Assembly: GCF_004323735.1 (NCBI RefSeq)
Contig: NZ_CP036456.1
Coordinates: 1-64,000, forward strand
Reading direction: 5' to 3'
Source of the DNA: Streptomonospora litoralis
GTDB taxonomy: Bacteria > Actinomycetota > Actinomycetes > Streptosporangiales > Streptosporangiaceae
Length of the DNA: 64,000 nucleotides
Each line of letters starts with the position of its first letter. Position 1 is the stretch's first letter. Made by a program: the position numbers and the translations under genes. The notes beneath the pieces were generated by a model, which saw only the letters and a list, made by a program, of their open reading frames with translations, was not told where the DNA came from and ran no database searches. Shown here piece by piece: positions 1-64,000 of the stretch.

Positions 1-245
1 CCCCGTCCGGGGCGGCGAACACCGGACGAGGCCCACCCAACACCTGATCTGACCAGGAGTTGAGCGTAGTGATCAGTGTAAGCTCCGCCCGCACCGCACG
101 GTCCTCCCGGTGCGCGCCGCCGCCGGCCTCCCACGGCCGCGGCCCCGCTCGCTCTCGCTCCCGTGCCGCGGTGCACCTGCGCCTGCCCTCCGTCGTGGAG
201 GGCGGACGCGGGAGCACCACGACCCACGGATGGAAGCGAGAGGCT
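1..245. other. Left edge, no supported gene
   Basis: A reading frame open from position 60 runs into the next gene, but it lacks a ribosome binding site at its first start and its first 60 codons are Arg/Ser/Pro-rich low-complexity sequence typical of out-of-frame GC-rich DNA. I see no gene, RNA or clear promoter here. Confidence 0.5.
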
Positions 246-608
246 ATGAGCGACACCGAGGACCCGGCCGCGCCTGCCGTGACCTACACGCCCGGCGGCG
301 GCACCTACCCCTACACCATCAGCGGTCTGCGCATGACCGCCCCCGAGGCCATCGCCTACCTGGCCCAGCGCGGCGGCCACAGCCTGCGCGACGCCGGCGA
401 CGCGGTCGCCCTGGCGCGCGTCGACGCCTGCAACGCCGCCCAGCCCACCGTCGACCTCGTCGGCGACGACGAGTACCGCATCGACGGCCCCGACGGGCCG
501 ACCTACCCGCGCGAGTTGGCGGCCGCGCTGCTCATCGAGGAGTACCGCCGCACCGAGGGAGAAGCGGCCCGTCTCCTCGACGAGGCCCGCGACCGCGCCA
601 CCGGCTGA
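246..608 (+). CDS. Hypothetical acidic protein, first gene of transfer-like operon
   Basis: I chose ATG 246 because GCGAGAGG lies just upstream; longer in-frame starts have no ribosome site and add low-complexity residues. The 120-aa product is acidic and soluble, with no signal peptide or membrane segment. It has a central Thr/Pro/Gly/Tyr-rich stretch and a helical C-terminus. I do not recognise the family. It precedes Spd/TraB-type genes on the same strand, separated from them by a hairpin, so it may be an independent accessory gene. Confidence 0.7.
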   Translation: MSDTEDPAAPAVTYTPGGGTYPYTISGLRMTAPEAIAYLAQRGGHSLRDAGDAVALARVDACNAAQPTVDLVGDDEYRIDGPDGPTYPRELAAALLIEEYRRTEGEAARLLDEARDRATG

Positions 609-628
609 CGGACCCCGGACACACGAAC

Positions 629-669
629 GGCCCGCCCCCGTGAACCAGCCAGGACACCGGGGGCGGGCC
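629..669 (+). terminator. GC-rich hairpin after first gene
   Basis: A perfect 12-bp stem (GGCCCGCCCCCG with its complement) encloses a 17-nt loop. There is no T-tract, as is common for actinobacterial terminators. It lies between the stop at 608 and the start at 701. Confidence 0.55.
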
Positions 670-700
670 GCCTCCCCAACCCTGTGAGGAGACCCCAAGG

Positions 701-919
701 ATGTCCCACCCGCACACCCTCCAGCAAACGGCTCTCGTCCAGGTCACCGCGCCGATCCGCCGCGCCGTACCGCACGTTGCCGAGGTCGCGGCGGCGCTGC
801 CGTGGTGGCTCTGGCCCACCCTGGCCATCGCCGCGCTGATCACGGCGGCGGTGATCCTCGCGACCCGCGCGCCGTCGCGCAGTGCGCAGGACCGTGAGGG
901 CTGGGGGGTGCCGAAGTGA
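701..919 (+). CDS. Small single-pass membrane protein
   Basis: A 72-aa protein starting at ATG 701 behind TGAGGAGA. Residues about 29-50 form one strongly hydrophobic segment flanked by Trp and by Arg, so it is a bitopic membrane protein. The stop overlaps the GTG start of the next gene, so the two are translationally coupled. Small membrane proteins beside Spd genes are common in actinomycete plasmids; the specific role is unknown. Confidence 0.75.
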   Translation: MSHPHTLQQTALVQVTAPIRRAVPHVAEVAAALPWWLWPTLAIAALITAAVILATRAPSRSAQDREGWGVPK

Positions 920-2397
920 CCGCCCCGCCCGACATCCCTGACCGGCTCGTCCGCGCGGTGGTGGACGAGCTGGCCGGCATGCCCTGGTACGCCTGGCTGA
1001 CCACCGGACTGCTGCTGTCCGCCCTGGCGGTGCTGGCCGCCTGGTGGGTGGTGCGCACCGTGCGGCGCGTCGGCCGCGCCCTGCTCGCCGCGATCCGGGA
1101 GGCCGCCCACGGCGACCAGGCCGCCCGCCGCCGGATCCGCCAGGTCCTCAACGGCATGAGCCTGACCACCGCGTTGTCGGTGTCCCTGGTCGTGGCCCAG
1201 GGGTTCGGCGCGCTCGGCATCGCCCGCGTGCTGCACGAGCACGCCGAGGTGCCCGAGCCGTTCAACTGGCTCGGGTTCGCCGTGTTCCAGGCGCTCGCGG
1301 TGATCCTGATGGCGATCATCAACGAGCGCGCCGAACAGGGCGTGCCCGCCCGCGGCGTCACCCTGGGGTTCTGGGCGCTCATCGCGGCCGAAGCGCTGTT
1401 CAACACCACCCATTCCGACAACCTGGTCGGCCGCGCGGTGTTCGCCGTGATGACGCTGGTCGCGGCGTTCGGCTACCACCTGCGGATGGGGCAGAAGCGC
1501 CGCGGCCGCGAGGAGGAGCTGCGCCGCGCCGAAGGCCGCTGGGCCAACCGCCGCATCGCCCTGATCCGCTGGCTCCACCCCGTCGAACGCATCGCCGTGG
1601 CGGTGGAGCTCGCCCGCGACGAGGAGCTGGGCGCCGACGCCGCCACCCGCACCGTCCGGGAGCGTTCAGCCGAGCGGCGCCGGCTCCGGCTGCGGCGGCG
1701 CGCCGCTCGCGCGCTGTGGCGGCGCCGCCGCGTCCAGCTCGGCGGGCGCCTGGCCCGGCTGCGGCACCCGGCTTCCGAGCGGCGGGCGCAGGCGGCGCTG
1801 GATGCCGCCGGTATCGCCGACGACACCGCCGAGCTGGCCGGGGTGATGCGCAGCGTGCAGGTGCTCGCCCTGGCCGACCGGATCGCCGAGACCGACTACA
1901 CCGACCCCTCCGGCGCCCGCGGCCTCGTCGCCTCCCTCATCACCGAGGAGGCGCTGCAGCGGCGCCTGGAGCTGCCGCCCCCCACTCCGGCAGCGCCTCC
2001 CGCAGCGGCGTCCGACACGGCGACGGCGAGCACACCGACGCCTGAGCCCTGGACCGAAACCGACCCCGAGTGGGAGCGGCTCATCGACAGTGAGGAGGGC
2101 GGCGGGGCGCTCATCCCGCTCACCGGCCCCGACCGGTCGAGCGCACCGGTGAGCGTCGCCCAGGTCCGCGCCGCTCGCGCTGCGGACGAGCCCGCCCGGA
2201 CGTTGCCGCCGCACGAGCGCTACGACACCGCCCGGCGGATGTGGAGCGACGACCACTCGGTCACCGGCGCCGAACTGGCGTGGGCGACCGGGGCGGGCGA
2301 GTCCACCGCCCGCCGGTGGCGCTCAGCGTTCGCCACCGAGCACAACCGGAGCGGGCTTCCGCCGGGATGGCGCGTCGAACCCGGGGACCGGACGTGA
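916..2397 (+). CDS. DUF2637/SpdB2-like plasmid-spread membrane protein
   Basis: A 493-aa protein beginning at GTG 916. After one N-terminal membrane helix (about residues 15-45), residues about 80-195 carry several more helices in the arrangement of DUF2637 proteins, the family of SpdB2, which takes part in intramycelial plasmid spread in Streptomyces. The middle is Arg-rich and charged. The last 60 residues resemble a helix-turn-helix (ending in a segment like STARRWRSAF), so the protein may also bind DNA. It is coupled by overlap to both neighbours. Known: Spd proteins accompany TraB on actinomycete conjugative plasmids. Inferred: same job here. Confidence 0.65.
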   Translation: MTAPPDIPDRLVRAVVDELAGMPWYAWLTTGLLLSALAVLAAWWVVRTVRRVGRALLAAIREAAHGDQAARRRIRQVLNGMSLTTALSVSLVVAQGFGALGIARVLHEHAEVPEPFNWLGFAVFQALAVILMAIINERAEQGVPARGVTLGFWALIAAEALFNTTHSDNLVGRAVFAVMTLVAAFGYHLRMGQKRRGREEELRRAEGRWANRRIALIRWLHPVERIAVAVELARDEELGADAATRTVRERSAERRRLRLRRRAARALWRRRRVQLGGRLARLRHPASERRAQAALDAAGIADDTAELAGVMRSVQVLALADRIAETDYTDPSGARGLVASLITEEALQRRLELPPPTPAAPPAAASDTATASTPTPEPWTETDPEWERLIDSEEGGGALIPLTGPDRSSAPVSVAQVRAARAADEPARTLPPHERYDTARRMWSDDHSVTGAELAWATGAGESTARRWRSAFATEHNRSGLPPGWRVEPGDRT

Positions 2398-4106
2398 CGA
2401 GCACACCCACCGAAACCCCCGAGCACACGCAGCCGCCGCTCGCTGCTTCCGACCCAGCGCCGGCCGCACCGAAGCAGGGGCGGGGGAGCGGCCGCGCGGA
2501 CCGGGCGCGGCGCCGCGTGCCGCTGGCGCCGGCGGCGACCACGGCCGTCTCCGGGTTGGCGATCGGCGGGGCGCAGGTCTATGCCGCGTGGGGAACGGTC
2601 GGTCTGGCCACGGCCGCGGTGGGCACGGCCGCGGCCAGCGGTGGGGCGTTGTGGCTGCACCAGCGGCTACGGTCGCGGCGCCGCTCGGGCGGGCGCTCCC
2701 GGGGCGCCAACCGAGGGGCGTGGGGGCGGTTCACGGGTCGCCGCTCTCCGGCGGGCGGTCGGCGCTCGACGGCGAGCAGCGGACGCTCTCGGATGCCGCG
2801 CTCAACGGCCCGCGCGGCCAGGGCGAGCGCCGCCCGCCGCTCGGGGGTCGCGGGTCGGGCGGTGGCCGGGCGCCGCGCCGCCGCCCGCGGGAAGGCGGTG
2901 CCGCGGCTGGGCCGCTCGGCTGCCCGCTCCGGCGGGGTGTCGCGTGCGGCGCGCCGCTCCACCGCCGCGGCGCGGGGCCGCTCCGCGCGGGCGCTGCGCA
3001 CCGGCGCGACCCGACGGGGCGCGAGCGGGCGGAGCGGTGCGGGGCGCCGCGCCGGTGGTGGGCTGCTCGGCCGCGCCCGCGCCCGCTCCGGTTTGCGTGG
3101 CGGGGCGGCGGGGCGGCGCCAGCGCGGTGGGTGGGGGCAGCGGGGCGGGCCCGCGCAGCCACGCACCCGCCCCCGGGCGGGTGGGCGCCGCTCGCCCGCG
3201 GCCACCACCGCTGGGCGCATCGCCGCCCGCATGCGCCGCACCCGCTCAGGCAGAGCGGCCCTGGGCACCGGCAAAGGCGCCTGGTGGGCGGCGCGGGCGT
3301 CGTGGCGTATCGCCAGCCGCGCCTGCGGTGGCCGCTTGGGCGTGCTCGGCGGCCGGGTGTTCTGGCGGCGCCAGCGCGAACGCCTGCTGGATTGGGCGTG
3401 GCTGGGTCGGCAGCGCGTCGACGCGTGGCAGGCCGGCGTCGGCGATCTCGCCGCGGCCGGGTTCTGGTGGCTGCGGGCACGCGCCCACGCGCTCGCCGCC
3501 CGCCTCCGCTCGGGGGAGCTGCGGCCCTGGGAGCGCACCACCGCTCTGGTGCTCCTGCGCGGCCTCATCTGGCTCACGGGCCCGCTGGAACACCTCGCTC
3601 CGCTGCTGGAGCGCGACCCGCTCCCGCCGCCCCACCCGCCCACCGAGACCGCTGCCACCGAGAAGCGGCGCCGGGGCCGACGCGTCGGCGACCGCGTCAC
3701 CCCGGGGACACCAGCCACCAACCGCACTGAAGAGAAGGACCGATTCGTGTCACAGACCCCGCCCAACCAGCGCATCCTGGACCTGGCCGAGGAACTCAAA
3801 GCGGAGATCGTCAAGGAGCCCGAAGGGATGCTCGACGTGCTGGCGACCCTCAAAGGCGTCGAGCAGATGCAGGAGACCCTGTCGGGGGCCGTGGGGACAC
3901 TCAAGCAGCGCTTGGCCGATGACTACCCCTCCACCGCCGCCGTCGTGGAAGGGGTCGAGTTGGCGCAGACCCAGATGGCCACGGCAGGGGAGTGCTGCAC
4001 CGAGGCCCGCGAGGGTTTCGAGGAGCAGCACCCCGACGAGATCGAGCGGCTGGAGAACCAGCGCCGCCGCGAGGACATGTGGGACACCGTCAACAACCAC
4101 AGGTAG
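2394..4106 (+). CDS. Arg/Ala-rich basic protein with acidic C-terminal domain
   Basis: GTG 2394 overlaps the previous stop. The 570-aa product has an extremely basic Arg/Ala/Gly-rich region (about residues 60-300) with many RR/RRS motifs, short hydrophobic stretches, and an acidic helical C-terminal segment of about 119 aa. An in-frame GTG at 3748 has a good ribosome site (GAAGGA, 8 nt upstream), so the C-terminal domain could also be made alone. The basic part could bind nucleic acid; codon bias also inflates Arg in such frames, so the N-terminal reading is less certain than the C-terminal part. It lies between SpdB2-like and TraB-like genes. Confidence 0.6.
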   Translation: MTSTPTETPEHTQPPLAASDPAPAAPKQGRGSGRADRARRRVPLAPAATTAVSGLAIGGAQVYAAWGTVGLATAAVGTAAASGGALWLHQRLRSRRRSGGRSRGANRGAWGRFTGRRSPAGGRRSTASSGRSRMPRSTARAARASAARRSGVAGRAVAGRRAAARGKAVPRLGRSAARSGGVSRAARRSTAAARGRSARALRTGATRRGASGRSGAGRRAGGGLLGRARARSGLRGGAAGRRQRGGWGQRGGPAQPRTRPRAGGRRSPAATTAGRIAARMRRTRSGRAALGTGKGAWWAARASWRIASRACGGRLGVLGGRVFWRRQRERLLDWAWLGRQRVDAWQAGVGDLAAAGFWWLRARAHALAARLRSGELRPWERTTALVLLRGLIWLTGPLEHLAPLLERDPLPPPHPPTETAATEKRRRGRRVGDRVTPGTPATNRTEEKDRFVSQTPPNQRILDLAEELKAEIVKEPEGMLDVLATLKGVEQMQETLSGAVGTLKQRLADDYPSTAAVVEGVELAQTQMATAGECCTEAREGFEEQHPDEIERLENQRRREDMWDTVNNHR

Positions 4107-4114
4107 GAGGGATC

Positions 4115-6271
4115 GTGCAGCAGCACCCCTGGGGGTTCGGGCCGGTGGGCGCCCCGGTCGCGTCCGTGGCGGCGCTGTGGGCCGCCGCCGAAGTCGGCAC
4201 CGTGCTCGACGCGCCGTGGTGGCCGCCGATCCCGGCCGCGATCGCGGGCATGCTCGCCGTGGTGATGGCCGGTGCGCGGCGCCACATGAGCGGCCCCGGC
4301 CAGCTGCTGCGGTGCGCCGCCTGCGCCGCGGCCGGCGGCTGGATGGTGTGGGTGCTGGCCTGGGGCGCCACCACCGTGACCAACGTGGTGGTGATGGCCA
4401 CCGGTGTGCTGGTGGTGGGCGTGTTGGCGCCCGTGCTGGGGCGGCCCCTGCCCGCGGCCGAAGCCGCCCAAGGCGGGCCGCTGAGCCTGATCCACCACCA
4501 GAACCCGGCCGCCGCTGAAACGGCGGCGTGGATGAGCGCGGAGCAGCAGAAGACCGCCACCCGCGAGGAGCTGGCGCAGCTGTGGCGCCGGCTGGTGGCC
4601 GCCCAGTGGGCCCGCCTGGACGTGAACGTCTGCGCGGTGGAGTTCTGGGAACCCCTGACGGACATGGCCACCGGGCAGGTGCTGCACCCGCGGCCCGGCT
4701 ACAGCGTCGACATCGCCAACCCGCAGGCCTCCGGGATCGGGTGGCGCGACATCGCATCCCGCGCCGAAGCGTTCGCGAACGCGCTGCGGTTGGGCAACAC
4801 GTGCGGTGTCGAGGTCGCCCCGGGCGCCGAGCGGGGGCGGTGGGTCGCCCACGTCGCCCTGGTCGATGTGCTCGCCACCGAACGCCCGCTGCCCGCCGAC
4901 TACACCCCCACCTCCATCCGCGACCCGTACCCGATCGGGGTGCGCCGCACCGGCACCCCCGTGGTGTCGCGGATGGAGTGGCACGCCAAGGTCATCGTCG
5001 GGCCCCGCCGGGAGGGCAAAACCAACGGGGCGCACGTCGACATCGCCGCCCACCAGCGCATGACCGACGCCGTCGTCATCCTGCTCGACCCCAAGGGCGG
5101 CGGCATGGCGCGGATGTGGCTGCTGCCCTGGCTCCAGGGCCGGGTGGAGCGCCCGGCGTTGGCGGCGGTGGCGCTGACCCCCGCCCAGATGCGCAAAGCG
5201 GTGGAGTGGTGCGAGCGGGCGATCGAGTACCGCGACCGCGCCTACTCCCACCTGGCCATGGCCAACAACGACGACAAAATCCCGTTCTCCCCGACCCTGC
5301 CGAAGGTGACCGTGGTCTCCGACGAGCTGCACAAACTCCCACCGGATGTGCGCCAAGGGCTGGAGCGCATCAACAACGTCGGCGGCTCCTCCGGGTTCTC
5401 CACGATCGCGATGGCGCTGCGCGCCACCGGCGAATACCTCCCGAGCGGGTTGAAGAAGCAGTCCAAGGAGAAGGTGGCCGTCCGGGTGCCCAGCCCCTCC
5501 GATGCCCGCGAGCTGTTCGGCGAGGCCGCCCGCGTCACCGACACCGCCGAGCTGGCCGCCGAAGGCTACGCGCTGGCCTCCACCGGCGCCCAACCCGAGC
5601 TGATGCGCTACTACCGCGTCACCCCCGCCCAGGCCGAGGAGATCGTGATGGCCACCCACCACCTGCGCCCGCAGATGGACGAGGGCTCCGCGCAGGTGAC
5701 CGCCTGGTGGGCCACCCGGTGGGACGAGGTCGTGCCGATGCTGACCGAGACCACCACCGGCGCCGGGCCTGCGGCGCCGGCGGCGGGCGAGCAGCCGCGC
5801 CGCACCGGGTCCGCCGCCGGCGCCGCCCGCGAACAGCAGGACCGGGCCCGCGCCTACCTGGAGCGCCAGCGCCAGCGGCGCCGCGACAACGCCCGCCAGG
5901 CCGAACTGGACACCGCCGTCGACTGGGACGCGCTGGAGGCCGACGTCGCTCCAGCGGTGGAAGACCCGGCCGACCCCGACCCGGTCCCCAAAATTCTCAC
6001 CGCCACGATCAGCGTGATCGAGCGCCACGGCGCCTGGCGCATGCATTCGGCACAGATCGCCGAAGAGCTAGGCGTGGACCAGCAGGACCTCACAGCGCTG
6101 CTCATGCGGTGCGGTGCCCGCACCGTCAACCCCTTCGCCGTTGCGGGGCGGGATCCGCTGCGCGCCCGCGGCTACATCCTGGCCGAACTCGTCACCCTGT
6201 CCACCGCGATCCGCACCGGCGAGATCGCTCCGCCCCCTCTGGAGGTGTGGGAATGGCGCCCCGCCCGATGA
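4115..6271 (+). CDS. TraB/FtsK-family DNA translocase
   Basis: A 718-aa protein from GTG 4115 behind GGAGGGATC. Two to four N-terminal membrane helices are followed by an ATPase with Walker A GPRREGKT (about residue 295) and Walker B VVILLDPKGG (about residue 320). The C-terminal 90 residues look like a winged helix, as in FtsK gamma or TraB DNA-recognition domains. Family knowledge: actinomycete TraB is a hexameric pump that moves double-stranded plasmid DNA during mycelial conjugation after binding 8-bp repeats in the clt locus. The SpdB2-like neighbour and the repeats just downstream favour a conjugative role over a chromosome-segregation FtsK. Confidence 0.8.
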   Translation: MQQHPWGFGPVGAPVASVAALWAAAEVGTVLDAPWWPPIPAAIAGMLAVVMAGARRHMSGPGQLLRCAACAAAGGWMVWVLAWGATTVTNVVVMATGVLVVGVLAPVLGRPLPAAEAAQGGPLSLIHHQNPAAAETAAWMSAEQQKTATREELAQLWRRLVAAQWARLDVNVCAVEFWEPLTDMATGQVLHPRPGYSVDIANPQASGIGWRDIASRAEAFANALRLGNTCGVEVAPGAERGRWVAHVALVDVLATERPLPADYTPTSIRDPYPIGVRRTGTPVVSRMEWHAKVIVGPRREGKTNGAHVDIAAHQRMTDAVVILLDPKGGGMARMWLLPWLQGRVERPALAAVALTPAQMRKAVEWCERAIEYRDRAYSHLAMANNDDKIPFSPTLPKVTVVSDELHKLPPDVRQGLERINNVGGSSGFSTIAMALRATGEYLPSGLKKQSKEKVAVRVPSPSDARELFGEAARVTDTAELAAEGYALASTGAQPELMRYYRVTPAQAEEIVMATHHLRPQMDEGSAQVTAWWATRWDEVVPMLTETTTGAGPAAPAAGEQPRRTGSAAGAAREQQDRARAYLERQRQRRRDNARQAELDTAVDWDALEADVAPAVEDPADPDPVPKILTATISVIERHGAWRMHSAQIAEELGVDQQDLTALLMRCGARTVNPFAVAGRDPLRARGYILAELVTLSTAIRTGEIAPPPLEVWEWRPAR

Positions 6272-6480
6272 CCCGTGCCGCACACGGCACGCCCCCGACT
6301 CCCGTGCCGCACCCCGTGCCCACCTGTGACCAGCGCGGACACGCCCGGCACGGGGCAGGCGCGGTCCCGCACCGCCCCCCGCGCACGCGCTGGCGGGGCC
6401 GTCGGTGGGCCCTGATAGACCCGTGCCGCACCCCGTGCCCGTGCCCGACCACCCGCACCCGTAGACGCCAGGATCCTGCC
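6272..6480 (+). other. Repeat-rich non-coding stretch, candidate clt/transfer locus
   Basis: About 210 bp without a gene. The heptamer CCGTGCC occurs six times in direct orientation in three clusters (near 6286, 6302-6318 and 6420-6447), and GGCACG occurs inverted near 6294 and 6351. The position directly downstream of the TraB-like gene matches the usual place of clt, where TraB binds short direct repeats. The function is inferred from position and repetition only. Confidence 0.4.
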
Positions 6481-6705
6481 GTGCCCCTGTCCGACGTGCC
6501 CGCCCCGCTGCGGTGGGCCCTGCTGTCCGCCGGCCCCCGCGGTGTGCTGCGGCGCCCGCCCGGCGGTACCTGGGAGGTGACCCAAACCCACCAGGTGCGG
6601 CCCGGCGACGAGGTCCACACCCAAGACGACCTGGTGGCGGCCGGCGGGGCGGCGCTGACCGCCGAACTCCACCCCGCCCGCCTCGCGCGGGGCGGCGCCC
6701 GGTGA
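6481..6705 (+). CDS. Hypothetical small protein
   Basis: A 74-aa protein from GTG 6481 preceded by AGGATCC. It is soluble, with a compact beta-rich look and no cysteines or membrane segment. Its stop overlaps the GTG of the next gene, so both belong to the transfer operon after the repeat region. Family not recognised. Confidence 0.55.
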   Translation: MPLSDVPAPLRWALLSAGPRGVLRRPPGGTWEVTQTHQVRPGDEVHTQDDLVAAGGAALTAELHPARLARGGAR

Positions 6706-6923
6706 CCGCGGGGGAGGCGTGGGGCGAAGTCGCTCGCGATGTCGCCTGCATGATCGTGGTCGTGGCGATCGGCGCCGCGGTGCTGGGCGAGCCGCTTGCG
6801 GCCGGGCACAGCCTGCTGGGCGGGCTCCTGCTCGGCCTGGGCTGGACCCTCGTGCTGCAGACCGGCGAAGTCCTCCTTGAAGCGCACGTACAGCGCGTGC
6901 GCGAACACGGGACCACGCGATGA
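6702..6923 (+). CDS. Small two-helix membrane protein
   Basis: A 73-aa protein from GTG 6702 coupled to its upstream neighbour. Two hydrophobic helices (about residues 10-28 and 33-55) are separated by a short turn, followed by a charged amphipathic tail. It overlaps the next ATG by 4 bp. It resembles the small membrane proteins that accompany Spd genes; no family assigned. Confidence 0.6.
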   Translation: MTAGEAWGEVARDVACMIVVVAIGAAVLGEPLAAGHSLLGGLLLGLGWTLVLQTGEVLLEAHVQRVREHGTTR

Positions 6924-7639
6924 TGGGCCGCACCCACGCCGCCACCGGCCTGCCCCTCGGCGTCGCCGTCGGCGCGGCCGTCGACGGCACCCTGCCGGGC
7001 ATGGTGATCGGGGCGTGGCTGTGCGCCGGTGCGGCGCTGCTGCCCGACATCGACACCCCGGTCTCGACGGCCGCGACCGCGCTGGGCCCTCTCACCCGCC
7101 GGGTGAGCGTCGGCGTGCGGGCGTGCTCGGCGGCGGTGTGGTGGGCGACCGCCACCAAGCGGGACACCGAGGACGAGCGCGCCGACCGGGAGCACCGGGC
7201 GCTCACCCACACGGTTCCGGCGGCCGCGGCCGCCGGAATGCTCACCGCGGCCGCCACCGTATGGGCGCCCACGGCCTGGCTGATCGTGTGGGCGCTCACC
7301 GTGATCGCCCTGCGCGGCGTGCTGACTGAGGCCGGCGGGCGGTGGTCGACCGCCACGAGCGCGGCCGGTCTCACGATCGTGGTGATGGTGCTCGCCCCGC
7401 CCCACCCGGTGCTCGTCGGCGCGGCGGTCTCCGCCGGAGCGAGCGCCCACCTGGCCGGGGACGCGCTCACCCGCCAAGGGGTGCCGCTCACTTGGCCGCT
7501 CACCCACCGCGGCCGGCGGTGGTGGATGTGGCGCTCCCCGCTCACCATCGGCACCGACGAGAACAGCCGAGCAGAGCGCGCCCTGCGCTGCGCGTGCACG
7601 ATTTTCGCCCCTTTCCTGGGCGCGTGGGAGATGATGTGA
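6920..7639 (+). CDS. YdjM-like membrane-bound metal-dependent hydrolase (DUF457)
   Basis: A 239-aa polytopic protein. Diagnostic features are the N-terminal GRTHAATG, PDID near residue 39, HRALTHT near residue 92 and HLAGDALT near residue 175: the His/Asp set of the YdjM/DUF457 family of inner-membrane hydrolases. Substrates of the family are unknown. It overlaps the previous gene by 4 bp. Such genes occur on plasmids and phages; the membrane location fits a role with the transfer machinery or envelope, which is inference. Confidence 0.75.
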   Translation: MMGRTHAATGLPLGVAVGAAVDGTLPGMVIGAWLCAGAALLPDIDTPVSTAATALGPLTRRVSVGVRACSAAVWWATATKRDTEDERADREHRALTHTVPAAAAAGMLTAAATVWAPTAWLIVWALTVIALRGVLTEAGGRWSTATSAAGLTIVVMVLAPPHPVLVGAAVSAGASAHLAGDALTRQGVPLTWPLTHRGRRWWMWRSPLTIGTDENSRAERALRCACTIFAPFLGAWEMM

Positions 7640-7664
7640 CTATCCAGTTTGAGAGGAGAAGCAG

Positions 7665-7955
7665 GTGGAAGAACTGATCGAATTCCTGCGGATGCGATAC
7701 GAGGAGGACGACCGCACCATAGAGCGAGGAAGGTCGACCCGACTCGGCCCGGACCAGGCCGCCGACCTTCTGCGCAATTACGACAACAAGCGGGCGGTGT
7801 TGAACGCCCACGCCCCCCAACCCGGCGACGCGGACGGCAATCGGATACGGGCCTGCGGCGTCTGCAGCAACAGCGGCGCCCTGTGCCCGGCTGTGCTTCA
7901 CCTCGCCCAGGATTACCAGTGGCACCCGCTGTTCAATCCGGTCTGGGCATCATGA
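7665..7955 (+). CDS. DUF6221 family protein, copy 1
   Basis: A 96-aa protein from GTG 7665 behind GAGGAGAA. The pattern is an acidic N-terminal helix (EELIEFLRMRYEEDD), a central NKRAVLNAH-type segment, paired cysteines and a C-terminal HP...W motif, as in the DUF6221 proteins common on Streptomyces mobile elements. Function unknown. It is the first of three consecutive paralogues linked by short overlaps. Confidence 0.7.
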   Translation: MEELIEFLRMRYEEDDRTIERGRSTRLGPDQAADLLRNYDNKRAVLNAHAPQPGDADGNRIRACGVCSNSGALCPAVLHLAQDYQWHPLFNPVWAS

Positions 7956-8323
7956 TGGACGAACCCACGGCCTGGCTTCGCGAAGTGTGGGACGCCGACG
8001 AACGGTCAGCGCGCGCGATCGACTCGGCATCGGTCATCTTGACCATCGGGGACACTGTCAGAGGAAGCATTCCTCCCGAGGACAGCAAGTTCCGGTCACT
8101 CATCGACCCGACAGATCTCCTTGCCCGAATCGACGCAGAGCGGCGCATTCTGGACGTACACCGCCCCGTGCGCGTGCGCTCGACTGGCGATCTCGGTGAG
8201 GACTTCATCGAGCGGTGCAGCATGTGTGACCAGTTCCCCGCGCAGTACCCCTGCAGCACGGTCCGTCTGATCGCATGGGGGTACCGGCACCGTCCCGGCT
8301 ACCGAGAGGAATGGCGGCCGTGA
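7952..8323 (+). CDS. DUF6221 family protein, copy 2
   Basis: A 123-aa protein whose ATG overlaps the previous stop. It shares with its neighbours a segment like DAERRILDVHR, a CxxC-type pair (CSMCDQ), the PCSTVRLIA motif and the terminal GYREEWRP. This is the longest-conserved DUF6221 signature. The pair of cysteines plus a third Cys could bind a metal. Function unknown. Confidence 0.75.
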   Translation: MMDEPTAWLREVWDADERSARAIDSASVILTIGDTVRGSIPPEDSKFRSLIDPTDLLARIDAERRILDVHRPVRVRSTGDLGEDFIERCSMCDQFPAQYPCSTVRLIAWGYRHRPGYREEWRP

Positions 8324-8709
8324 CCATCACCGAGTTCCTGAACGCGCGGCTCCACGAAGAGCAGCAGTGGGCAATCCATCTGGAGCGCAACGCCCGCAAC
8401 TACCTGCGGGCTGAGAACCTACGCGAGGTGCGCGGCCGGGCCCGGCAGACCACTGTGGCCTGGGATCCCTATGCAGAGTTCGCGCAGCGCGTGTACCGGA
8501 GCGTGACAGGGCAACTGCGCATTCTGGAGGAGCATCCGCAAACACGCGGATGGGATGGCGACGGTGTCGACAACCCCATCTGCGAAACGTGCGCACGCGA
8601 CGACAGGGACGGCGGCCAGGATGGCGACCCGTACCCGTGCACCACGCTGCGGCTTCTGGCCCTGCCCTACGCTGATCACCCCCACTATCAGCAGGAGTGG
8701 GCGCCCTGA
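8320..8709 (+). CDS. DUF6221 family protein, copy 3
   Basis: A 129-aa protein. GTG 8320 overlaps the previous stop and has AGAGGA at proper distance; ATG 8311 is possible but its ribosome site would be only 1 nt away. It has CETC, PCTTLRLLALPYADHP and a C-terminal QQEWAP, matching the family better than copies 1 and 2. Three diverged paralogues in a row suggest tandem duplication. Confidence 0.75.
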   Translation: MTITEFLNARLHEEQQWAIHLERNARNYLRAENLREVRGRARQTTVAWDPYAEFAQRVYRSVTGQLRILEEHPQTRGWDGDGVDNPICETCARDDRDGGQDGDPYPCTTLRLLALPYADHPHYQQEWAP

Positions 8710-8762
8710 CCGCCCTCCGTTTCGCGACCTAACTAACCGAGTATCTCGCAGGAGACCCCCCG

Positions 8763-9197
8763 ATGATCAAAGCCGAACCAGGGCACTTTGCTCGTTTTGA
8801 GCCGACCCCTCCCGTTATCAAATACACCGACAGCCCGATCGCCGCGTGGGCCGATGACGGTCACCCGATGGTTGTACGCGCGACCGGGCTCGTACGCGCT
8901 GACAGCATCTCGGGGTACATGGGCATCAACTCCGATCCCGACCCGAATCCCACCCCCTACGCGTTCCTTCCCGGGGACGGCTGGGCGGTCCAGTATGACG
9001 ACGGCGCGGTGCCCCTCGTGGCGTGGGCGATGTGCACCTACGGAGGGTTGGACGCGACATTCGCCGTACCTATGGTGGCGAAGGAAGAGGCGAGTTACCC
9101 GTCAGGGAGCATCTCCACCCTGGGCGCACCCGCAAGCGCGGCAGAGAGCGTGACGGTGGTGCCGATCTCCGAAGCACGCGGGTTGCGGGCGCCGTGA
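8763..9197 (+). CDS. Hypothetical protein
   Basis: A 144-aa protein from ATG 8763 behind GCAGGAGACC. No membrane segment or signal peptide; beta-rich composition with many Pro, Asp and aromatic residues. It is coupled to the next gene by overlap. I do not recognise the family. Confidence 0.65.
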   Translation: MIKAEPGHFARFEPTPPVIKYTDSPIAAWADDGHPMVVRATGLVRADSISGYMGINSDPDPNPTPYAFLPGDGWAVQYDDGAVPLVAWAMCTYGGLDATFAVPMVAKEEASYPSGSISTLGAPASAAESVTVVPISEARGLRAP

Positions 9198-9427
9198 AGC
9201 TCCCCGCGGCCTTCGACGAAGCGCTTGCCAAGGAGGCCCGGCGCGTTGGGGCCGAAGTCCAGCGGTGGCGCCCGATCCACACTTTTGGCGGCGCGAGCCT
9301 GCCGAAGCGCCTTCATGTCGGTGGGGCAATCTTCCCGCGTCGGGAGTACCTGCTGACGGTCGGGCAGACGACCCACCTTGGCCGGGAGGCCCATCGCGCC
9401 CTGTGCCGCCCCAAGTGGTTGGAGTAA
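9194..9427 (+). CDS. Hypothetical basic protein
   Basis: A 77-aa protein from GTG 9194 overlapping the previous stop. It is Arg/His-rich and soluble. It ends the plus-strand operon and is followed 30 bp later by a strong terminator. No family recognised. Confidence 0.6.
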   Translation: MKLPAAFDEALAKEARRVGAEVQRWRPIHTFGGASLPKRLHVGGAIFPRREYLLTVGQTTHLGREAHRALCRPKWLE

Positions 9428-9456
9428 CTTGGCGGTGAGGACGCTCTCACGTCGGT

Positions 9457-9492
9457 GGCCCGGCGCCCTGAGGCGCCGGGCCTTTCTCGTTC
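9457..9492. terminator. Strong terminator closing the left operon
   Basis: An 11-bp perfect stem (GGCCCGGCGCC) with a 4-nt loop, followed on the plus strand by CTTTCTCGTT. It separates the plus-strand block from convergent minus-strand genes. Confidence 0.8.
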
Positions 9493-9508
9493 CGGGGACG
9501 TGGGTCGG

Positions 9509-9883
9509 TCAGCGCGGGTCGGCCTCACCTCCCGCCACGAGGTCCGCGAACTCCTCGGCGAGGTCGTTGATGCGGCACTCCAGGTCGTACAGCGGCCCGT
9601 CGCCGATGACGAACGCCGCCAGGTGCGCCCCTTGCTCGTCGTAGACGTCGAAGTGGGTGCCGATCCACCGGCACGACCCGACCGGAACGCCGGCGTCGCG
9701 CAGTTCCTGGCACAGCCACAACCCGACCGGGGAGTTGTCGGTGGAGTCGCGCTCGCCGACGATTCCGGCCATGCGGATCCGCGCGGCGACGTAGCCGACG
9801 GAGCGCAGGTCGCACACCATCTTGATCGCCATGAGCTGCCGGTAGGCGGCTAGGCCCGCGTCGGTGGCCATACGATTGGACAC
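9509..9883 (-). CDS. Hypothetical protein
   Basis: A 124-aa protein. I chose GTG 9883 because GGAGG lies 6-10 nt upstream; the internal ATG four codons later is too far from it. It is acidic, with a helical N-terminus and a region like PVGLWLCQELRDAG. No known domain. It converges with the plus-strand block. Confidence 0.6.
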   Translation of the reverse strand: MSNRMATDAGLAAYRQLMAIKMVCDLRSVGYVAARIRMAGIVGERDSTDNSPVGLWLCQELRDAGVPVGSCRWIGTHFDVYDEQGAHLAAFVIGDGPLYDLECRINDLAEEFADLVAGGEADPR

Positions 9884-9925
9884 GAGATACCTCCGTAGTG
9901 CTGGAAACTGCCGGTGTCTCACCAG

Positions 9926-9963
9926 GCCCTGGTCGGCGGTGGAGTCGCCTCGCCAGGGCCGCT
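9926..9963 (-). terminator. Hairpin between small minus-strand genes
   Basis: An inverted repeat GGCCCTGG/CCAGGGCC with a 20-nt loop downstream of the stop at 9967 on the minus strand; a plausible terminator without a T-tract. Confidence 0.45.
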
Positions 9964-9966
9964 CTT

Positions 9967-10200
9967 CTACTCGTCGCGGCCGAGCAGCCCGAGGGCATGC
10001 TGCTGCTGGGCCCAGTACTCTTCCCACGAGCACACGCCGCCGTCGTAGGCATCGCGGTGCGATGCGCAGAAGAGGTCGTCGGCGGGCGGCCGCCCGCACT
10101 CCGCCGCTCCGACATCCCACAGGCACGCGGCCGCAGTCGGCGGGTCCTCGCCGGTAGTCCGGTCGATCTCGCGGACCAGGTAGTAGGGCATCGGGGTCAT
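9967..10200 (-). CDS. Hypothetical Cys/His-containing small protein
   Basis: A 77-aa protein whose ATG overlaps the upstream stop (ATGA). Three cysteines and a His (segments like AACLW, AAECG, FCASH) suggest a small metal-binding fold. No family recognised. Confidence 0.55.
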   Translation of the reverse strand: MTPMPYYLVREIDRTTGEDPPTAAACLWDVGAAECGRPPADDLFCASHRDAYDGGVCSWEEYWAQQQHALGLLGRDE

Positions 10201-10529
10201 TGCGGCGCCAGGAGTTGCCCCGACTGGGCGAGGGGGAGGTCGATCGGTGCGCCCTCGGGCGTGTGTGCGCACAACACCACGAGGCCGCGGCACTGCTGCC
10301 ACGGGTAGCCGTTGCGGCGCAGGAGCGCTGTCGCGATCGGATTGATCGGCTGACCGCTGTCGTGGGCGTCGGCGTCGAAGTACACGTCGGTGCGGACGTT
10401 AAGCGGGAGTACGTCGAGGACGGTGCACGCGATCGTCCGGTGCAGAGCGGCGAGCCGGGCGATGTCACTGTCGGGCAGCGAGATTTCGGTAATGGGGCCG
10501 TCGGGGCGGAGCTGCAGCACGATGCTCAT
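10197..10529 (-). CDS. Hypothetical protein
   Basis: A 110-aa protein from ATG 10529 behind AAAGGAG. Soluble, mixed alpha/beta composition, no catalytic motif visible. First gene of the three-gene minus-strand group ending at 9509. Unknown function. Confidence 0.6.
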   Translation of the reverse strand: MSIVLQLRPDGPITEISLPDSDIARLAALHRTIACTVLDVLPLNVRTDVYFDADAHDSGQPINPIATALLRRNGYPWQQCRGLVVLCAHTPEGAPIDLPLAQSGQLLAPQ

Positions 10530-10598
10530 GGCCGGGGGCTCCTTTCGGGGTTCCGGGGTCGCCCCGCAGGACGGGCGGGGCGGCCGGTCCGGTGTGGG

Positions 10599-10892
10599 TC
10601 AGGCGGCGGCGCGCAGCAGCCGGGCCAGCTCGGTCATGTGCTGCGCGACGTCGCGGGGCGCGAAGTGCGCTTCCTGGTCGAGGCAGGCGGCGGCGCCGGT
10701 GACGTGGTCGACGCGGTGCGGGTGACCGTCGTAGCGGCCCTGTTCCAGCTCCGCGGCGGTGGAGAGGGCGACGTTGACGAAGTAGCCGTGGCTGGGATAG
10801 CCGGGCGCCAGAGTGCGGGCGTAGGTCTCGATGGGCTGGCGGGCGGCGGTGACGGCCGCGGTGTCGGTGGTGGCGCACTCGCTCATGTTCAT
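10599..10892 (-). CDS. Hypothetical protein expressed from a regulon promoter (leaderless)
   Basis: A 97-aa protein. The ATG at 10892 sits 7 nt after the -10 box of the 39-bp regulon promoter, so the predicted transcript starts on the A of ATG; a second in-frame ATG lies two codons later. No ribosome site exists upstream. The protein is helical and soluble, with three His and two Cys. It is the only member of the promoter regulon far from the early region. Confidence 0.65.
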   Translation of the reverse strand: MNMSECATTDTAAVTAARQPIETYARTLAPGYPSHGYFVNVALSTAAELEQGRYDGHPHRVDHVTGAAACLDQEAHFAPRDVAQHMTELARLLRAAA

Positions 10893-10927
10893 ATCTTTAT
10901 CATAATTAATTATGAACATGAAATCAA
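10889..10927 (-). promoter_or_regulatory. Regulon promoter copy P1
   Basis: On the minus strand: -35 TTGATT (10922-10927), a 17-bp spacer and -10 TATGAT (10899-10904), then AAAGAT immediately before ATG 10892. The spacer and -10 contain the perfect palindrome CATAATTAATTATG (10901-10914). It belongs to the nine-copy family described under findings. Confidence 0.8.
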
Positions 10928-11004
10928 GTGGTTTGTGTGTCCCCCCGGCCGGGCCAGCAAGAATGGAGATCCCAGCCGATCCCACGAAGCGAGGAAACGC
11001 CCGT

Positions 11005-11376
11005 ATGACCACGACATCCAACGCCCTCAACGTCGACCCCGCCCCGCTCATCGGCAGCCACGTCCGCGTCACCACCGACACCGCCACCTGCACCGGACGG
11101 CTCACCGACGCCACCACCGACGCCCTGCACGTCCAGACCAGCGAGACCAAACCGCCCGCGATCATCAAACGCGCCACCGTCACCGGACTCGACGACCTCA
11201 GCGCCGACCAGGCCGACACGGCGCCGCCACCGGCCTCCGCCGCCCACTACCGGGCCGAAGCCGACCGGCTGCGCGCCGCTGCCCGCACCTGCGAGACCCA
11301 CCACGCGCGAATGGAACTCCTGTCCGAGGCGCAGGTCGCCGCGACCCTCGCCCTCAGCTACCGCGAGGCCACCTGA
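11005..11376 (+). CDS. Hypothetical protein with SH3-like N-terminus
   Basis: A 123-aa protein from ATG 11005 with GAGGAAA upstream. The first 60 residues have the beta-strand spacing of a small barrel (GSHVRVTT...TGRLTDATTDALHV); the C-terminal half is a long Ala-rich helix. It is divergent from the regulon promoter P1, whose palindromic spacer could serve both directions. No family assigned. Confidence 0.6.
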   Translation: MTTTSNALNVDPAPLIGSHVRVTTDTATCTGRLTDATTDALHVQTSETKPPAIIKRATVTGLDDLSADQADTAPPPASAAHYRAEADRLRAAARTCETHHARMELLSEAQVAATLALSYREAT

Positions 11377-11395
11377 AACCCGCCCCCCACACAGA

Positions 11396-11445
11396 ACGAG
11401 GCCCCCGGACCGGGAGAGGAAATCGGTCCGGGGGCCTCGTCATTC
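11396..11445. terminator. Strong bidirectional terminator
   Basis: A perfect 17-bp stem (ACGAGGCCCCCGGACCG) with an 11-nt loop, 20 bp after the stop at 11376, followed by CATTCC. Confidence 0.8.
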
Positions 11446-11585
11446 CCCCTCAACGGTGGCCACCAGGAGCACAAGGCCAACCACATGCTCCACGATAGCC
11501 GATCGACATCGGATCGCCCTAGTCAATACGCATAAGGCATAATCCCATTTAGGGATAGACCACACGAAAGCCACGGGGGTGCCGG

Positions 11586-11882
11586 TTGGATGGCTCGGCG
11601 ATCGCAGACCTCATCCCCTGGGCGGATGTGGGTCTGACCGGGCTCGTCAGCATCGGCGTCGTCATGATCCTCACCGGCCGGCTTGTTCCGCGCAGCACCG
11701 TGCAGGAGATGCGCCACGAGCGCGATGCCCGCCTCTCCGACCTCCGTGCCGCCTACGACGCATCCGAAGAGGCCCGCCGGATCCAGGGCGAGCAGCTCGG
11801 GGAGCTGCTGGAAACCTCCCGCACCAACGCCGAGCTGCTCGAAGGGCTCCGCCAGGGCCACGACCCCGGGGGGCGCCAGTGA
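11586..11882 (+). CDS. Membrane-anchored coiled-coil protein of lysis region
   Basis: A 98-aa protein starting at TTG 11586 behind ACGGGGG; ATG 11590 is in another frame. An N-terminal membrane helix (about residues 12-32) is followed by a heptad-rich charged helix. The organisation resembles small Rz/spanin-like or Hemolysin XhlA-type phage lysis proteins, but no family match is claimed. It starts a tight operon leading to the endolysin. Confidence 0.6.
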   Translation: MDGSAIADLIPWADVGLTGLVSIGVVMILTGRLVPRSTVQEMRHERDARLSDLRAAYDASEEARRIQGEQLGELLETSRTNAELLEGLRQGHDPGGRQ

Positions 11883-12100
11883 AGTGGCCCTGGCGCGTCA
11901 CCGCCGCACAGCACCCGCCGCCGGTCTCCGCCGAGGAGGCCCGCGAGGCGCGCCGCTGCGCCGAGCAGGCCCGCGACGAAGCACGCGCACGCACCCCCGA
12001 AGTCCGCAACGTGGTCGGCCGGCTGCGGCACCAACGCCGCCGAAACCACTTCTCCGAGCTGATCGTCAACGCGCTGCAACCGAGGAGAGACGGGCGATGA
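11879..12100 (+). CDS. Small basic protein of lysis operon
   Basis: A 73-aa protein from GTG 11879 overlapping the previous stop. It is helical and rich in Arg/Ala/Glu, with no membrane segment. It lies between two membrane proteins just upstream of the endolysin gene, and the next ATG follows by overlap. Function unknown. Confidence 0.6.
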   Translation: MKWPWRVTAAQHPPPVSAEEAREARRCAEQARDEARARTPEVRNVVGRLRHQRRRNHFSELIVNALQPRRDGR

Positions 12101-12420
12101 TCTGGCTGGCGCACCTACTCGGCAACGTCCTGCTCGGCGCGCTCGCGTGCGTCTGGGCGGCCTTCGCCCTCACGTTTTTCCTCCGCGCCCGCTGGGAGGC
12201 CACCCCCATCGGCCGGAGCCTGATGGCCTTCGCCCTGGTCGTCGTGATGCTCACCGGCCTCGGGGTGCTCCGGCAGAGCATCGGCGACACCCCCGTGTTC
12301 GCCTGGCTGCGCGCCGCCGCCCTCGCCGGCGCGGCGCTCCTCTCCGCACGGTTCCTCGTGCTGCTGATCGCCACCCAGCGGCCCGAACGCCGCCCCCCGG
12401 ACCCCCCGACTGAGATGTGA
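12097..12420 (+). CDS. Three-helix membrane protein, holin candidate
   Basis: A 107-aa protein with three hydrophobic helices (about residues 5-28, 38-58 and 68-92) and a Pro/Arg-rich charged tail. Its size, topology and place in the operon before the endolysin match putative actinophage holins. The 126-aa membrane protein downstream of the endolysin is an alternative holin, and phages often carry two membrane lysis proteins. It overlaps the previous gene by 4 bp. Confidence 0.55.
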   Translation: MIWLAHLLGNVLLGALACVWAAFALTFFLRARWEATPIGRSLMAFALVVVMLTGLGVLRQSIGDTPVFAWLRAAALAGAALLSARFLVLLIATQRPERRPPDPPTEM

Positions 12421-12445
12421 CATCCCCCCGGACCTGGAGGACACC

Positions 12446-12625
12446 GTGACCGATCCCCGCCCGATACCGCCGGACGGCGACATCACCCAGGAAGAACAGG
12501 CCGCAGTGCTGCGCCGCACCGACAACGGGCCTTCCGAACCCGACGAAGAGGCACTGCTAGCCGCCGAATTCGGCCAGCCCGACGAGAACGGCGTCTACGG
12601 CGCACCCCAGGGTGAGAACGCATGA
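12446..12625 (+). CDS. Small acidic protein before endolysin
   Basis: A 59-aa protein from GTG 12446 behind CTGGAGGACACC. It is strongly acidic (many Asp, Glu, Pro), soluble and without cysteines. Its stop overlaps the ATG of the endolysin (ATGA), which supports it as a real translated gene. Function unknown. Confidence 0.6.
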   Translation: MTDPRPIPPDGDITQEEQAAVLRRTDNGPSEPDEEALLAAEFGQPDENGVYGAPQGENA

Positions 12626-13779
12626 GCGGCGCCGACGCGATGATCACCCGCGCCGAGAAAGACCTCGGCCTGGGAGAACCGAACTACATCCAGGACTGGT
12701 ACGAGAGCCGCAACGGCTCCGCGTACTCCTACAACTTCCCCTGGTGCAACGCGGCCATTACCCGATGGGCCTACGACTCAGAGAACCACCCGCCCGTCTG
12801 CTACGGGTCCGACTACGCCTACACCGTGGCCCATGCCCAGCGCGCCAAGAACGAAGGCGACTGGCACTACGGCGCCGCCGGGATCCGCAAAGGCGACGTC
12901 TACTTCGTCGACTGGAACTACGGCAACGCGATCTCGGTGATCGACCACGTCGGCGTCGCCACCCGGCCCCTCAAAAACGGCTACGTCTACGGCATCGAAG
13001 GCAACACCGCCAACCGGTGCCTGCGCCGCGTGCGGCGCCAATCCCTGATCGTCGGCTACATCCGGCCCCGCTACAGCGCCACCAGCAGCGGCGGCGCCCG
13101 CACCGAAGGAGAAGAGGACGTGCCTGATTTCCGCTGGTACGCCACCGACGGCGGCCAGACCATCCCGCCGAACGAATGGACTTCCGTCGAATGGGAGAAC
13201 ACCCAGGAGGACGGTCCTGGAACCTACTGGAGCGTGGTCTTCGGCGCCGAAAACGGGACCACCTACAACCTGATGGCGGGGGTCACGCTCGACGGCCTGC
13301 CGGAGGGCGCGCGCGTGCAGCTGTGCGCCGTCCACCTGGCCAAGGAGGGCGGTCTCGACCTGCCCGACGGGATCCTGAAGAACGGCGCCCGTGGCGCGAA
13401 AGTCCGCCGCGTCCAGGAATGGCTGGACGACCACGGCTACGACCTGGGCCACTGGGGCGCCGACAGCAAGTACGGCAGCAAGACCGAGGCAGCCGTATGG
13501 GCCTTCCAGGAGGACGCCGGCATCGTCGTGGATGGCGAGTACGGGCCCCAGACCGAAGAGGCCATGGAACACCGGTCCGGCACCGCCAACTGGGTCACCA
13601 AGCACTGGTTCGCTCCCAGCACCCCTGGTATCGCGGATCCCTCCGGGGCGGCGGACGTGACCTACTCGATCCCCGAGCGAATCCTCAAGGGCAAGCGCGT
13701 CCGAATCCGCATCCGCCACGACAGCGACAAGCCCGCCCGAGTCGCGTCGGGCAACGTCTACATCCACGAATGGCAGTAA
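12622..13779 (+). CDS. Endolysin: CHAP-type amidase/endopeptidase with peptidoglycan-binding domain
   Basis: A 385-aa protein. Residues about 1-150 form a CHAP-like NlpC/P60-fold domain: catalytic Cys42 in FPWCNAA and His109 in IDHVG. After a Gly/Ser linker and a beta-rich middle section comes a PG_binding_1 domain (about residues 250-320: GARGAKVRRVQEWL ... YGPQTEEAM). It has no signal peptide, so release needs a holin. It would cleave host peptidoglycan late in infection. It is coupled to the 59-aa gene upstream and followed by a membrane protein gene 11 bp later. Confidence 0.85.
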   Translation: MSGADAMITRAEKDLGLGEPNYIQDWYESRNGSAYSYNFPWCNAAITRWAYDSENHPPVCYGSDYAYTVAHAQRAKNEGDWHYGAAGIRKGDVYFVDWNYGNAISVIDHVGVATRPLKNGYVYGIEGNTANRCLRRVRRQSLIVGYIRPRYSATSSGGARTEGEEDVPDFRWYATDGGQTIPPNEWTSVEWENTQEDGPGTYWSVVFGAENGTTYNLMAGVTLDGLPEGARVQLCAVHLAKEGGLDLPDGILKNGARGAKVRRVQEWLDDHGYDLGHWGADSKYGSKTEAAVWAFQEDAGIVVDGEYGPQTEEAMEHRSGTANWVTKHWFAPSTPGIADPSGAADVTYSIPERILKGKRVRIRIRHDSDKPARVASGNVYIHEWQ

Positions 13780-13790
13780 AGGGAGTGCTG

Positions 13791-14171
13791 ATGTTCCGCA
13801 TTTTCGGCCGGGATCCGGCCCTATGGCTCGGCGCGCTGCGCGCCGGCCTGTACGCGCTCACGGTGTTCGCGCTGCCGCTGTCGGAGGCCCAGACCGCCGC
13901 AATCATGGCGGCCGTGGCCGCCGCTGTCGGTATCTGGGAGGCGTGGGCGGTGGCGAAGGACCGCCTGGTGCCAGCCATCAAGGGCTTCGCCGAAGCGCTG
14001 CTGGTGCTGCTGCTGGCGTTCGGCGTCGACCTGAGCGAGGCGCAGACCGCTGCGGCGATGGGCGTGGTCACCACGGCTCTGGCGTTGTGGACCCGCACCC
14101 AGGTGACCGCTGCGGTGGATGCCGACGGTCACCAGGTGCCCAAGCAGAGGGTGTTCTCCCTGGCCACCTGA
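13791..14171 (+). CDS. Holin-like membrane protein with internal duplication
   Basis: A 126-aa protein from ATG 13791 behind GGGAG. Two related hydrophobic halves both contain LSEAQTAA followed by an Ala-rich helix (about residues 28-55 and 80-107). Such duplicated-helix proteins sit next to endolysins in actinophages and are often called holins. The C-terminus is hydrophilic. Last gene of the lysis operon, followed by a terminator. Confidence 0.6.
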   Translation: MFRIFGRDPALWLGALRAGLYALTVFALPLSEAQTAAIMAAVAAAVGIWEAWAVAKDRLVPAIKGFAEALLVLLLAFGVDLSEAQTAAAMGVVTTALALWTRTQVTAAVDADGHQVPKQRVFSLAT

Positions 14172-14191
14172 ACCGCTGCTTCCTCGCGCGA

Positions 14192-14228
14192 GGCGCCCCG
14201 CTGCCCGTGGCAGCGGGGCGCCGTTTCG
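14192..14228. terminator. Terminator of the lysis operon
   Basis: A perfect 14-bp stem (GGCGCCCCGCTGCC) with a 3-nt loop followed by GTTTCG. It separates convergent genes. Confidence 0.8.
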
Positions 14229-14243
14229 TCCACCCGTCCGGGG

Positions 14244-14882
14244 CTAGGACGTCGCTTCGATCACCGCGAAGTCCGGCGCCTCATAGGACATCAGCTCCAC
14301 GACCGTGAACTCGACATCGGTGGGCACTTCGAACACCACGTCGTACTCCGTGGTCGTACCCGGATTGGTCTCGTCGGCGAAGCTGCAGATGTCCATGTGG
14401 GTCTCGAACGCCCGGCCGTCGGCGGAGTAGCCGCGGACCTCACCCGGGTCCACAGCGGGCATGGACGCCGCCTGGCCGACGTTTTCCGCCCTGATGTCCA
14501 TGACGAGGAACCGGGCGCCCTCGGCGGGTTGGTAGTTCGATCCGCAGTCCTGGTCGTTGTAGCTGTCGGCCGCCTTGATACCGGTGATGGTGTACTCGAA
14601 CAGGCCGTCGCTGGGAGTGTCGGTGGGTTCGGGCGGGCCCGCGGGCTCGGCCGGAGCCGGGTTCCCACCGTCACCACCTGCGGGGTCGGCGAGGTCCTGG
14701 CCGATGTCCTCTGCGGCCTGCTCGAAGGTGGATGCGAGGTAGCGCTGGTAGGAGAACCATCCGGCGCCGAACCCCAGCCCGCCGCCCACGACGAGGGCGA
14801 TGGCGGCGGTGATGATCAGCGGAAGATACGACGGGGTGCGACGGGCGGGCGGTGCGGGCGGCGGGGCGTCGGGTGCGGCCAT
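14244..14882 (-). CDS. Membrane-anchored DUF4352-like extracellular protein
   Basis: A 212-aa protein from ATG 14882 behind GGAGAG. A Pro-rich cytoplasmic start is followed by one membrane helix (about residues 20-42), then a Gly/Pro/Thr linker and a beta-rich domain of the DUF4352/telokin-like type (segments RFLVMDIRAENVG and EYDVVFEVP). The domain should face outward. A second protein of the same plan is at 22296-22943. DUF4352 proteins are common actinobacterial cell-surface proteins of unclear role; here it may be a lysogenic-conversion surface factor (inference). Confidence 0.7.
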   Translation of the reverse strand: MAAPDAPPPAPPARRTPSYLPLIITAAIALVVGGGLGFGAGWFSYQRYLASTFEQAAEDIGQDLADPAGGDGGNPAPAEPAGPPEPTDTPSDGLFEYTITGIKAADSYNDQDCGSNYQPAEGARFLVMDIRAENVGQAASMPAVDPGEVRGYSADGRAFETHMDICSFADETNPGTTTEYDVVFEVPTDVEFTVVELMSYEAPDFAVIEATS

Positions 14883-15175
14883 CGGGGGATCTCTCCTGCT
14901 CAGTCCATGGACGGGGCGCGATTCGCGCTGATGGCTGAACGCTAGCGACCTCGTGTGCTGCGGCGCCGGATGTTGGTGCAGGTCGGCCGCATCGGGCCAG
15001 GAAGACAACCGGGTTGGGCATCCGCGCGTCTCTGGCCCCGACTCTCATCTGCGGCTTTCCCGCTATGTCCGGGGCGGTCGGCGTCGTTGCCGGCGATGTC
15101 CAGGCCCGCACGGTGGGCGTGGCCGCGTGCGGCCATTCCCGATGGATCAGCGGGTGGTCAGGCACGATGGCAGGT

Positions 15176-15397
15176 ATGAGCGAGACGGTGCGGGTGACGC
15201 TGTACGGAGGTCCGCTGGATGGCGAGGTGCAGGAGCACACACTCGCCGACCTGGGGCCGGACACGGCCGCGTGGGGCACCATGATGATCGTCGACGGCCC
15301 GCGGACACACCCGCGGGATCCGGCGGCGCGAGCCGTCTACGAACCCGAGCCAGGGGAGGATCCGCACGTGTGGGTGTGGCGGGGATGGTCGCCCTGA
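15176..15397 (+). CDS. Hypothetical small protein
   Basis: A 73-aa protein; ATG 15176 is preferred, ATG 15167 is in frame and possible. It contains the LYGGPLDG motif seen in many small actinobacterial and phage proteins of unknown function and ends in VWVWRGW. Soluble, no cysteines. A weak inverted repeat (GAAGCCC/GGGCTTC) follows. Confidence 0.6.
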   Translation: MSETVRVTLYGGPLDGEVQEHTLADLGPDTAAWGTMMIVDGPRTHPRDPAARAVYEPEPGEDPHVWVWRGWSP

Positions 15398-15588
15398 ACA
15401 GCACGAAGCCCCCACCCGCAGGTAGAGGGCTTCACGCCTGCAGAGGGAGGGACCTCAGCCGCTAGCAGCCGAGAACCCCCTCACCGAGCCCCGGAGAGCA
15501 CCGCTTGCCCTGCCTGCCCGACGACTCCCTTGAACACCACAGCCTGTGGCGGCCCGTGCTCGGCGAATGCGGAACAGGCGACGAGCAT
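15398..15588. other. Intergenic region between convergent genes
   Basis: 190 bp with a 7-bp inverted repeat GAAGCCC/GGGCTTC (about 15407-15433) usable as a weak terminator. I see no gene or promoter in the rest. Confidence 0.5.
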
Positions 15589-16584
15589 TCACCGCGGGTG
15601 CGGTATCTGCACGAGTTCCCGCGCCGCCTCGGGCGCGCTGTAGCTGATGACCGCGGCAGCGCCCGAGCGGCGGTACATCGTCAACCGCTCGATCAGGTCG
15701 GCCATGTAGTCGACCGGCAGCCGCGTCCCGGAGTGGGTGAGCTGCGCCCACTCACCGGAGACGCAGAACGGCACCAGCGGCACACTGACCTGGTCATCGG
15801 CTACCAGCCGCGCGAGCAGGTCGATGGTGTGCAGCGCGGGCTCCAGCAGGATCATGTCGGCGCCCTCCTCGACCATCCGCCGGGCGACCTGCACCGCCTG
15901 CTCGGGCCGAGACGGGTGGACCTGGAAGGCTGCCCGGTTGCCCTTGGGTGCGGCGTTCATCGCCGCGCGGTAGCCGTCATACATGCGGCTCGTCATGATC
16001 AGGTGCGGCATCAGCGCCACGTCGCGGTATCCGGCGGCGTCGAGCACGTCGCGAACCCGGCCGGTCAGTCCGTCGACCATCGCGGCCGGCCCCAGGATGT
16101 CAGCGCCGGCCTCGGCCTGACGCAGCGCCTGTTCCCCGAGGACGTTGAGAGTGGCGGCGTGGTCGTAGCGGCCGTGGTCGTCGGTGAGCACGCACACCCG
16201 GGCGGCGGTGTAGGAGCACAGGCACGTCTCGGTCATCACCGCCAGGTCCGGCGCCGCGTCCTTGGCGGCCTGGATGGCGTGGATCAGCGGCGCGGCCGCC
16301 GATGCGGCGTCGCCGCCGTTCTCATCGCGGGTGCCTTCGGCGAAGATCTTCACCGCCCCAACACCCAGGCCCGCGAGTTCGCGCACGGTTGCCCCGACCT
16401 GGTCGAGGGTGACCGTCGGGACCGGGGACGCCGCTTCGCCGCGGCGCACCAGCAGCGGCATGCACAAATCGGCGGGCAGCAGCGGCTCGCGGTGGAGGAA
16501 CCGGCGCACCGCCGGGCGGGCGCGCACGGGGCTGGAGCCGGTGACGGGCTCGGTGTCGGGCAGGGGTGAGGGGCGTGTGTCCAC
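15589..16584 (-). CDS. HemB-family protein lacking both catalytic lysines
   Basis: A 331-aa full-length homologue of porphobilinogen synthase (5-aminolevulinate dehydratase). Landmarks: DENGG near residue 87; TETCLCSYT with Cys121, Cys123 and Cys131, the zinc-site triad; AGADILGP; MVDGLTGRVR; GADMILLEP; CVSGEWA. In active enzymes a lysine precedes the YGPFR-like segment and a second lies in the VKP motif, and both form Schiff bases with substrate. By alignment on flanking residues they are Ile196 and Glu248 here. The fold and metal site therefore look kept while classical PBG-synthase chemistry looks lost. GTG start at 16584 behind GGGAGAA, 11 bp after the HemC gene. It may have a new activity or a regulatory role. 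Confidence 0.75.
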   Translation of the reverse strand: MDTRPSPLPDTEPVTGSSPVRARPAVRRFLHREPLLPADLCMPLLVRRGEAASPVPTVTLDQVGATVRELAGLGVGAVKIFAEGTRDENGGDAASAAAPLIHAIQAAKDAAPDLAVMTETCLCSYTAARVCVLTDDHGRYDHAATLNVLGEQALRQAEAGADILGPAAMVDGLTGRVRDVLDAAGYRDVALMPHLIMTSRMYDGYRAAMNAAPKGNRAAFQVHPSRPEQAVQVARRMVEEGADMILLEPALHTIDLLARLVADDQVSVPLVPFCVSGEWAQLTHSGTRLPVDYMADLIERLTMYRRSGAAAVISYSAPEAARELVQIPHPR

Positions 16585-16595
16585 TGTGGTTCTCC

Positions 16596-17531
16596 CTACG
16601 GTGCGGGTGTCTCCCGGATCTGGGCGAGGATGTTCTCGGCGCCCTGGTCGAGCAGGGCGGTCGCCGCCCTCTTGCCGAGGTCGGCAGGTTCAGCGAGCGT
16701 GGCGGCCTGGGCGGTGCGGAGCGCAGTGGTGCCGTCGAGGCTGGTCACCTGCGCGACGAGGCGCAGCCGGTCACCGTCCGCGGTAGCCAGCGCGCCGACC
16801 GGGACGCTGCACCCGCCGTGCAGTTCGGCGAGCAGCGACCGCTCCGCTGTCGCCGCTGCTGCGGTCGCCTCGTCATGCACCGCCGCCACGAGGGCGTATA
16901 GGTCGGTGTCGGTCTCGCGGACCTGGACGGCGATCACGCCCTGGGCGGGCGAGGGCGGGAAGGCGTCGGGATCCAGCGCCTCGGTGATCTCGTGGCCGAG
17001 GTCGAGCCGGCGTAGGCCGGCGGCGGCGAGGACGACCCCGGCGAGCCCGAGTTCGCGGCCGCGCCGCAGGCGAGGCGGGACGTTGCCGCGGATCGGCGTC
17101 GTCGCCACGTCGGGCCGAAGGGCGAGGAGTTGGGCGACGCGGCGCGGCGAGCCGGTACCGACGCGGGCGCCGACGGGCAGGTCGGCCAAGGGGGTTCCGC
17201 ACAGTGCGTCGCGCGGGTCGCCGCGCCGCGGCAGCGCGGCGATGGCGGTGCCCGGCGTCGGCGCCGTCGCCAGGTCCTTGAACGAGTGCACGGCGATGTC
17301 GATCTCTCCGGCGAGCAGCGCGTCCTCCAGAGCGGTGGCGAACACGCTCACCTCGGAGCGGCCGAGGTCGGTGAGGCTGGACTTGCGGTCGCGATCGCCG
17401 GAGGTCATCACGGTGTGCTGCTTCCACGTGATGCCGGGGTGGGCCTCGCGCAGCGGCGCGGTCACTTCGGCGACCATGGCTTTGGCGAGGTGGCTGCCGC
17501 GGGAGCCGACACGAACAACTTGTGCTGACAC
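16596..17531 (-). CDS. hemC: Hydroxymethylbilane synthase (HemC family)
   Basis: A 311-aa protein from GTG 17531, with AGGA about 10 nt upstream. Family residues kept: RVGSRGSHLA at the N-terminus, VHSFKD with the catalytic Asp86, GTGSPRR, RGNV, and GGC with Cys231, which carries the dipyrromethane cofactor. The usual GGKGLF loop is replaced by GRSEVSVF. The enzyme class joins four porphobilinogen units into hydroxymethylbilane. Its partner downstream is a HemB homologue without catalytic lysines, so substrate would have to come from the host hemB. Divergence from the standard loop suggests a specialised paralogue rather than the housekeeping copy. Confidence 0.8.
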   Translation of the reverse strand: MSAQVVRVGSRGSHLAKAMVAEVTAPLREAHPGITWKQHTVMTSGDRDRKSSLTDLGRSEVSVFATALEDALLAGEIDIAVHSFKDLATAPTPGTAIAALPRRGDPRDALCGTPLADLPVGARVGTGSPRRVAQLLALRPDVATTPIRGNVPPRLRRGRELGLAGVVLAAAGLRRLDLGHEITEALDPDAFPPSPAQGVIAVQVRETDTDLYALVAAVHDEATAAAATAERSLLAELHGGCSVPVGALATADGDRLRLVAQVTSLDGTTALRTAQAATLAEPADLGKRAATALLDQGAENILAQIRETPAP

Positions 17532-17638
17532 CTTGTCACATCCTGTACACGTGTGGTATTGGATGCGGGTAGCGTATCGGTCGGTGAAGTCCACCGGCCG
17601 CACACACCAGGACAGTCGACGGCTTCGACGGATCCGTA
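17532..17638 (-). promoter_or_regulatory. Upstream region of hemC/hemB-like operon
   Basis: It contains the interrupted repeat CACACGTGTACAGGATGTG immediately upstream of the GTG (minus-strand reading), which could be an operator. No clear -35/-10 pair of the regulon type is present. Confidence 0.35.
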
Positions 17639-17815
17639 TCAGGGCGTCGGCCGGACCTCTTTGTCCTCCCGTGTCGCACCGCACCGGCACCGGTAATGGA
17701 TCGTGACATCGGTCAGCCCGTTGCCGCGATCGCGCTCCTCGGTGCGGCCGCGCACGAAATCATGGCCGCCCCAGCGGTAGGTGCACTCTCCGGCGGGCCA
17801 GTCGGGTGTCGTCAC
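17639..17815 (-). CDS. Small CxC zinc-ribbon-like protein
   Basis: A 58-aa protein from GTG 17815 preceded by GAGAGGAA. It has a Cys near residue 11 (GECTYRWGG), and CRCGA near the C-terminus; a His lies at about 18. The pattern fits a small metal-binding protein. It is upstream of hemC on the same strand. Function unknown. Confidence 0.55.
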   Translation of the reverse strand: MTTPDWPAGECTYRWGGHDFVRGRTEERDRGNGLTDVTIHYRCRCGATREDKEVRPTP

Positions 17816-17844
17816 CGCGGGGTTCCTCTCTCGTGAAGGGTGGG

Positions 17845-17882
17845 GCCTCTGCCCGGTGCGCGCCGTCAGACCGGGCAGAGGC
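17845..17882. terminator. Strong hairpin terminator
   Basis: A perfect 13-bp stem (GCCTCTGCCCGGT) with a 12-nt loop. It separates the small zinc-ribbon gene from the structured region to the right. Confidence 0.7.
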
Positions 17883-18270
17883 GATCAAGGGAGCCATGCC
17901 GGGGAGGCGGACCCCCCGGTACGGCCGGACAGCGGCCCCGCCCCTCGGCAGCGCATACCAGAAGAGGCGGGGCCGGCCGGGTCCACCACCGCGGATCAGT
18001 GGGGAGGGACGGGGTGGACCCGGCGCTCAGGGGCCGCCCCGCCCCCGCGGGCGGGCGAGTGCGGGGGCGGGGCGGGTGCTGCGGCCACGGATCCGCAGCG
18101 GGACAGGGGCCGGGTCCCTCACTCCGGCCCCTTGTGGGGAGGGGCCCGCCCCACCGGAGGGCACCAAGTGGGGCGGGGCCGCCCTGCTGCGAGGGGACAG
18201 GGCGGCGTGGGGGACCGCGCGCCGGGCTCCCGTGGCGGGTCCTCCCCCGACGCGCGGCCGACTGCGGCCC
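17883..18270. other. Non-coding region with several strong hairpins
   Basis: About 390 bp without a convincing gene. Perfect or near-perfect inverted repeats are stacked one after another: 12 bp (17976-17987 with 18013-18024), 15 bp (18034-18048 with 18061-18075), and a repeat near 18179-18207 (GCCGCCCTG/CAGGGCGGC), plus shorter ones between. It may be a structured RNA, a terminator cluster or an origin-like region; I cannot decide. Confidence 0.45.
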
Positions 18271-18564
18271 TCAGGCGGTAGAGCGATCCGTCGCCGCGCG
18301 CTCGAACGCCTGCATGGCCTCGGCCTGCTCCCGCAGCCAGTCCCACATGAGCTCGGGCCGGGACCAGCCGGCGTAGTCGTCGACAACTCCGAACTCGACG
18401 GCCTCCAGTGGCGACTCCTGGTGGCGTTGCGCCCGCCAGTTCTCGCCGCCGCTCCACCGGTACCGGCGCAGGTCCCAGACGTCGCCGTAGGTCTCCTGCA
18501 TGTCCTCAGGCAGGGCGACGCGCCCCTGCCCGCCACCCAGGTACCGGTACGTTTCCTCGCTCAT
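18271..18564 (-). CDS. Hypothetical protein
   Basis: A 97-aa protein from ATG 18564, which overlaps the stop of the upstream gene (ATGA). Acidic, aromatic-rich (six Trp), soluble. It belongs to a small cluster (18271-19099) of Trp-rich proteins of unknown function on the minus strand, next to the XRE regulator. Confidence 0.6.
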   Translation of the reverse strand: MSEETYRYLGGGQGRVALPEDMQETYGDVWDLRRYRWSGGENWRAQRHQESPLEAVEFGVVDDYAGWSRPELMWDWLREQAEAMQAFERAATDRSTA

Positions 18565-18815
18565 GAGCACATCCCTGCGGCGTGGGCGGCCAGCGCCTCC
18601 GGTGAGGGGCCGAGCCTGACCGCGCGCGGGGGAGCCGACATCTGCTGCTCCAACTCCGCCAGCGTGCGGGCATGCAGCGTCGGCGCCCACTCGGCGGGTG
18701 CTCCCGCCTTTTTGGATGCGCACCAGGCGGCCGGTTGGCCGGCGTCGTCGTAGGAGCGCCAGACACTCCAGAAGCGGGCGTGACCGTCGTCTTGTTGGGG
18801 TCGAAGCGGAGGCAT
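18561..18815 (-). CDS. Hypothetical Trp-rich protein
   Basis: An 84-aa protein from ATG 18815 with AAGGAG at ideal spacing. The N-terminal part (FWSVWRSYDDAG ... WCASKKAG) resembles the 18890-19099 product in its D-W-C-A-S pattern, suggesting paralogy. The C-terminal half is an Ala/Leu-rich helix. Coupled to the downstream gene. Confidence 0.6.
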   Translation of the reverse strand: MPPLRPQQDDGHARFWSVWRSYDDAGQPAAWCASKKAGAPAEWAPTLHARTLAELEQQMSAPPRAVRLGPSPEALAAHAAGMCS

Positions 18816-18889
18816 TACACTCCTTCACGGATTCACGGTTGTCGGTGGCGGGTTGTGGTTGGCGCCCGCCCGCCACCTGAATTCCGGTA

Positions 18890-19099
18890 TTACGGTTGTT
18901 CGCGCAGCATTCCGCGCAACTCGTCGCAGGTGGTTGTCCTGAGCAGGGTCTCGCCGCTACTCGCGCACCAGTCGCCATGGGTGCCGTCTTCGCGCACGTC
19001 ACGCCAGATCTCCCAGTCCGGGAACTCCGTCTGAAGAATCTCGGCCTCGGTCGGCCACGGGCCGTGCAATGCGTCGCGTTCTGCCATGCGGTTGTCCAT
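18890..19099 (-). CDS. Hypothetical protein related to its neighbour
   Basis: A 69-aa protein from ATG 19099. It contains WEIWRDVREDG and DWCASSGETLLR, echoing the WCASK segment of the 18561-18815 product, and a C-terminal LRGMLRE helix. Soluble. Unknown role; possibly a small effector controlled with the adjacent regulator. Confidence 0.6.
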   Translation of the reverse strand: MDNRMAERDALHGPWPTEAEILQTEFPDWEIWRDVREDGTHGDWCASSGETLLRTTTCDELRGMLREQP

Positions 19100-19163
19100 G
19101 CAGCCACCACTCCGATGTGTCGTTCGATGGTGACGCTACTCGCGGCTAACCAGCGCAAACAGA

Positions 19164-19195
19164 AGCGGAGCGCGGTAGTTCTACCGCGCTCCGCT
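19164..19195. terminator. Terminator after XRE regulator
   Basis: A near-perfect 14-15 bp stem (AGCGGAGCGCGGTAG) with a 3-nt loop. It lies 25 bp beyond the stop of the regulator gene on the minus strand. Confidence 0.75.
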
Positions 19196-19219
19196 CAAAA
19201 CTGCCACGTACCGTGGTAC

Positions 19220-20476
19220 CTATAGGGGCACCCCGAGGAATTCGGTTAGATCACGAAGTTCCTGTGAGGGTTTCCGCTTCTTCCGGGTTGCGTCCCAAAT
19301 GTCCTCAGCGATCTCGCGGGCGGCGCGCTGCTGGCGCAGCCATTCCGGGGCGTCGGCACGCAGATCGTGCAACGTTGCCTCAGCCCCGTCAGCGTCGCCG
19401 ACAAGAACCCGCGCCTTGGCCTGATCCAGCTCATGCCGCTGGCGGGTATTGGGCGTCACGCCATCGACGTTCAGGCCGGCGCTCATCTCCAACGCGACAT
19501 CAGGATTGCCTGCGATCAGCTCGTTTTGCATGCCGTTCATCCCGACCGTGGCCGGCCCGAAACGCATGTGGCCGGCCGCGTCGCGATCAGTCCCGAGCCG
19601 GGCTGCAGCGGAGGCCGCCAGCGACTGGATGTCAGCGGCCTCCTCACTGCGGTTGTTGCGCGCCGCCGCCGCCGAGGCACGCATCAGGAGATACCCCCAG
19701 GCCGCGAGTTCGTCCGGGCTCGCGCGAGACATGCGAGGTTCGATCTCTTCGGCCGTCGTCATGCACAGGTGCTCGACTTCGGTGAACCGTGCCTGCCGCA
19801 GCAGCGCCCACCCTTGCTGCCCGATGGCCGCGGCAGCCAACGCCTGGTCTCCGACCCGTATCGCATCGGACAGAGCGTCCCGCAGGGCAATCAAGGCGAG
19901 GTCGTGCTCGCGGATCTGCACCAGGTAGCGGCCGGTGAGCTGCAGGGCGTCTCCACGCAGACGCACCGCCGCCCGCTGCTGGTCGCCGTCGAGGACGCTC
20001 ACGTGGGCGTGGGCGGAGCGGACCGCAGCGGGCGCGACCCGCGCCACGAGATCGTACTCGTTCTCCTGGTAGGCGTTCGCGATGCTGGCAACGGCCGATT
20101 CCAGCATGGGCAGATTCGGCGGTGAACTGTCCATGCTGAAGAGCCGCCCGGAGAGTCCGGCTGGCGGGTTGATCGCTGTGCGGATGTCGAAAAGGACAGT
20201 GTCGCGGTGGTGGGCGGGCGTGGGGTCGGGAGTTTCCGGGGAGGTGAACCACACGGTTCGGACCCCGAAAACACGAGCGATGGCGTGGTAGGTCTCCATG
20301 CGGACCTTTCCGCCTTGCTCGATCTTGCGGATGACCTGCACGCTGAGCCCGGCGCGTTCCGCAAGAACTTCCTGGGTGAGACCGCGGCGTTTCCGCAGTT
20401 CCACGACGCGGTCCTTGATGGATTCCTGCGCGGCTGCGTCGTCGTCGCCGTGTGGGGGTTGGGTAGAGTAGTCCAT
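19220..20476 (-). CDS. XRE-family regulator with TPR-like C-terminal domain
   Basis: A 418-aa protein from ATG 20476. Residues about 22-80 form a Cro/CI-type helix-turn-helix (RGLTQEVLAERAGLSVQVIRKIEQG). The remaining 330 residues are helical repeats with Ala-rich TPR-like pairs. This architecture is common in actinobacteria, where such proteins act as peptide- or stress-responsive regulators of adjacent genes. It lies between the Trp-rich small genes and the peptide/PIMT pair, so either could be its target. A tryptic feature such as a protease domain is absent, so it is not a LexA-type repressor. Confidence 0.8.
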   Translation of the reverse strand: MDYSTQPPHGDDDAAAQESIKDRVVELRKRRGLTQEVLAERAGLSVQVIRKIEQGGKVRMETYHAIARVFGVRTVWFTSPETPDPTPAHHRDTVLFDIRTAINPPAGLSGRLFSMDSSPPNLPMLESAVASIANAYQENEYDLVARVAPAAVRSAHAHVSVLDGDQQRAAVRLRGDALQLTGRYLVQIREHDLALIALRDALSDAIRVGDQALAAAAIGQQGWALLRQARFTEVEHLCMTTAEEIEPRMSRASPDELAAWGYLLMRASAAAARNNRSEEAADIQSLAASAAARLGTDRDAAGHMRFGPATVGMNGMQNELIAGNPDVALEMSAGLNVDGVTPNTRQRHELDQAKARVLVGDADGAEATLHDLRADAPEWLRQQRAAREIAEDIWDATRKKRKPSQELRDLTEFLGVPL

Positions 20477-20535
20477 GGTGTCCCCGTCCTTTTCTGGTCA
20501 GCGCGTTTCCAGGATAGGGCGGGGATTTCGCGCTG

Positions 20536-21717
20536 TCAGGGACCGGGGCGAGCGGCGATCGCCTGCTCGGGGCGGTCGACCCATAGCGTGTGGCCACCGT
20601 CGGCGCCCACCGTCACCCCGAGGCGGTCGCGGCCCGGCCGGCCGGTCTCGCACCACACCTGCCGGGCTCGGGTGATCTCGCCCCACAAGTCACGTACACC
20701 ACCCCGCCGGGTCTCGTAGGGGCCGCCGCCGGGCTCGTACTCCGCCAACGCCCAGGATCCGGCCCGGTCATAGACGTAGACGGTGGCCTCTCCCGCCGCC
20801 TCCACGTTGTCCTCAGCGGCCTCGAAGGCGGTATAGGCCAGGTCGGGCACCAACCACCCCAGCACCACGCCCCACCCCGGGGAGCGGTCGGCTACCACGC
20901 GGGGGTTCAACGCGCGGAACTCGGTGACCGCCTCCGGGTCGTTTTCGTTGACGAACTCCCGCCAGGGCCGCACCTGCTGTCTCTGGTCCCGCAGCCACAT
21001 GAACGCCGCATCTCCCACCATCCGGCCCCGCGCCGCCTTTTCGCTGGCTTCCAGCCGGAGCAGGGCTGCGGAGGTGAACCCCGGCCCCCACGGGGTGACG
21101 ATCGTCCCGCCGGAGCGCGTCTGCGCCACCCAGGCGGGCGGCACCCTGCGGGCGGCCACGGTCGCGAGCACATGATCATAGGGCCCCGGCGGCGGGTCGG
21201 CGCCCTCGCCGACGAGCAGGCGGGGCTTGTACCCGGCCGCGTGCAACCGGGTTCGGGCGTCCTCCGCCACGGCCGGATCCACCTCGATGCTGGTGACGGA
21301 CTGATCACCGAACCGCTCGCACAACAGCGCGGTGTTGTACCCGGTGCCGGTGCCGACCTCCAGCACCGTGTCCCCATCACGGGCATCCAGCGCCTCCAGC
21401 ATCCGCACCACCAGCGATGGCTGCGAGATCGAGCTGGTCGGCACGATGCCCGACCCGCCGGGCCCGGCTGGGCGCCCGTCATCGACCTGGGTCATCAGGG
21501 CGTAGTCCTCGCTGATCCAACGGGCCACGTCGGGGTCGGTGCGCGGCCGCGCTGTGAACAGGTCGTAGCCGCCCGGGTCCGCCCCGGAGCGCACCCAGAC
21601 GGTGTCCGGGACGAACGCGGACCGGTCGACGGCGAGGAGGGCGCGGTGCCAGGCGGGGTCCTGCACCACGCCGCGCGCACTCAGCAGCCGCGCCAGAGAC
21701 AACCCCGGCGGCGTCAC
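20536..21717 (-). CDS. PIMT-type (protein-L-isoaspartate O-methyltransferase-like) peptide methyltransferase
   Basis: A 393-aa protein from GTG 21717, which overlaps the stop of the upstream peptide gene. The methyltransferase core has PTSSISQPSLVVRML (PIMT substrate-side motif) near residue 95 and VLEVGTGTGYNTALL (SAM motif I) near residue 118. A roughly 170-aa C-terminal extension is not part of housekeeping PIMT. Known: PIMT homologues with such extensions methylate Asp side chains in RiPP precursors (graspetide, lanthipeptide and imiditide systems), producing aspartimides. No ATP-grasp or lanthionine gene is nearby, so this would be a two-gene system. A housekeeping repair function is less likely given the coupling. 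Confidence 0.7.
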   Translation of the reverse strand: MTPPGLSLARLLSARGVVQDPAWHRALLAVDRSAFVPDTVWVRSGADPGGYDLFTARPRTDPDVARWISEDYALMTQVDDGRPAGPGGSGIVPTSSISQPSLVVRMLEALDARDGDTVLEVGTGTGYNTALLCERFGDQSVTSIEVDPAVAEDARTRLHAAGYKPRLLVGEGADPPPGPYDHVLATVAARRVPPAWVAQTRSGGTIVTPWGPGFTSAALLRLEASEKAARGRMVGDAAFMWLRDQRQQVRPWREFVNENDPEAVTEFRALNPRVVADRSPGWGVVLGWLVPDLAYTAFEAAEDNVEAAGEATVYVYDRAGSWALAEYEPGGGPYETRRGGVRDLWGEITRARQVWCETGRPGRDRLGVTVGADGGHTLWVDRPEQAIAARPGP

Positions 21718-21851
21718 CTGTTGGGGTCCTGGCCGTCGCCGCCCTGGTCGGGCGCGGGCTCGCCGGAGCCGTGGCGCGACGGCTGCTGGCCGTCGCCGTC
21801 GCTGCCGCCGTGGGAGTCGGTGGGTTTGTCCTGGTTGCCGTGCTTGCCCAT
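21714..21851 (-). CDS. Hydrophilic 45-aa peptide, candidate RiPP precursor
   Basis: Start ATG 21851 (ATG 21854 is adjacent and too near the GGAGG at 21857-21861). The peptide is rich in Gly, Asp, Gln, Ser, Pro and His, with several Asp-Gly, Asp-Ser and Gly-Asp steps and no Cys or hydrophobic block. The stop overlaps the start of the PIMT-type methyltransferase, so the two are made together. Asp-Gly is the sequence most prone to aspartimide formation. No known precursor family is recognisable, so the RiPP idea rests on coupling and composition. Confidence 0.5.
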   Translation of the reverse strand: MGKHGNQDKPTDSHGGSDGDGQQPSRHGSGEPAPDQGGDGQDPNR

Positions 21852-22018
21852 CATGGCCTCCGTAGGGGAGGGGGAATCCGGTCTCCTGGACGGTAACCCG
21901 GCGGGCAACGCCTGTCACGGCATGTGTCCGATCGTGGTCACCGGGCCACCAGGTGCGCCCTCCTCCGAGTCGTCGGTCTGCGACACTCCTGCCCACCCCG
22001 TCGGCGAAGGAGGTTGGA
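21852..22018. promoter_or_regulatory. Divergent intergenic region
   Basis: 167 bp between the minus-strand peptide gene and the plus-strand gene at 22019. It should hold promoters for both, but I see no clear hexamers. Ribosome sites GGAGG (21857-21861, minus) and GAAGGAGG (22007-22014, plus) bound it. Confidence 0.4.
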
Positions 22019-22306
22019 GTGGAGGACCACACGCTGCGGGCCCGCACGCTCGTCGAGTACGAGGACCCGCGTATCGGGCGTGCGCTGCGCCGCCTCCCCG
22101 CCAGGAAGCGGCCGGCGTCGCCGGACGCGGCGTATTGGGAGGCGGCGCTGGTCGTCGCCGAGCGCGACGCCCGCGCAGAGCAGGCGCGTCGGGCGTCGCC
22201 GGGCTGCTACCGGATCGGCTACCTGGGCGGCTACGTGGTGGCGGCCGCCGTACTCCTCGGGCTGATCGCCGCCCTGGTGTGGCTGGTGCAGGCGGTCACT
22301 TCTTGA
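22019..22306 (+). CDS. Tail-anchored membrane protein
   Basis: A 95-aa protein from GTG 22019 behind GAAGGAGG. A charged helical N-terminal part is followed by one C-terminal membrane helix (about residues 68-92), so the N-terminus stays in the cytoplasm. Its end overlaps the convergent DUF4352 gene by 11 bp. Unknown function. Confidence 0.65.
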   Translation: MEDHTLRARTLVEYEDPRIGRALRRLPARKRPASPDAAYWEAALVVAERDARAEQARRASPGCYRIGYLGGYVVAAAVLLGLIAALVWLVQAVTS

Positions 22307-22943
22307 GGTCCACACGCACCCCGTCGGCGAAGGCCCCTTCTCCGTTGACGAGGATGTGGTCCAGCTCGAAGTCGGCCGGGACGTCGTAGGCGATCCTGCC
22401 GGACACCTGCCCGCCGGGGTTGATCTTCTCCAGGCTGTCGATACCAGTGGTCGCGCCGATGTTGTACTCGTACATCGACCCGCCGGGATCCATGAGCACC
22501 TGGTTGCTCGGCTCGAAGTACTCGCCCTCGCTGCCGGTGTTGACGGCCTCGACCTCCAGCACGACGAACTGGCCGCTGGCCTCCTCGGTGAGCCCGAAGT
22601 CGTCCTCGATCTGGGCGATGCCCTGCTCCACCGACGTCACGGTGATGTCCCACGAACCGTGCGAAACCGTGTCACCCACCACGTGGCTGCCGCCGGACTC
22701 CTCACCATCCCCCGCGCCGCCGCCCTCGTCGTTGTTGTCGGCGGCCGGCGGCGCGCCCGGATCAGGGGAGGTGCCGCTGGGGGAGGCGACGACCAACGCC
22801 ATGCACCCGGCCATCATCAGCACGAACCCGCCGATCGCGGCGATACCGCACCCCAGCGCGATCTTGCTGCCGGTGGTCAGCCCGCCCCGCGACGGCGGCT
22901 GGTTCGGGACCGGCGGGGGCGGCGGGTAGTTGCCGTAGGCCAT
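22296..22943 (-). CDS. DUF4352-type secreted/membrane-anchored protein
   Basis: A 215-aa protein from ATG 22943. A short Pro-rich start, one membrane helix with GCMALVV (about residues 30-55; the Cys could be a lipobox Cys), a Gly/Asp/Glu linker, then a DUF4352-like beta domain (SWDITVTSVEQG, QFVVLEVEAVNTG). The plan is the same as the 14244-14882 product, so the element carries two such surface proteins. Role inferred as extracellular. Confidence 0.7.
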   Translation of the reverse strand: MAYGNYPPPPPVPNQPPSRGGLTTGSKIALGCGIAAIGGFVLMMAGCMALVVASPSGTSPDPGAPPAADNNDEGGGAGDGEESGGSHVVGDTVSHGSWDITVTSVEQGIAQIEDDFGLTEEASGQFVVLEVEAVNTGSEGEYFEPSNQVLMDPGGSMYEYNIGATTGIDSLEKINPGGQVSGRIAYDVPADFELDHILVNGEGAFADGVRVDLKK

Positions 22944-23060
22944 GACCTGCTCCTCGGTGCTGGGGGTTGAGGTCAGGAACGCTACACACAGGCGGTGACA
23001 CTCGTCGCGCGGATACGGCGGATCGGGGGTGGCCACCTCAGGCCACCCCCGGACGACAAC
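22944..23060 (-). other. Short intergenic region
   Basis: 117 bp separating the glycan cassette from the DUF4352 gene. A GC-rich repeat (GGGGGTGGCCACCTCAGGCCACCCCC, within 23023-23049) forms a hairpin able to terminate the long late operon. Confidence 0.5.
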
Positions 23061-23234
23061 TCACACCGGGCCGTCGCCGTCCTGGATGATCTCGGCCATC
23101 CCCATCCACGAGTTGCCCAGTTCGGTGAAACGCTCCATTTTCGCGAGATCGGTCTCGCCCTCAGCCCAGATCAGCAGGCGCCGCGCGTTCGCCAACGCTT
23201 CGATGCGGGTCGCTGCGCGAGTCTCGTCGGCCAT
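23061..23234 (-). CDS. Small helical protein
   Basis: A 57-aa protein from ATG 23234 behind GGAGGTGAT, an almost ideal ribosome site. A single amphipathic helical domain (ATRIEALANARRLLIWAEGE). It is the last gene of the late operon. Small helical proteins of this kind are frequent in actinophages; function unknown. Confidence 0.6.
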   Translation of the reverse strand: MADETRAATRIEALANARRLLIWAEGETDLAKMERFTELGNSWMGMAEIIQDGDGPV

Positions 23235-23239
23235 CGGGA

Positions 23240-24262
23240 TCACCTCCGCCCTGCGGTGGCGGCGCGGGTGCGCGGCTGCGGCGGCACCCGGCGCGACGGC
23301 GCGGGCCGGGAGCGATCCTCCAGATGGGCGAGGAACTCCGCCCACACCTGCCCGCCGGCGCCGCGCAGCTCGGTGGGAACGATGGTCTCGGCGAACTCCG
23401 TCTCAGCTGGGCGCATGCCCTCGCCGGCGGCGCGCCGCACCAGATCGGCCAGCTCGCCGGGCGCATCGGCCTGGTAGCCCAGCCCGCGCTTGTACACCCG
23501 CGCCTCCAGAGTCCGGCCGCTGTCACGGGTCTCGTTGCGGGCCCGTGTCAACCAGGCGGGCAGCACCACCGGGATGCCGAGCACCCACGCCTCGTAGATC
23601 GTGGAGCCGCCGTCGGCGATCACCACGTCGGCGCCCGCGTACTCCTCGAATGTGGCCCGGCAGCCGGGGGAGTGACGCGGGTGCGGCGCGGTGACCACGT
23701 CGAACGCGTCCTCGTCGAGGAGGGCGGTCACCTCGTCGCGGTGCCACCACGAGGTGGCGCCCGCGCCGGGCGCGGCCCGGTTGCCCTCGGGCCAGCGCTC
23801 GGACCCGCCGCCGTGGGTGGGGGCATACACCACCCGGATGCGGTCATCGCGCTCGGGGCCGGCCACCTGGTGGTTGAGAAGCGGGTCGAGCTTGGGATAG
23901 CCCAGGATGTGGAGTTTGCGTTCAGGGAAGCGGGTGCGGCGCAGCACCTCGGCGAACCCCGGCCCCGGCAGCAGCACGTGGCGGAAGAACCGGTACTGCT
24001 GGCGGTACCCCTTGTCGGCGAGCCCGTGGCTCACCCCCACCGATTCCCGGTCGTTGCGCTGGGATCCGGGCGCGTAGGCCGAACGGTTGTTGGGGTAGAC
24101 GTTGACCGCGTCGCGGGCGGGCTGGCGCCCCACCGAATACGGCACCCCCATGGCCTCCAGCGCGTCCCATACGGGCCGGAAGTACCGGTCGAGCTGGCCG
24201 CCCGCGACCATGGTGTCCGCCTGCTCGTCCCAGCTGGTGGAGTTCATGCAGAAGTGGATCAC
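23240..24262 (-). CDS. GT-B fold transferase (CDP-glycerol transferase / glycosyltransferase-like)
   Basis: A 340-aa protein whose GTG overlaps the previous stop. The second half has RVVYAPTHGGG, VVTAPHPRHSP and DVVIADGGSTIYEAWVLGIPVV: the nucleotide-sugar or CDP-polyol binding pattern of GT-B enzymes such as CDP-glycerol glycerophosphotransferases and UDP-sugar transferases. The N-terminal half is divergent. It is the last large gene of the decoration cassette. The C-terminal 40 residues are Arg/Pro-rich. Acceptor could be a virion protein or host wall polymer. Confidence 0.65.
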   Translation of the reverse strand: MIHFCMNSTSWDEQADTMVAGGQLDRYFRPVWDALEAMGVPYSVGRQPARDAVNVYPNNRSAYAPGSQRNDRESVGVSHGLADKGYRQQYRFFRHVLLPGPGFAEVLRRTRFPERKLHILGYPKLDPLLNHQVAGPERDDRIRVVYAPTHGGGSERWPEGNRAAPGAGATSWWHRDEVTALLDEDAFDVVTAPHPRHSPGCRATFEEYAGADVVIADGGSTIYEAWVLGIPVVLPAWLTRARNETRDSGRTLEARVYKRGLGYQADAPGELADLVRRAAGEGMRPAETEFAETIVPTELRGAGGQVWAEFLAHLEDRSRPAPSRRVPPQPRTRAATAGRR

Positions 24263-24417
24263 CGTCGGCGCCTCCGCTCTTGGGCCTCCACCGCGGACCG
24301 CTGCAGCTGGGCCCCGGCCTTCGTGGTGTGCGTGCCGATCGTCTGCTGGGGCTTGTCGCCCTCACGGCGGCGCACGACCTGCCACTTCTGCCCGCGTTTG
24401 CGGATGTCGTAGGGCAT
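24259..24417 (-). CDS. Small basic phage protein (MPYDIRKRG type)
   Basis: A 52-aa protein from ATG 24417 with GAGGAGG upstream. The pattern MPYDIRKRGQKWQVV ... IGTHTTKAGAQLQ is a compact beta-hairpin plus helix found in many actinophage small proteins. It is likely a nucleic-acid or scaffold accessory, of unknown function. Both ends overlap or abut glycosyltransferase genes. Confidence 0.65.
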   Translation of the reverse strand: MPYDIRKRGQKWQVVRRREGDKPQQTIGTHTTKAGAQLQRSAVEAQERRRRR

Positions 24418-24427
24418 CACAACCTCC

Positions 24428-25096
24428 TCAGTCTTTCCAGTGCGGGATGTGGGCGACGTCTGGGCTCCACGGCTGCCGCAGCGCGGAGGCGTTGGCGCCG
24501 ACGAACCGGTAGGCGTGGCGAGAAGCGGCCGAACTGCGGCCCGGCACCAGGCTGGGGGAGTGGCGGTGATCCACCAACGACGGCCACGGATACCACACCG
24601 TGATGCCCTGGCGCTGGAGCCACTGGCCCATGCGGGAGTCGTAGTTCGCGGTCTCGGGATGCTCGTCGCCCCACGCCACCAGGTCGGGGATCAGCCCGGT
24701 CGGCATGACCACGCCCACGCCCCAGTAGATCGAGGGCATCGCCAGCCAGGACACGCGCCGGCTGCCGACATGGCGGCGCACCGCCGCCCGGAACCGCTTC
24801 ACCCGGCCGGTGTAGAGGCACAGCGGCGTCGGCGCGCCCGGCTCAGCGGGTACGTGCCGCAGCGCCCGCTCCACTCCGGCGACCAGATCCCGGCACACCA
24901 CCGCATCGTCCTGGACGACCAGGTGGTGCGTGGCGGTGGGGGAGTAGGCGAGCATGGCCCGCCGGCCCGTATCCCACCGGTCGCCCCACCGGTCCCAGAC
25001 CACGTTGGAGGGCCGGTCGAGGCGATCCACCAGCTCAGGGATGAACCGGCTGCGGTCGGGATGCGCCATGATCGCCACCGACACCCGCGGCTTCAC
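24428..25096 (-). CDS. Glycosyltransferase-like protein
   Basis: A 222-aa protein from GTG 25096, with GGAGG upstream and a 4-bp overlap with the FkbM gene. Features: VSVAIMAHPDR start typical of GT-A enzymes, HLVVQDDAVV as a DxD-like metal motif near residue 65, and a hydrophobic middle (WLAMPSIYWGVGVVMP). The family is a predicted small GT-A transferase; donor and acceptor are unknown. Confidence 0.6.
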   Translation of the reverse strand: MKPRVSVAIMAHPDRSRFIPELVDRLDRPSNVVWDRWGDRWDTGRRAMLAYSPTATHHLVVQDDAVVCRDLVAGVERALRHVPAEPGAPTPLCLYTGRVKRFRAAVRRHVGSRRVSWLAMPSIYWGVGVVMPTGLIPDLVAWGDEHPETANYDSRMGQWLQRQGITVWYPWPSLVDHRHSPSLVPGRSSAASRHAYRFVGANASALRQPWSPDVAHIPHWKD

Positions 25097-25800
25097 CGGG
25101 CGCCTCCTGCCGTGTAGTCCCACCGTCCCACCGGAGTCCGGGAGCCCTTGCCCGAGAAGCGCCGCGTCAAGGCGTAGCCCAGCGGGTGCAGGACGCTCGC
25201 GATCGCTTCGTGCTCGGGCCGGCCCCACTCTTCGGCGAAGACCACCGGACGGTGCCGGCGGATCGTGGCCCGTGCCCCCGCCAGCATCATCGCCTCCATC
25301 CCCTCGATGTCGGCCTTGATCACGTCCACGTCCGGCAGTTGGTAGCTGTCCAGGGTGCGCACGGGCAGGTTCGCACCAGAGCCGATCCACTGCCCGGCGG
25401 CCACGTCGGGCTCGGCGCTGGGTTCGGCCGAGGCGTCGGGGTCCAGGCGGCCCTTGCCGACATGGGTCGCGGTGCTGGTGTGGTCGCCCAGCGCCACCGT
25501 TTCGATCCGCACCCGTTTCTGGGCGCGGTTCATCCGGACGTGCTCGGCCAGCAGCTCATGGTGCAGCGGCTCGAACGCGACCACGTCCAACCCGCACACC
25601 TGGGAAAACCAGAGCGTGTGGTTGCCGATGTTGGCGCCGGCGTCCACCGCCACACCGGTGAAGCGCTGCTGATAGATGTGCTCCAGCAGCGGACGCTCGT
25701 AGGGCACACCGCGCCGCATGCAGCGCGAGATCTTGCCGCCGGTGTCGCGCATGCGCACCCGCGCCCCGTGCGCGGTGATCTGCAGTACTGGTCGGGTCAT
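25093..25800 (-). CDS. FkbM-family O-methyltransferase
   Basis: A 235-aa protein from ATG 25800. SAM motif VDAGANIGNHTLWFS (about residue 50), VVAFEPLHHEL, and DVIKADIEGMEAMML mark the FkbM family, which methylates hydroxyls of sugars and other small groups. It overlaps both neighbours by 4 bp. In this setting it probably methylates the glycan built by the adjacent glycosyltransferases. Confidence 0.85.
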   Translation of the reverse strand: MTRPVLQITAHGARVRMRDTGGKISRCMRRGVPYERPLLEHIYQQRFTGVAVDAGANIGNHTLWFSQVCGLDVVAFEPLHHELLAEHVRMNRAQKRVRIETVALGDHTSTATHVGKGRLDPDASAEPSAEPDVAAGQWIGSGANLPVRTLDSYQLPDVDVIKADIEGMEAMMLAGARATIRRHRPVVFAEEWGRPEHEAIASVLHPLGYALTRRFSGKGSRTPVGRWDYTAGGAR

Positions 25801-26348
25801 GATGCGTTGTGCCTCTGTTCCAGCGCGTCGGCGGCGGCGAGGCGGTCGCCGGAGAGCTCGGCGAGGTCCCACAACCGGGACAGGCCCGGCTCGGGGGCGG
25901 CGATGCCCATGTGCACCACACGCGTCTTGTCGGCGAGGAACGCCTCGATGTTGGCGGTGACCGTGCGGACGTAGGCCCGGGCGGCCGCCAGCCGCTCGGC
26001 GTCGGTGCGCGGCGACCGCGCGCGGATGATGCCGGACGCATACGCCGGGGCGATGCCGGCGCGCACCCCGTAGCGCCGGGCGTAGGAGGCGGCCACCTGC
26101 TCGGGGTCCCGGGTCAGGTGGACATAGGTGGGCTCGTCGCCGAAGCGTTTACCGAGTTCGCCCAGGAACCAGGAGAGCCGGTTGTCGACCTCCACATGGC
26201 CCTCGGGGTAGTCCAGCCGGCCGGGGCCGATCAGGTGGGCGCGGGACTCGTGCCCCACCGTGTGGCTGAGGACGTGCGCCTGCAAGGCGCGAGCGAGCGT
26301 CACCGACCCGCACCGGCCGGTGCACAACACGAACACGCGCCTCACCAT
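25797..26348 (-). CDS. PAPS-dependent sulfotransferase-like protein
   Basis: A 183-aa protein from ATG 26348. The N-terminal loop VLCTGRCGSVTLARAL is the 5'-phosphosulfate-binding P-loop variant of sulfotransferases, and HLTRDPEQVAASYARR carries the 3'-phosphate-binding Arg and Ser. It is shorter than typical bacterial sulfotransferases (about 250-300 aa), so it may be a minimal form. With the neighbouring GT and FkbM genes it suggests a sulfated, methylated glycan. Confidence 0.7.
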   Translation of the reverse strand: MVRRVFVLCTGRCGSVTLARALQAHVLSHTVGHESRAHLIGPGRLDYPEGHVEVDNRLSWFLGELGKRFGDEPTYVHLTRDPEQVAASYARRYGVRAGIAPAYASGIIRARSPRTDAERLAAARAYVRTVTANIEAFLADKTRVVHMGIAAPEPGLSRLWDLAELSGDRLAAADALEQRHNAS

Positions 26349-26956
26349 GTCGCCTCCCCGCGACGGCGCCGCCCGTTGTTCCAGTAGTGCTCCACCCACC
26401 CCTGGTCGCCGAACATGTCCTCGGAATCGAGCACGATCACGTCGTCCCGGAACCGCCTCTGGTAGGTGCGGGTCAGGTGCCACGGCCCGATGGATTGAGC
26501 GAGAGGGCGGTGCCCGTAGGCGGCGAGCGCGTCCGGCAACTGGTCGACGAGGTCGCCGATGAAGGAATGGTTCGGGGCGGCGGCCATGACGCAGTTCGTG
26601 ATCGGGTGCTCGCCGCGGATGTGCTGCGGGCTGTAGGCCACCACGCAGCTGCGCTCCTGCAGGAGCGGGTCCAGGCTGCGGCGCGGCACCGTGTCGGTGT
26701 CGGCGTAGACCCCGCCCAGCTCCCGCAGGATCTCAAGGCGCACCAGGTCGGCGCGGAAGCGTTTCCAATCGGCCGGGTAGTAGGCGGCGGCCTGGTCGAA
26801 GGTGTCCTGGTTGGCCAGCGGCGGCAGCGCGCTGGTGGCCTGCCAGTTGACCACGGTCCAGTCGGGGTGCAGCCGGGCCCACTCCCGGCCGTTGGCGGCG
26901 ACCTGGTCAGGCATGGGGTCGTCCAGCCAGATGCGGTGGATAAGCCGGGGGATCAT
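26342..26956 (-). CDS. DXD glycosyltransferase (capsular-polysaccharide/Och1-like)
   Basis: A 204-aa protein; ATG 26956 overlaps the previous stop. IPRLIHRIWLDDPMP at the N-terminus and RADLVRLEILRELGGVYADTDT in the middle are the hallmark of the sugar-transferase family with a DXD metal-binding motif. It would add a hexose-type sugar from a nucleotide donor. Overlaps the sulfotransferase gene by 7 bp. Confidence 0.8.
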   Translation of the reverse strand: MIPRLIHRIWLDDPMPDQVAANGREWARLHPDWTVVNWQATSALPPLANQDTFDQAAAYYPADWKRFRADLVRLEILRELGGVYADTDTVPRRSLDPLLQERSCVVAYSPQHIRGEHPITNCVMAAAPNHSFIGDLVDQLPDALAAYGHRPLAQSIGPWHLTRTYQRRFRDDVIVLDSEDMFGDQGWVEHYWNNGRRRRGEATW

Positions 26957-27798
26957 GACCACGCGTCCTCCGGTTCGTCCTCGCGGCCGCTGCCGGCCTG
27001 CCCCTGCCCGGTGTCGCCGTCGGCCGGCTCCGGCTGCTGCGGGCCCTCATCGGCGGGCGCCGCCTCCTCCTCACCACCGGGATCGTCCTCGACGGCCGGC
27101 GTTGCGGGCCGCAGCAGGGCGGGGTCGCGGTGGGCCACCACCAGGCCGCGGCGGCCGGGCCGCCGCGTCCACGGGATCAGCACCGGCTCGTCGTAGGACC
27201 ACCCGTCGGGGCCGGTGTAGCGCCACCCGGCGGTGTAGCCGGTGCCCAGCACACGCGCTGTCGCGGCCACCACGCCGGGTTCGGCGGCGCCGTGCACGAC
27301 CACTGCGGCGTCGTCGGCCAGGTGCTCCACCCATGCCTGCAGGTCGGCCGCGACGGCCGCGCCGGTGTGTTCGGCGTCGTGCACCAGCAGCCCGACCGCG
27401 GGACCGCGCCACTTGGCTCCTGTCGTGCGGGCATAGCCCCTCTTGACGGTCAGCACCTCCGGGCCGGCGTCGATGCGGTCCATGTGGGATTTGAACGCCT
27501 GGTAGGTGGCGGGATGGCTGTAGGTGCCGGAGTAGGGGCTGTAGTGGTCGCGGCGCATCCCCCACGGGTCGACGGCGGTGACGTGGGCCCCGTGGCCCTC
27601 CTGCGCCCCGAGGAGCAGCCACCCGGTGGCCCGCCCCCGGTAGACGCCCAGCTCCACGATCGCCTGGCCGGAGGGCACGGAGGCGGCCAGGGCCCGCAGC
27701 CGGCGGCACGCCGACAGCTCCGTCTGCCCGGTGTGGCGCTTGCTGCGCGCCCACTCGGTCACCACCCCGGCGTCGATCACGCTCGTCCTCGTCGTCAT
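26953..27798 (-). CDS. Class I SAM-dependent methyltransferase
   Basis: A 281-aa protein from ATG 27798. IVELGVYRGRATGWLLLGA is SAM motif I and HVTAVDPWG is motif II; GLLVHDAEHTG matches the Methyltransf_24 family. A Glu/Asp/Gln-rich tail of about 45 residues follows. First enzyme of the decoration cassette; the target may be a sugar or protein. Confidence 0.75.
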   Translation of the reverse strand: MTTRTSVIDAGVVTEWARSKRHTGQTELSACRRLRALAASVPSGQAIVELGVYRGRATGWLLLGAQEGHGAHVTAVDPWGMRRDHYSPYSGTYSHPATYQAFKSHMDRIDAGPEVLTVKRGYARTTGAKWRGPAVGLLVHDAEHTGAAVAADLQAWVEHLADDAAVVVHGAAEPGVVAATARVLGTGYTAGWRYTGPDGWSYDEPVLIPWTRRPGRRGLVVAHRDPALLRPATPAVEDDPGGEEEAAPADEGPQQPEPADGDTGQGQAGSGREDEPEDAWS

Positions 27799-27801
27799 GG
27801 G

Positions 27802-28125
27802 TTATGCCTCCTCGCTGGTGTCGCCGTCGGTGATGCGATGCCAAGTGCCCCCGGCGGCGTAGGCGCCGCCGTCGCAGCGGCCCTTCGCGTGGCCGGGGAA
27901 GACGCCCTCCGCGTCGGCGACGGGCAGGCTGTAGTGCACCGTCTCGTGGAAGAACAAACCGGTCGGGTTGAGGACGCAGAGGTCCACCGTGGTCGCCAGG
28001 CCGTCGTAGTGGCCGGCCGCGGTCACCACCGCCGCCCGGCATACGGGCGGGAACCGGCCGTCGGCGGAACCGCGGGCGACATAGTGCACGGTCGCGCCCA
28101 CGCGCGGCTGCTGGTGCAGGGCCAT
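27802..28125 (-). CDS. Phage protein linked to tail region
   Basis: A 107-aa protein from ATG 28125, which is 7 nt from a GGAGG; GTG 28131 lies too close to that site. A beta-rich start (PRVGATVHYVARGS) is followed by a Gly/His-rich end with GGTWHRITDG. Proteins of this form occur downstream of tail fibres in actinophages. Function unknown. Confidence 0.6.
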   Translation of the reverse strand: MALHQQPRVGATVHYVARGSADGRFPPVCRAAVVTAAGHYDGLATTVDLCVLNPTGLFFHETVHYSLPVADAEGVFPGHAKGRCDGGAYAAGGTWHRITDGDTSEEA

Positions 28126-28127
28126 AG

Positions 28128-28385
28128 TCACGCCTCCTCGGGGGCCGGCCAGGTGGTGCCGGGCACGCTGCCGGTGTAGGTGCGCTCAGCGCGGACCTGA
28201 GCCTGCGGGTAGGTCGCGGCGAGCTCGGCGAGCACGTGGTCGGCGGCCGCCTGCGCGGCGGCGTCGGCGATCTCGCCGCGCCCCCCGGATCCGATCGCGA
28301 ATTCGAAGGTCAGGTCGAGATAGGGCTCGTCGTCGACCGTGCTGATGGAGTACACGACACTGGTCGCGCCGTCGGGAACAGCCAC
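28128..28385 (-). CDS. Hypothetical phage protein
   Basis: An 85-aa protein from GTG 28385 behind GAGGAG. A small alpha/beta protein with a long Ala-rich helix (EIADAAAQAAADHVLAEL). Coupled to the next gene. Probably a minor structural or assembly factor because of position. Confidence 0.55.
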   Translation of the reverse strand: MAVPDGATSVVYSISTVDDEPYLDLTFEFAIGSGGRGEIADAAAQAAADHVLAELAATYPQAQVRAERTYTGSVPGTTWPAPEEA

Positions 28386-28401
28386 AACTCCTCCTCAAGG
28401 G

Positions 28402-28944
28402 TTATTGGACACGGGTGTAGAAGCAGCGGGTGCGGGTGGCGCCCCGCAGGACGGTGGCCTCGGCGTGGGCGGCCCACTGGGCCCACTGGAGCACCGCGGA
28501 CCCCGAGGAGCCGCCGACCTGGATGGACCCGTACTCGTGCGCGGACAGGAAGTCGTTCACACCGGACCCTTCGGCGCGGATCTCGGTGCTGGTGGCGGGG
28601 GACCGCATGGTGACCGTGCCGCCGTAGGTCAGGCTGATGCCGGAGTTCGTCTGCACATCCAGGCACGCGATTTGGCGCGGCGCCGTCGTCCCCGTCGGCA
28701 CCAGCCAGTTCCACCGGATGCCGCCGCCCTCGGTGTCGTTGTTGGTGTTGCGCGCCGAGTAGGTGAGCACCAGGTGGTACCAGTACGTCGCCCCGGACTC
28801 CAGCGGGATGACGATCTCGGAGGCCACCAGGTTCGTGGACTCGGCCACCTCCTGGTTCTCCGACGCGACGACCATCTTCATCCGGGAGGCGTTGAGGCGG
28901 TCAGCGGTCAGTGTCATGCCGGCGAACCACTGTGGGTAGGGCAC
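28402..28944 (-). CDS. Minor tail / fibre-like protein
   Basis: A 180-aa protein from GTG 28944 behind GGAGATCC. It begins PYPQWFAGMTLTADRLN, a start shared by many actinophage minor tail proteins, followed by a beta-rich domain of alternating hydrophobic strands. It lies directly downstream of the tail protein genes and probably forms or caps the receptor-binding tip. Confidence 0.65.
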   Translation of the reverse strand: MPYPQWFAGMTLTADRLNASRMKMVVASENQEVAESTNLVASEIVIPLESGATYWYHLVLTYSARNTNNDTEGGGIRWNWLVPTGTTAPRQIACLDVQTNSGISLTYGGTVTMRSPATSTEIRAEGSGVNDFLSAHEYGSIQVGGSSGSAVLQWAQWAAHAEATVLRGATRTRCFYTRVQ

Positions 28945-28954
28945 GGGGATCTCC

Positions 28955-31900
28955 TTAGAGTCCGATGACGGGGCTGCGGTCGAGGCTCAGGCCGGTGCCC
29001 GCCGGGTGGTCTTTGCTGACGGTGTTGATGGAGCGCTGCACCGTCATCGACTGGGGGGTGACGACCTCCGCCAGCTGGAACCGGAACGAGGGGTTGGTGC
29101 CGGTGAACGCCGGGTCGCACACGGCCGAGAACCCGAGCTGGCCGGCGTCGATACGGCCCGCCGAGGAGGGGATGGTGCGGTCGATCATCCAGTGGTGCGG
29201 CTCCATGTGGCCTAGATCGAGGCCGGCGCCGAGGTCGGTCTCACCGGACGGGTAGCGCTGGTGCCACACGCGGGCGAGGACGCGGTGCCCGATGATGCGG
29301 GTCCGCACCCAGATCCGGGAGTCCACGCCGGCGTTGGCGTCGTAGGCCAGGGGCGGGGCGGTGACGTGGCCCGAGTCGATCTGTGTTTCGCCGCGCGCCA
29401 CGCTGAGGTTGACGGCGCCCAGGTGGGAGAAGTGCACGCGCAACTGGTAGAAGTCGTCGGCGCCGGTGTGGCGCAGCACCAGCCCGCCGATTTGCGGCCC
29501 CCCGGGGCTGATCTGGTTGACGCGGATGCTCCACAGCACCTCGCAGTCGCCGACCGCCACCCCGGGGTCGAGCAGCTGGGTGCGCAGCGTCGTCAGCCCG
29601 GCGTTGAGCTGGATGTAGCCGTAGTGGTCGACGGCGTCGACACCGAGGTTGGTGTCCGGCACCGCCGTTTCGGCCCAGGGCGTACCGGACTCGCTGGTGC
29701 CCCAGGTGTTGGCGCCGCGGCTGTTCCGGAAAAGGTCCCACGCCGCGGGTTGGGCGTGGGTGACCCGCATGACCTCCCCGCCCGCGCGCACGTCGAAGGG
29801 GAACTCGGTGGCGTGGGTGGCGGTGGCGCCGTCGGCGTTGATCCACCGCGACCCGCCGTACTCGTCCTGCACCGTGGCGACCCACACCTGGGTGTCTTCG
29901 GCGCCGATGGCCTCCACCAGGGCGGAGCCTGAGGTGTCGGCCCGGTTGGGCCGGTTCGGGCCCGCCTCGGTGCCGTCGGAGAGCACGGCCTCGTCGAGCC
30001 AGAGCAGGTCGGTATCGGCCGGGGTGGGGCGCTGGTTGATGTTGACGCGCAGCCGCCACGCGCCTTCGGGGGCGACGCTGGACCCCTGCAGGTAGGTCCA
30101 CTCCTCCACCGGAGTCGGGGTGGCGAGCAGGATGAACGGGAACCCGAGGTAGGTGCCGTCGACGTCGAACCACTCGATGCTCATGTCCACGTCGTGGCCG
30201 GTGGTCGAATACGCCCAGACGCCGAAGTGGTACTCGGTGCCGGCGTGCACCCGCGGGGAGTTCTCCCACCGGGTGCGGACACGCGCCACCTCCGAGGTGC
30301 CGTCGGGCACCTGCACCAGCGACCCCGACCCGCGGTAGGCCCGCACCCGCGAGTGGTAGATCGTGGACCCGGTGGACTCCCACCCGTAGGCGTAGACCTC
30401 GAAGGAGTGCTCGGAGTTGAGCACCAGCTCCCCGGAGGTTTCAGCGACCTCGCTGATCGCCGCGGGGGAGGCGTTGTACTCCAGGTGCCACTCGTGGGTG
30501 GTGATGGTCTCGTCGTAACCCTCCACGGCCGCGGTGATCGCCTCGGGCGGCAACCACGGCGGCGGGTTGGTGATGTGGATCTGGTCGCCGGCGTCCACCC
30601 CCGCCAACGCGTCGCGCAGGTCGACCATGCGGCGGTTGGTGAGGTTGGAGTGCAGCTGCGGATACCGCGCCTGGTCCACGGTGCCCTTGTGGACCCGCCA
30701 CCCCGCCTGGTCGGCCAGCTGGTCGTCGGAGTAGACGTTGACGGTGACCGAGTCGGAGTAGCGCCCCACCCCGGCGGGGGGTTCGGCTGTGCCCAGCGGC
30801 CCGGTGGTCTGCTCCACCCGGTGTTCGCCGCCGTCGCTGCGTTCGGCGGTGACGTCGTTGGACAGCTGCTGGTCGTCATCGACCGGCGACAGCGGCTCGA
30901 ACGTCTGCCCCGCGGCGTAGTCCAGGGCGACGACGTGGGGTGCGACGTGGGCGTAGCCGGTGTAGGTGCGCCACACGGTGTCGCCGATGTAGCCGGTGGC
31001 GTGCAGCGCGATGGTGTGGCCCGAGTCCACGATGCGCAGGGTGCCGTACCGGTCGCGGCCGGTGGACTGGCCCTGGTCGTACTGGCCCTCCGGCAGCGCG
31101 GCGTGGGCCGCGTCCAACGACCCCAGCATGAACAGCGGAAATCCGCCCCACGGGTTGTTCGGACCGCTGGAGATGGACAGGGCGTGCTTGTCGGCCTGCA
31201 GCATCACCATCCGCTCCAGCCACCCGGTGTCGCCCAGCAGCTCCACCAGCTCCTGGCGGTCACGCCGGAACATGCGGAAGGAGTCGCGGGAGTAGTCGGC
31301 GCCGGAGTAGGCGATGCCGGCGTCGCGGGTGTGGCCCTGGTCGGACAGCCACAGCGACGGCATCACCAGCACCAGCGCCTTGGCGGAGGAGTTCCGCAGC
31401 ACCTGCTCCATCCAGATCTTCTGCGGCACCCCCAGCATCGTTTTCGGCGAGCCGGGGTCGGTGTCGAGCACGCTGTTGGGGTCGCGGGCCCACCGCACAT
31501 CGCACGCGAGGAACTGGACTCGGCCGATCTGCCACGCCTGGGCGATCGGCGCGTTCGTCGCTGACGCCCCGCCCACGGCCAGGGGGTAGTGCGGCACGAT
31601 CTCGCGGTATACCTCGGCCGCGGCCTGCCGCCCGAGGTGTGTGGAATCGGAGTTGTTGGGGCCGTAGTCGTGGTCGTCCCACACATAGGCCATGCCCACG
31701 TCGCGGAAGAAGCGGCCTTGGCGCGCCTGCGCGCCGAGGGTGCCGTTGTAGGTCAGCAGGTCGGCGAACGCGTCCCGGTACAGGGCGTGGTCGTTGACGG
31801 CGATGTTGCGGTAGTGGGCGTCGCCCAGGTGCACGAACTGCACCCACTCCTCGGCCAGCGCCCGGTCCCGCATGGTGTCGAACACCGGGTGGTTGGAGAC

Positions 31901-32257
31901 GCCGTCGACGATGTGGGAGTCGTCGCCGTTGCCGGTCAGGCCGGCGTCTCCGGCCGCCCCCACGACGAACGACGCCGGTTCCCCCACCAGGGGGTGGGTG
32001 CGGAACGTCCCCGAGAACGCGGTGTCGAGGACACTGTCGTCCTCCACGGCGTAGTAGTAACGCGTATCGGTCGCCAACCCGGTGGCCTCGATCGAGACCA
32101 CCCCCTCGGCGGTGGGCGCCACCGGCCCGAAGAACAGCGGGCTGGCCAAGCCCGGATCGGTCGAGACGGCCAGCCGCGTGCTGGACCCGGTGACCTTGCC
32201 CCGCACCCAGATACTCGTGTCGGTGCCGGCCCCGGCCCACACCCACTCCACACTCAC
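28955..32257 (-). CDS. PhoD-like phosphatase/phosphodiesterase fused to tail protein
   Basis: An 1100-aa protein. Residues 1-90: Fn3-like PhoD N-domain. Residues about 95-440: PhoD metallophosphatase with Asp104 (GDAGLTGN), HLGDAHY (143-149), VWDDHDYGPNN (192-202), DVRW and QADKH (354-358). From Leu445 (LDYAAGQTFEPL) the sequence changes to a tail-hub segment (WRVHKGTVDQARYPQLHSNL, VDAGDQIHIT, WLPPEAITAAVEGYDETI), then a carbohydrate-binding-like module and a concanavalin/LamG-like end. GTG start overlaps the previous stop. PhoD enzymes hydrolyse wall teichoic acid; here it is probably a virion depolymerase. Confidence 0.8.
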   Translation of the reverse strand: MSVEWVWAGAGTDTSIWVRGKVTGSSTRLAVSTDPGLASPLFFGPVAPTAEGVVSIEATGLATDTRYYYAVEDDSVLDTAFSGTFRTHPLVGEPASFVVGAAGDAGLTGNGDDSHIVDGVSNHPVFDTMRDRALAEEWVQFVHLGDAHYRNIAVNDHALYRDAFADLLTYNGTLGAQARQGRFFRDVGMAYVWDDHDYGPNNSDSTHLGRQAAAEVYREIVPHYPLAVGGASATNAPIAQAWQIGRVQFLACDVRWARDPNSVLDTDPGSPKTMLGVPQKIWMEQVLRNSSAKALVLVMPSLWLSDQGHTRDAGIAYSGADYSRDSFRMFRRDRQELVELLGDTGWLERMVMLQADKHALSISSGPNNPWGGFPLFMLGSLDAAHAALPEGQYDQGQSTGRDRYGTLRIVDSGHTIALHATGYIGDTVWRTYTGYAHVAPHVVALDYAAGQTFEPLSPVDDDQQLSNDVTAERSDGGEHRVEQTTGPLGTAEPPAGVGRYSDSVTVNVYSDDQLADQAGWRVHKGTVDQARYPQLHSNLTNRRMVDLRDALAGVDAGDQIHITNPPPWLPPEAITAAVEGYDETITTHEWHLEYNASPAAISEVAETSGELVLNSEHSFEVYAYGWESTGSTIYHSRVRAYRGSGSLVQVPDGTSEVARVRTRWENSPRVHAGTEYHFGVWAYSTTGHDVDMSIEWFDVDGTYLGFPFILLATPTPVEEWTYLQGSSVAPEGAWRLRVNINQRPTPADTDLLWLDEAVLSDGTEAGPNRPNRADTSGSALVEAIGAEDTQVWVATVQDEYGGSRWINADGATATHATEFPFDVRAGGEVMRVTHAQPAAWDLFRNSRGANTWGTSESGTPWAETAVPDTNLGVDAVDHYGYIQLNAGLTTLRTQLLDPGVAVGDCEVLWSIRVNQISPGGPQIGGLVLRHTGADDFYQLRVHFSHLGAVNLSVARGETQIDSGHVTAPPLAYDANAGVDSRIWVRTRIIGHRVLARVWHQRYPSGETDLGAGLDLGHMEPHHWMIDRTIPSSAGRIDAGQLGFSAVCDPAFTGTNPSFRFQLAEVVTPQSMTVQRSINTVSKDHPAGTGLSLDRSPVIGL

Positions 32258-34254
32258 TGACGTCCTCCTTGGTTGTAGCGGGACCGGGTGGTCCGATAAA
32301 TCAGCGCGATGTCGGACCGCGACTCGTAGAGCACCCCGTCGTCGACCTGCTCTGCCTCGCGCATCACCGCCAGGGGCGCCTCGGTGCGCTGGGGCCCCAT
32401 CGGCGGGGTCAGCTCCAAATCACCCACCGCCTCGAACGCCAGGCCCTGCTCGGCGGCGACGCGGGCGATACGCACCCCCGCCGGTTCGCCGGTGTGCCCA
32501 TACATCGCCTGCGTGACCTCTTGGGCCGAGGGCGGGGCGGGCACCGCCTGCTCGTCCCACACGGTGATGTGGCCGATGGAGGCGTGCGCGCCCTCCGGCG
32601 CGGCCGGTTCCCGCAGGTTCCACCAGTACTGGGCCGAACCGGGCGGCTCCGGCGCCGCAAACCCCGACGTGGTGCCGTCCAGCAGCAGCTCCCCGTCGAC
32701 CCACAGGCCCCAGTCGGATTCGCCTGCCCCGTTGTCGGCGACACGCAGCCGCACGTGCCGCAGCTGGTCGGTGAAGAACCGGGCGTCGTCGGAGACACCG
32801 AGGTGGGTGAACCCGGGCACGGCGGCGTCCTCGGGCACCAGCCGCACCCACACCCGCATGTCGGGCGCCTCCTGGTCGAACCGGACCCGCCACTCCTGGC
32901 GGGTGCCGGCGCCGTCGGGCCGGGTCATGACGACGAGGCGGTCCTGCCCGCCGACGCCGGCGCGCACCATGTCCACCGACCAGTCGGTGGAGGCGTCCTG
33001 GGAGGACACCCGCCCGGAGATGCGGCCCAGGTCCCGGTGGGTGCGGGCGACCGGTTCCAGCCAGGCGGCGAGGCTGCCTTCGCGCCAGTCGAGGCGGGCC
33101 TGGGTGCCCATCTGCCCTGGGGGCGCGTCGACGACCACCGCCATGTCGTAGGGGCCGGCGTCCGGGCTCGCCACGAGAGCGGTGGCGCCGTCGGTCAGCG
33201 GCCAGTACGCCACCGGGGAGCGGGCGTTGATGAATCGCCGCAGGGCGGACTGTTCGGGGGCGGTGCCCTGGCCGAGCCGCCGCAACACCCCGGAGGCTTT
33301 CAGCGGCACCCACACGTCGTTGTCGGAAACGTCCCAGGAGACGGGCCATTCGGCGACTTCGCCGGTGAACCGCGGGATGGTGGTCCCGTCGACGACGATG
33401 GACACCCTGATGGGGGTGTTGCGGCCGATCAGCCCGAAATAGGGAGAGCCAGGGTTGCGGGGGGAGAACCGGCCGCCGCGGTTGTTGATCGTCAGGGAGC
33501 ACGAGGACGCGTCGGCGGTGTCGGTCTCATCGGCGCGGCCGCGGCTGATCTCCACCGGTTCGGTGTCGCGCACATCCGCGCTGATATCGACCCAGCCGCC
33601 GTCGATGACCAGCTCGGTGCGGATCGTCAGGGGGAACGTCGGCGGCGGGGCGGGTGCCGGTGTCGGCTTCAGCAGCACCGCGATGGTCGACATGAGCCCG
33701 ACCGTGCCGGCGGTGACGGTGTAGCCGGTGGTGGGGCCCTCGCGGGTGATCTGGCGGGTGCCGGTGATCCACCCGCGGTCCATGTGCTCCACCACCTCCA
33801 ATCCCGCCGGGGAGAACGCCTTGGTGGTGTCGTCCCAGTGGAATCCGCCGACCACGAGGAGGTCGCCGCGCTGGGCGGGCAGGGACGGCACGTCGAGCTG
33901 GGCGGCGTCCTGGTCGCCGGTGACCGCGGTGGCGTGGGTGCGGATGGCCGCGACGCCGCGCAGCGCGATGATGTGCAGGAAATGCCAGTGGTCCCCGGCC
34001 CAGGTCACGGTGACCTGGTCGGGGTCGTCGGCCTGGTCCTGGCGGGTGAAAAGCCAGGTGTAGGCTTGGGCGCCCTCGTTGATCAGCTCCTCGTTGACCA
34101 CCGCCCACCCGGTCGGGAACTGAACGATTTCGACTTCGTCGTTGGCGCTGGCGAACATCAGCAGCCGGTCGCCGGCCTGGGTGGCGGGCGGCACATCGGC
34201 GGTCACTTCGGCGACGAAGCCGCCGGCGACGGTGGAGCCGATGATCTCGATCAT
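32254..34254 (-). CDS. Tail hub/baseplate protein, truncated at SRYNQ
   Basis: A 666-aa protein from ATG 34254. The N-terminal 200 residues are a beta-rich domain; residues about 205-340 match the phage hub start (VDISADVRDTEPVEISRGR, NRGGRFSPRNPGSPYFGLIGRNTPIRV). A LamG-like middle follows and it ends DIALIYRTTRSRYNQGGRQ. In related actinophage tail proteins that YNQ segment continues directly into a LDYAAG... stretch, which here is found in the middle of the next gene. So this gene appears to be the N-terminal half of a split protein. Confidence 0.75.
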   Translation of the reverse strand: MIEIIGSTVAGGFVAEVTADVPPATQAGDRLLMFASANDEVEIVQFPTGWAVVNEELINEGAQAYTWLFTRQDQADDPDQVTVTWAGDHWHFLHIIALRGVAAIRTHATAVTGDQDAAQLDVPSLPAQRGDLLVVGGFHWDDTTKAFSPAGLEVVEHMDRGWITGTRQITREGPTTGYTVTAGTVGLMSTIAVLLKPTPAPAPPPTFPLTIRTELVIDGGWVDISADVRDTEPVEISRGRADETDTADASSCSLTINNRGGRFSPRNPGSPYFGLIGRNTPIRVSIVVDGTTIPRFTGEVAEWPVSWDVSDNDVWVPLKASGVLRRLGQGTAPEQSALRRFINARSPVAYWPLTDGATALVASPDAGPYDMAVVVDAPPGQMGTQARLDWREGSLAAWLEPVARTHRDLGRISGRVSSQDASTDWSVDMVRAGVGGQDRLVVMTRPDGAGTRQEWRVRFDQEAPDMRVWVRLVPEDAAVPGFTHLGVSDDARFFTDQLRHVRLRVADNGAGESDWGLWVDGELLLDGTTSGFAAPEPPGSAQYWWNLREPAAPEGAHASIGHITVWDEQAVPAPPSAQEVTQAMYGHTGEPAGVRIARVAAEQGLAFEAVGDLELTPPMGPQRTEAPLAVMREAEQVDDGVLYESRSDIALIYRTTRSRYNQGGRQ

Positions 34255-37200
34255 GCGTTGGCCCCCTTGCCGAATGCGATCTGAACGTTGCCGCCGCCCT
34301 CGATGCGGGTGATCTTGCGGATGCGGCGCCGCAGTTCGGCGTCGCCGCCTTCGAGGTCGATGACGATGCGGATGGGTTCGGCGCCGACGGGTTCGGGGGC
34401 GCCGGTGCCGTTGTAGGCCAGCGAGTACCCGACGGGGAGGTAGCCGCCCGTGTCGTAGGTCGCCGAGGGCAGGATCTGGCGCAGCGCCGCAATGTGGTCG
34501 GCCGGCTGCCCCTCCCAGCCTTTGTCCTGCATCACGAAGTCGGCCGGGTCGATGAGTCCGCCCATGGCGTAGCCCGGCCAGTCGGGCCGGAAGATCGCCC
34601 CGCCGGAGCGGGTGGAGCGGCGGACGTTGTTGCCTTCGTTGCCGCCGATCCGGTACCGCTCGGGGTCGTTAACGGTGTTAACGTGCGACGTGCCGTAGAC
34701 GGCGACGTCGCCGGGTTTCTTCTGCGACTCGGAGACGCGCCGCATCCCGGAGGTGTAGTAGTCACCGGTCCAGGCGGTACGCGAGGCGCCCTTCAGCGCG
34801 CTGCTGTTCTTGGTCTTGTCGAACAGCCAGCTCACGTACATCGCGCACCACGGCGACCCTGCCATGCCGTACCAGTCCGTGATGGCGTTGCGGTTCGACC
34901 CGGGCGGGTTCTCGGGGAAGCGGCCCACGGTGCGCTGCGCCAGCTCGACGACGGCCTTGGCGCCCTTGCCGATCTCCAGGTCCTCGCGGTGCGCCTTGAT
35001 CTGCGCGCTGATGGCCCGGTTCCAGTGGCGGACGTCGTGGAAGCCCTGCCCGTGCAGGTCGTTGCCGGTGCCGTACCGGTTCGCGGTCGCGGCGGCCATC
35101 CCGTTCAGCGCACGGTTTCCGGCGGCGACCACACCGCCCCGGTTGTCCCAGGAGTCCTTGCCCAGCTCCCGGAACCGGTTGGCGAGCCCGACGACACCAC
35201 CGCTCGCGAATCCTTCCAGCAGGAGTTTCCCGGCGTCGCCGCCCAGCCGGTTCGCGGAGTCGATGAACGACCGGCCGCCGAGGCTGGTGGTGGCCTGCGG
35301 GGTGAGGACCCCTTCGCCGTCGCGCACGGCGGCGAGCCGGTTGTCCTTGGAGGAGTACCCGGCCAACTTCCCGCCGCCGGTCAGGTCGACCATGCCGCCC
35401 TGGTCGAAGCCGGGCACCTTGCCCATCGTGGACAGGCCCGGCACCTTGCGGGCGATGGTGTTCCACACGCCCCGCAACCCTTTGTTCACGACCGGGTCGA
35501 TGACGTACCGGACCGGGGCGGCGGCGGCCTGGCGCAGCCGCCCCCAGGACGCGTGGACCCCCACCACGGTCGCCCGGAAATTCTGCAGGACGCCCTTGCG
35601 CATGTGGGTCGTCGCATCCAGCAGCATCGACACCAGCGACCGCGACCCCGACTGCAGCGCCCGCACCATCGCGAAGAAGCTCTTGGTCGAGTCGGCGGCC
35701 ATGTCGTCGAACGCGCCTGTGAACCCGCGCGCGAGCACGGCCGCCAGCCGCAGGCTCTGGGTGACCAGCTGCCCGATCGAGCCCAGGATGGTGGCGGCCA
35801 GCGCCCGGACGAGCGCGGTCGAGCCCTTGCGCAGCGCCACCAGCGTCAGCAGCACCGAGGACCGCAGCACCGCGACCTGGGTGGTCATCGCCGCGGCCAT
35901 CAGCCGGGTCTGCTCGATGGCCTTCGTGTTCATCCCGGTGACCTGGTCACCCACCCCGGAGGGCAGCTTCTTGGTCTCCCCGATGATCTCGGAGACCATG
36001 TCCGGGATGATCGAGTTGCCGACCAGCTCGTCGTAGAGGCCGCGCGCCTTATCCAGCGCCTTGTCCTTCATCTCGCCGAACTTCTCGCCGACGACGGTGA
36101 CCATCTCCGTCAGCTGGCCGATGACGACCTGGACGATGGCGATGAACATGGTCCGGACGATGTTGAGCAGCTGTCGGCCCGCCTCCACCGCGGACTGAGC
36201 CAGCGCCCCCATGGCCTTGCCGTAGGCGCGGAGCAGAGCCAGCCCGACCTGGGCGACCATGCCGGGCACGGCCTTGGCCAGCTCGAACAGGACGGTGCCC
36301 AGCGCGCCGATGAGCCGCGGCCCCCAGTCCTCCTCGACGTGGGTGGCCAGCTTGCCTGGGGCGTCCTCCTCCTTGAGGCCCTTCACCGTTTTGTCGGGAA
36401 CGCCGGTAGCCCAGTCGACGAACTTCTTGGTGAGCTTGGTCAGCTTCTCCGGCAATCCCTCGGCGAAGCCCTCGATCCAGGCCACGAATTTGTCGGTCCA
36501 GGACTGCAGCCGTATGGGCAGGGTGTCGGCGAAGCCCTGGATCCAGGTGGTGATCTTGCGGGTCCAGGAGTCGAGCTTGGCGGGCAGGTCGGCGGCGAAG
36601 TCCTCGACCCAGTAGGTGAGCTTCCACCCCCAGGAGTCGAACTTGGCCTTCGTCTTCTCCCAGAGGCCGCCGGCCCAGTCGCCCAGCTTCTGCGTCCACG
36701 ACGCCAGCCGGCCCGGCATTTTCGCGGCCTCGTCGACGAACCAGCCCCCCAGGGACCGGCCGACCCCGGACAGCTTCGTGCGCACCGTCTCCGACAGGCC
36801 GCCCGCCCAGTCGGTGAACGCGACCGTCCACGTGGGCAGGTTGTCCTTGATGTCGGATGGGACGCCGCGGATCCAGCCGATGAGGTCGTCGCGCAGCTCG
36901 CCGAGCTTGGTGTGCCACTGGTCGAGCAGGTCGCCGTACCACTCCAGGAACGCGGGGATCCACTCGGTGGCCAGCGCGTCGGCGATCTCGGGGGCGGCGT
37001 CGGCCAACCAGCTCGACACCGAGCCCGGCAGTTGCCAGAACCACAGCTTCAGGGCCTGCCAGATGAGCTTGCCCGCCGTGGAGAACAACGCGACGAGGTA
37101 GTCCGCGCCGCCCTTGGCGGCCTCCTTTGCGCCGTCCCAGGCTTTGGACCAGTCGCCCTCGATGAGGCCGGTGACCAGGTCGATCGCGCCGCGCAACTGG

Positions 37201-39284
37201 CGGATGATGGCGCCGCCCCAGTCGGCGGCGAAGTCCTTGGCGAGTTCGATCTTGTCGGCGGCCTGCTCCCACACCCACGACCAGCGGCCCTCGAACGCTT
37301 CGGCGCCCTTGCGCAGCTCGTTCAGCCACCCGACGATCCGCTCGATGTGGGGTTCGGTGGCGTCGCGCAGTTCGCGCCACCCGTCCACCAGGACGGGCCA
37401 CAGGTCCGAGCGGAACCAGTCGGCGACGGCCCCCGCGGCGTCGCCGACCTTCTCCCAGACCCCGGTGACGATCTCCCGGAAAGTTTCGGAGCGTTTCCAG
37501 GCGAGGGCGAGGGCGGCGGCCAAAGCGGCCAGCGCGCCGATGATCAGCCCGATGGGGGAGAGCACCACCCCCAGGGCGGCGGTGACCCCGGCGATGATCG
37601 CCTTGCCCGCCAGTAGCGCCGCGACTACGACGGTGATGGCGCCGGCGAGCATCCCCACCACTTCCAGCACCGGTTTGATGGCGGCCTCGTGCTCCTCAAG
37701 GAACCCGGTGACGCCGCGCACGGCGCCGGAGAACATGTCGACCAAAGCGGTGGCGCCATCCAGGACACCCATGTCGCCGATCGCGAGGAACAGGCCCTCC
37801 ATGGCGGAGGTGGCGCCTTTCAGAGCCCCCTGCAGCCCGGACATCTTGATGTCGGCCATCCGCTTGGCCGCACCCTCGGAATCGCGCAGCTTGCCGGTGA
37901 AGCTGTCGAGTTCGTCGCCGCCCTGGCGCAGCAGCGCGATCATCGCCGGCCCGGACTCGACCCCGAACAGGTTCATCATGTCGGCGGTGCCGGCGCCGGC
38001 CGCCTCCAGGTCGCGCATGATGTCGGCCATCGGCCGCAGGTCACCGTTGGCCTTGGTGACCGTGACCCCGAGCGCGTCCAGCGTTTCCTGCACTTTGGCG
38101 GTGGGGCGGATGAGGTAGGACAGGGCGCCCCGCAGCGCGGTGCCCGCGTTCTCGCCCTTGATGCCGGCGTTGGCGAAGGTTCCCATCACGGCCGCGGTTT
38201 CCTCCAACGACATTCCCGCGCTGGAGGCGATGGGGCCGACGTATTTGAACCCGTAGCCCAGCTCCTCGACGTTGGTGTTCGCGTTGCTCGCGGTGGAGGC
38301 CAGCACGTCGTTGAGGCGGCCGAGCTGGGACACCTCCAGTCCCATCCCGGAGAGGATGTTGGTGGAGATGTCGGCGGCGCGCGCCAGCTCCATCCCGCTC
38401 GCGGCGGCCAGATCGAGGGTGCCGGGCAGCGCCTCCATCGACTCGTGCGCCGACAAACCGGCCTGCGAAAGGAACCCGAGGGCGTTGGCGGCCTCGGTCG
38501 CCGAGAACATCGTCGTCGACCCCAGCTCGCGGGCCAGGTCCGACATGGCCTGGAACTCCTGCCCCGTCGCCCCCGAGATCGCCTTCACGTTGTTCATGGC
38601 GGCTTCGAAGTCCTTCGAGGCGGTCAACACGCTGGCGCCCATGGCGGCGGCCGCGGTTCCGGCGAGCATCGGCAGCCCGCCGAACGCCCCGGCGAGCCCG
38701 GCCAGCCCCATCGTCATGCCGCCGGTGAACGACGCGCCGCCGGCGCGGCCCAGCCCGCCCAGCGGGGCGGTGGCCTGCTGGGTGCCGCTGCCCAACCCTT
38801 GGCCGATGCCGGCGGCCGCCAACTCCCCGCTGTTGATGAACCGGCCGCGGGAGTCGCGGATGCGGCCGTCGGCGCCCCGCACCCACCCGCGCGCAGCCAG
38901 GTCGCCGCCCCGGCTGAACGCCTGGGAGGTGTCGCCCATGGCCTGCGCGGCGGTCGTGCGCATTGTCTGGGCGACGCCGGAGGACACCGCCTCGTCCATG
39001 CCGGACACGAATGAGGACCCGGTGGCGGTGCCGGCCTTGATGAACCGGCCCTTGGAGTCGCGGATCCGCCGGGCTGAGCGCTCGGTGGTCTGCTCGACGC
39101 CGCGGGTGGTCTCCTTCTCGAACGCGGCGGTGAACCCGCCGCCCGAGGACCGTCCGGCGCGGGTCGCGGACTGCTCCACCTGGTGCAGCGTCCTGCGGGT
39201 CTGGCGGGTCAGCCGACGCATGTCGCGGTCGAACGCCTTGACGTCGGCATCCAGCACGACCGTCAGCTCTTCGAGCGTCGACAC
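34251..39284 (-). CDS. Tail tape measure protein with CHAP-like lysin domain
   Basis: A 1677-aa protein from GTG/ATG at 39284. N-terminal coiled region; TP901-type tape-measure core (about 205-415, NNVKAISGATGQEFQ ... RGALSYLIRPT); membrane-like helices near 530-580; Trp repeats about 828-961 in which a W-x2-3-W and LP-x-KL pattern recurs; long helices; and a CHAP-like domain with Cys about 1480 (SPWCAMY) and His about 1534 (GTSHVNTV). It sets tail length (a 1677-aa ruler implies a tail of roughly 250 nm at 1.5 angstrom per residue) and may locally open the cell wall during DNA entry. Confidence 0.9.
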   Translation of the reverse strand: MSTLEELTVVLDADVKAFDRDMRRLTRQTRRTLHQVEQSATRAGRSSGGGFTAAFEKETTRGVEQTTERSARRIRDSKGRFIKAGTATGSSFVSGMDEAVSSGVAQTMRTTAAQAMGDTSQAFSRGGDLAARGWVRGADGRIRDSRGRFINSGELAAAGIGQGLGSGTQQATAPLGGLGRAGGASFTGGMTMGLAGLAGAFGGLPMLAGTAAAAMGASVLTASKDFEAAMNNVKAISGATGQEFQAMSDLARELGSTTMFSATEAANALGFLSQAGLSAHESMEALPGTLDLAAASGMELARAADISTNILSGMGLEVSQLGRLNDVLASTASNANTNVEELGYGFKYVGPIASSAGMSLEETAAVMGTFANAGIKGENAGTALRGALSYLIRPTAKVQETLDALGVTVTKANGDLRPMADIMRDLEAAGAGTADMMNLFGVESGPAMIALLRQGGDELDSFTGKLRDSEGAAKRMADIKMSGLQGALKGATSAMEGLFLAIGDMGVLDGATALVDMFSGAVRGVTGFLEEHEAAIKPVLEVVGMLAGAITVVVAALLAGKAIIAGVTAALGVVLSPIGLIIGALAALAAALALAWKRSETFREIVTGVWEKVGDAAGAVADWFRSDLWPVLVDGWRELRDATEPHIERIVGWLNELRKGAEAFEGRWSWVWEQAADKIELAKDFAADWGGAIIRQLRGAIDLVTGLIEGDWSKAWDGAKEAAKGGADYLVALFSTAGKLIWQALKLWFWQLPGSVSSWLADAAPEIADALATEWIPAFLEWYGDLLDQWHTKLGELRDDLIGWIRGVPSDIKDNLPTWTVAFTDWAGGLSETVRTKLSGVGRSLGGWFVDEAAKMPGRLASWTQKLGDWAGGLWEKTKAKFDSWGWKLTYWVEDFAADLPAKLDSWTRKITTWIQGFADTLPIRLQSWTDKFVAWIEGFAEGLPEKLTKLTKKFVDWATGVPDKTVKGLKEEDAPGKLATHVEEDWGPRLIGALGTVLFELAKAVPGMVAQVGLALLRAYGKAMGALAQSAVEAGRQLLNIVRTMFIAIVQVVIGQLTEMVTVVGEKFGEMKDKALDKARGLYDELVGNSIIPDMVSEIIGETKKLPSGVGDQVTGMNTKAIEQTRLMAAAMTTQVAVLRSSVLLTLVALRKGSTALVRALAATILGSIGQLVTQSLRLAAVLARGFTGAFDDMAADSTKSFFAMVRALQSGSRSLVSMLLDATTHMRKGVLQNFRATVVGVHASWGRLRQAAAAPVRYVIDPVVNKGLRGVWNTIARKVPGLSTMGKVPGFDQGGMVDLTGGGKLAGYSSKDNRLAAVRDGEGVLTPQATTSLGGRSFIDSANRLGGDAGKLLLEGFASGGVVGLANRFRELGKDSWDNRGGVVAAGNRALNGMAAATANRYGTGNDLHGQGFHDVRHWNRAISAQIKAHREDLEIGKGAKAVVELAQRTVGRFPENPPGSNRNAITDWYGMAGSPWCAMYVSWLFDKTKNSSALKGASRTAWTGDYYTSGMRRVSESQKKPGDVAVYGTSHVNTVNDPERYRIGGNEGNNVRRSTRSGGAIFRPDWPGYAMGGLIDPADFVMQDKGWEGQPADHIAALRQILPSATYDTGGYLPVGYSLAYNGTGAPEPVGAEPIRIVIDLEGGDAELRRRIRKITRIEGGGNVQIAFGKGANA

Positions 39285-39297
39285 CCCGCCCCCTTTC

Positions 39298-39636
39298 TCA
39301 GTCGCTTTTGCCGCCGAACTTCTCGGTCAGGGCCTTCAGCAGGCTCTTCTGCTGCTCGGGCGTCTGGCGCTTGTCGGACCCGGCGCGCTTGCCCCACTTC
39401 GGGATGAAGTCCTCCGCGGTGAGCCTCTTCCTGCGTTTCCCTTTCTTCTCTTGGGTGAGCATGGTGGTGACCCGCTCGGCGACAATCCCGGTGAGGATGT
39501 CGTCGCGTGACCGGTCCAACGGGCCCTCCAATTGTTGGAAGGCAGCCCATGAGGTCAGTTCACGCGCCGGCATCTCCTGAAGAAGGGCCTTGTGGGTGTA
39601 TCCCAGGGACGCGGCTAGTCGGTATCGAAATCGCTT
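39298..39636 (-). CDS. Tail assembly chaperone extension (-1 frameshift product)
   Basis: The frame continues from a GGGAAG slippery site at 39634-39639 and ends at 39298, adding 112 residues (KRFRYRLAASLGYTHKALLQEMP...) to the first 134 of the upstream gene. No usable start with a ribosome site lies at its beginning. LGYTHKALLQEMPARELTSW is the typical second part of G/GT chaperones. This arrangement, just upstream of the tape measure gene, is the standard place for programmed frameshifting. Confidence 0.75.
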   Translation of the reverse strand, partial: KRFRYRLAASLGYTHKALLQEMPARELTSWAAFQQLEGPLDRSRDDILTGIVAERVTTMLTQEKKGKRRKRLTAEDFIPKWGKRAGSDKRQTPEQQKSLLKALTEKFGGKSD

Positions 39637-40037
39637 CCCTGGGTCACGTCGAAATCCTCGATCTCCTCCTCGACCGCGCCGGGCGCGAGCCCGGAAAGCC
39701 GGAAAGCTGCGTCGCGGATGCGAAGGATGGGCTTGGACGACTTCGAGCCGAGCGTCTTGACGTCGGACTCGCTGAACACCGGGTCGCTGGAGTGCTCGGA
39801 GCCGACGCACCAGATCACGGTCTTCAGCGCGATTTGGCCGATGCGTTCGTAGCCGCGGCCGGTCTGGTTGACCTCCAGCATCGTGGACTCCACCCGGGAG
39901 CGCTGGGAGGCGCTCATCGGGTAGACACGCACCCACGCGTCCTCGGTGGCGCCCTTCTTGCGCCACTCGTTGACCTTCACATCCTCGAAGTCGTCCTCTT
40001 CGGCTTCCAGGATCTCTTCACGGCCGAGAAACGCCAC
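39615..40037 (-). CDS. Tail assembly chaperone (gpG-like)
   Basis: A 140-aa acidic protein from GTG 40037 with GGAGG about 9 nt upstream. MAFLGREEILEAEEDDFEDVKV followed by VRVYPMSASQRSRVES fits siphophage chaperones that coat the tape measure during tail assembly. It ends EIEDFDVTQGSDFDTD. A -1 slip at GGGAAG near its end would yield the 246-aa GT-like product. Confidence 0.8.
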   Translation of the reverse strand: MAFLGREEILEAEEDDFEDVKVNEWRKKGATEDAWVRVYPMSASQRSRVESTMLEVNQTGRGYERIGQIALKTVIWCVGSEHSSDPVFSESDVKTLGSKSSKPILRIRDAAFRLSGLAPGAVEEEIEDFDVTQGSDFDTD

Positions 40038-40038
40038 T

Positions 40039-40461
40039 TTACGATGCCTCCTCGAAATACGGTTTTCCACTGATTTTGAACGTGAAGCTGCAGGACATGG
40101 CGTCCTCGAAGGGGAATTCCATGCCCATGTTCGTGAGGAACCCGGAGAAGTTCCAGATTCCGCCGGGGGTTTCCGGAAGGACGATGCGGTAGTTGCGGGT
40201 GAGCGCGTCCTCGAAGTCGTCCTGCAGCGGGTTGTGGATATTCGGGTCGTAACGCACCTCGAACGACACTTCGCCGCCGTCCTTGAGGCCGCCGACGAAT
40301 TCGCGGTAGCCGTTGGGGGACTGGTGGGAGGTGGTCTCGATGGTCTCCCGCTCCTGCTCGGGGCCACTGATGTCGGTGGCTTCACCGACCATGTCGAACG
40401 ATTCGGGGTCGCCGCCGTCACCCCGCTCGAACCGGGTGCCGAACGCGTTGTATCCAGCCAC
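40039..40461 (-). CDS. Major tail tube protein
   Basis: A 140-aa protein. GTG 40461 has GGAGGT 7 nt upstream; ATG 40476 is in frame but no ribosome site serves it. Features: GYNAFGTRFERGDGG, EFVGGLKDGGEVSFEVRYDP, and IVLPETPGGIWNFSGFL, the pattern of lambda gpV-like tail tube proteins of siphophages. It directly precedes the chaperone genes. Confidence 0.8.
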   Translation of the reverse strand: MAGYNAFGTRFERGDGGDPESFDMVGEATDISGPEQERETIETTSHQSPNGYREFVGGLKDGGEVSFEVRYDPNIHNPLQDDFEDALTRNYRIVLPETPGGIWNFSGFLTNMGMEFPFEDAMSCSFTFKISGKPYFEEAS

Positions 40462-40584
40462 TTTGTGGACCTCCATCACGGATCGTGTGTGGACGTCCCA
40501 GGTGGGGCGGGCCCCCTCCCAGACCTGGGAGCAGGGAGGGAGACCCTTCCTCCGGTGATCAGCCGAAGGTGCTTGTCGGGCCGC
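40462..40584 (-). other. Structured leader of tail tube gene
   Basis: A 123-bp gap with nested inverted repeats (TCCCAGGT with ACCTGGGA, 40497-40530; CTCCCAG with CTGGGAG within it). It may be a terminator, processing site or stabiliser before the abundantly needed tube protein. Confidence 0.45.
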
Positions 40585-41010
40585 CTAGGGCGGCTGCTGC
40601 TCGGTGTGCACCACCAGCTCCAGCGGCACGTGCCGGACCAGGGGGTCGGGGTCGCGCATCGGCTGGGCGGTGGCCAGCCGTACGGACCGCACCCGGTGGC
40701 CGGCGACCACCAGGTGGCGCTCCTGGTGGTCGAACAACCGAACCAGGTCGCCCGTGATGCGGTTGGCCTCGGCGAAACCGCCGCGGCCGCGGGTCCACAC
40801 GTGCAGCGTCTGGCGCACCCGCCGCCCGAATCTCCCGTGCACGTTGTCGGGCGACTCGAACGCCTCGCCGACCGTGACATAGGGGTGGGGCTGGTCCTCG
40901 GGGACGTAGTCCCACACCGCCACGTCGAGGTGTTCCTCGCACCGGGCGACGATCGCGACCTGCAGCGGCCCCAGCGCGGATTCGGCGACGGGGGTCTCCT
41001 GGAAGCTCAC
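40585..41010 (-). CDS. Tail completion protein (DUF3168-like)
   Basis: A 141-aa protein from GTG 41010. The segment PHPYVTVGEAFESPDNVHGRFGRRVRQTLHVWTR followed by GDLVRLFDHQ is the signature of gp17-like tail terminator/minor tail proteins. It overlaps the HK97 gp10-like gene. Role: caps the tail tube before joining to the head. Confidence 0.75.
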   Translation of the reverse strand: MSFQETPVAESALGPLQVAIVARCEEHLDVAVWDYVPEDQPHPYVTVGEAFESPDNVHGRFGRRVRQTLHVWTRGRGGFAEANRITGDLVRLFDHQERHLVVAGHRVRSVRLATAQPMRDPDPLVRHVPLELVVHTEQQPP

Positions 41011-41405
41011 CAGCGCGACCTCCTCGACCCGCGGCGCCGGTCCATCTCCTCACGCACATGCATCCGCACCCGCTCGGGGAACAGCCGGCGTTCGGCCTCA
41101 GCGACCGGGCGGATGTAGGGCTGGGCCGGCATCCGCGACGTGCCGAACTCCTGGAAGATCGCGTAGTCGATCCAGTCGCCCGGCCCCGCCCTGGCGGTCA
41201 GCCCGTCGTTGACCAGCTCGTAGTCGATGGAGTCGCGCAGCGCCCCGGTGCGCACCGGCGCAAGGTTGCGCATCCCCGTGCGCATGGCCTTGCCGGAGGC
41301 CTCCACCGCGGTGCGGGTGCCGCGCTTGACCGCCGGCCGCAGCTGCTTCAGCCGGTCGGTCAGCTTGTCGGCGCCGCGGATCTCGACACTCACCCGCCCC
41401 GGCAT
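41007..41405 (-). CDS. HK97 gp10-like tail completion protein
   Basis: A 132-aa protein. VEIRGADKLTDRLKQL, VRTGALRDSI and WIDYAIFQEFGTSRMPAQPYIRP are the classical motifs of HK97 gp10 family proteins at the head-tail interface. Overlaps the downstream gene by 4 bp. Confidence 0.85.
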   Translation of the reverse strand: MPGRVSVEIRGADKLTDRLKQLRPAVKRGTRTAVEASGKAMRTGMRNLAPVRTGALRDSIDYELVNDGLTARAGPGDWIDYAIFQEFGTSRMPAQPYIRPVAEAERRLFPERVRMHVREEMDRRRGSRRSRW

Positions 41406-41774
41406 CTACGACACCTCCTCGACGGTGGGTTCGGGCTGGTGCACCTCGACGTCCAACCGCAGGTAGGCGTCCTCCTCGGAGGGGCGCAGGCGCGCGACGA
41501 CGCGCCGCACCACCCCGGTCACCGGGTCCTCCAGCTCATCGCCGCGGCGCACGTCCTCGTCCGCCTCCACATACACCGGCTGGGTCAGCTCGGCCTGGCC
41601 CTGCTGCGGACCGACCGCGGTGCGCGCCAGCGCCCGCTCCTGCGCGGAGGGCTGGGAGGGGCGCACGTCGACCTTTCCCAGGTGGACGCGGTCCTCGGAC
41701 AGCCCGCCGGAAGGGGTGCGGACGGTCTCGACCCGGTAGTGGTCGAGGGTGAGGTCGAGCAGGTGCGCCACCAT
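41406..41774 (-). CDS. Head closure / stopper protein
   Basis: A 122-aa protein from ATG 41774, 1 bp after the upstream stop. Beta-barrel-like with DVRRGDELEDPVTGVVRRVVARLRPSEEDAYLRLDVEV, a pattern of head-tail adaptor stoppers. Position between adaptor and gp10-like gene agrees. Confidence 0.65.
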   Translation of the reverse strand: MVAHLLDLTLDHYRVETVRTPSGGLSEDRVHLGKVDVRPSQPSAQERALARTAVGPQQGQAELTQPVYVEADEDVRRGDELEDPVTGVVRRVVARLRPSEEDAYLRLDVEVHQPEPTVEEVS

Positions 41775-41775
41775 G

Positions 41776-42339
41776 TCAGCCCCCCGGGTGTTCGGCCTTG
41801 TAGGCGGCGATGATGTCCTCAGGCAGGGTGCCGCGCGCGGGAACGTTCTCGTAGCCCTGGCCCTTGGCCCAGGCGCGCACCTCGGCCTGCGACGGTTCGG
41901 CCCGCTCCGGGGTGGCCTTCGCCGGCTGGTCGCCGACGGACTGGGCGTCGCTCTTGCCCACCGGGCCCTGCGGGCCGCCATCGTCGGTGGTGCCCTTGTC
42001 CCGGTCGGAGGCGTCGTGGTCGCGTTCCCACTTCGCGCGCTCGTTCTCCAGCTTCTGGTCGTATTCGGCACGCACTTGGGCTTCGATGCGGCGGCGCTCC
42101 TCTTCGCGCCGCTCGTGCTCGCGCTGCAGCTCGGTGCGGCGTGTGATCGCCTTGGTGGTGGTGCGCCACCGCCGCGACGACCGCATCGCCTTCAGCAGCC
42201 GCTCCCGGCGAGAGGCATCCCGCCGGGCCATGGCCTTGGCGTTGGAAGTGGGGTAGACGGCGTCGGGCGGTGCGATGTCCTCGGGCTCGTCGTATTCAAC
42301 GACCCGGCCGGTGCGGACGTTTTCGAAGCGGACGCTCAT
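41776..42339 (-). CDS. Head-tail module protein with Lsr2-like C-terminal domain
   Basis: A 187-aa protein from ATG 42339, with GGGAGATTG upstream. The N-terminus is a short beta-motif; the middle is a long charged coiled coil (about residues 40-115); the last 40 residues (EVRAWAKGQGYENVPARGTLPEDIIAAYKAEH) match the DNA-binding C-terminal domain of Lsr2, the actinobacterial nucleoid protein. It is in the connector block, so it may handle DNA at the portal or be a moonlighting gene silencer. Lsr2 dimerisation domain is absent. Confidence 0.65.
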   Translation of the reverse strand: MSVRFENVRTGRVVEYDEPEDIAPPDAVYPTSNAKAMARRDASRRERLLKAMRSSRRWRTTTKAITRRTELQREHERREEERRRIEAQVRAEYDQKLENERAKWERDHDASDRDKGTTDDGGPQGPVGKSDAQSVGDQPAKATPERAEPSQAEVRAWAKGQGYENVPARGTLPEDIIAAYKAEHPGG

Positions 42340-42341
42340 GG

Positions 42342-42776
42342 TCAATCTCCCAGGTGAAGTCGGTACGGGGCGGCTGCGGCCTCATCGAGGAGCCGTTGGG
42401 GCATGTCGCCGGCCAGCGGCACGCTGCGGATGTCCTTCAGGCCCACAGCCGCTCGGATCGCAGACATTTCCTCGTCGGTGGCGTAGACGGGCCGCATCCC
42501 CTGGCCCTGCCAGTCACCGATGCGTTCGGAGGACAGGCCGCGGGGGTTGGTGGTGCCGCGCAGGACCATCGCGTGCACGATCAGGCGCACCTCGGCTGCG
42601 GCGGCCGAGGTGGACGTGTGGTCGACGTCGTCCAGCTCGCCTTCGGCGATGCGGCGCACCTCTGCCGAGACCGCCGCGATGACGGCCTCGGCTTGGGCAC
42701 GCTTGTGCTCGGGCAGGGGGCGGGCCCGACCCAGCAGGGTCTCGTGCTGGGTCAGGCTCAGCAGCGCCTCAGCCAC
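42342..42776 (-). CDS. Head-tail connector (gp6-like adaptor)
   Basis: A 144-aa protein from GTG 42776. A helical N-terminal half with RRIAEGELDDV is followed by VLRGTTNPRGLSSERIGDWQG, the usual pattern of actinophage head-tail adaptors (HK97 gp6-like). It lies directly downstream of the capsid gene. It should bind the portal base and form the DNA exit ring. Confidence 0.75.
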   Translation of the reverse strand: MAEALLSLTQHETLLGRARPLPEHKRAQAEAVIAAVSAEVRRIAEGELDDVDHTSTSAAAAEVRLIVHAMVLRGTTNPRGLSSERIGDWQGQGMRPVYATDEEMSAIRAAVGLKDIRSVPLAGDMPQRLLDEAAAAPYRLHLGD

Positions 42777-42812
42777 GTCCGCCCCCTTCTCCGCGTGGCT
42801 GGCGGGGGCGGG

Positions 42813-43679
42813 TCAGGACTCGTCCTCGACGCCGAGCACCACGACCCGGTCGGCGTCGACGAGTTCGGCGCCGGCGTAGATCGACAGGAGCGACAGGGTG
42901 GCGGCGGTGGAGCTGTCGACCATGAACACGTGGCGCAGCGACAAGCCCTCTTCGGACAGGACCGCGGAGTCGATGGTGCCGGGGATGGGCTGGGGCACCA
43001 TCGTCGAGAATGCGAACGCCGACGAGTGGTAGGCCAGGGCCCGCATACCGGTCAGCCGGGGGTTCTTCACGACGATGAACCCGCGGTACTCGCCGAGGAT
43101 TCCCCTGCGCAGGGCTTCGGTCGCGACCTCGCCCTGAAAGTCGGTGAGGGTGACACCGTCGGGGCTGGTGAGGCGGGCGGCGAACCTCGGGGAGACGCCG
43201 AGATAGCGGCCCTCCATGGGGTTCTCGGCCTCGTCGAGGGTCGCGTTGGCGTCGGCGATGATGTTGTCGAAGTTGCTGCCGTCGGGCAGCGCTTCGGTGT
43301 CCAGCGCCATCGAGTTCATGACGTCGGCGAGCTGACCTTCGGCGCCGGACACGACCGCGCGGACCTGGTTGCGGGTGACCTGCCGACCGAAATCGACGAT
43401 GTCGAGGCTGCGCTGGTGCTCGGTGACGCGGGCACCGTCGTAAAGGTGCTCGATGTCGAAGGGGACCTCGGTCTCCTCGACCTCGTCGTAGGTCAGGGTG
43501 CCGCCGCGCGGCTGCACCCGGGCCTCGCGCGGGACCGGAACGGGGATCGTGGTCTCGCCGCCGGTGGTCGGAGCCAGGTCGCCCGAGGGCACCTGGGACA
43601 CGGTCTGCGTCAGCGACAGCTGCGCCGACAACAAGTCGACCGCCAGCGTGCTGATGCTCTGGGAAGTCACGAACGCCAC
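42813..43679 (-). CDS. Major capsid protein (P22/HK97-fold)
   Basis: A 288-aa protein from GTG 43679 behind GAGGAG. ISTLAVDLLSAQLSLTQTVSQ, VDFGRQVTRNQVRAVV, NPMEGRYLGVSPRFAARL and EYRGFIVVKNPRL match P22-coat-like actinophage capsid proteins. It directly follows the scaffold gene. No decoration domain or protease-cleavage delta domain is visible. Confidence 0.8.
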   Translation of the reverse strand: MAFVTSQSISTLAVDLLSAQLSLTQTVSQVPSGDLAPTTGGETTIPVPVPREARVQPRGGTLTYDEVEETEVPFDIEHLYDGARVTEHQRSLDIVDFGRQVTRNQVRAVVSGAEGQLADVMNSMALDTEALPDGSNFDNIIADANATLDEAENPMEGRYLGVSPRFAARLTSPDGVTLTDFQGEVATEALRRGILGEYRGFIVVKNPRLTGMRALAYHSSAFAFSTMVPQPIPGTIDSAVLSEEGLSLRHVFMVDSSTAATLSLLSIYAGAELVDADRVVVLGVEDES

Positions 43680-43718
43680 AAGGGCTCCTCGGGGTCTCTT
43701 CCCCGGAGCCCGCGGCGC

Positions 43719-44447
43719 CTACTTCTTGGTGCGCCTGCCGGTGTCGGTCACCGCCGCCAGGATGTCCTCGCGCGATCGGCCATCGCCGGCGTCGGCGTTG
43801 GAGGAGCCGCCACGCACAGGGGCGGGCTTCTTCTCCTTGGGCTTAGGTGCCGGGCCCGGGGTCTTCTTGGTCTGATCGAGACCGAAGAGCGCGATGACCT
43901 CGTCGGCGTCGGCTTCCAGCTCCTCGCGGCTGCTGCCCCGCAGGCGGCCGGCCTGCTCGACGCTGAGCCCTTTGGCCTTGGCGACGTCGGCGACGGTCCG
44001 CTCCCGAGCTGCCTGCTCGTGATCGGCCTTGATGCGGGCGATCTCGTCGGCCAGCTGCTGGAGGCGGTCCTCCTGAGTGGGCTCCTGGCTGGACCCGGTG
44101 TCGCCCTGCTGGCCGCCGCCGGCGGTCTGCTGAGCGGACGGTGTGCGGCTGCTGCCCGTTTCGGGCTCGCTCGACGTGCCTTTAACCGCGGCCTTGTACT
44201 TCGCCTCCTGCGAGCGGGCGAGATTCCGGTACTTCTCGATCTCCGCGTCGCGCTTGGCGATCTCGGCCTGCCAGTAGGCGTCGCCGCCGTCATCCTGGTC
44301 ATCGCCCTGGCTGGGCCCAGACCCGGTTCCGGTGTCCTCGCCAGACCCTGCCTCGCCGGTGCCGGTCTCCTCGGTCGCCGTTTCGGCTCCCTCGGTGGCC
44401 TCGGTCTCGGTGGTCTCGCTCTCGGTCTCAGTTGTCTCGTCAGCCAC
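43719..44447 (-). CDS. Scaffold protein
   Basis: A 242-aa protein from GTG 44447. A Thr/Glu/Gly-rich disordered start, then a coiled coil (about 60-85 and 130-175) and a Lys/Pro-rich end with RSREDILAAVTDTGRRTKK. Composition and place before the capsid gene fit a scaffold. It is divergent from the plus-strand portal gene. Confidence 0.75.
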   Translation of the reverse strand: MADETTETESETTETEATEGAETATEETGTGEAGSGEDTGTGSGPSQGDDQDDGGDAYWQAEIAKRDAEIEKYRNLARSQEAKYKAAVKGTSSEPETGSSRTPSAQQTAGGGQQGDTGSSQEPTQEDRLQQLADEIARIKADHEQAARERTVADVAKAKGLSVEQAGRLRGSSREELEADADEVIALFGLDQTKKTPGPAPKPKEKKPAPVRGGSSNADAGDGRSREDILAAVTDTGRRTKK

Positions 44448-44612
44448 GTGCGTCCCGTTTCGGGTCCGGCGCCCTGCCGTTTCGGAAGGGCGGTGTCTGC
44501 CTGCCGGGTCGAACACCGTTTCGGTGATCAGCCCTCTGACAGGGATGATAGCTGAAAGACATGGATCAACCGCAACCCATACCCTGAACGCATAGATCAT
44601 CTGGGGGCCGCC
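44448..44612. promoter_or_regulatory. Divergent region between scaffold and portal genes
   Basis: A 165-bp gap with lower GC than its surroundings (about 44520-44600). It must carry a start for the plus-strand portal gene, because the portal is oppositely oriented to the rest of the late operon. I cannot assign hexamers with confidence, and the regulon promoter is absent. Confidence 0.4.
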
Positions 44613-45968
44613 ATGGGGATGAGTCCGAGCGAAACCGAGGAAAAGGCGAGCGAACTGTTCGAACTCCGGCAGTCGGAGCGCCGGGATCTTGACCGCAAGC
44701 GCGCCTACCTTCGGGGCGACCCTGAGCTGACGTGGCTGCCAGCCAACACCCCTCGTGAGCTGCAGGCGCTGGCGCGCATGAGCCGGGTCAACCTGTGCGA
44801 ACTCGCGGTGAAGGCCACCTCGCAGCAGATGTTCGTGGACGGCTATACCTCCGAGAACAAGGCCGGCGCCAGTCAGGTGTGGCGGCAGTGGCAGTCCAAC
44901 CGGTGGGACCGCAAACAGATCGGCGTCAACCGGGCGATCGGCGGCTACGGCGTCGCCTACGGCATTGCGCTGCCCTCGGACAGCAGCGACACCGCGGTGA
45001 TGCGGGCGCTGTCACCTCGGCAGATAACCGTGGCCTATGGGGACGACGACGACTGGCCCGACTATGGGCTGGAGATGCGGCCCGACAAGACGTGGCGCCT
45101 CGTGGACGAGGAGAACGTCTACAAGATGCGGCGCACCACCCGCGGCCGCCGCTCCTCCGACGGCAAACGTTCCATCACCTTCGAGTACGTGGAGGAGACG
45201 CCGCACGAGCAAGACGTGTGCCCGGTGGTGCGCTACCTCGCCGAGGAGGACCTCGACGACCCCGTGCGCGGCGACGTCGAGGCCGTCATGCCGCTGCAGG
45301 ACCAGATCAATCTGATCACCTTCCACCTTCTGGTGGCCGAGCACTACGGCGCCCACGGCCGCAAGATCTTCATCGGCCAGATGGTCGAGCAGCTGGAGGA
45401 GCAGCTGCGCGCCTCCGCGTCCTCCAGCCTGACGGTGCGCGCGAAGCCCAGCGACTTCGACGTCAAAGAGGTGTCCCAGGTCCAGCTGGACGGGTTCATC
45501 GACTCTCGGGAGTCGGCGGTGCGTTACATGTCGGCGCTCTCCCAGACCCCCACCCACGAACTGCTGGGCAACCTCGCCAACATCAGCGCGGAGGCGCTGG
45601 TGGAGTCCAAGGAGTCCAACGCCCGCAAGGTTCGTGAACGCCAGATCATCGTGGGCGAGGGGCACGAGCAGCTGCTGGGTCAGGCCGGCCGCCTCGTGGG
45701 TGTCGAGGTCGACCCGGGGGCGCGGGTGCGGTGGAAGCCGACCCTGGACCAGCGCGCGATGCGGTTCGTGGAACTGCTGGGCACCATCGCCGGAAAGCTC
45801 GGAGTGCCCAAGAAGGCGCTATGGCACGAGCTGCCGTTCAGCGACGACACCATCAAGGAGTGGGAGGAGATGGCCGAGGAGCAGGCCGCGGCCGCGCCGC
45901 CCCCGCCGCAGCGCGAGCAGCAGGACCAGCCCGAGGGCGACCAGCGCAACAACCTGGCAGCGGTCTGA
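44613..45968 (+). CDS. Portal protein (SPP1 gp6-like), on the opposite strand
   Basis: A 451-aa protein from ATG 44613 behind GGGGG. KRAYLRGDPELTWLP, NRAIGGYGVAYGIALPSD, DQINLITFHLLVAEHYGAHGRKIFIG and TPTHELLGNLANISAEALVESKES are portal landmarks; an acidic/Gln-rich tail follows. It is full length with no frameshift. Its position between terminase and scaffold is canonical, but it alone reads on the plus strand. Confidence 0.85.
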   Translation: MGMSPSETEEKASELFELRQSERRDLDRKRAYLRGDPELTWLPANTPRELQALARMSRVNLCELAVKATSQQMFVDGYTSENKAGASQVWRQWQSNRWDRKQIGVNRAIGGYGVAYGIALPSDSSDTAVMRALSPRQITVAYGDDDDWPDYGLEMRPDKTWRLVDEENVYKMRRTTRGRRSSDGKRSITFEYVEETPHEQDVCPVVRYLAEEDLDDPVRGDVEAVMPLQDQINLITFHLLVAEHYGAHGRKIFIGQMVEQLEEQLRASASSSLTVRAKPSDFDVKEVSQVQLDGFIDSRESAVRYMSALSQTPTHELLGNLANISAEALVESKESNARKVRERQIIVGEGHEQLLGQAGRLVGVEVDPGARVRWKPTLDQRAMRFVELLGTIAGKLGVPKKALWHELPFSDDTIKEWEEMAEEQAAAAPPPPQREQQDQPEGDQRNNLAAV

Positions 45969-45970
45969 CC

Positions 45971-46690
45971 TCAACCGGGATGGACCTTGGCGGCGATACT
46001 CCGCCGCATCCTTCGGAGCCACCCCTCCTTTTCCGGCACGGCCGGCGCATCCGGTCGGCCGGGCCGCTGCCACGCTCTGAGACTCGACCGGTCAAGGTAC
46101 GGCGGTTCCTTATCGACAGGGGGCGGGCTGTCGTGCAGCACGGATTCGACGGTTTCCCGAACATGTTCGAGCCATTGAGTGACGTCGGCGCGAACGCGCG
46201 CGAGCATATCCGGTTCGGCGTCTACCTCGTCGCCGAACTCGTCCTCGGTAGTCGGCATCGGCATCCGCGAGTACCTGTCGAGAAGGTCCTCAAGCAGTTG
46301 AAGCCGCCGACGGATCTCCGGCGTGAGGACGCGGGGCATCACGACTTCGCGGATGTGGCGGCGCTCGGCGTTGGCTTGGTCGCCTCGACCGGTCGCTAAC
46401 TGGCGGTGCTTGGTGCGGAGTTCGGGGATGCCCTCCTTGACGGACCTCAGGGAGGCCAGCAGATCCACCAGAGCATCGGCCTCGCGCTGGCTGCGTGAGG
46501 TTGCCGCCTGCGCCGTCCGCTCTGCCTCCGCCTTCTCGCGCTCAGCTTTCAGCATCCAGCGTGTCTGCCAAAAGGTCGCGGCCCAGCTGATGGCTCCGCC
46601 TATGACACCGCCGCCGAGGCCACCGCCGAGCGCGCTGAGGAAGAGGTCGGAGTCCTTGAGGGCGATGAGCCAGTCTGTGAAGGGGGACAT
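45971..46690 (-). CDS. Membrane protein with coiled coil, cargo between portal and terminase
   Basis: A 239-aa protein from ATG 46690. A membrane helix with Gly repeats (LFLSALGGGLGGGVIGGAISWAATFW, about residues 16-42) is followed by a long charged coiled coil and an Arg/Pro-rich end. It is not a recognisable phage structural gene. The site and topology are suggestive of a superinfection-exclusion or other moron function, but no homology is claimed. It is 3 bp from the convergent portal stop. Confidence 0.6.
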   Translation of the reverse strand: MSPFTDWLIALKDSDLFLSALGGGLGGGVIGGAISWAATFWQTRWMLKAEREKAEAERTAQAATSRSQREADALVDLLASLRSVKEGIPELRTKHRQLATGRGDQANAERRHIREVVMPRVLTPEIRRRLQLLEDLLDRYSRMPMPTTEDEFGDEVDAEPDMLARVRADVTQWLEHVRETVESVLHDSPPPVDKEPPYLDRSSLRAWQRPGRPDAPAVPEKEGWLRRMRRSIAAKVHPG

Positions 46691-46730
46691 GGCGCCATTC
46701 TGGCGGCTCAGGGCTGTGCTCGCTCGCGTT

Positions 46731-48281
46731 TCACATCCACGATCCGCCGACGGCGGTGACCTGGCCGCGGCCCACGGTCTCCTCCATACCGATGGTGACG
46801 GCGTCGATCACGTCGTCGTTGACGACCTTCGGGTAGGCCAAAGCTTGGTCCTCGAACTCGGGGAGGATCCGTTCGAACGCGACTTCGGACACCTGGCAGG
46901 CCTGCAGCAGGTTCGCGAACCGCACCTCTTTGGGGGCGGAGGTGTGGGTGGTGCGGATCGGCACCGGCATGTCGTGCAGCGCCACCTCGTGCAGGTCGCC
47001 GCCCTGGTTGGTCTCGATCACTATCTCGCTGACGTAGGGGTGGGACTCCAGCAGCGCGAGGACGTAGGCGCGCATGGGCTCGCCATGGGGGATTTTGCGG
47101 CCGGTCGCGAAGTGCACCAGGCACTGGCCGCGCTTGTGCTGGTCGGTGCCGCTGGTGCGCGAGACCACGGCGAATCCGGTGTAGTCGGAGGAGTCCTTGG
47201 AGGTGACCGCGGGGTCGATCGTCATGATCGTGCGCAGCCGGGTCAGGCCCGGCTCGACGTGGATGTCCTCCTCGCGCCACCAGGTGCCGTCGATCGGGCG
47301 GGGCTGGTTCTCGTAGTTCTTCCGGTAGGACACGGTGTGCCGGATGGAGGTGAGGTAGTCCAGCGGCCACTTGTCCGGCCAGATGCTGCGTTCCCCGCCG
47401 TCCGGGGTGGCCACGATCGGCGCGTAGTAGTGCACCCGGAACCGTTCCGAGTCGATCCATTCGGGGGTGTCGTCGGTGCTGGTGACCGTTTTGACGAGCT
47501 GGTGCACGATGCTGCCGGCCATCACCACCGTGCCCACCAGCGCCACGTGCGCGCGTTCGTTCATCGGCAGCACGGTGTCGGTCAGGGTGGTCAGCCGCTT
47601 GTCCATCTGGTACGGCGAGTAGTTGGCTTCGTCGGGTTCCACGTCGTCCAGCACGATCAACGACGGGCGCCGGTTGAGGGGGTCGACGAGGCCGAGGATG
47701 TTGGAGTCCAGCCCGCCGGCGGTGAAGGAGAATCCGGAGGCGGTGTGCAGCATCATGCGGGAGTCGGAGACGGTGCCGCCGCCGCGGCGGCGCGCGGGCC
47801 GGCACAGGGCCGGGTAGTCCTCCTGCAGCAGCGGGTTCGCGTCGAGTTGCTGGCGGAACCCGAGCACGTGTTTCTCCGCCTGGGCTCCTGACGAGGAGAA
47901 CGCGGCGATGAACTGTAGGTGGCCGTGGGCGGCGGCCCAGATCGGCAGGATCTTGAACACCCACGAGGATTTCCCGCTTTCGCGTGGGGCGACGAAGGCG
48001 TGGCGCTCCTGGCGGGGGCCCGGTTTGCGTAGCCACCGGCGGCCGTGGCGCGAGAGGGCCAGGTGCAGGTCGGCGAGGGTGATGCGCCCGTCGGGGCCGC
48101 GCAGCAGGTCGCCGCAGTACAGGATCGCGAACAGCAGGGGATCCAGCCGGGTCAACAGGCGGCGGCCTTCCGGGTCGGCGAGCATCCGCTCGTCCGGCAC
48201 CGCGGATAGGACGTAATCGTGCAGGTCGAAAACGCCGGCGTGCTGCCCCGCCAGGTACGGGTCGCCCTTACGGGTGCGCAT
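46731..48281 (-). CDS. Terminase large subunit
   Basis: A 516-aa protein from ATG 48281, overlapping the small-subunit end by 14 bp. ATPase: VAPRESGKSS (Walker A, about residue 100) and SLIVLDDVEPDE (Walker B). Nuclease: TIDPAVTSKDSSDYTG and NDDVIDAVTIG supply the metal-binding acidic residues, and VIETNQGG is a conserved strand. It packages DNA into the prohead. Confidence 0.9.
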   Translation of the reverse strand: MRTRKGDPYLAGQHAGVFDLHDYVLSAVPDERMLADPEGRRLLTRLDPLLFAILYCGDLLRGPDGRITLADLHLALSRHGRRWLRKPGPRQERHAFVAPRESGKSSWVFKILPIWAAAHGHLQFIAAFSSSGAQAEKHVLGFRQQLDANPLLQEDYPALCRPARRRGGGTVSDSRMMLHTASGFSFTAGGLDSNILGLVDPLNRRPSLIVLDDVEPDEANYSPYQMDKRLTTLTDTVLPMNERAHVALVGTVVMAGSIVHQLVKTVTSTDDTPEWIDSERFRVHYYAPIVATPDGGERSIWPDKWPLDYLTSIRHTVSYRKNYENQPRPIDGTWWREEDIHVEPGLTRLRTIMTIDPAVTSKDSSDYTGFAVVSRTSGTDQHKRGQCLVHFATGRKIPHGEPMRAYVLALLESHPYVSEIVIETNQGGDLHEVALHDMPVPIRTTHTSAPKEVRFANLLQACQVSEVAFERILPEFEDQALAYPKVVNDDVIDAVTIGMEETVGRGQVTAVGGSWM

Positions 48282-48882
48282 GCCCGCCGCCGGCGCCGTC
48301 GTCCTCACTGTCCCCGTCCTCGTCTTCGTCGTCCAGGGCGGCGGTGAGCTGCTGCTCCTCGCGGTCCTGGTTCCGCTTCGCTTCGGCGAGGATCTCGCCC
48401 AGCGCGGAGGCGGCGCCGTCGCCGCCGGTGAGGGTGGCCTCCACCTGGATCTCCTCACCGGGTCCCAGCAGGTGGCGGCGCTGGCGCATCACCACGTCCA
48501 TCATCCGGATCATGTCGGACACCGACAGCTCGCTCGGGGACATGGAGGTGAGCCGCTGCGCGATCTTGCCGATGCCCGCGGAGAGGACCTTCGCGTCGGC
48601 TTCGGCCGCTTTGCGGCGCTCTTCCAGCCACATGGCCTGGTGCAGCCGGTCGCGGTGGCGGTCGAACGCTTCGGCGCGTTCGGTCCACCGGAACTGGGCG
48701 GCGACACGGCGCAGGTAGTCGGCGCTGTTGTCGGTGCGTTCCGCGGTCTCGCGGATGGACCGGGTGCGGCCCAGGTCCCGGTAGATCGCGAACTGGCCGA
48801 ACCGTTTGGGGGTCTCCTGCGGTTGGCGCTCCCAGACGTCGGTGCCGGGGTCCAGCTCGATCGGGTCGCCGTGGGTGCTCAC
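48268..48882 (-). CDS. Terminase small subunit
   Basis: A 204-aa protein from GTG 48882. A helix-turn-helix-like region (RSIRETAERTDNSADYLRRVAAQFRW, about residues 41-66), a coiled coil and an acidic C-terminus. This is the classic small-subunit plan: pac/cos site recognition then contact with the large subunit. It overlaps both neighbours. Confidence 0.8.
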   Translation of the reverse strand: MSTHGDPIELDPGTDVWERQPQETPKRFGQFAIYRDLGRTRSIRETAERTDNSADYLRRVAAQFRWTERAEAFDRHRDRLHQAMWLEERRKAAEADAKVLSAGIGKIAQRLTSMSPSELSVSDMIRMMDVVMRQRRHLLGPGEEIQVEATLTGGDGAASALGEILAEAKRNQDREEQQLTAALDDEDEDGDSEDDGAGGGHAHP

Positions 48883-49799
48883 CCCGCCCCCCGCTCAAGG
48901 TAGGTCTCCGCCAAGCGGGTCAGCAGCTCCCACGGGCGGGTGTCGTCGACGTCGCCGGCCTTGGCGGCTTTGCGCAGCGCCCGGGTCAGCGTCGCGGCGT
49001 GCTCAGCGGGCAGGGTGCGGGTGCCGAAAACGGTCTCCCACCCGACGGGTTTCTTGTGGCGGGCCGCTCCGTCGTCGTCGAGATAGCCGGCCTGCAGGTC
49101 GGTGAGGTGGTTCTCGAACACGTCGAGGATCAGACCGAAGGCGGTGGCGACGTTGCCGACGTTGTGCGCCGCGTGGGCCGACGCCAGCGCGTCGAGGGTG
49201 GGTTCGTAGTCGGCCCGGGAGGTGAGCCAGGTTTCGTCGGCGCCGGTGCGCGCGTCCTCCAAAGCTCGGCGGGCGCGGTCCAGCTCGTGGGGCAGGAACA
49301 CGACCTGCACGTTCTGGAAGTCGAGGTTCGCCTCGGACAGCCCTTCGAGGGTGACGTCGTCGAGCAGCGCCAACTCCTTGTCGTCGAGGCCGGCGTAGGT
49401 CCGCCAGTCGACCTCGTCGATCTGTTCGTACAGCTGTTTGAGGGTGGCGGGGTCGTCCTCACCGGCGATGGCGTTGTGGGACAGCTGCAGCGCGATGAGC
49501 TGCGACTGAGACAGCGGCTGGTCGATCAGCATGCAGTCGATCTCGGCCAGGCCGGCATCGGCCGCGGCGTCGCAGCGGTGGTTGCCGGACAGGATCAGCT
49601 CCGCGCCCTCGGCGTACTCGCCGCCGCCGTAGATCAGCGGCACCGAGGTGAGCGCCCCGTCGCGGCGCAGGTTAGCGACCAGGCGCTGGTACTCCTCCTG
49701 CCTCATGTACCGGGCGTTGGTGCTCAGGCGGGTCAGCGCCGCCGGGGTTCGCCGCACCAGGCGCGGCGCCAGCCCGGTGGGCAGGTCGGTGTGGGTCAT
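48879..49799 (-). CDS. ParB/Srx-fold nuclease-like protein
   Basis: A 306-aa protein from ATG 49799. Residues about 15-110 form a ParB N-terminal-like fold with NARYMRQEEYQRLVANLRRDGALTSVPLI and ILSGNHRCDAAADAGL. A helical C-terminal domain follows. Such ParB-like proteins occur next to terminases in actinophages and often accompany DNA-modification enzymes, as with the downstream-coupled gene. Not a partition ParB in the sense of having ParA beside it. Confidence 0.7.
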   Translation of the reverse strand: MTHTDLPTGLAPRLVRRTPAALTRLSTNARYMRQEEYQRLVANLRRDGALTSVPLIYGGGEYAEGAELILSGNHRCDAAADAGLAEIDCMLIDQPLSQSQLIALQLSHNAIAGEDDPATLKQLYEQIDEVDWRTYAGLDDKELALLDDVTLEGLSEANLDFQNVQVVFLPHELDRARRALEDARTGADETWLTSRADYEPTLDALASAHAAHNVGNVATAFGLILDVFENHLTDLQAGYLDDDGAARHKKPVGWETVFGTRTLPAEHAATLTRALRKAAKAGDVDDTRPWELLTRLAETYLERGAG

Positions 49800-51139
49800 C
49801 GAGTCACCGCCTTGGTGTGCTGAGCGTGCTTGGCCTCCCACATCTCCAGCGCTTCGGCCAGGGTCCAGGAGCCCAGCGGGCCGCCGTAGTCGAGCTGCCA
49901 GGTGTGATCGGACACCTCGCACGGCTTACGGGAGCGCAGTTTGATGCCGGGGATGCCGCGGCCGTACTTGCCGCTGGTGGGGTTGTCGGTGAACGCGGTG
50001 GTGGCCCAGGAGGTGAGGCGTTTGGACAGGGACCGCTGCAGCAGAGCCTGCGCCTCGGAGCTGGTGGCGGCCATGACGATCAGCTTCGACAGCCGCTTGT
50101 ACTTCGACCAGCCGATGGGGAAGTCCGACATGAGGTAGGCGCAGTCGGGATCGAACTTCGGCGGGAGGTACCCGAACGCGCCGATCAACCGGCCGGCCGC
50201 GGCGACGCCGACGGCCAGGTGCGGCATGCCGGGCGCGATCCGCCGATCCAGGCACATGCTGCGAAGACCGGCGAACTGGGCCGCCGACAACGGATGCAGC
50301 GTCAGCGGCCCCTCCACCTCCTCGTCGGCGCCGATCTTCGGCATCTTGATCGGTTCGGTCTTCTGCCGCGGCCCGGCCCACCGGGCGGCGCCGGGGCGGG
50401 CGTAGACCTCGATCGGCACCGCCCGCGGCGACAGCTGGACGTAACCCACCCGGTAGGGCTCCAGGTCAGGGTCGCGGTAGTGCAGCCCGAGCAGCCAGTG
50501 CGGCCGGTCGGTCATCCGCTGGATGATCTCGCTCTTGCCCGCCTCGTCCAACTCCGTGAACTCCGGCTCCGGCCAGTCGAAATGCTGTTCGATGCCTTTG
50601 AACATCTGCTTGTAGCCGGCGGCCCAGAAAGGCGGGAAGCTCGCGAAGGGGGCGTCGTCGGGGACGGCGTCGAGGTAGGTGCGGACGTCGCCCGCGTAGA
50701 AGCTGGAGGTCCGCAGCGTCAACGCGTGGAGCTTGGCGACGGTGGCGGCGTGCATGCGGTCCCACTGGTCGCGGTAGGCCTGCACCATCCGCCGGTGGTA
50801 CGGGGTGTCGCGCCCCACGAACTCCAGGAACCGGGTACCGAGCATCAACGTGGCGAGGGTGCCGGCGCCGTGGTCGAGGGAGGGCTCCAGCCACCCCAGA
50901 GCCTCGCGGGAGTCCTCCTTGAGGGTGAAGGGCACGCGTTGGCCGGAGAGGTACCAGCCCAGCGCACACGAGTAGGGGTTGACGTCGTTGGAGTGCACCG
51001 GCCGGGTGAGGTCGGCCAGGGTGCGTTCGATCGTCATGTTGCCGCTGCAGCCGACATAGACGGGCTGGTCGGTGGGCCAGGCGCGGGCGTGCTCGTGCAC
51101 GATCTGTCTCAAGGGCTGCGGAATGGTCCCCTGGAACAC
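49796..51139 (-). CDS. DNA-modification protein (adenine-methylase-like plus Mom-like domain)
   Basis: A 447-aa protein from GTG 51139 behind GGGAGGG. N-terminal half: VYVGCSGNMTIERTL resembles SAM motif I, and ASFPPFW replaces the DPPY/NPPF catalytic motif of adenine methylases. C-terminal half: FPIGWSKYKRLSKLIVMAATS ... TDNPTSGKYGRGI resembles Mom-type GNAT DNA-modification enzymes (Mu Mom). Proteins of this kind are annotated as antirestriction adenine methyltransferases in actinophages. It probably alters phage adenines to evade host restriction. Coupled to the ParB-like gene. Confidence 0.55.
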   Translation of the reverse strand: MFQGTIPQPLRQIVHEHARAWPTDQPVYVGCSGNMTIERTLADLTRPVHSNDVNPYSCALGWYLSGQRVPFTLKEDSREALGWLEPSLDHGAGTLATLMLGTRFLEFVGRDTPYHRRMVQAYRDQWDRMHAATVAKLHALTLRTSSFYAGDVRTYLDAVPDDAPFASFPPFWAAGYKQMFKGIEQHFDWPEPEFTELDEAGKSEIIQRMTDRPHWLLGLHYRDPDLEPYRVGYVQLSPRAVPIEVYARPGAARWAGPRQKTEPIKMPKIGADEEVEGPLTLHPLSAAQFAGLRSMCLDRRIAPGMPHLAVGVAAAGRLIGAFGYLPPKFDPDCAYLMSDFPIGWSKYKRLSKLIVMAATSSEAQALLQRSLSKRLTSWATTAFTDNPTSGKYGRGIPGIKLRSRKPCEVSDHTWQLDYGGPLGSWTLAEALEMWEAKHAQHTKAVTR

Positions 51140-51156
51140 CGGCGCCCTCCCGTGGT

Positions 51157-51230
51157 TGGAGCGCTGGCCAGGAGTCGAACCTGGTCCTCCCACCAGGGTG
51201 GTGGGTGTGCGGCCGTTGCACCTCCAGCGC
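51157..51230 (-). tRNA. tRNA-like gene, anticodon CCC (Gly?), noncanonical anticodon loop
   Basis: 74 nt with a complete cloverleaf: acceptor GCGCTGG/CCAGCGC, D-stem GTGC/GCAC with a GG loop, anticodon stem CCCAC/GTGGG, T-arm CCAGG-TTCGACT-CCTGG, U73 and encoded CCA. The anticodon loop is CACCCTG, giving CCC with A33 and U37 instead of U33 and a purine; position 8 is A rather than U. C32-G38 could pair, leaving a 5-nt loop. It may be a decoding-defective tRNA, an att relic or a tRNA mimic. Confidence 0.7.
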
Positions 51231-51299
51231 GGGTATCCGCCCCTGATCATAACCGGAACGTATGGAACGGTTCCGAACGATGTCGTTCACGCATGGTAG

Positions 51300-51340
51300 G
51301 GCCCGCACCCGTCCCCCGGGTGAACGGGCGGGTGCGGGCC
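51300..51340 (-). terminator. Terminator before tRNA-like gene
   Basis: A perfect 12-bp stem (GGCCCGCACCCG) with a 17-nt loop, just after the stop at 51345 on the minus strand. Confidence 0.75.
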
Positions 51341-51344
51341 GTGT

Positions 51345-51755
51345 CTACAGGTCGAACAGGGTCGGCGGGCCCGGCTGGGGGAGGGCTCCGAGCTCGGGCA
51401 CCTCCTCGCCGGTGTGCTCCTGCCACCAGGCGGCGAACATGGTGCGGTGGCACCACACCCCGGGTTTGGTGAGCCGCTCGAAGCACAGCAGCACCCGCCG
51501 GGTGTTCTCGCCTTCGGCGGGGATCTGTTCCAGCTCGGTGCGGATGGCGTCGACCCCGGCGTCGTCGAGGCGGCGCCGGTAGGCGTCGGCGTAGGTGGCG
51601 TAGCCGGCCTTCAGCATCCAGTTGGCTGGGGTGATCAGCCGGGCGTGGCCGGCCGGAGCCGCAGCGAGCTTGAACCGCGGGTAGCCCACGGTGGTGCGCA
51701 CGGGCACCCCCATGTCTGCGGTGAATTCCTGGTAGGTGCAGGTCGCTAATCTCAT
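51345..51755 (-). CDS. DUF488-like protein
   Basis: A 136-aa protein from ATG 51755 with AGGAT upstream. RVLLCFERLTKPGVWCHRTMFAAWWQEHTGEEV is the core of the DUF488 family (CHR motif). Function unknown; the family occurs on phages and plasmids. Lies between two terminators. Confidence 0.7.
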   Translation of the reverse strand: MRLATCTYQEFTADMGVPVRTTVGYPRFKLAAAPAGHARLITPANWMLKAGYATYADAYRRRLDDAGVDAIRTELEQIPAEGENTRRVLLCFERLTKPGVWCHRTMFAAWWQEHTGEEVPELGALPQPGPPTLFDL

Positions 51756-51787
51756 GGCAGGCATCCTCGTCGGTCGGGTCGGGAGAA

Positions 51788-51829
51788 AGAAAAAAAGGGG
51801 GGCCCCTGGTGGAGCCCCCCTTTTTTTCG
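51788..51829. terminator. Bidirectional A/T-flanked terminator
   Basis: AAAAAAAGGGGGGC/GCCCCCCTTTTTTT with a short loop: a strong intrinsic terminator in both directions, unusual for this GC-rich DNA. It separates the 51832 gene from the 51345 gene. Confidence 0.9.
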
Positions 51830-51831
51830 GG

Positions 51832-52161
51832 TTAGCCGGTGCAGATGCAGGTGGTGTCAGGCCGGGTCCGGCCGAGGCCGGAGTAGAGCTGGCTGATGGC
51901 CTGGCACGCGTGGGCCCTGGCCGGCTGGTGGCTGGTGGGGATGGCCCCGAGGTGGTCGTCGAAGAAGGTGATGACCGCCTCGGCCTCCTCGGAGGTGAGG
52001 GTAACCTCCTCCGCTCCGACGCCCAGGAGGCGCTGGATGGTCCGGACGGTGTTCTGGTTGTAGTCCGGGGAGAAGGTGAGGGCCGCCAGGAAGGTGGCCA
52101 GCCCCATGGCCTCGATGGTGTCAAAGAGGATGGTGGTGGAGGTGGTGGCCGTGTTACCCAT
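51832..52161 (-). CDS. Hypothetical early protein
   Basis: A 109-aa protein from ATG 52161 behind AGGAAAGG. Thr-rich start, then a helical domain (TFLAALTFSPDYNQNTVRTIQRLLG) and two C-terminal Cys. No family recognised. It is alone between a regulon promoter with a long leader and the T-rich terminator. Confidence 0.6.
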   Translation of the reverse strand: MGNTATTSTTILFDTIEAMGLATFLAALTFSPDYNQNTVRTIQRLLGVGAEEVTLTSEEAEAVITFFDDHLGAIPTSHQPARAHACQAISQLYSGLGRTRPDTTCICTG

Positions 52162-52178
52162 GGTAAAACCTTTCCTAG

Positions 52179-52198
52179 AAAAAGGGGGTACCCCTTTT
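52179..52198 (-). promoter_or_regulatory. Palindromic leader, possible attenuator
   Basis: AAAAGGGGGTACCCCTTTT lies in the about 79-nt leader between P2 and the 51832 gene. On the minus strand it can fold into an A/G-stem hairpin followed by TTTTTC, like an intrinsic terminator. Confidence 0.5.
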
Positions 52199-52236
52199 GC
52201 CATGTCCACTGTTGATTTGTTAAGTAACCTGTTTGG

Positions 52237-52275
52237 TTATATCTAAATCATAATACATATTGACCAAAATAGCAA
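52237..52275 (-). promoter_or_regulatory. Regulon promoter copy P2
   Basis: Minus strand: -35 TTGCTA (52270-52275), 17-bp spacer, -10 TATGAT (52247-52252), then TTAGATATAA at the start. Drives the 51832-52161 gene through a long leader. Confidence 0.85.
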
Positions 52276-52291
52276 ATGGTGTGTGGTGGAA

Positions 52292-52314
52292 TTGCCCTGG
52301 AATGCGGCAGGGCG
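52292..52314 (-). terminator. Hairpin after N6-methylase-like gene
   Basis: GCCCTG/CAGGGC stem just beyond the stop at 52325 on the minus strand, upstream of P2. Confidence 0.5.
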
Positions 52315-52324
52315 GGAAAAGGGT

Positions 52325-53317
52325 TCAGAACAGCGTCTCCGCCTCCCACGTCCCGCCGGCGCCGGGCTCGGGCGCGTTGGGCTCCTGCGGCGCGGACGCC
52401 GCCGGAGCCGGGGCGGGGGAGGAAGGACCGGCCGCGGCCGGACCTTCGGCGAACGGGCCGGGGGCGTGGCCGCCCGCGGCAGTGGTGAGCGCCTGCATCG
52501 CCCGCACCGTCCGCACCGTGCGCGCCAGCTCCACGGTCTCGCGCCGCTGGGCCTGCGCGTCGGTGATCCATTCGTCGGTCAGCGAGTTGCCGACCCCGAG
52601 CAGCACCCGCGGGCCCAGCTCCCACAGCACCACGTTGGCGGCCAGGCACCCCACGGCCAGCGGGTCGATGTCCACGGCCGCCCAGGTGACGGTGGCCGGG
52701 TCGCGGCCTTCGAGACGCATCGCCTCGGCCAGGGCGCGCAGCATCCCGCCGGTGCCGCACGCCGGCTCGTGCACCGACTCGCCCTCCCGGGGTGCGCCGG
52801 TGAGGCCGACCATCATGGTGGCCACCGAGGCGGGGGTGTAGTACTGGCCGCGGGCCTGGGCCTCGCGCCCGGTCCGCATCAGGGTCAGCAGCGGCCCGAG
52901 CAGGTCGGCATCATGGGGGTGGATGGTGTGGATGCCCGCCTTCAGGGCGGCCTGTGCGGTGGCTTTGGCGGCCTTCAGCGCGATCGTGGAGGGGCCGTGT
53001 TCGCCGAACCACGGCGCCATCAGCGGGTAGATCGGGTTGGCGAGGTCGGGGCGCGCGTTGAGGTACATCCGCCACTGGGCGGCGATAATCTCGCCGACCT
53101 GGCCGGGGGATGCCTCCGCGATGGTGCGCTCGATCAGGGTGTGGGCGTCTGCGTCGGGCGGGCGGATGAACGCCACCGCGGCCACGGTCGACAGGGCGAT
53201 CTCGACCTGGCCGGAGCCGTGGCCGCGGAACCACGCGTCCGCGCATGCCTCGGCCACCGTGTGGGCCCGGGTGTGGGGCCCGCCCCCTGGGGGGCGGGCC
53301 GTCTTGGCGGGGCTCAC
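52325..53317 (-). CDS. N6-adenine methylase-like protein lacking NPPF motif
   Basis: A 330-aa protein from GTG 53317. GQYYTPASVATMMVGL and EPACGTGGMLRAL (SAM motif I) are characteristic of the N6_Mtase (HsdM) family, and AAVDIDPLAVGCLAAN is motif II. The catalytic NPPF motif expected about 40-60 residues after is absent; GNSLTDEW stands there. The C-terminal 60 residues are Ala/Pro-rich. It may bind SAM without methylating, or act as an antirestriction decoy. Confidence 0.7.
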   Translation of the reverse strand: MSPAKTARPPGGGPHTRAHTVAEACADAWFRGHGSGQVEIALSTVAAVAFIRPPDADAHTLIERTIAEASPGQVGEIIAAQWRMYLNARPDLANPIYPLMAPWFGEHGPSTIALKAAKATAQAALKAGIHTIHPHDADLLGPLLTLMRTGREAQARGQYYTPASVATMMVGLTGAPREGESVHEPACGTGGMLRALAEAMRLEGRDPATVTWAAVDIDPLAVGCLAANVVLWELGPRVLLGVGNSLTDEWITDAQAQRRETVELARTVRTVRAMQALTTAAGGHAPGPFAEGPAAAGPSSPAPAPAASAPQEPNAPEPGAGGTWEAETLF

Positions 53318-53493
53318 AGCGGGTTCCCGATGCCGTCGACGAGGTCATCGGGCACCCCGAAGGCGCCGAACCGGTCCTCGAAGCTGTAGCGGATGTAGCC
53401 GACCGCCGGGGGGCAGTCGTCGTCGTGCAGCTCGTCAGGGGCGGCGCCGCAGTCCCAGCAGTCCCGGTCGCTGGCGTTGTATCCGCGGCTCAT
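53314..53493 (-). CDS. Small Cys-rich protein
   Basis: A 59-aa protein from ATG 53493. CWDCGAAPDELHDDDC is a CxxC-type zinc ribbon; the C-terminal half is acidic with many aromatic residues. It overlaps both neighbours, so it is cotranslated with the ArdC-like and methylase-like genes. Unknown function. Confidence 0.6.
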   Translation of the reverse strand: MSRGYNASDRDCWDCGAAPDELHDDDCPPAVGYIRYSFEDRFGAFGVPDDLVDGIGNPL

Positions 53494-54008
53494 GCCGACA
53501 CCTCCTCGTGGTCCTCGTCGGTGGTGTAGGCCGCGAGCAGCTCGGCCAGGACCTGGCGGTCGGGGCGGTGGCCGGACGCTGCGGGCGCGGGCAGCGGGCA
53601 CGTGCAGGCGCCGCGCGGCTCCTGGCAGTCGGCGGGCACCGTCTGCGAGATGTCCCAGACGTAGCCGACGTGGTAGCCGACCGCCTGCCGGCGGGTGCCG
53701 TCGCCTCCGGCCGCCGGTTCGGGCGTTCCGGTTTCTTCGGTGTCCTTCTTGCGGCGGGTGTTGGGCATGAACACGCCCAAGCCCTTCTGGCCTTTGGCGA
53801 CCACGCGGCCGTGCTCCTGCCACTGGCGGAACCCGCGCACCTGGGTGGCGGTGGGCAGCTGCGCCCAGATCGCCAGGGTGTTGGTGGGGCTGTAGCGGTC
53901 GCCGAGGCGGGCGGCGAGGGCTTCGACGGTGTCGAGCTGGCCGGGGTCCGAGGTGGCGACCGCGAGCGTGATCATCTCGTTGAGGTCGGCGGGGGTCATG
54001 CGTGGCAT
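53490..54008 (-). CDS. ArdC N-terminal-domain-like protein
   Basis: A 172-aa protein from ATG 54008 behind AAAGGGAG. RLGDRYSPTNTLAIWAQ, GFRQWQEHGRVVAKGQKGLGVFMPN are the ssDNA-binding N-terminal domain (DUF1738) of ArdC antirestriction proteins, which protect incoming conjugative DNA. The metalloprotease C-terminal domain is absent. Belongs to operon P3. Confidence 0.7.
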   Translation of the reverse strand: MPRMTPADLNEMITLAVATSDPGQLDTVEALAARLGDRYSPTNTLAIWAQLPTATQVRGFRQWQEHGRVVAKGQKGLGVFMPNTRRKKDTEETGTPEPAAGGDGTRRQAVGYHVGYVWDISQTVPADCQEPRGACTCPLPAPAASGHRPDRQVLAELLAAYTTDEDHEEVSA

Positions 54009-54079
54009 GGTGTGTGCTCCCTTTCGCGTAGGTGTCGGCCCCGGGGCGCTGCGGTGACATCTCCGGGGCCGAGGCCGGG

Positions 54080-54105
54080 GCGGGCGGCCCGGCGGGGCCG
54101 CCCGC
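54080..54105 (-). terminator. GC-rich hairpin downstream of 54112 gene
   Basis: GCGGGCGGCCC with GGGCCGCCCGC; a stem of about 11 bp. Confidence 0.5.
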
Positions 54106-54111
54106 AGGGGG

Positions 54112-54486
54112 TTACTGGCAGGCGGCGCGCAGCTGGTCGGACATGGCGGCGGTGGCGGTGCCGGCGATGCCGCCGACGTAGGCGCGGCCCTGCGTGGGGA
54201 CGAGGACGGTGCGCAAGGCGCCGGCGGCCTCGACCTCGATGACGTGGCCGTCCGAGAGCGCGATGGCGTGTCCGGCGCCGGCCGCGGTGACGGCCGCGCG
54301 GTAGGCGACCGAGCCGATGGTGGGCAGGCCCTCCAGGACGCCGATGACCATGTCGGCGTATTCGGTGTCGAAGCTGGTGAGGTTGGCGTAGATGTCGGCG
54401 CGCTGGACGGCGTCGAGGCCGGTGAGGTCGCGCTCCGCGGTGAGCTGCTTGATGGTGAGGGTCTGGCCGCCGGTTGCCGTGTTCAT
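54112..54486 (-). CDS. Hypothetical early protein
   Basis: A 124-aa protein from ATG 54486. A helical start (LTIKQLTAERDLTGLDAVQRADIYANLTSF) followed by an Ala/Gly/Val-rich beta-like part. No family recognised. First gene after P3, with a leader of about 35 nt. Confidence 0.65.
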   Translation of the reverse strand: MNTATGGQTLTIKQLTAERDLTGLDAVQRADIYANLTSFDTEYADMVIGVLEGLPTIGSVAYRAAVTAAGAGHAIALSDGHVIEVEAAGALRTVLVPTQGRAYVGGIAGTATAAMSDQLRAACQ

Positions 54487-54517
54487 TTCGCCCTCCGGGT
54501 GGTTGCTGCGTTCTTTC

Positions 54518-54556
54518 TTATATCTTTATCATAATAAACCTCTTTTCAGATAGCAA
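54518..54556 (-). promoter_or_regulatory. Regulon promoter copy P3
   Basis: Minus strand: -35 TTGCTA (54551-54556), 17-bp spacer, -10 TATGAT (54528-54533), then AAAGATATAA. Drives the 54486 to 52325 operon (hypothetical, ArdC-like, Cys-rich and methylase-like genes). Confidence 0.9.
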
Positions 54557-54612
54557 GAATTCGCGGGGGAAATTCCCCTCGAATTCGGTCCCGCAGGCGC
54601 GCTGACCTGCGG
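54557..54612 (-). terminator. Double hairpin terminator
   Basis: GAATTCG/CGAATTC with internal GGGG/CCCC, and CCGCAGG/CCTGCGG next to it, just after the stop at 54630 and just upstream of P3. Confidence 0.65.
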
Positions 54613-54629
54613 ATCCGCGAAGGAGGGGG

Positions 54630-55196
54630 TCAGCCGGCGTTGCGTTCCCACTGGGCGCGGTTGAAGGCCGCGGTCCGCCCGTACACCCCGCCCAAACCCT
54701 CCTGGAGGTCCGGGCCGTGGCCGTTGCAGACGACCTCCACCTCCCGGGAGAACCCGCCGTCGGTGCGCACCGCCACCGCCTGCAACGTGACCAAGGTCGA
54801 ACCGCGCAGGCGGGCGCGCGCCGGCGCCCGCACGTAGCCCACGAAGAACCCCTTCTTCGCGTCGGTCGCCTTGGCCGTAGCGGGGTCGCGGGCCTGCGAC
54901 TCGCGGAACCAGCCGGTGAACCGGCCGCGCGGGTCGTCGTCGGGCAGCAGCCCCCACGCCGGCCCGTAGCGGGTGTCGACCGCCTTGGCGGGCACCAGGA
55001 CGCCCTCCAGGTCGAACACGGCGAGGAACACGGCGGTGCCGCCAGCCTCCTCGATGGCGGCCTGCAATTCGAGCTCGTCGCCGAGGCGCTGGGCGCACCA
55101 CTGGGACAGGAACCCGTCGGTGTCGCACCGCTCGAAGCTCGCGGCGGCTTCGCGGCGCTGCTGCGCGGCCTGCTCGCGCAGGGACTGTGCGGACAT
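54630..55196 (-). CDS. Hypothetical early protein
   Basis: A 188-aa protein from ATG 55196 behind AGGAGG. A short helical N-terminus (REQAAQQRREAAASFERCD), then a beta-rich core with LEGVLVPAKAVDTRYGPAWGLL and FFVGYVRAPARARLRGSTLVTLQAVAVRTDGGF. Proteins of this type are common on actinobacterial plasmids and phages. Function unknown. Confidence 0.65.
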   Translation of the reverse strand: MSAQSLREQAAQQRREAAASFERCDTDGFLSQWCAQRLGDELELQAAIEEAGGTAVFLAVFDLEGVLVPAKAVDTRYGPAWGLLPDDDPRGRFTGWFRESQARDPATAKATDAKKGFFVGYVRAPARARLRGSTLVTLQAVAVRTDGGFSREVEVVCNGHGPDLQEGLGGVYGRTAAFNRAQWERNAG

Positions 55197-55285
55197 GGTG
55201 AACCTCCTGGGGTCATGTGTGGGGGGTGTGCGCGTATGGGTCGGCCCCGGACACCGCGGGGTGTCCGGGGCCGGTGGGCGGGGGG

Positions 55286-55420
55286 TCAGGCCGCGATGGT
55301 GTCGCAGCGGCCGGCGTGGATACCGGGGGTGCCGGCGCAGTAGTGGCACAGGGCGGTCTCGACGTCGCCGACGTCGAAGGTGGCGACGGCCTCCCGGGCG
55401 TTGCAGTTTTCGCAGTCCAT
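55286..55420 (-). CDS. Small zinc-ribbon protein
   Basis: A 44-aa protein from ATG 55420 behind GGAAGG. CENCNA and CHYCAG supply two CxxC pairs and a His, the spacing of a zinc ribbon. It is too short for usual gene-length filters but has a good ribosome site and lies in a regulon operon. Confidence 0.6.
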   Translation of the reverse strand: MDCENCNAREAVATFDVGDVETALCHYCAGTPGIHAGRCDTIAA

Positions 55421-55486
55421 GGCTCGGGTCCTTCCGTTGGGGCGGGTGTGGGTTGCGGCCCGCCCCCGGTGGGGCGGGCGGGTCGG

Positions 55487-55666
55487 TCAGAGGTCGCGGC
55501 GCCAGGTGCGCTTCTCGGCGGCGCGCTGGCGGCGCCGGCGAAGCTTGGCGGCCTTCCGGCCGTGCTGGCCGGGCAGCAGGTAGCAGGTGCAGCCGCGGTT
55601 GGCGTAGGCGCAAACCTGGCGGTGGCCGGGGTCGACGCGGCCGAGGAGGGGCGTGGTGGAGGCCAT
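55487..55666 (-). CDS. Small basic Cys-containing protein
   Basis: A 59-aa protein from ATG 55666. N-terminal half with three Cys (VCAYANRGCTCYLL) and a His; the C-terminal half is Arg/Lys-rich (LRRRRQRAAEKRTWRR). Possibly a small nucleic-acid-binding zinc protein. First gene after P4. Confidence 0.6.
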   Translation of the reverse strand: MASTTPLLGRVDPGHRQVCAYANRGCTCYLLPGQHGRKAAKLRRRRQRAAEKRTWRRDL

Positions 55667-55704
55667 GGCGATTCTCCGTTCCGAGTGGTTTATTGCTTGA
55701 TTGC

Positions 55705-55743
55705 TTATATCTTAATCATAATAATCACCCGTTTAAATAGCAA
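55705..55743 (-). promoter_or_regulatory. Regulon promoter copy P4
   Basis: Minus strand: -35 TTGCTA (55738-55743), 17-bp spacer, -10 TATGAT (55715-55720), then TAAGATATAA. Drives the 55666, 55420 and 55196 genes. Confidence 0.9.
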
Positions 55744-55825
55744 GTGTTCGGTGTGATTTTTGCAGGAAATTCGCGCATTTCTCGAAGGGAATTCTGCGCC
55801 TGGGAATGGGGCCGCACACAGAGGC

Positions 55826-55856
55826 CGGCCCCGCAAGGTATCCACCTTGCGGGGCC
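55826..55856 (-). terminator. Terminator after 55875 gene
   Basis: A perfect 13-bp stem (CGGCCCCGCAAGG) with a 5-nt loop between the stop at 55875 and P4. Confidence 0.75.
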
Positions 55857-55874
55857 GAGGGAGGGGAGCGGGTG

Positions 55875-56261
55875 TCAGGCCCACACGACGGCGGCGCCGT
55901 GGTCGCGCGCCCACGCGGCGACCTCAGCGAGCTGCTGCAGCCGCTCGGCCAGGTAGCCGGGGCGGCGGCCGCAGTCGATCACGTTGCCGTCGCGCACCAT
56001 GGGGCGCCCGTTGGCGTCGTCGGTGGCGACGTCCAGCAGCGCCGTGGCGGTCAGCACCCGCCCGAGGATGTCCTCGGCGGGCGCGATGCCGGCCAGCTCG
56101 TCGTGGAGCACGATCCCGAGCGGGCCGACGGCGTCCGGCGCGTCGGCGTGCTGCTCGGGGCGCAGGCCGAGCAGCCGCAGCAGCGTGGCCGCGTTGGCGT
56201 TGGACACGGCGAGGTCGGGGCCGTCCTCGTCGTGGTCCTCGGGGAAGAAGGTGACCGACAT
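55875..56261 (-). CDS. Hypothetical early protein
   Basis: A 128-aa protein from ATG 56261. An acidic start (FFPEDHDEDGPDLAVSNANAATLLRLLGL) and a helical C-terminal half. Similar short proteins with NANA-LLRLLG occur in actinobacterial plasmid/phage early regions. Function unknown. Confidence 0.65.
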   Translation of the reverse strand: MSVTFFPEDHDEDGPDLAVSNANAATLLRLLGLRPEQHADAPDAVGPLGIVLHDELAGIAPAEDILGRVLTATALLDVATDDANGRPMVRDGNVIDCGRRPGYLAERLQQLAEVAAWARDHGAAVVWA

Positions 56262-56277
56262 CGGGCTGTCTCCTTAA

Positions 56278-56661
56278 TCAGGCGGCCAGGGTGAACGTGC
56301 GCGCCGGCGCGGTGGGGGCCAGGCGGGCGGCGGTGAGGATCTGCACGGCCGCGGTGTGCCAGCAGCGGGTGCCGCGGACGCCGGCCTGGCAGGTGCAGTG
56401 GTGGGCGGTGGCGCGGTGGGTGCGGGTGCCGTCGGCGGAGACGACGAGGTGGATGCCGTCGCGGTAGTGGACGAGGGCGCCGTCTTCGATCGCCTCGGTG
56501 GCGGAGGCGATCTGGTGGTCCTTGTAGCCCTCCAGCGTGGCCTTCTCGGCGCGGATCTCGGCCCAGCAGCCTTTGCCGTAGCCGAGGCGGATGCTGCGGG
56601 CGGAGGTGAGGGGGCGGTGGCAGCGCCGGCAGGTGGCGGTGTGGGCGGTGCTGGTGGCCAT
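56278..56661 (-). CDS. DUF6011 zinc-ribbon protein with SWIM-like finger
   Basis: A 127-aa protein from ATG 56661. CRRCHRPLTSARSIRLGYGKGCW is the DUF6011 zinc ribbon; CTCQAGVRGTRCWH has the CxC-x(n)-CxH SWIM pattern, a nucleic-acid or protein-binding finger. Two zinc sites in 127 residues suggest a regulatory DNA-binding protein. Confidence 0.75.
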   Translation of the reverse strand: MATSTAHTATCRRCHRPLTSARSIRLGYGKGCWAEIRAEKATLEGYKDHQIASATEAIEDGALVHYRDGIHLVVSADGTRTHRATAHHCTCQAGVRGTRCWHTAAVQILTAARLAPTAPARTFTLAA

Positions 56662-56692
56662 CGCGGTCTCCCTCGGGGTGGTGCCTGACTGC

Positions 56693-56731
56693 TTATATCT
56701 AAATCATAATTCATTATGGTTCAGATATCAA
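56693..56731 (-). promoter_or_regulatory. Regulon promoter copy P5
   Basis: Minus strand: -35 TTGATA (56726-56731), 17-bp spacer, -10 TATGAT (56703-56708), then TTAGATATAA. Drives the DUF6011 gene with a leader of about 35 nt. Confidence 0.9.
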
Positions 56732-56766
56732 GAGGTGCGGGGGACAGGGGCGGACAGAAGTCGGCT

Positions 56767-56801
56767 CCCGCACCCGGTGCGGGCGCGGGGCCGGGTGCGG
56801 G
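56767..56801 (-). terminator. Terminator after 56803 gene
   Basis: An 11-bp stem (CCCGCACCCGG) directly behind the stop at 56803. Confidence 0.7.
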
Positions 56802-56802
56802 A

Positions 56803-57063
56803 TCAGAAGCCCATGATGTCGGTCAGCGAGAAGCGCACGCCGGCCTCTGCCGCGGCCTTCTCCGCCGCGGCGTAGGCCTCGTTGAACTTGCCGAGGTTGA
56901 TCCGCTTCGTGGCGTCGTCGGCGCCGGGGCTGTAGGTGGCCATGTACTGGTAGACCTCGCGGGCCTCTGTCAGGGCCTCCAGGAAGGTGCCGAGGGCGCC
57001 GGGGGCCTCGACCATCAGCATCTCGCCGGTGTTCTCGTCCTCGGCGAAGAACAGAGCGTCCAC
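56803..57063 (-). CDS. Small acidic early protein
   Basis: An 86-aa protein from GTG 57063. Acidic, helical (GTFLEALTEAREVYQYMATYS, KFNEAYAAAEKAAAEAG), no Cys. Sole gene after P6. Could be an inhibitor or adaptor; no family recognised. Confidence 0.65.
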   Translation of the reverse strand: MDALFFAEDENTGEMLMVEAPGALGTFLEALTEAREVYQYMATYSPGADDATKRINLGKFNEAYAAAEKAAAEAGVRFSLTDIMGF

Positions 57064-57097
57064 GGTGCGCCTCCCAGGGGGTGAGTAACTTGCTTGC

Positions 57098-57136
57098 TTA
57101 TATCTTAATCATAATAGTTACCTATTCAGATATCAA
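57098..57136 (-). promoter_or_regulatory. Regulon promoter copy P6
   Basis: Minus strand: -35 TTGATA (57131-57136), 17-bp spacer, -10 TATGAT (57108-57113), then TAAGATATAA. Drives the 56803-57063 gene. Confidence 0.9.
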
Positions 57137-57171
57137 TGGATTGGTGGAGGGATTTCACCGAAAACACCAGG

Positions 57172-57387
57172 TCACAGGTACATTCCCAACGCTTCCATTG
57201 CCGCCTGGTACTCCCAGCACGGCCACTCCACGTGGTCGCCCTCCGCGTGGGAGATGTGGCACACCCGGCCTTGCGGGGTGTCCAGCGGCTGGTGGCCCCG
57301 GGTCAGCGCCCGCACCGCTGCGACCGCCCGGGAGGTGTCGCCCTCCTCCTCGATGCGCGCGAGTTCGGCCTCCAGCGCCGTCACCAT
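57172..57387 (-). CDS. Hypothetical small protein
   Basis: A 71-aa protein from ATG 57387 overlapping the upstream gene. A short helical start (LEAELARIEEEGDTSRAVAAVRALTRG) and a C-terminal CWEYQAAMEALG. Family unknown. Last gene of the ParB operon. Confidence 0.55.
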   Translation of the reverse strand: MVTALEAELARIEEEGDTSRAVAAVRALTRGHQPLDTPQGRVCHISHAEGDHVEWPCWEYQAAMEALGMYL

Positions 57388-57785
57388 CGCTTCCCCCGGC
57401 TGGTGGCGTGGCAGTGGCCGCACACCATCCACGGCCACCGGCGGACCCGCTCCGTGCGGCCGCAGCCGGTGCAGCGCCCGCGCAGAACCTCCCGCGCGCC
57501 GACCTTGGGCATGGCCCCGGCCAGGGCGGCGCCGGTATCGGTCGCCAGCGCGGTCACCGCCTCCAGGCCGGCGCCGCAGCAGCGCGACGCCTCCGCCCGG
57601 TACCCGTTCTGGTCGGCGCCCCATCCGCCGGCGGGCGGCTGGGCCCACTCCAACACGCCCTCGACCGCCAGGGCGCCCGTCTGGTGGCAGCGGGCGCACG
57701 TCTCGTCGGGCAGGGGGAAGGTGTAGGGGGAGGGGGCGCGGTCGGGCGGAGGCACCTGCACGTCCTCGCTGTGGTGGTTGCTCAT
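57381..57785 (-). CDS. Zinc-ribbon protein
   Basis: A 134-aa protein from ATG 57785 behind AAGGTG. CARCHQTG and CTGCGRTE ... CGHCHATS provide three CxxC pairs, and CCGAG lies between: a zinc-ribbon pair able to bind DNA or RNA. It follows the ParB gene in the same operon. Confidence 0.65.
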   Translation of the reverse strand: MSNHHSEDVQVPPPDRAPSPYTFPLPDETCARCHQTGALAVEGVLEWAQPPAGGWGADQNGYRAEASRCCGAGLEAVTALATDTGAALAGAMPKVGAREVLRGRCTGCGRTERVRRWPWMVCGHCHATSRGKRW

Positions 57786-57849
57786 GGCTGTCACCTTCTA
57801 TTCGTGGTCGGGGCCCCGGCCCCACGGCAGGGGCCGGGGCGGTCGGGGG

Positions 57850-58779
57850 TCAGGCCGCCGGCTCCTCACCGGCGGCCTCGTCCAGGTCGGGGGAGGCGCC
57901 GGAGGCGGCCATCGCCGCCGCCTTGCGCAGCACCGACTCCGCCTTGCCAGCCGCCTCGCGCAGCGCGGCGATGCGCTGCTGGTACACCCCGGGGCCGGCG
58001 GCGCCGGTCAGCACCCGCGCCAGCTCGGCCGGGTCCGCCTGGGCCAGCTCGTGCAGGATTCCGCCCGCGGACGCCAACCGGTCCACCTGGGAGGTGACCT
58101 GCGCGCGCCGCTTGCGGATCTGCTTCTTCTCCTCCTCGGAGGGCTCGTCGACGTCGAACATGACGCCCTGGTCCTCCAGCTCCCGGCGGGTCTGGGCGAA
58201 CGCTTCGGCGTCGCGGAAGTTGGTGAACTCGCCCTTGATCCACTTGTTGAGGACCAGGCGCTGCCCCTCGGAGGTGAGGCGGCAGACGTAGCCGGCCAGC
58301 CCCGTGGGCAGGTGCTGCTTGTCGAGGGCCTCGCGGGCGGGGCCGATCAGGTTCAGCAGCGGCAGCCGCCAGGTGATGTAGGCGACCGTCTTGCCGACGG
58401 CTGTGGCCACCTCTTCGGTGGTCATGCCGTGCTCGTCGATCAGCTTTGCGAAGGCTTCGGCCTCCTCCATGGGGGTCATGTCGGCGCGTGCGGAGTTCTC
58501 CACCACCGACTCCAGGAAGGTGGATCCGGTGCCGTGCTCGACGACGGCCAGCAGCTCGGTGAGGCCCGCGCGGTGGGCGGCGCGCCACCGCCGCTCACCC
58601 ATGATCAGCGTGTAGCGGCGGCTCGCGCGGTCGTAGCGCACCCGCACCGGCTGCTGCTGGCCGACCGCGGCCAGGGAGCCGGCGAGCTTGTCCAGTTCGG
58701 TCTCGTCGAAGTGCTGGCGGGGCTGGGCGGGATCGCGGTCGATGCGGTCGAGCGGGATGGTCTTCTGCGTGGCGGCCAT
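57850..58779 (-). CDS. ParB-family DNA-binding protein
   Basis: A 309-aa protein from ATG 58779. N-terminal domain with IDRDPAQPRQHFDETELDKLAGSLAAVGQQQPVRVR and MGERRWRAAHRAG (the CTPase/GERR box), then ENSARADMTPMEEAEAF and a helix-turn-helix (MTTEEVATAVGKTVAYITWRLPLL). This is the canonical KorB/ParB plan, about 300 aa. No parA gene is seen in the window. It may act in plasmid-style maintenance or regulation. Confidence 0.8.
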   Translation of the reverse strand: MAATQKTIPLDRIDRDPAQPRQHFDETELDKLAGSLAAVGQQQPVRVRYDRASRRYTLIMGERRWRAAHRAGLTELLAVVEHGTGSTFLESVVENSARADMTPMEEAEAFAKLIDEHGMTTEEVATAVGKTVAYITWRLPLLNLIGPAREALDKQHLPTGLAGYVCRLTSEGQRLVLNKWIKGEFTNFRDAEAFAQTRRELEDQGVMFDVDEPSEEEKKQIRKRRAQVTSQVDRLASAGGILHELAQADPAELARVLTGAAGPGVYQQRIAALREAAGKAESVLRKAAAMAASGASPDLDEAAGEEPAA

Positions 58780-58835
58780 GGCGGGGTCCCTTCTGTGCGG
58801 GCGTGGTCGGAGAGGAGAGGGAGGGTGAGGGGGGC

Positions 58836-58862
58836 GGCGGCGCCCCACCGCGGGGCGCCGCC
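58836..58862 (-). terminator. Terminator after 58874 gene
   Basis: GGCGGCGCCCC with its complement, 5-nt loop. It separates the 58874 gene from the ParB gene; partial read-through is possible. Confidence 0.65.
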
Positions 58863-58873
58863 AGGGCGGGTGG

Positions 58874-59188
58874 TTAGAACAGGGCGGCCGCCCGGACCAG
58901 AGCGCGGACCTGGGTGTCGTGGCGCTCGATGAGGGCATCCAGGTTGTCGGCCTGCTTCTCGTCCGGGGCGGTGATGGCGGAGGCCTGCTCGTCGGGGCCG
59001 GAGTTCAGGGTGGCGTTGATGCGGTCGGCGGTGCGGGTGAGGCGCTCGGCGGCGGCGCGGAGGCGGTTCTCGGTGTCGACGAGGTCGGTGACGAGGGTGT
59101 TGAGGAGATGGGCGGCGGCCCGGTTGGTGCCGGCGAGGTCGAAGATGTCGATGTCCTTGCCGGTGTACTTGCGGATGATGTCCTGCAT
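58874..59188 (-). CDS. Helical early protein
   Basis: A 104-aa protein from ATG 59188 behind GGGAGG. It is almost entirely helical and acidic (LLNTLVTDLVDTENRLRAAAERLTRTADRINATL), so probably a coiled-coil adaptor. Leader of about 39 nt from P7. No family recognised. Confidence 0.65.
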   Translation of the reverse strand: MQDIIRKYTGKDIDIFDLAGTNRAAAHLLNTLVTDLVDTENRLRAAAERLTRTADRINATLNSGPDEQASAITAPDEKQADNLDALIERHDTQVRALVRAAALF

Positions 59189-59223
59189 TTCTGCCTCCCG
59201 GGTGTTTGGGTTGCCGTTCTTTG

Positions 59224-59262
59224 TTATATCTAAATCATAATTCAATATGAATCAAATAGCAA
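59224..59262 (-). promoter_or_regulatory. Regulon promoter copy P7
   Basis: Minus strand: -35 TTGCTA (59257-59262), 17-bp spacer, -10 TATGAT (59234-59239), then TTAGATATAA. Drives the 59188 gene and probably the ParB operon. Confidence 0.9.
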
Positions 59263-59305
59263 TTGGGGGAGGGGAATTGTCCGAACGAATTTCCCTTCCC
59301 CGCGG

Positions 59306-59629
59306 TCAGCGGCTCACATCAGCGCCTCCGGCGCGGTGCACCGGGTGGCCCCGCTCGCCGTCCCGATCCACCTCCCGGCACCTCTCGCACTCCTGAGGAC
59401 AGCGCACGCGGCAGGCGACCATGTGCGCGCACAGCCCACACACCGGATTCACCTTCGGGCTCGCCCACCACCCGCTGACGGCGTGGGCGCACTCCATCCG
59501 CGCCGGCAGGTAGAGCCACCCGCACAGGGTGTACGCGCACAGGGCGCCGCGGCCGCCACCGAGGTCCACCCAGTGCTCGTATCCGGTGATGATGTGCTTG
59601 ACCTCGCCGGACTCGCGGTCGATCGGCAT
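59306..59629 (-). CDS. Cys-rich protein
   Basis: A 107-aa protein from ATG 59629 overlapping the upstream stop. CxxxxC-type pairs (CAYTLCGW, CGLCAHMVAC, CPQECERC) suggest one or two zinc sites. The C-terminus is charged. Last gene of operon P8. Unknown function. Confidence 0.6.
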   Translation of the reverse strand: MPIDRESGEVKHIITGYEHWVDLGGGRGALCAYTLCGWLYLPARMECAHAVSGWWASPKVNPVCGLCAHMVACRVRCPQECERCREVDRDGERGHPVHRAGGADVSR

Positions 59630-59994
59630 CACGCGCCCTCCTCGCCCACGCCCAGCTCCGCCAGGCGCGCCACCAGTTCGCCGCGCAGCCCGAGCGTTTC
59701 GGGGTCGGCCTCGTCCTCCAGGGCGTGCAGCTCCTCGGTCAGCGCCACCGCCTCGCTCACCCGGTCGATGGCCGTGCACGCGGTCTCGTAGGCGATCTGG
59801 AGGATGAGGCGGCCGAAGGTGTGGGCCACCACGGTGCTGGAGCCCAGCCCCTCGGCCTGGGCCGCCCAGTCGGCTGCGGCCTTGGGCGCGGCCGTGTGCA
59901 GGCTGTAGCCGGCCTCCACGTAGGACCGCAGGTGCAGGCGGGCCTTGTCGGCCAGCTCTTCAGGGACGGCGTCGAGGTTCGCGAAGCGTGCCAC
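59629..59994 (-). CDS. Helical early protein
   Basis: A 121-aa protein from GTG 59994 with GAAGGAGC upstream. Mostly alpha-helical (LADKARLHLRSYVEAGYSLHTAA, IAYETACTAIDRVSEAVALTEELHALED); acidic tail. Coupled to the Cys-rich gene. Family unknown. Confidence 0.6.
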   Translation of the reverse strand: MARFANLDAVPEELADKARLHLRSYVEAGYSLHTAAPKAAADWAAQAEGLGSSTVVAHTFGRLILQIAYETACTAIDRVSEAVALTEELHALEDEADPETLGLRGELVARLAELGVGEEGA

Positions 59995-60038
59995 GTGTGC
60001 TCCTTCGGGTCGGTGAACAGAGGAAGAGGAGGGGGAGG

Positions 60039-60067
60039 GGCCCCGCCCGCTGCGTGCGGGCGGGGCC
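60039..60067 (-). terminator. Hairpin after 60074 gene
   Basis: A perfect 12-bp stem (GGCCCCGCCCGC) with a 5-nt loop. Confidence 0.75.
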
Positions 60068-60073
60068 GGTGCG

Positions 60074-60355
60074 CTACCAGTCGAGCGCCTCGGAGGCGAC
60101 GCCGGGCAGGTGCCCGAGCTGGGCGCCCTCGCCGATGTAGACCACCCCCGGCGGCTCCTCGTCCTCGGCGACGCCGGGCTCGGAGCCGGTGGAGGGGGCG
60201 GGGTCGATCTCGGCGACGCCCACCCGGCCGACGCTGTACTCGAACGGCCAGGAAGGCGACTGCGCCAGCCGGACGGGTGCGTCCAGGCCGGCGCCGGCCT
60301 CCTCGGCCGCCGCCTGCAGGGTCGCGATCAGGTCGCGCACGGTCATCTCGTCCAT
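60074..60355 (-). CDS. Small acidic early protein
   Basis: A 93-aa protein from ATG 60355. MTVRDLIATLQAAAEEAG at the start and VVYIGEGAQLGHLP near the end; this pattern recurs in small actinophage early proteins. No domain known. First gene after P8, leader about 67 nt. Confidence 0.65.
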   Translation of the reverse strand: MDEMTVRDLIATLQAAAEEAGAGLDAPVRLAQSPSWPFEYSVGRVGVAEIDPAPSTGSEPGVAEDEEPPGVVYIGEGAQLGHLPGVASEALDW

Positions 60356-60418
60356 GACGGATTCCCCTTCTTCCTCTATTCAGAAATCAACCGGTACGGA
60401 ATATCCGAACCGTCTTTG

Positions 60419-60457
60419 TTATATCCTAATCATAATAACTACCTATCAGGATAGCAA
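60419..60457 (-). promoter_or_regulatory. Regulon promoter copy P8
   Basis: Minus strand: -35 TTGCTA (60452-60457), 17-bp spacer, -10 TATGAT (60429-60434), then TAGGATATAA, slightly different from the others. The spacer side contains CTATC...GATAG. Confidence 0.9.
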
Positions 60458-60515
60458 TAGGAATGGAAGGGGAAATTCAAGATTTTCGCAGGTCACAGGA
60501 GTGAAGGGGTGTCGG

Positions 60516-60556
60516 TGTCGCTATCCGTGTAGCGACCGTTTATGATCGAGATATGA
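60516..60556 (+). promoter_or_regulatory. Regulon promoter copy P9 (autoregulatory?)
   Basis: Plus strand: -35 TCGCTA (60518-60523), 17-bp spacer, -10 TATGAT (60541-60546), then CGAGAT and ATG 60553. GTCGCTA/TAGCGAC forms an inverted repeat around the -35 with a 6-nt centre, a possible operator for the gene's own product. Confidence 0.8.
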
Positions 60557-60969
60557 CCACGAGTGAGAAGGACACCGCGCTAGCCACCATCGGCCGCATC
60601 CACGACGACCGCGCCCGCCTCGCCGACGAAGAGGTCGCCGCCGTCTCCACCGCCCGCCACCACACCACCGCCTGGCGCATCATCGCCGACGCCCTCGGCA
60701 TGGCCCAACCCAACGCCGTCCGAAAATTCGGCAAGCGCCTGGCCACCCCCGGCGAGGCCGGCGACCCCGACCAGGCCCTCAGCGCCCTGCGACGCATCCA
60801 AACCGACCGCGAACACCTCGCCGACGAGGAGCTGCACGCCGTCGCCGCCGCCCGCACCCACGGCGCCACCTGGGACGAGATCGCCGCCCGCATGGGCCGC
60901 AAAACCCCCAACGTGCAGGTGTCGTTCGCGCCCAAGCTCACCACCACCACGACCGTCGCCGACGAGTAG
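60553..60969 (+). CDS. Duplicated helix-turn-helix regulator, candidate controller of the P1-P9 regulon
   Basis: A 138-aa protein from ATG 60553, at the predicted transcription start. It has two related halves: IGRIHDDRARLADEEVAAVSTARHH ... IIADALGMAQPNAVRKFGKRL and LRRIQTDREHLADEELHAVAAARTH ... IAARMGRKTPNVQVSFAPKL. Each ends in a sigma-like helix-turn-helix. It is divergent from the 60355 operon with P8 between. Position and promoter type suggest it controls the early promoters, including its own; no experimental link is known. Confidence 0.7.
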   Translation: MTTSEKDTALATIGRIHDDRARLADEEVAAVSTARHHTTAWRIIADALGMAQPNAVRKFGKRLATPGEAGDPDQALSALRRIQTDREHLADEELHAVAAARTHGATWDEIAARMGRKTPNVQVSFAPKLTTTTTVADE

Positions 60970-61028
60970 CCGACCACCGCTGCGGCTGTGACCCTTCCCC
61001 GGCCGATCCCGACCCCGCAGCCCGGCTC

Positions 61029-61730
61029 TCAGCGCCGCAGCACCTGGGCGTAGCAGCGGCACCGGAAATGCGCCGGCGGCCGCCCGGAGAACGCCTCCCA
61101 GTCCACCTCCCGGAGGGTGAAGCGCTCCCTGCTGCCGATCACCCGGCCGTGGGCGGGCCGGCAGATCGGGCACACCCGTTCGTCGCGGCGCGTGTACCAC
61201 TTCAGGTCGTAGGCGAAGAGGGCGGCGTACCAGGCCCGTCCTGCCGTGTGGGCGCGGGTGATCGCGGTCGCGGTGACGTTCCACACCCGGCTGGCGGTCT
61301 GCTGCACCGCCAGGGCGGGTTCGACGGCGCGCGGCCCGGTCTCCACGTGCAGCCCGCTCGTGGTGATGATGAAGCGGACGTCTTGGCGCAGGTCGACGTC
61401 CGCGGTGAGGTTCGCGGTCTGCGTGTCGTCGGGGATGCCGTCCTGTTCGCGCCCGTCGGGCGGGGGCGCCTCGGTGCGGGCGCCGGCGGCGCCGATGCGC
61501 ACCGCCTGGCGGGCGGCGTTGGTCGCGGTGTCGGTGAGGGCGGCGCGGGCCTCGCGCAGCAGGCGGGCGACCCGGCCGCGCTGGCGGGTGCGGTCGAGGG
61601 GGGTGCGGGGGTTCTGCTCGGCCGCGCGCTGGGCCGGGACCAGGTGGCGTTCGATGTCCTCGCGGGTGGCCTCCTCCATGGCGTTGAGGTCGGGCGTGGT
61701 GTCGTCGGGCTCGGGCAGCGGCATCGCCAT
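61029..61730 (-). CDS. Phage minor head protein (SPP1 gp7 / Mu F-like)
   Basis: A 233-aa protein from ATG 61730 behind GGAGGAAAC. C-terminal DERVCPICRPAHGRVI ... PPAHFRCRCYAQVL is the Mu F/SPP1 gp7 metal-binding motif. It is far from the portal, whereas this gene usually follows it. It may be ejected with DNA or help portal assembly; alternatively an ADP-ribosyltransferase-related head protein. Confidence 0.75.
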   Translation of the reverse strand: MAMPLPEPDDTTPDLNAMEEATREDIERHLVPAQRAAEQNPRTPLDRTRQRGRVARLLREARAALTDTATNAARQAVRIGAAGARTEAPPPDGREQDGIPDDTQTANLTADVDLRQDVRFIITTSGLHVETGPRAVEPALAVQQTASRVWNVTATAITRAHTAGRAWYAALFAYDLKWYTRRDERVCPICRPAHGRVIGSRERFTLREVDWEAFSGRPPAHFRCRCYAQVLRR

Positions 61731-61746
61731 GGCTGTTTCCTCCGGA

Positions 61747-62190
61747 TCAGTCGTCGCCGTCGTCGATCTGGTTGATGATGTGGCGATACCGGGCGGTGGA
61801 GTACTCCAGCAGGCCGAGGATGCGGTGCGGCGGCATCTCGTCCTCGGGGCCCACGCGGAAGTTCACCGACATGCCTTTGTTCTCGGGGGCGAAGGACTCG
61901 GCGGCGCCGATGACGAGGAAGTCGGTGAGGTACCAGCCCTCCTCGATGGCCTCGCCGGTGGTCACGGTCCGGTCGAGGGCGGCGTGGATGCGGGCGTAGG
62001 GGCTCGGCGCCGGAGCGGGGGCCTCAGGCGGGTCGTCGGCGATGCCCCAGTGGGCGCGGCAGGTCATGCACACCACGTGGACTGGCCAGTCGGCCAGGTC
62101 GTCGTGGGTGCGGACGTTGATGACGTCGTAGGTGTGACCGGTGTCGCGGCATTCCTCAGCCGGCTCGGGGGCGGGGTGGGGTGTGGTCAT
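61747..62190 (-). CDS. Hypothetical protein
   Basis: A 147-aa protein from ATG 62190. N-terminal CRDTGHTYDV and CMTCRAHWG form a small Cys/His site; the middle is Pro-rich; the end carries AALDRTVTTGEAIEEGWYLTDFLVIGAAES and an Asp-rich tail. No family recognised. Confidence 0.6.
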   Translation of the reverse strand: MTTPHPAPEPAEECRDTGHTYDVINVRTHDDLADWPVHVVCMTCRAHWGIADDPPEAPAPAPSPYARIHAALDRTVTTGEAIEEGWYLTDFLVIGAAESFAPENKGMSVNFRVGPEDEMPPHRILGLLEYSTARYRHIINQIDDGDD

Positions 62191-62480
62191 GGATGGTCGT
62201 TTCTGTGGTCGGCGTGCTCTTGGGCGCGTTCGGATGCGCGGGCGATGCTGGTGGTCAGGGCGCGGAGAGCGAGGTGGGCGGGCCAGATGAGGCCGACGCC
62301 GATGGCGAAGCCGGCGTTGACGCGGCGCTGGTGAGCGATCCAGTCCAAGTTGCGGGAGCTGACCGGGAACCGTTTGATGTCGCGCGCGGTTTCTCGGGCG
62401 GCCCAGGTGGGTGCGACGCGGGCGAGGCCGTACCAGAGGTAGACGAAGACCAGGGCGAGGGCGATGGCCAGCGTGATCAT
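62187..62480 (-). CDS. Membrane protein
   Basis: A 97-aa protein from ATG 62480 with GGAGG 4 nt upstream. N-terminal helix ITLAIALALVFVYLWYGLA (about residues 2-20), a charged middle and a second hydrophobic segment (GFAIGVGLIWPAHLAL). Coupled to both neighbours. Unknown role. Confidence 0.6.
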   Translation of the reverse strand: MITLAIALALVFVYLWYGLARVAPTWAARETARDIKRFPVSSRNLDWIAHQRRVNAGFAIGVGLIWPAHLALRALTTSIARASERAQEHADHRNDHP

Positions 62481-63067
62481 GACGCCTCCGCGGGGGCGGG
62501 TTCGGCGATGCCGAGGCGGCGCAGGCACACCATGAGGTGGCGGGCGTCGGCGAGCGCGTCGTGGGCGCCGGCCTCCTGGTCGGGAACGGCCGCATCAGGG
62601 CGGTGCGCCAACTCCTGCTGGAGGTCGCGCGTGAACATCGGCAGCCCTTGAGGCAGGCGGATCATCGGCCCCCAGAGCTGGGCGAGGGCGACGTGGTTGT
62701 AGGCCCCGAAGTCGGCCCACAGCTCCGGCTCACCGGCGGCGAGGAGGAACTCCCGCACCTCGTTGGCGACGACCCACCGCGGTTTCACGCGGGCGTCGGT
62801 GTGGTCGGGGCCGACGCTGTTCACCAGCGGTTTCGGCCACTGGCGCTGGCCGGTCTTCAGGTAGGCGTCCACCTGTTTGCGGCCGGTGATGGGCAGGTGC
62901 GGCACGACGTTGCGCATCAGCCAGTCGTGCTCGCGGATGCGGTCCCAGCCGGCGTCGGCGACCACGGCGTAGTACTCGCGGCCGTCCTCGCACACGATGG
63001 CGAGCGAGATCGGGTCGATGACCTTCCCGTCCTCGTGGAACTCGAAGTCGTAGGCATAGCAGGTCAT
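62477..63067 (-). CDS. DEDD-family 3'-5' exoribonuclease-like protein
   Basis: A 196-aa protein from ATG 63067. YDFEFHEDG supplies D-E, WADFGAYNHVALAQ an Asp and AHDALADARH the last Asp: the four acidic residues of the RNase T/oligoribonuclease group, related to polyadenylate-specific 3'-exoribonuclease AS. Size is normal. It may degrade host RNA or participate in phage replication. Confidence 0.75.
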   Translation of the reverse strand: MTCYAYDFEFHEDGKVIDPISLAIVCEDGREYYAVVADAGWDRIREHDWLMRNVVPHLPITGRKQVDAYLKTGQRQWPKPLVNSVGPDHTDARVKPRWVVANEVREFLLAAGEPELWADFGAYNHVALAQLWGPMIRLPQGLPMFTRDLQQELAHRPDAAVPDQEAGAHDALADARHLMVCLRRLGIAEPAPAEAS

Positions 63068-63071
63068 GGCG

Positions 63072-63281
63072 TTACAGGCTCCGGATGACGTTGCGGATGG
63101 GGCGCCGGTGGTCGGCGGTCGGCAGGGTGAGGTGGTCGTCGCCGCCGGGCGGGACGACGATGCTGGGGTGCCGCAGCGGGCAGGGGGCGCCGCCGCGGGT
63201 GTGGTGGGGGTAGAGCAGGTCGGCGGTGGTGAGCGCGACCGTGCGGGAGCAGTAGGGGCACGTGGTGCGGGGGCGGCGCAT
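63072..63281 (-). CDS. Small Cys/His protein
   Basis: A 69-aa protein from ATG 63281. CPYCSRTVALTTADLLYPHHTRGGAPCP has a CxxC...HH...C arrangement of a zinc ribbon; C-terminal half is Pro/Ile-rich. Overlaps the next gene's stop. Confidence 0.6.
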   Translation of the reverse strand: MRRPRTTCPYCSRTVALTTADLLYPHHTRGGAPCPLRHPSIVVPPGGDDHLTLPTADHRRPIRNVIRSL

Positions 63282-63880
63282 CAGTCCTCCTCGGTTCGGG
63301 CGACGATCTGGCGGGTGCCGCAGTGGGCGCAGGGGACCTCGACGAGACCGTCGGGCAGGTGCAGGCGGCGCGTGGACCCGAAGGTGGTGACGTCGATGGT
63401 TTCGCGGACCTGATCGAGGTCGTCGGGGGCGGGGTCGGTGTATCCCTGGGGCGGGGTGTGGTGGCCGCGTTCGTGGCAGTCCTGGCGGTCGTGCCACTGC
63501 TCCAGCTCGGCGACGCGGTGCCCCACGGAGATTCCCGGTGGCGGGGTGCGGTCGCGGTGCCACGCGCGCGCCTCCATGGCGGCCAGGCCGGCGGTTACGA
63601 GGGTGAGCCCCACCCGCAGCGGCGGGAACTCTTCGAGGATCAGAAACGGCAGGCTGGTGAGGGTGAGGACCGTAAGCACCACGGTCCCGACGGCGTGGCG
63701 GCTGAGGCGGGTCCAGCGGCGGCGGGCGTGGTCCAGGGCGGCGACCGCGGCGAGCAGCGCCAGCATGGGCACGGTGAGGATCAGGACGAGCCAGCCGTGT
63801 TCGAGGATGAGGCGCGCGTACATCGCGACCAGTCCCACGGTCGCCAGGCCCAGGACGGCGGGGAGCAGGTAGCGCTTCAT
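63281..63880 (-). CDS. Membrane protein with C-terminal CxxC
   Basis: A 199-aa protein from ATG 63880. Four hydrophobic helices in the first 105 residues, then a charged cytoplasmic part with DCHERGHH and a terminal PCAHCGTRQIV zinc-ribbon-like end. It belongs to the same run as the neighbours. Function unknown. Confidence 0.6.
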   Translation of the reverse strand: MKRYLLPAVLGLATVGLVAMYARLILEHGWLVLILTVPMLALLAAVAALDHARRRWTRLSRHAVGTVVLTVLTLTSLPFLILEEFPPLRVGLTLVTAGLAAMEARAWHRDRTPPPGISVGHRVAELEQWHDRQDCHERGHHTPPQGYTDPAPDDLDQVRETIDVTTFGSTRRLHLPDGLVEVPCAHCGTRQIVARTEED

Positions 63881-64000
63881 GCGGGGTCCTCGGTGTCGGG
63901 CAGGGCGCGCATGCCGTTGGCGAGCGCGTCGGTTCCGGGGCCGGCCCCGAGGACGTTGTCCTGCAGGTAGCGCGCGCACCGTTCGCGCTCCTGCCGGCGG
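63877..64000 (-). CDS. Partial hypothetical protein (runs off the window)
   Basis: The C-terminal 40 codons only: RERCARYLQDNVLGAG ... ALANGMRALPDTEDPA then stop at 63877, overlapping the next ATG. Its start lies beyond the right edge. Confidence 0.5.
   Translation of the reverse strand, partial: RRQERERCARYLQDNVLGAGPGTDALANGMRALPDTEDPA

Follow-up and report, generated by a model that had tools for sequence, protein, structure and literature searches.

Tail hubs rank among the best-conserved components of long-tailed phages and of the injection machines related to them. Hubs of the gp27/gp44 type, such as T4 gp27, Mu gp44 and the 43 kDa protein of MuSo2, presumably consist of a single chain. 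They carry no PhoD, unlike the gene pair described here.

A counterpart of this pair has been described in the Thermobifida phage P1312, which forms plaques (PMC4569894). Its ORF21 and ORF22 (KT021004) are the same two genes, with the same split point and the same 4-nt overlap as in our locus, and PhoD is 75% identical. The P1312 paper reports that phiSASD1 gp38 resembles ORF21 N-terminally and ORF22 C-terminally, and it offers teichoic acid hydrolysis as one function of ORF22. Its authors read ORF22 as a secreted protein with a predicted signal peptide and put DNA degradation against superinfection first. In the parts of that paper covered here, ORF21 and ORF22 are not called a split hub, unlike in our reading. 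A limited search of the non-subscription literature turned up no account of a hub split in this way.

Tail-module phosphodiesterases predicted to attack wall teichoic acid are likewise known from the tails of enterococcal phages and from the baseplate of the Lactobacillus phage Ld17 (PMC10194240). These enzymes belong to the GDPD family, unlike the PhoD of our locus, and a hub split is unmentioned in the covered parts of the source. An insert that splits a gene in two, as here, is found in cox2 of Campsomeris wasps, whose products apparently form a heterodimer (PMC5374615, as far as covered). Unlike our case, that gene is mitochondrial, and what was inserted is described as an ORF cluster of its own.

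The DNA analysed here (the window) is a 64,000-nucleotide stretch of the Streptomonospora litoralis genome (GCF_004323735.1, NZ_CP036456.1, positions 1-64,000). The hub N-half and the PhoD-hub C-half protein are encoded in it by adjoining minus-strand genes (Table 1). The former directly follows the tape measure gene, the position of a tail hub. In place of one chain per hub subunit, the window and 26 other intact sequences have two separate genes, each with a start of its own. An earlier note, made from the sequence, had proposed that PhoD was inserted into a tail hub and split it. Its description of the locus was accurate: both ORFs are present (32254..34254, minus strand, 666 aa; 28955..32257, minus strand, 1100 aa), the first product ends in SRYNQGGRQ and a stop, the second switches from PhoD to hub at HVVA-LDYAAGQTFEPLSPVDDDQ, where L is residue 445, and the genes overlap by GTGA. 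From this overlap the note had concluded that the halves would be produced in equal amounts; as such, it suggests no more than translational coupling of the two genes. The statement that PhoD was acquired in frame holds for its 3' side, towards the hub C-half; the hub N-half lies in another frame.

Table 1. Features of the split hub locus in the window.
Feature	Position	Strand	Remarks
Hub N-half gene, P0002	32254..34254	-	ATG start, 666 aa; the part that aligns with unsplit hubs is residues 211-662 (32269-33624), with YNQ at its end
N-terminal module of hub N-half, residues 1-210	33625..34254	-	unmatched in Streptomyces phage hubs; weak match to minor tail family phrog_553 (E 4.9e-5)
Short new tail GGRQ and TGA stop, after the YNQ end	32254..32268	-	TGA shares bases with the following GTG start (32255-32257)
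AAGGAGG, ribosome-binding-site-like	32264..32270	-	within the hub N-half gene, 6 nt 5' of the GTG of the PhoD gene; read from sequence
PhoD-hub C-half gene, P0001	28955..32257	-	GTG start, 1100 aa
Inserted PhoD-type metallophosphodiesterase, residues 1-443	30929..32257	-	Pfam match at residues 137-362 (31172-31849)
Hub C-half, residues 444-610	30428..30928	-	starts with ALDYAAG, which follows directly on YNQ in unsplit hubs
CBM_4_9-like segment, residues 615-745	30023..30415	-	22.3 bits, under the curated cut-off of 25.9
C-terminal part, residues 757-1100	28958..29989	-	conserved hub-family end and an extra stretch absent from shorter relatives L044 and L045

Searched separately, the two products match adjacent parts of PHROG_5313, a family of unsplit hubs: residues 292-662 of P0002 fall on positions 437-791, and residues 440-850 of P0001 on 792-1030. 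Position 791 (hub residue 662) adjoins 792 (residue 440 of the PhoD protein), so the continuity of YNQ and LDYAAG, which the earlier note had put forward, is real, and PhoD sits exactly at the division point of a single tail-hub protein. The note had called for aligning the concatenated hub with unsplit homologues; we aligned the halves separately, both match and the junction is exact, against PHROG_5313 as well as against unsplit hubs of phages and prophages. Sequence homology to unsplit hubs thus covers both halves. In the unsplit hubs of Streptomyces phages (Yara gp22, Dryad gp26, Dubu gp16 and phiSASD1 gp38) both halves align as in the window, but YNQ and LDYA adjoin within one gene that lacks PhoD. 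The worry that unsplit relatives might not join the two segments proved unfounded, as they lie 9-84 nt apart in 112 of 112 one-ORF relatives, and exactly 9 nt apart in 68 of these.

Relatives came from genome samples confined to the class of the window (345 and 342 genomes of its order, 391 and 35 of two other orders, 394 class-wide) and from a phage collection, where five (L005-L009) of the 33 records matching the hub N-half were taken in. For six of the 146 hub C-half sequences an N-half was not located. Split sequences with both halves open number 27 distinct ones, some related to each other. PhoD is present in 24, P1312 included, always fused to the hub C-half and directly after the hub N-half, with YNQ and LDYA 1262-1340 nt apart; four of these (L005, L189, L190 and L191) are near-identical. 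The sequence of L012/L193 (N. lucentensis) is cut by a contig end after the hub C-half. In L206 and L212, a hub N-half and PhoD lie on contigs that stop short of the hub C-half, and the two were left out of the 24. In three Nocardiopsis prophages the cargo at this split point is a fibre-like gene together with a peptidoglycan-binding domain, and YNQ and LDYA are 1561-1635 nt apart.

The same split without PhoD, which the earlier note named as evidence against an insertion, therefore does occur (3/27 intact split sequences), and all three cases carry another cargo. Since these three splits hold other cargo, the split goes with a cargo site rather than with PhoD itself. In the 140 distinct sequences for which both halves were located, neither an intact split without cargo nor PhoD inside an unsplit hub of the PHROG_5313 family was found. 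A viral-contig scan with P0001 alone gave no match, and blastn of 5 kb at each end of contig C2 found no terminal overlap and hence no sign that this contig is circular.

The PhoD assignment comes from Pfam PF09423, matching P0001 residues 137-362 with E 1.8e-8 and 34.3 bits (curated cut-off 27), and from the motifs GDAG (103-106), GDAHY (145-149), DDHD (194-197) and ADKH (355-358). GDxxY, DDHD and [AG]DxH are kept in all 24 PhoD split sequences and GDAG in 23. The motifs GDxxY, DDHD/E and ADxH, whose residues we take to bind metal, are common to the cargo PhoD and a host cellular PhoD. PhoD is also found in proteins other than the hub (L205, L207, L215, L218 and L219). Phage PhoD relatives occur outside structural modules too, as in Jay2Jay.

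The predicted fold supports the hub identity of the family. In Foldseek, the AlphaFold model of an unsplit relative, L081 (pLDDT 88.4), matches tail hubs of the gp27/gp44 type, mostly with low TM-scores and with a high rmsd when several domains are compared. Its fold is common with T4 gp27, Mu gp44 and the MuSo2 43 kDa protein, at sequence identities in the 10% range, and the YNQ/LDYA junction of the model lies in coil. The hub fold was seen for L081 only: the predicted structure of the window's PhoD protein (pLDDT 44.7) is not usable, and a sequence search of this protein against solved structures gave best E-values of only 0.13 and 0.14.

We propose, with a probability of roughly 0.65, that in these phages of soil bacteria insertional fission made a two-chain hub with an exchangeable wall-directed cargo on its C-half. 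The starting point would be a siphovirus tail hub of the gp27/gp44 type (PHROG_5313) made as one chain, which was cut in a loop that lies between YNQ and LDYA. Its downstream half would then have acquired its own start, a ribosome-binding site and an N-terminal cargo, here a PhoD-type metallophosphodiesterase. The sequence shows two closely coupled genes, one for the hub N-half and one for the PhoD-hub C-half. Their products should reassemble into one hub, which, by analogy with trimeric hubs, would hold three PhoD copies at the tail tip. We infer a virion location for the PhoD-hub C-half, where PhoD would cut phosphodiester-linked wall polymers, presumably including glycerol-phosphate teichoic acids, at adsorption or entry. 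The added enzyme, or the wall-binding part in a few relatives, probably helps the tail through the bacterial wall.

The split point works as a cargo site, since in three relatives it holds a fibre-like gene and a peptidoglycan-binding domain. We tentatively speculate, at somewhat less than even odds, that the two-chain hub is obligate and that fission at this one loop provides a general cargo dock on the N-terminus of the C-half, with no need for closely spaced termini and with PhoD and wall-binding or fibre cargo exchanged. Some lineages may even have rejoined the gene, since eight unsplit hubs, Yara and Dryad included, nest within the split group in the N-half tree; bootstrap was not settled in the first C-half tree.

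The PhoD protein might also work outside the virion, as a secreted, wall-anchored or auxiliary enzyme of DNA degradation, superinfection exclusion or phosphorus supply. Besides the signal peptide and the role proposed for P1312, this would agree with the position of the Jay2Jay relative and with the term auxiliary metabolic genes, given in the covered part of the literature to PhoD-like and glycerophosphodiesterase genes of other viruses. P1312 mass spectrometry, which detected 24 of 93 proteins, has no coverage for ORF21 or ORF22, and other tail proteins are absent from it too (PMC4569894). We regard such a role as unlikely, given the constant position of PhoD between the hub halves and its fusion to other tail proteins in L205, L207 and L215. 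Moreover, the P1312 record has one match to each hub half and the window's genome one hub C-half match, so no spare intact hub of the PHROG_5313 family is seen in either. A different doubt concerns the substrate: the hub may be split as described, with PhoD acting on nucleic acid, phospholipid, a phosphomonoester or some other wall or capsule polymer. This deserves real weight, although the balance is against it. The metallophosphatase superfamily has many substrates (PMC4569894, as far as covered), and the Asp of GDAG, present in 23 of the 24 and in the host PhoD of the same genome, is replaced by Cys in Jay2Jay, YongM, L205 and L207. Conversely, B. subtilis PhoD is described, in the covered part of its source, as an endolytic teichoicase, and the peptidoglycan-binding domain at the same point in three relatives suggests a wall target.

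Programmed frameshifting or stop read-through could join the halves into a continuous hub protein that holds PhoD in a loop, and in four of the 24 PhoD splits the second gene is indeed in frame with the first, a few bases past its stop. The frame between the halves varies, being -1 in 14, +1 in six and 0 in four, which argues against programmed frameshifting; the distance from the stop to the start codon is -4 to +10 nt throughout the 24, and the window has its AAGGAGG. Weakened by the three frame relations, this explanation is quite improbable. The split could finally be mere gene decay in a dying prophage. The sole broken hub in the set, L056 (G222), is truly frameshifted and lacks cargo, whereas the 27 split sequences keep both halves open and include related sequences and a plaque-forming phage, with the PhoD metal-site motifs conserved. 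Decay is very unlikely for the family, its probability being close to nil.

A hub that works after a mid-chain cut would show where its fold tolerates a break and how a large enzyme can be added to a tail tip other than by in-frame insertion into a loop. P1312 is a system in which to test whether phages get through the walls of actinobacteria by cleaving polymers that resemble teichoic acid. Our analysis also suggests that PHROG_24476 ("phosphodiesterase", category other) is better read as an enzyme fused to half a tail hub.

The tail-hub gene is split at an exact and recurrent point, the split is associated with cargo (sequence between the two halves), and the enzyme motifs of the PhoD cargo are conserved. 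Lengths, strand, GTGA overlap and termini of the two ORFs described by the earlier note all agree with the sequence, and LDYAAGQ indeed begins at residue 445 of the PhoD protein. The tape measure gene is directly upstream of the gene for the N-terminal part of the hub (N-half), and AAGGAGG is located 6 nt upstream of the GTG start of the PhoD protein gene. The PhoD (PF09423) match covers residues 137-362 of the 1100-aa protein (34.3 bits, cut-off 27); a CBM_4_9-like segment scoring under the cut-off follows the C-terminal part of the hub (C-half). PHROG_5313, the unsplit tail-hub family, is 1052 positions long. Residues 292-662 of the 666-aa protein match its positions 437-791, and residues 440-850 of the PhoD protein match positions 792-1030. 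The continuity of YNQ and LDYA in unsplit hubs, stated in the earlier note, is borne out, as position 791 ends one match and 792 opens the other; here each half was aligned separately, not as a concatenate. Tblastn results for Streptomyces phages Yara, Dubu, Dryad and phiSASD1 and for prophages are consistent with this junction: in unsplit hubs the N-half match usually ends at about residue 662 and the PhoD protein match usually restarts at about residue 443, sometimes some residues earlier due to BLAST extension. Further accessory stretches of the window's hub (Table) are absent from some relatives and comprise an N-terminal module, the CBM_4_9-like segment and a long stretch within the C-terminal part.

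Coordinates of features in the window and of PhoD fusions in IMG/VR loci
Feature	Sequence	Coordinates	Strand	Remark
Hub accessory stretch	window	33625-34254	-	
Hub accessory stretch	window	28958-30415	-	
Gene with CHAP-like stretch	window	34251-39284	-	residues 1473-1540; 21.1 bits, below the curated cut-off of 26
ORF matching PHROG glucosyltransferase	window	24428-25390	-	E 6e-34
ORF matching PHROG methyltransferase	window	25093-25872	-	E 1e-18
PhoD fusion	L205	6001-8373		joined to PHROG_1885 minor tail
PhoD fusion	L207	4176-6632		joined to DUF5047/PHROG_1887 tail protein
PhoD fusion	L215	5674-9048		joined to DUF5047/PHROG_1887 tail protein

The hub family was surveyed with single proteins and a C-half profile (A1) in the window's order, a class sample, two other orders, GTDB contigs, IMG/VR, phages and plasmids. 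Listed places were fetched, and 146 distinct C-half sequences were classified. Both halves belong to a single ORF in 112 of them, spaced by 9-84 nt (exactly 9 nt in 68), and 99 of these single-ORF sequences have E < 1e-30 against the C-half profile. The hub is split with PhoD in 24 sequences (halves 1262-1340 nt apart) and with other cargo in three (1561-1635 nt apart). One hub (L056, genome G222) is frameshifted, being broken without an insert. The N-half was not located for six, one of which (L088) reads by eye as a single unbroken divergent hub. Neither an intact split without cargo nor an unsplit PHROG_5313-type hub bearing PhoD was found among the 140 sequences with both halves located. 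The PhoD-split set includes Thermobifida phage P1312 with three near-identical IMG/VR contigs, Nocardiopsis lucentensis contig 908 and Streptomyces plasmid pFP3.

According to the earlier note, homologues with the same split but without PhoD would speak against PhoD insertion. Such homologues do exist, but all three carry other cargo and none is cargo-free. They come from N. salina (L044), Nocardiopsis sp. FIRDI 009 (L045) and contig 796 of N. lucentensis (L104); the position of the split is the same, with YNR there instead of YNQ. Domain scanning covered the first two loci. In both, the product of a 118-aa gene between the halves is similar to a Gp80-type fibre protein (PF23140; E 5.6e-10 and 1.1e-11), and PG_binding_1 is present in the N-terminal extension of the C-half (E 4e-12 and 1.5e-8). 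N. lucentensis (G105) has three hub states: split with PhoD on contig 908 (L042), split with other cargo on contig 796 and unsplit on contig 408 (L095).

GDxxY, DDHD and [AG]DxH are kept in all 24 PhoD-split sequences and GDAG in 23, the exception being TCAG in genome G062. A chromosomal PhoD of the window's genome has GD, GDxxY, DDHE and ADxH in common. Published work describes PhoD of B. subtilis as a teichoicase that cuts endolytically (PMC7086022), and reports GDPD enzymes in tails for which teichoic acid is the predicted target (PMC10194240). A virion location for the PhoD protein, and teichoic acid as its substrate, are presumed. PhoD is also located ahead of other tail-protein parts in three IMG/VR loci (Table), in one of which (L215) the PhoD domain itself is broken up by a PHROG_5313-like stretch; such fusions represent another way of equipping a tail with PhoD. 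The PhoD relative of Jay2Jay lies outside a structural module, and that of Phinky within one.

Could the halves still be joined by a conserved frameshift? Across the 24 sequences split with PhoD, the distance from the N-half stop to the first start codon chosen by script for the second gene ranges from -4 to +10 nt. The frame relative to the N-half, counted from the same rows, is -1 in 14, +1 in six and 0 in four. Because this relation varies, a conserved frameshift is unlikely. Reassembly of the hub from two chains is inferred. Pairwise identities of the two halves correlate (r = 0.89; 78 pairs, 13 split loci), as does PhoD identity with each half (r = 0.93 and 0.88; 45 pairs, 10 loci); shared ancestry alone can explain these correlations.

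The AlphaFold2 model of an unsplit 700-aa relative (L081; pLDDT 88.4) places the junction in a coil, with a short helix (430-432) before it and a strand (439-442) after it. Its top Foldseek matches are hubs of contractile systems and phages, including MuSo2, T4 gp27 and Mu gp44 (rank 24, TM-score by target 0.65). Most other matches have low TM-scores, with rmsd >20 over several domains. Sialidase and other lectin-like folds also among the matches may reflect a lectin-like domain within such hubs.

First trees were built from 112 sequences for each half separately. In the C-half tree 12 of 13 split sequences form one supported group, G062 being elsewhere; in the N-half tree all 13 fall into a supported 23-row group alongside 10 unsplit rows. 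On each of two larger trees (127 sequences), two changes suffice to explain the label "split", versus about 25 when labels are shuffled. The main split group of this C-half tree, outside which L198, L013, L203 and L204 are found, has support of 89/89, which is not strong, and eight unsplit hubs are nested within the split group of the N-half tree. The pattern is consistent with one or two fissions followed by recombination, and equally with rejoining of some hubs.

P1312 forms plaques (PMC4569894), and a later paper describes its tail as long, flexible and non-contractile (PMC6893835). The P1312 report likens the N-terminal part of phiSASD1 gp38 to ORF21 and the C-terminal part to ORF22, the counterparts of the N-half and the PhoD protein; for ORF22 it proposes either that the protein is secreted and degrades DNA, or that it hydrolyses teichoic acid (PMC4569894). 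By mass spectrometry 24 of 93 proteins were detected. The table lists no coverage for ORF21 or ORF22, nor for other predicted tail proteins (ORFs 13, 15, 16 and 18), and it marks some ORFs of the reverse strand, among them 6, 10 and 14, as found (PMC4569894).

The phage genes are located on contig C2 (89,998 bases) of the window's genome (G000), separate from the 5.7-Mb contig; no overlap was found between the C2 ends, and C2 may or may not be an extrachromosomal phage. The CHAP-like stretch is situated close to the C-terminus of the tape measure protein. The glucosyltransferase and methyltransferase ORFs (Table) are downstream of the tail genes; in P1312 a similar place is taken by genes for an O-methyltransferase and a glycerophosphate transferase.
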